From Tateyamaria sp. (GTDB lineage: Bacteria; Pseudomonadota; Alphaproteobacteria; Rhodobacterales; Rhodobacteraceae): a DNA stretch of 6,562 bases. A program made the position numbers and the translations under genes. Below, piece by piece: positions 1-6,562 of this stretch (its first letter is position 1; each line of letters opens with the position of its first letter). The notes beneath the pieces are model-generated. The model saw only the letters and a program-made list of their open reading frames with translations, had not been told where the DNA came from and searched no databases. Location: the NCBI GenBank assembly GCA_018668195.1, contig JABITU010000223.1, positions 1 through 6,562 on the forward strand, read 5' to 3'.

Positions 1-1
1 T

Positions 2-466
2 TATATGAATGGACTGGCAATAGATGGATTATTACTCTTTCAAAAAAAAAGGGAGAACTTTCAAGCCGCGTTTGCCGACTTTGATCCCGACATAATCGCA
101 GAGTGGGGCGCTGACGATGTGGCGCGCCTGCTGGTTGATCCCGGAATTATTCGTCACCGAGGCAAGATTGAAGCCACGATCAACAATGCGCGGGTCTACC
201 AAGAAATTAATGCAACTGAGGGATTCGACCAATTTTTATGGAAGTATTTTGACGGCTTTCCGCTGCAAAATGCTTGGGCTACGCAGGCGGATGTACCGCC
301 CTTCACATCGGTGTCGGCACAAATCTCTAAGGACCTTAAGAGCTGTGGCTTCAAGTTTTGTGGGCCCACGATCGTCTATGCATTCCTTCAAGCGACGGGG
401 CTGGTCAATGATCACATCATTACTTGCCATCGGCATGCTCAATGCGCCGCACTGGCAAAGCGTTGA
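2..466 (+). CDS. tag: DNA-3-methyladenine glycosylase I (Tag), 3' part, apparently frameshifted
   Basis: Tag is a base-excision repair glycosylase that removes 3-methyladenine from alkylated DNA in the cytoplasm. The reading frame from position 50 matches the family well: RENF, a FDP motif, GIIRHRGKI, NARVY, FLW, GFKF and the C-terminal GLVNDH followed by I-I-T-C. That last His and Cys have the spacing of the C-terminal zinc ligands of E. coli Tag. The protein ends at a TGA at 464–466. Before position 50 the frame does not match the family. The +1 frame at 1–48 does (WI-I-T-L-S-K-K resembles WITxLxKR), and the two frames meet in a run of nine A (42–50). The N-terminal zinc ligands and catalytic Glu lie outside the window or are not recognisable. 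An in-frame ATG at 5 exists but is unlikely to be the native start. The gene could be broken, mis-sequenced, or read by slippage. The family call is firm; intactness is doubtful. Confidence 0.85.
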   Translation, partial: YMNGLAIDGLLLFQKKRENFQAAFADFDPDIIAEWGADDVARLLVDPGIIRHRGKIEATINNARVYQEINATEGFDQFLWKYFDGFPLQNAWATQADVPPFTSVSAQISKDLKSCGFKFCGPTIVYAFLQATGLVNDHIITCHRHAQCAALAKR

Positions 467-492
467 CAGAGCGTTGATGGAGCGTTGACTCT
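460..492 (+). repeat. Three tandem 11-bp direct repeats (GCGTTGA core)
   Basis: Units start at 460, 471 and 482: GCGTTGACAGA, GCGTTGATGGA and GCGTTGACTCT. The first seven bases are identical in all three. The period of 11 bp is about one helical turn. The first unit contains the tag stop codon, and the third contains the -35 hexamer proposed for rpsD. Confidence 0.7.
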
Positions 493-512
493 GGGTGGGG
501 AGCGCTTATAAG
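485..512 (+). promoter_or_regulatory. Candidate sigma70-type promoter of rpsD
   Basis: TTGACT (485–490) and TATAAG (507–512) are separated by 16 bp. Transcription would start near 518–520 and give a leader of about 100 nt before the GTG start of rpsD. The -35 match is good (5 of 6), and no better pair lies between tag and rpsD. The start site is inferred. Confidence 0.6.
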
Positions 513-515
513 CGC
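502..515. promoter_or_regulatory. Perfect 14-bp palindrome over the rpsD -10 element
   Basis: GCGCTTATAAGCGC reads identically on both strands and encloses the proposed -10 hexamer. It may be an operator for a dimeric regulator, or a GC-flanked -10 that is symmetrical by chance. The symmetry is directly visible; the function is inferred. Confidence 0.5.
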
Positions 516-536
516 GGCTTCATTGGTGTTGGTGGC

Positions 537-611
537 TCCCGCAAGGGGTTTCCTGTCGGCGCGGCAAAATCCGCGCAAAGGACAACGCCCTCTTGAACCT
601 ACAAAGAGGAG
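537..611 (+). promoter_or_regulatory. Structured rpsD leader with an SD-sequestering hairpin
   Basis: Three hairpins can be drawn in the untranslated leader. The first is TCCC/GGGG closed by a GCAA tetraloop (537–548). The second is a 6-bp GCGCGG/CCGCGC stem (559–564 with 571–576), extended by TCCT/AGGA (551–554 with 579–582) across an internal loop. The third is a perfect 6-bp CCTCTT/AAGAGG stem (589–594 with 604–609, nine-base loop). The 3' arm of the third overlaps the Shine–Dalgarno AGAGGAG (605–611), so folding would hide the ribosome binding site. S4 represses its own translation in other bacteria, which makes an autoregulatory site plausible. That role is inference. Confidence 0.45.
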
Positions 612-618
612 AACAGCC

Positions 619-1239
619 GTGACAAAACGCACGTCTGCCAAGTACAAAATTGATCGCCGCATGGGCGAAAATATTTGGGGTCGCCCCAAATCCCCCGTAA
701 ACCGTCGTGAATATGGCCCGGGCCAGCACGGTCAGCGACGCAAAGGCAAGCTGTCAGATTTCGGCATTCAGCTGCGCGCAAAGCAGAAACTGAAAGGTTA
801 CTACGGCGACCTGACCGAAAAGCAATTCCGTCGTATTTATGCAGAGGCAGAGCGGGTCAAGGGCGACACTGGTGAAAACTTGATCGGCCTGCTGGAGCGG
901 CGTCTGGACGCGCTTGTTTATCGCGCAAAATTCGTACCGACCGTATTTGCGGCGCGTCAGTTTGTGAACCATGGCCATGTCCGCGTGAATGGTAAAAAGG
1001 TCAACATTCCGTCCTATCGCGTTAAAGAAGGTGATGTGGTCGAAGTGCGCGATCGCTCCAAGCAATTGGCTGTCGTGCTTGAAGCCACGCAACTTCCAGA
1101 GCGTGATGTTCCCGATTACATTGACGCGGACCATTCAAAACTGACCGCGACGTTTGTGCGCACACCGACACTGGGCGACGTGCCATATCCGGTGATCATG
1201 GAACCCAACTTAGTCGTCGAATTCTACGCCAAGAACTAA
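619..1239 (+). CDS. rpsD: 30S ribosomal protein S4
   Basis: S4 is a primary 16S rRNA-binding protein that starts assembly of the 30S body. The 206-residue length is usual for alphaproteobacteria. The N-terminal domain (about 1–93) carries the motifs around [19 protein letters not shown]. An S4 RNA-binding domain follows (about 94–157, with [18 protein letters not shown] and the KEGDVVEV strand), then the C-terminal tail ending in VEFYAKN. There is no cysteine anywhere, so this is the zinc-free type of S4. The GTG start is chosen because AGGAG ends seven bases upstream and the conserved [11 protein letters not shown]-terminus begins there; reading further upstream adds unrelated sequence. The gene stands alone with its own promoter, leader and terminator, rather than in the alpha operon with rpsK and rpoA as in E. 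coli. Confidence 0.97.
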
Positions 1240-1242
1240 TTT

Positions 1243-1267
1243 GGGTCACGCGCTCAAACGCGCACCC
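1243..1267 (+). other. Imperfect hairpin just after rpsD
   Basis: GGGT (1243–1246) pairs with ACCC (1264–1267), and CGCG (1249–1252) with CGCG (1259–1262), around a CTCAAA loop. A small internal loop separates the two stems. It lies between the rpsD stop and the terminator and may protect the 3' end of the mRNA. Confidence 0.3.
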
Positions 1268-1279
1268 CGCAAATTATTT

Positions 1280-1309
1280 GGGCCGTTCCCAGTGGGGCGG
1301 CCCTTTTTT
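1280..1309 (+). terminator. Rho-independent terminator of rpsD
   Basis: A GC-rich stem GGGCCG (1280–1285) / CGGCCC (1298–1303), extended inward by CCC/GGG, is followed directly by six T (1304–1309). It lies 40 bases after the rpsD stop codon and is a textbook intrinsic terminator. Confidence 0.92.
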
Positions 1310-1379
1310 ATTGTGGCCTGTCTTTGATCATCTCTCGACACATCGTAACGCTGAAATGTGGGGCCTCAGATCTCTATTC

Positions 1380-1405
1380 TGTACAGTGGTTCTAAACCGC
1401 TGACA
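1380..1405. repeat. Long imperfect inverted repeat upstream of hisC
   Basis: TGT-a-CAGTGGTT pairs with AACCGCTGACA around a CTA loop. This gives 11 base pairs, with one bulged A (1383) and one G·T pair. Its left arm overlaps the perfect palindrome CTGTACAG (1379–1386). It could be an operator, an RNA hairpin or the relic of an inserted repeat; nothing here decides between these. Confidence 0.55.
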
Positions 1406-1502
1406 CTCGGCCGCTACGGGTACTTGTTCGAACGAGCGATTGCGTCCGTGTCATGGGCGGTACCGTGTTTCCGCTATAGGATTCGGGGATGGGGTGCAGG
1501 AG

Positions 1503-1535
1503 TGTTGGCGCCTTTTGCACCAACAGAAATTGGTG
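1503..1535 (+). promoter_or_regulatory. Two mutually exclusive hairpins in the hisC leader
   Basis: TGTTGG (1503–1508) pairs with CCAACA (1520–1525), with an inner GC/GC extension. CACCAA (1518–1523) pairs equally well with TTGGTG (1530–1535). Both use the CCAA at 1520–1523, so only one stem can form at a time. This is the geometry of a leader switch, but no effector-binding core or leader peptide was recognised. Confidence 0.35.
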
Positions 1536-1567
1536 ATGGCGTGCTGGGCATTTTGTCACTGGTCTTG

Positions 1568-1582
1568 GGGCGCGGCGCGCCC
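1568..1582 (+). promoter_or_regulatory. GC-rich hairpin shortly before the hisC RBS
   Basis: GGGCGC (1568–1573) and GCGCCC (1577–1582) form a perfect 6-bp stem with a GGC loop, 18 bases before the AGGAGG. No T-run follows (TAAAAC), so it is not an intrinsic terminator. It may influence translation or transcript stability. Confidence 0.35.
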
Positions 1583-1611
1583 TAAAACCCTGTTGACCGC
1601 AGGAGGCAAAA

Positions 1612-2700
1612 ATGACCCGCATTGATCCGCAACCCGGCATTATGGACATCGCTCTTTATCAGGGCGGGTCGAGCTACGTCGCAGGCATCGAGAATGTGGT
1701 CAAGCTGTCGTCAAATGAAAACCCCCTCGGACCCAGCGACAAGGCGGTCGAGGCATTTCGCCGTGCGGCGCAGGATTTGCACCGCTATCCACCCTCAGAT
1801 CACGCCGCTTTGCGCGCGGCAATCGCTGACGTTTACGGGCTGGACGCAGACCGCATCATATGCGGCGCGGGATCGGACGAGATCATCGCCTTTCTTTGCC
1901 AAGCCTACGCCGGACCGGGGCGCGAGGTCATACATTCGCTGCACGGCTTTGGCATGTATCGTATCAACGCACTGGTTGCGGGGGCCACTCCGATCGAGGT
2001 GATGGAACACGACCGTGTGACTGACGTTGATGTGATCCTTAAGGCAGTGACTGACGATACCTGCCTTGTATTTATGGCCAACCCTAACAACCCAACGGGC
2101 ACTATGATCGCCGCATCAGAGGTGGAGCGGCTGGCAGATGGCCTGCCCGACCATGCGCTGTTGGTGTTGGATGGGGCCTATGCAGAATACGTCAACGGGT
2201 ACGATGGTGGTGCAGCATTGGTCGAGTCGCGTGAAAATGTTGTTATGACGCGGACGTTTTCCAAGCTTTATGGTTTGGGTGGTTTAAGGGTTGGCTGGGG
2301 CTATGCCCCGTCACATGTGGTTGACGTGCTTAACCGTGTGCGTGGCCCATTCAACGTAACGGGTGCAGCACTTGCGGCCGCCGAAGCTGCGGTGCGCGAC
2401 GTTAACTATGCAGCACATTGTCAGGCCGAAAATGCGCGATGGCGGACTTGGATGGCGGATGCGTTGGCCGAAATCGGCGTGCCGTCTGACGTGTCGCTGG
2501 GTAATTTCATCCTCGCACGATTTGCCGACAAGACCGAAGCCGAAACCTGTGATGCCTATTTACAAACGCAAGGTCTGATTGTGCGGCGTGTTGCAGGGTA
2601 CAACCTGCCTTCGGCGCTTAGAATTACGGTTGGCGACGAAAGCGCATGCCGCCGCGTTGTACACGCCGTGCGGCAGTTCAAGGGCGGCGCCCGCGCATGA
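1612..2700 (+). CDS. hisC: Histidinol-phosphate aminotransferase
   Basis: This is a PLP-dependent, class I/II aminotransferase of the HisC group. It converts imidazole-acetol phosphate to histidinol phosphate, and in many bacteria also transaminates aromatic keto acids. The 362-residue length fits the family. Visible motifs in order: SSNENPLG (33–40), the cofactor-phosphate region CGAGSDE (84–90), NPNNPTG (157–163), DGAYAEY (187–193, PLP-contacting Asp187 and Tyr190), [15 protein letters not shown] with Schiff-base Lys218 and phosphate-binding Arg226, and Arg337 in LRITVG, the substrate-carboxylate Arg. The ATG follows a strong AGGAGG by five bases. The stop overlaps the tyrC start (ATGA), implying translational coupling. 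Pairing with tyrC rather than with other his genes suggests a main or shared role in tyrosine/phenylalanine synthesis, which is inference from context. Confidence 0.93.
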
Positions 2701-3614
2701 CCATGATCTATAACCGCGTGGCGTTGATCGGGCTTGGGCTGATCGCGTCGTCAATGTTCTGGGCGATGAAACGCAAGGGTCTGGCAGGCGAGGTGCGTGG
2801 ATACGCGCGCACTGCTGAAACGCGCGATACGGCGCGGCGGATTGGCCTGTGCGACCAAGTTTGTGACAGCATTGCAGCTGCGGTCAAGGACGCTGACCTT
2901 GTTGTGTTGTGTGTACCGGTAGGAGTCATGGGCGCTGTTGCAGCAGAAATGGCACCGCACCTTGCCCCAGGCACCACTGTAACAGATGTTGGTTCGGTAA
3001 AACGCGACGTGATCGAAGCCGTCAGCCCGCACCTGCCTTTAAATGTCCATTTCGTGCCGGCGCACCCACTTGCAGGCACCGAGCATTCCGGCCCTGAAAG
3101 TGGATTTGCTGAGCTGTTTGATAATCGCTGGTCGCTGATCGTTCCTGTCGAAGGTTCTGACCGGGACGCGGTTGCGCAGTTGCGAAGGCTGTGGGACCAG
3201 ATGGGTGCCAATGTTCAGGAAATGGACCCTGATCACCATGACCTTGTCCTAGCCGTGACCAGCCACGCACCGCATCTGATTGCCTATACGATGGTCGGTG
3301 TGGCGGATGATCTGCAACAGGTGACGGACAGCGAAGTGATCAAATACTCGGCGGCAGGTTTTCGGGATTTCACTCGGATTGCTGCGTCGGATCCAACGAT
3401 GTGGCGTGATGTATTCCTGACCAACAAGGACGCCACACTAGAGGTTTTGGGCCGTTTCACCGAAGAGCTTTTTGCTCTGCAACGGGCGATCCGAACCGGT
3501 GATGGTGATCATTTGCACGCTTATTTCACTCGGACCCGCGCTATTCGCCGCGGCATTATTGAAGCAGGTCAGGACACCGACGCGCCCGACTTTGGCCGAG
3601 GCGCGAAACGGTAG
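2697..3614 (+). CDS. tyrC: Prephenate/arogenate dehydrogenase (cyclohexadienyl dehydrogenase)
   Basis: This enzyme oxidatively decarboxylates prephenate or arogenate in tyrosine synthesis. It is a 305-residue TyrA-type protein without a chorismate mutase domain. The N-terminal Rossmann fold starts with GLGLIA (12–17), where the usual last Gly of GxGxxG is Ala. Next come TDVGSVK (96–102), [10 protein letters not shown] (123–132) with the presumed catalytic His123, SHAPH (189–193) and [16 protein letters not shown] (221–236) of the helical C-terminal domain. The second strand ends GYART (35–39), with Arg where NAD-type enzymes usually have Asp, so NADP use is possible. The start at 2697 is taken because it overlaps the hisC stop by 4 bp; an in-frame ATG at 2703 is the alternative, and 2646 would only add translated hisC sequence. 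The TAG stop is contributed by the inserted element that begins there. Prephenate versus arogenate preference cannot be read from sequence. Confidence 0.93.
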
Positions 3615-3717
3615 AGCATGTCGCGTTCAATCAGATTGAATTGAAACGCCTTAACTTAGTGGCGTGTTGTATGTTCGAACAGCGAAACCTTTGCCCACTT
3701 TGGCTGAACATGCTCTA
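3612..3717. mobile_element. MITE-like palindromic element with TA duplication at the tyrC stop
   Basis: The ends are perfect inverted repeats: GTAGAGCATG (3611–3620) and CATGCTCTAC (3709–3718). Taking the flanking TA (3612–3613 and 3716–3717) as the target duplication leaves a 102-bp body (3614–3715) with no coding capacity. TA duplication is typical of IS630/Tc1-mariner transposition. Internal dyads include TTCAATC-A-GATTGAA (3626–3640), ACGCC/GGCGT (3646–3650 with 3661–3665) and GTTCGAAC (3673–3680). From memory, end sequences of this type recur in intergenic palindromic repeats of alphaproteobacteria; I could not check copy number. No transposase lies in the window, so it would be non-autonomous. 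Confidence 0.7.
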
Positions 3718-3838
3718 CTATGCCTAGTGCGATGACGGGGTAGAACGTTTTTTGTTGGATTTTGGATTCTTTCCTTGTTTTCGGTTCCTTGAAACTTGCA
3801 GTTGCGCCTCTGCAGCGTTTGCCAAAAAACCTGAAACA

Positions 3839-3905
3839 TTGCGTATGACCGGACGCGTTGAACCCTAAAATTTTTAGGCCGGGTCATGTGGCGCAAGTTT
3901 TTCTT
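3839..3905 (+). terminator. Extended stem-loop with T-run, probable end of the hisC–tyrC transcript
   Basis: Nested arms pair across the structure: TTGCG (3839–3843) with CGCAA (3892–3896), ATGACC (3845–3850) with GGTCAT (3882–3887), GG with CC, and CCTAAA (3864–3869) with TTTAGG (3873–3878). Internal loops separate them. GTTTTTCTT follows on the plus strand. On the minus strand a run of six T lies about 8 bases beyond the stem, so it could also serve the convergent DUF2125 gene. The interruptions make it weaker than the rpsD terminator. The rest of 3718–3838 is T-rich, and I see nothing else in it. Confidence 0.5.
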
Positions 3906-3913
3906 ATAAATTC

Positions 3914-4912
3914 CTAACGCAGAAGCAGCCGGGGGCTGGGTAGGAGCGGGATAAAACCAAGTTTCATTGCGCCGTCACCCAAGCTAAGCGTGACGTCAAG
4001 CGTTTTAGGGTTGCCAGAGGCCTGAGCCAAGGCTTGCAGTATACCCTCTGACTGTTGACGCCGGGCCCGTGACAACTTGCCTGCAGCTTCGGCAAGGTCG
4101 AGCATGGCGCGCCAGTTTTGCGCCTGAATCGCCAATGTTCCCTCTGGCGTGCCATTTACATCCACGACCAGATCGGCCGCAAAATTAAGCTTCAGATCGC
4201 CCCAACGCGCCTCGGCAAGGTGTAAGCTGATATTGCGCGGTTGCGGCCGTCGCTTATCAAGCGCGCGGCTGTCCCATTCGGTATCAAAGGTCACCGTGGC
4301 CTTTAACTGCAGGCTGTCAAACGTCGGTGGTATCGTGTTTGCCAGTCGGAGTTGTTTGCGAATAGCGTCTCCGGGCGCAAAGCCGGACGCCTGCGCCAAC
4401 AGCTCATAGGTGGCGCCCTGTGTTTGTGTGATCGTCAGCGTCAGGTCTTGGGCCTGCACGACTGTACCGCTCGCATTGGCCAGATTCCAGGCGCCTGCTG
4501 TCCAGCCCAATGCTTCCAATTCGAGCGCCGTGCCGAGATGCAGGTTCAGCGACATCACACTACCGTCCATAGTCAAAGTGCTGCGACCCAAAGGTGACGC
4601 CAAAAGTATCGGGCCATCGTCCAGCGTGACGCTGACATCGCCGGGCCACCATGCGCGCGCCGATATGTCCAGCGCTGCTGTTTCGATTGCGATGCCGGCT
4701 TGCGGATCGGCAAGGGTTAGATCCGTCAGTCCTGCGCGCAGTGTACCTGGGAAACCACCTCCGGTTATGCCGGACGTTTCAGCCTGCCAGCCTTCGGCGG
4801 TGCGCGTTTCCAGCCACGCAGCGATGCTCGCCCGCATTCCAATTGACGCGGTGATCCACCACGCGCACCATGCAGCCGTCACTAGCACGGTGATCCAAAC
4901 CAGTTTGCGCAT
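3914..4912 (-). CDS. DUF2125 domain-containing envelope protein
   Basis: This 332-residue protein has one hydrophobic N-terminal segment (about 4–22, after MRK), which is a signal anchor or signal peptide; the rest would lie in the periplasm. The body is rich in alternating short beta-type strands. It carries the early pattern EGWQAE...GGGFPGTL followed by TDLTLADPQAGIAIE, which I recognise from the DUF2125 family of alphaproteobacteria. No catalytic motif is visible and the biochemical role is unknown. The start at 4912 is preferred to the in-frame ATG at 4960: it follows GGGGGAG closely and gives a standard signal sequence, while the longer form adds 16 polar residues in front of it. It converges on tyrC and diverges from the cyclotransferase gene. 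The family call rests on memory of its pattern, so it is moderately sure. Confidence 0.8.
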   Translation of the reverse strand: MRKLVWITVLVTAAWCAWWITASIGMRASIAAWLETRTAEGWQAETSGITGGGFPGTLRAGLTDLTLADPQAGIAIETAALDISARAWWPGDVSVTLDDGPILLASPLGRSTLTMDGSVMSLNLHLGTALELEALGWTAGAWNLANASGTVVQAQDLTLTITQTQGATYELLAQASGFAPGDAIRKQLRLANTIPPTFDSLQLKATVTFDTEWDSRALDKRRPQPRNISLHLAEARWGDLKLNFAADLVVDVNGTPEGTLAIQAQNWRAMLDLAEAAGKLSRARRQQSEGILQALAQASGNPKTLDVTLSLGDGAMKLGFIPLLPSPRLLLR

Positions 4913-4980
4913 GCTACTCCCCCTTTTACTTGTCCGCAGAATCGGGTCTATCGCACGCAATATGGAAGGGAACAGTAAGA
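4913..4980. other. Divergent intergenic region between DUF2125 and cyclotransferase genes
   Basis: The 68 bases must hold the 5' signals of both genes. The minus-strand Shine–Dalgarno GGGGGAG is clear at its left end, and a weaker plus-strand GGAAGGG (4964–4970) at the right. I found no -35/-10 pair with acceptable spacing on either strand, so the promoters are not assigned. Confidence 0.5.
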
Positions 4981-5511
4981 ATGACGATGTGGGTGTTCGG
5001 ATATGGTAGTTTGCTTTGGAACCCGGGCTTTGAGGTTGCCGAACAGGTGATGGCTACCCTGCCGGATTACGAAAGGTCATTCTGCATGCTGTCCATCCAC
5101 CACCGTGGGTCCGAGGCTGAGCCAGGCTTGGTACTGGCGCTAGACGAGTTGGCAGGTGCATCTTGTCAGGGCGTGGCTTTGCGCTCGACCCCTGGCACCG
5201 AAAAGAGCACCTTGGAGTACTTGCGCGAACGCGAGCTAATTTCGTCAGCGTATTTGGAAAAGATGTTGAATATTACATTGCAATGTGGCCGTGAGGTCAC
5301 CGCCGTGACCTATGTGATTGATCCGCTGCATGTGCAATATTGCGGTGGTTTACCCCTTGAACAGCAGGCGCAAATCATTGCGAAAGCGCAGGGTGGCCGG
5401 GGCCCAAACAGCGAATATCTCTATAACACGGCTGATCATTTACAGGCACTTGGGGTGGCAGATACAGATCTTGACTGGCTTTCACGCCGCGTTGCAGCAA
5501 TTATAGCATAA
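4981..5511 (+). CDS. ChaC-type gamma-glutamylcyclotransferase
   Basis: ChaC-like enzymes cleave glutathione (gamma-glutamyl-Cys-Gly) to 5-oxoproline and Cys-Gly in the cytoplasm. The 176-residue protein has the family landmarks in order: VFGYGSLLWNPGF with the GYGSL substrate loop (7–11), RGS...EPGLVLAL (42–54), YLRERE (80–85) in which Glu85 aligns with the catalytic Glu of the YLxxRE motif, and GGRGPNSEYLYNTADHL (138–154). No signal peptide is visible. The ATG at 4981 is chosen over the in-frame ATG at 4930 because the family begins directly with the WVFGYGSL strand; ATG 4987 is a possible alternative. It is divergent from the DUF2125 gene and 73 bp upstream of the channel gene. Activity on glutathione rather than another gamma-glutamyl compound is inferred from the family. 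Confidence 0.9.
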   Translation: MTMWVFGYGSLLWNPGFEVAEQVMATLPDYERSFCMLSIHHRGSEAEPGLVLALDELAGASCQGVALRSTPGTEKSTLEYLRERELISSAYLEKMLNITLQCGREVTAVTYVIDPLHVQYCGGLPLEQQAQIIAKAQGGRGPNSEYLYNTADHLQALGVADTDLDWLSRRVAAIIA

Positions 5512-5515
5512 ATCC

Positions 5516-5545
5516 TTGTCACTTCTGTCGAAAATCCGCTAGATA
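5516..5545 (+). promoter_or_regulatory. Candidate promoter of the ExbB/MotA-like gene
   Basis: TTGTCA (5516–5521) and TAGATA (5540–5545) are separated by 18 bp, directly after the cyclotransferase stop. Transcription would start near 5552, about 33 bases before the ATG. Read-through from the upstream gene is also possible, since no terminator lies between. Confidence 0.4.
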
Positions 5546-5584
5546 CACGTAGAACAGAGCAAAAAGAGGGTCAGAAGCCAACCG

Positions 5585-6562
5585 ATGGCACAGACCACCC
5601 CCGAGGCGCAGCCGCATTTTTCACAGCCTGTGCGGCAAATTGCATTGATGTTGATCGTGCTTGGCCTGTCCGGCTTTGGCGTGGTTGTGGCGTTGCCGCG
5701 CGTGTTGCCCGTGTTCGAGGCAAACCCCTACCTCAACGGTTTTATTATGTTCGTGTTTGCGATTGGGGTCGTGGCCTGTTTCTGGATGGTGTTTCAGTTG
5801 ATCCAGTCTGTGGCTTGGATTGAACGCTTTGCTTCCGAGGGACCCGCGACATCGGGAAAGGCGCCGCAGCTGATGGTTTCGTTGGCGTCGTTGTTGCGGT
5901 CGCGGGGATCGCGGATGCAATTGAATGCAACCTCGACACGGTCAATCCTTGATTCTGTGGCAACGCGCATTGACGAAGTGCGTGAAATCACGCGCTACAT
6001 TGTTAACATGCTGATTTTCCTAGGCTTACTAGGAACGTTCTATGGGCTGGCTACAACGGTGCCTGCGCTCGTTGACACTATCCGCAGTCTTGCACCGCAA
6101 GACGGTGAAACAGGGACTGAAGTGTTTTCGCGCTTGATGGGCGGGCTGGAATCCCAGCTCGGCGGCATGGGCGTTGCTTTTGCGTCGTCCCTTTTGGGCC
6201 TTGCCGGATCTCTGATCGTGGGGCTGTTGGAACTGTTTGCCGGTCATGGTCAAAATCGGTTTTACCGTGAGCTTGAGGAATGGCTTAGCTCGATCACGCG
6301 CGTTGGGTTTGCGCCCGAAGGCGAGGGCAATACCGAACAAAATGCCGTAGCAGGCGTTATCGACCATCTGGAGGATCAGATGGAAAGCCTCCAGGCTATT
6401 TTGACCAAGTCAGACGTCAGCCGATCTATTGTTGACGAAAAGCTGGGCAGACTGGTGGATGCAGTCGAACGTATGACGACGCAATTGCAAGGGCAGGGGG
6501 CCAACGGTACCGCATTAGAGCGCATGGTAGACGGGCAAGAACGCTTGATTGCGTTGATTGAA
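5585..6562 (+). CDS. MotA/TolQ/ExbB-type proton channel family protein, 5' part
   Basis: This is an inner-membrane protein of the family whose members form proton-driven stator channels with a TolR/ExbD/MotB-type partner. The visible 326 residues hold four hydrophobic helices (about 18–38, 51–73, 138–158 and 193–217). A cytoplasmic stretch rich in Arg/Glu lies between the second and third. The signature LGLLGTFYGL (146–155) includes the conserved Thr151. The last helix has GVAFASSLLGLAGS, where Ser replaces the Thr of the TolQ/ExbB ATA motif. From about 250 the chain is polar and heptad-like (VIDHLEDQMESLQAIL, VDEKLGRLVDAVERM), suggesting a coiled-coil tail that continues past the window. The ATG has only a distant AGAGGG (5565–5570), 14 bases away, but no better start is in frame. 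The partner gene would be expected next. Its specific system cannot be told from here. Confidence 0.88.
   Translation, partial: MAQTTPEAQPHFSQPVRQIALMLIVLGLSGFGVVVALPRVLPVFEANPYLNGFIMFVFAIGVVACFWMVFQLIQSVAWIERFASEGPATSGKAPQLMVSLASLLRSRGSRMQLNATSTRSILDSVATRIDEVREITRYIVNMLIFLGLLGTFYGLATTVPALVDTIRSLAPQDGETGTEVFSRLMGGLESQLGGMGVAFASSLLGLAGSLIVGLLELFAGHGQNRFYRELEEWLSSITRVGFAPEGEGNTEQNAVAGVIDHLEDQMESLQAILTKSDVSRSIVDEKLGRLVDAVERMTTQLQGQGANGTALERMVDGQERLIALIE

Follow-up and report, generated by a model that had tools for sequence, protein, structure and literature searches.

The window analyzed here, a DNA stretch of 6,562 nt, is a piece of chromosome of the Rhodobacterales type, as judged by the nearest TyrC proteins. 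It opens with the end of the gene for a methyladenine glycosylase, followed by rpsD, hisC, and tyrC, then by a DUF2125 gene lying on the strand opposite to tyrC, a ChaC-like gene, and a last frame for which a Pfam search gave no match. Directly 3′ of rpsD, the stretch 1235–1310 showed a sub-threshold Rfam match to sbrA (29.5 bits, the cut-off being 45) and is perhaps the rpsD terminator region. The tyrC gene ends with GCG AAA CGG TAG, and its TAG at 3612–3614 forms the first three bases of a 106-bp element. The convergent DUF2125 gene ends 299 nt after the tyrC stop, with window positions 3615–3913 lying between. An extensin-like gene is present within 700 nt 3′ of tyrC in 66 of 80 related loci, and no match to such a gene was found in the window, including 3615–3913. 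From the missing extensin-like gene and the distance of 299 nt to the DUF2125 end, we infer that the right flank was possibly rearranged after the insertion. The features at the locus are as follows:

2697–3614, plus strand: tyrC-like prephenate/arogenate dehydrogenase gene (NF005694, E 6e-159; frame read)
3611–3621, plus strand: left inverted end (G)TAGAGCATGT, from complementarity to the right arm and match to IS-type left ends
3612–3717, plus strand: whole element, TA + 102-bp body + TA, 106 bp, a probable decayed two-hairpin copy resembling CIR (Caulobacter CcrM-associated intergenic repeats), from the alignment of copies and homologues
3612–3653, plus strand: remnant of hairpin 1, from the alignment of copies
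3671–3711, plus strand: hairpin 2, from the alignment of copies and RNAalifold, with arms read from the sequence
3708–3718, plus strand: right inverted end ACATGCTCTA(C), from complementarity to the left arm
3725–3727, plus strand: downstream TAG, proposed as the ancestral tyrC stop in a first-pass annotation, read from the sequence

The letters and coordinates given in the first-pass annotation (AAA CGG TAG, the TA pairs, the 102-bp body, and the inverted ends) proved to be right, as did its statement that the element supplies the present stop codon of tyrC, the TAG at 3612–3614 being the start of the element. The body (3614–3715) is flanked by TA pairs at 3612–3613 and 3716–3717, in the context GTA..TAC. 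The inverted arms (3611–3621 and 3708–3718) are 11 nt long and 100% complementary. By estimate, chance would produce about 0.5 such inverted pairs (spaced within 300 bp) per 6.5 kb, so that the inverted repeat alone is weak evidence; it is homology that settles that the element exceeds chance. As in IS630-linked MITEs, 11-nt terminal inverted repeats enclose a short element (106 bp) with no transposase gene inside; the sole listed ORF of at least 60 aa overlapping the element past the tyrC stop (3651–3896, minus strand) crosses the element border. The right arm of hairpin 1 is decayed in the window (CGCCTTAA compared with the CACGCTCTAA-like arm of relatives), and the loop of this hairpin reads GATTG, without GANTC. 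Hairpin 2 has the outer arms ATGTTC/GAACAT and the inner arms CAGCGAAA/TTTGGCTG and holds the most conserved box, AAACC...CCCACTTT. RNA folding of the 106-nt element gave a z score of −2.56, with 2 of 200 shuffles equally good, and that of the element with its flanks (141 nt) a z score of −1.39, with 17 of 200 shuffles equally good. A promoter and terminator scan returned nothing at 3500–4100, and an Rfam search of the window gave no match overlapping the element, its three sub-threshold matches lying elsewhere.

It had also been proposed in the first-pass annotation that the insertion trimmed TyrC by three residues. Literal excision of the body together with one TA does give CGG TAC TAT GCC TAG, with a stop at 3725–3727, and an ancestral protein ending in GAKRYYA would follow. 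Analysis of the TyrC C-terminus did not bear this out. The tail that follows the conserved FGR is 4–6 residues long in 57 of the 80 related tyrC loci and four residues long (GAKR) in the window; a tail of seven, the length of the supposed ancestor, was observed at one locus and a longer one at nine, so that tails of at least seven residues, which would favor the trimming, amount to 10 of 80. All 14 listed TyrC proteins of 95–100% identity (P0001–P0014, of which P0001 is the window's own TyrC and P0011 is without a start) end in GAKR at the same residue. The ending GRGAKR is shared by 26 of the other 106 listed homologues, and none of the 120 ends in YYA. The related tyrC genes stop with TGA in 69 loci, TAA in seven, and TAG in four; one of them (L003) ends GRGAKR with the stop TGA and has no element. 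A BLAST search of the 80 loci for the element gave nothing beyond short chance pieces, and a weak end-motif scan near their stops returned 12 degenerate 14-mer matches, of which two (L060 and L078) start at the stop but lack an element body. Furthermore, GTAC is not a YTAR target, and simple excision is an unsafe reconstruction because the window flank, G-TA..TA-C, is not the YTAR of the relatives. A loss of YYA from a longer TyrC is thus unlikely, even though a filled Rhizobium alcohol dehydrogenase allele, described below, is two codons shorter than its empty counterparts.

A BLAST search for homologues of the element (cut-off E 0.001) covered 394 genomes from the family to which the relative G003 belongs. 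Matches were obtained in nine genomes, with full-length ones at three places in two genomes and the remainder consisting of right halves or the first 21–26 nt of the element. The best homologue, L086, showed 78% identity over 105 bp (E 3e-18, for its one genome), and L088, L095, and the plasmid copy L081 could be aligned to the window element from end to end with 70–71% identity. The 49 genomes behind the tyrC loci gave no full-length match at E 0.01; when these genomes and one plasmid were searched, the plasmid copy alone was full length. The two-hairpin form is patchy in the window's family, as no full-length match occurs in those 49 genomes. With the window element as query, plasmids gave one weak full-length match (H1) and otherwise short pieces, and phages gave short pieces only. 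A search of viral contigs gave two stretches, and the class-wide search gave matches in 5 of 385 genomes. Two further candidates, H2 and H5 (loci L082 and L083), appear to be chance matches. The copy of L088 used as query matched 143 plasmid records, comprising 119 of Rhizobium, 12 of Sphingobium, and the rest of others.

Alignment of 21 element copies revealed a common plan in which a linker joins hairpin 1 (∼42 bp) to hairpin 2, the latter containing the box AAACCGSTKC.CACTTT. The RNAalifold consensus contains a stem for each hairpin. The motif GANTC is present in the hairpin-1 loop of 12 of the 21 copies (11 rhizobial copies and L086) and absent from the window copy and from the aligned copies of Sphingomonadaceae, Roseinatronobacter, and G085.

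The first-pass annotation had suggested a search for an IS630-type transposase with matching ends, and such a partner was found in genomes related to that of the window (L124, L137, and L138). The left-end pattern, run over the 394 genomes with up to two mismatches, matched in 25 of them, and the reversed pattern gave no match in the same 394. A 1060-bp repeat was found to be 100% identical at two places of G083 (L124 and L146), with copies of 90% identity in L137 and 81% in L138. All four copies carry TAGAGC-type sequence at both ends and YTA..TAR flanks (4/4), the right end in L138 being TAGAACGTGTCGG. In L137, an open stretch of 336 codons encodes an IS630 transposase (NF033545, E 4e-58; DDE_3, 2e-29), and the transposase frame is broken into pieces in L124, L146, and L138. 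The first 22 bases of the two-hairpin copy L139 and the IS end L128 are identical (22/22). The first 22 nt of the window element are identical at 18–20 positions to five IS-type left ends, and at 18–19 positions to the full-length IS630 ends of L124, L137, and L138. By sequence comparison, the window element and full-length IS630 elements of related genomes have their ends in common. On the other side, among seven genomes bearing short elements, an IS630 match was seen in only three, and in only two of them over the cut-off; where no match was found, the partner may have been lost, or missed in draft genomes.

Of the 104 matches to the left-end pattern in the 25 genomes, 83 were listed individually; the loci of about 70 of these were taken, which gave 80 distinct ends in 69 loci. 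The base before TA at these left ends is C in 47, T in 29, A in 3, and G in 1, i.e., C or T precedes TA at 76 of 80, compared with G-TA..TA-C in the window. These counts bear on the assignment of the element to the GTAG-tagged REPs, whose termini are described as often providing TAG to flanking ORFs (PMC3733652). That a repeat end can supply a stop has precedent, since it has been reported for that class (PMC3733652), and the present element shares this property. GTAG REPs are palindromes of 20–40 bp with an unpaired GTAG tag; the element, in contrast, is 106 bp long and bounded by inverted ends, a G before TA is not conserved in its group, and its ends match those of IS630. Membership of that class is very improbable.

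Three flank searches in plasmids supplied filled sites as well as empty ones. At the locus of an amino-acid ABC transporter, two Rhizobium records without the element (L115 and L116) read GGGGCTAGAGG, i.e., GGGGC-TA-GAGG compared with GGGGC-TA[element]TA-GAGG in the filled L108. At a CorA locus, the empty L117 reads TGACTAAAGCC and a second empty record TGATTAGAGCC, the comparison being TGAC-TA-AAGCC in L117 with TGAC-TA[element]TA-AAGCC in the filled L109. Clean empty sites at two Rhizobium loci thus showed insertion at TA within YTAR with duplication of TA. The description of the element as MITE-like with a TA duplication, given in the first-pass annotation, holds in this respect for the relatives, with end-to-end homologues and two clean empty sites; the window itself displays only TA flanks in the GTA..TAC context. 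At both loci, the annotated stop codon of a minus-strand gene starts with the target TA. This stop is TAG in L115, L116, and L117 but TAA in L118 and in the two filled alleles, and the protein has the same length in filled and empty alleles. Provided that the empty alleles represent the older state, the stop codon predates the element. At the alcohol dehydrogenase locus of Rhizobium, the filled allele stops two codons before the four readable empty alleles, which have CAG, AAG, or GGA in place of the element's TA; the insertion site was not located by the script in a fifth record (L208). The two-residue shortening arose either through a TAG that came first or through an atypical insertion, and slight trimming does happen in this element group. 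Empty-site searches at two other loci gave no clean gap in the 12 records listed of 255 (L103) and the element in all 15 whole-length matches among the 25 records listed of 263 (L106).

The position of element ends relative to genes was evaluated by a frame test on 79 outward ends flanked by 1000 nt or more of sequence (one of the 80 had a short flank and was left out, and some copies contributed both ends). The measure was the frame in which the longest upstream ORF of at least 100 codons meets the element end, frame 0 meaning that the first three bases of the element are the stop. Frame 0 was observed at 25 ends, frame 1 at 6, frame 2 at 4, and no such ORF at 44. The background of 1290 YTAR sides, all from one kind of locus (tyrC regions), gave 147, 197, 207, and 739, respectively (frame 0 against frames 1 and 2, Fisher p 1e-7). 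Pfam support was found for 20 of the 25 frame-0 ORFs and 1 of the 10 ORFs in other frames (p 2e-4); put differently, among the 35 long ORFs reaching element ends, 21 are supported by Pfam and 20 of these stop exactly at the end. Several frame-0 ORFs match Pfam to the end of the profile, and the sole supported ORF outside frame 0 is an ABC permease cut by an IS. In the both-ends test, 12 of 19 short copies (at least 100 bp, right end mapped by script) lie on a stop, three of them with stops at both ends, compared with 125 of 645 background sites (p 5e-5). Relatives of the element are repeatedly located on stop codons.

Sites on a stop against sites without a long ORF gave 12:3 for elements and 125:163 for the background (p 0.007). 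In the distance test, which considered ORFs of 120 codons or more, 21 of 80 ends coincide exactly with the stop of such an ORF, compared with 137 of 1272 background sides (p 2e-4), and ends exactly on a stop against those 0–150 nt downstream gave 21:26 compared with 137:242 (p 0.27). YTAR targeting together with the loss of damaging insertions may explain most or much of the stop landing, and an extra preference for stops beyond these is unproven because p is 0.007 in one contrast but 0.27 in another.

The distance data also bear on whether the element is kept at gene 3′ ends for an RNA role of its hairpins in transcript ending or stability, with its stop position selected and no by-product of insertion. 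Six relatives fold with z scores of −3.1 to −6.4, and 8 of the 16 consensus pairs show change on both sides, as such a role would lead one to expect. It would also predict a spread of distances after stops; instead, apart from the 21 ends exactly on a stop, each other distance up to 150 nt holds one or two of the 80 ends. Moreover, an arm is decayed in the window copy, the terminator scan there was negative, and inverted ends that serve a transposase would yield similar compensation, which makes an RNA role quite improbable here.

Among the 17 plasmid two-hairpin copies examined, nine have a stop codon at an end (eight belonging to annotated genes and one to a 276-codon ORF that is not annotated). 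The fraction is subject to selection bias, since 16 of the copies were chosen from the 60 listed of the 143 records with gene overlap visible; L081 came from another search. At L159 (1787–1902), both element ends close long ORFs, of the PMSR and PfkB families, and at L172 (1568–1683), they close a Radical_SAM/TRAM_2 gene and an ORF of 103 codons.

In the relatives, matching ends, duplication of TA, a stop codon as target at two loci (the empty state being taken as the older), and recurrence at stops are observed. It is probable, with a likelihood of roughly three in four, that 3612–3717 is an old, partly decayed, non-autonomous CIR-like two-hairpin element located at or on an existing tyrC stop, with TyrC of about normal length. 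The element group, having its ends in common with IS630-type insertion sequences, was most likely moved by such a transposase, which would place it at the TA within a YTAR site, with duplication of the TA. Of the three stop codons, TAA and TAG fit TAR, and either of them, when C or T comes before it, constitutes a YTAR site; the element contributes a purine (G or A) beside the target TA, and an insertion in a stop therefore rebuilds TAG or TAA and leaves the protein unchanged. In the window, the element would have entered at or on the existing stop, leaving TyrC at about its normal length, and the right flank would have changed since, perhaps with loss of the gene usually found 3′ of tyrC.

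A broader proposal is that stop codons are the main safe harbor of a widespread, IS630-driven group in GC-rich Alphaproteobacteria, and that such self-healing insertion is the source of CIR-like spread; we consider its chances about even. YTAR sites inside genes would be costly, and TAA and TAG stops would offer the same target. With a purine beside the target TA at both ends, the stop would be rebuilt in either orientation, and convergent genes with one common YTAR could have both stops rebuilt at once.

The RIME1 element of Rhizobium consists of two palindromes in 108 bp; identity of the present element with RIME1 or with Bru-RS of Brucella is a lead suggested by analogy. Bru-RS1 and Bru-RS2 are described as palindromic repeats of 103 and 106 bp, near the size of the element, the comparison being one of descriptions (PMC10800456). 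They are reported insertion sites of IS711, for which the target is given as YTAR with duplication of TA (PMC2266754). In L182 (1532–2008; G085 C112:15531–16007), a hairpin-1 unit is directly followed by an apparent second IS630 end and the start of a transposase, and the contig ends within this nested copy. An IS630 copy seems to have inserted here at the internal CTAA of a two-hairpin element, similar to the reported insertion of IS711 in Bru-RS. MITEPsy1, with targets described as CTAG or YTAA and 4 nt duplicated, has a target similar to that of the element (PMC3189936).

By description, CIR (Caulobacter, Brucella, and others; ∼110 bp) resemble the window element in length, in two arms with a linker, and in TA at the termini (PMC2229807). 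This plan is seen in the relatives, although arm 1 of the window copy is decayed, and GANTC in the hairpin-1 loop likewise characterizes the 11 rhizobial copies and L086 but not the window copy. CIR are called not intragenic or strictly intergenic in two reviews (PMC2229807; PMC10969869), whereas here the ends overlap stop codons. RUP of Streptococcus pneumoniae with IS630-Spn1, also compared by description, is a 107-bp non-autonomous element with IS630-like ends and TA-containing targets, as in the present element (PMC2229807). It belongs to another host and is described there as intergenic or inside IS elements, stop-codon landing going unmentioned in that account (PMC2229807). Judged by these analogies, the best functional parallel is RUP with IS630-Spn1 and the best structural parallel is CIR. 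A report of stop-codon landing by CIR, RIME, or IS630 elements was not found in the open-access (PMC) text consulted.

A curiosity at one gene thereby becomes a testable rule on how small repeats may spread in dense bacterial genomes and leave the genes intact. Such a rule also suggests a candidate mechanism for CIR-like repeats, the mobility of which is described in one review as open and in need of more information (PMC2229807). A gene-end repeat of this kind alone is no ground for calling a protein truncated.

The short elements among the left-end pattern loci measure ∼42–48 or 103–116 bp. Elements of ∼48 bp, with one hairpin and both ends, were observed at L135 (1479–1526) and at the G320 loci L174, L177, L178, and L180, and hairpin 1 may represent an independent unit. 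Some of these ∼48-bp elements likewise sit at the ends of long ORFs.
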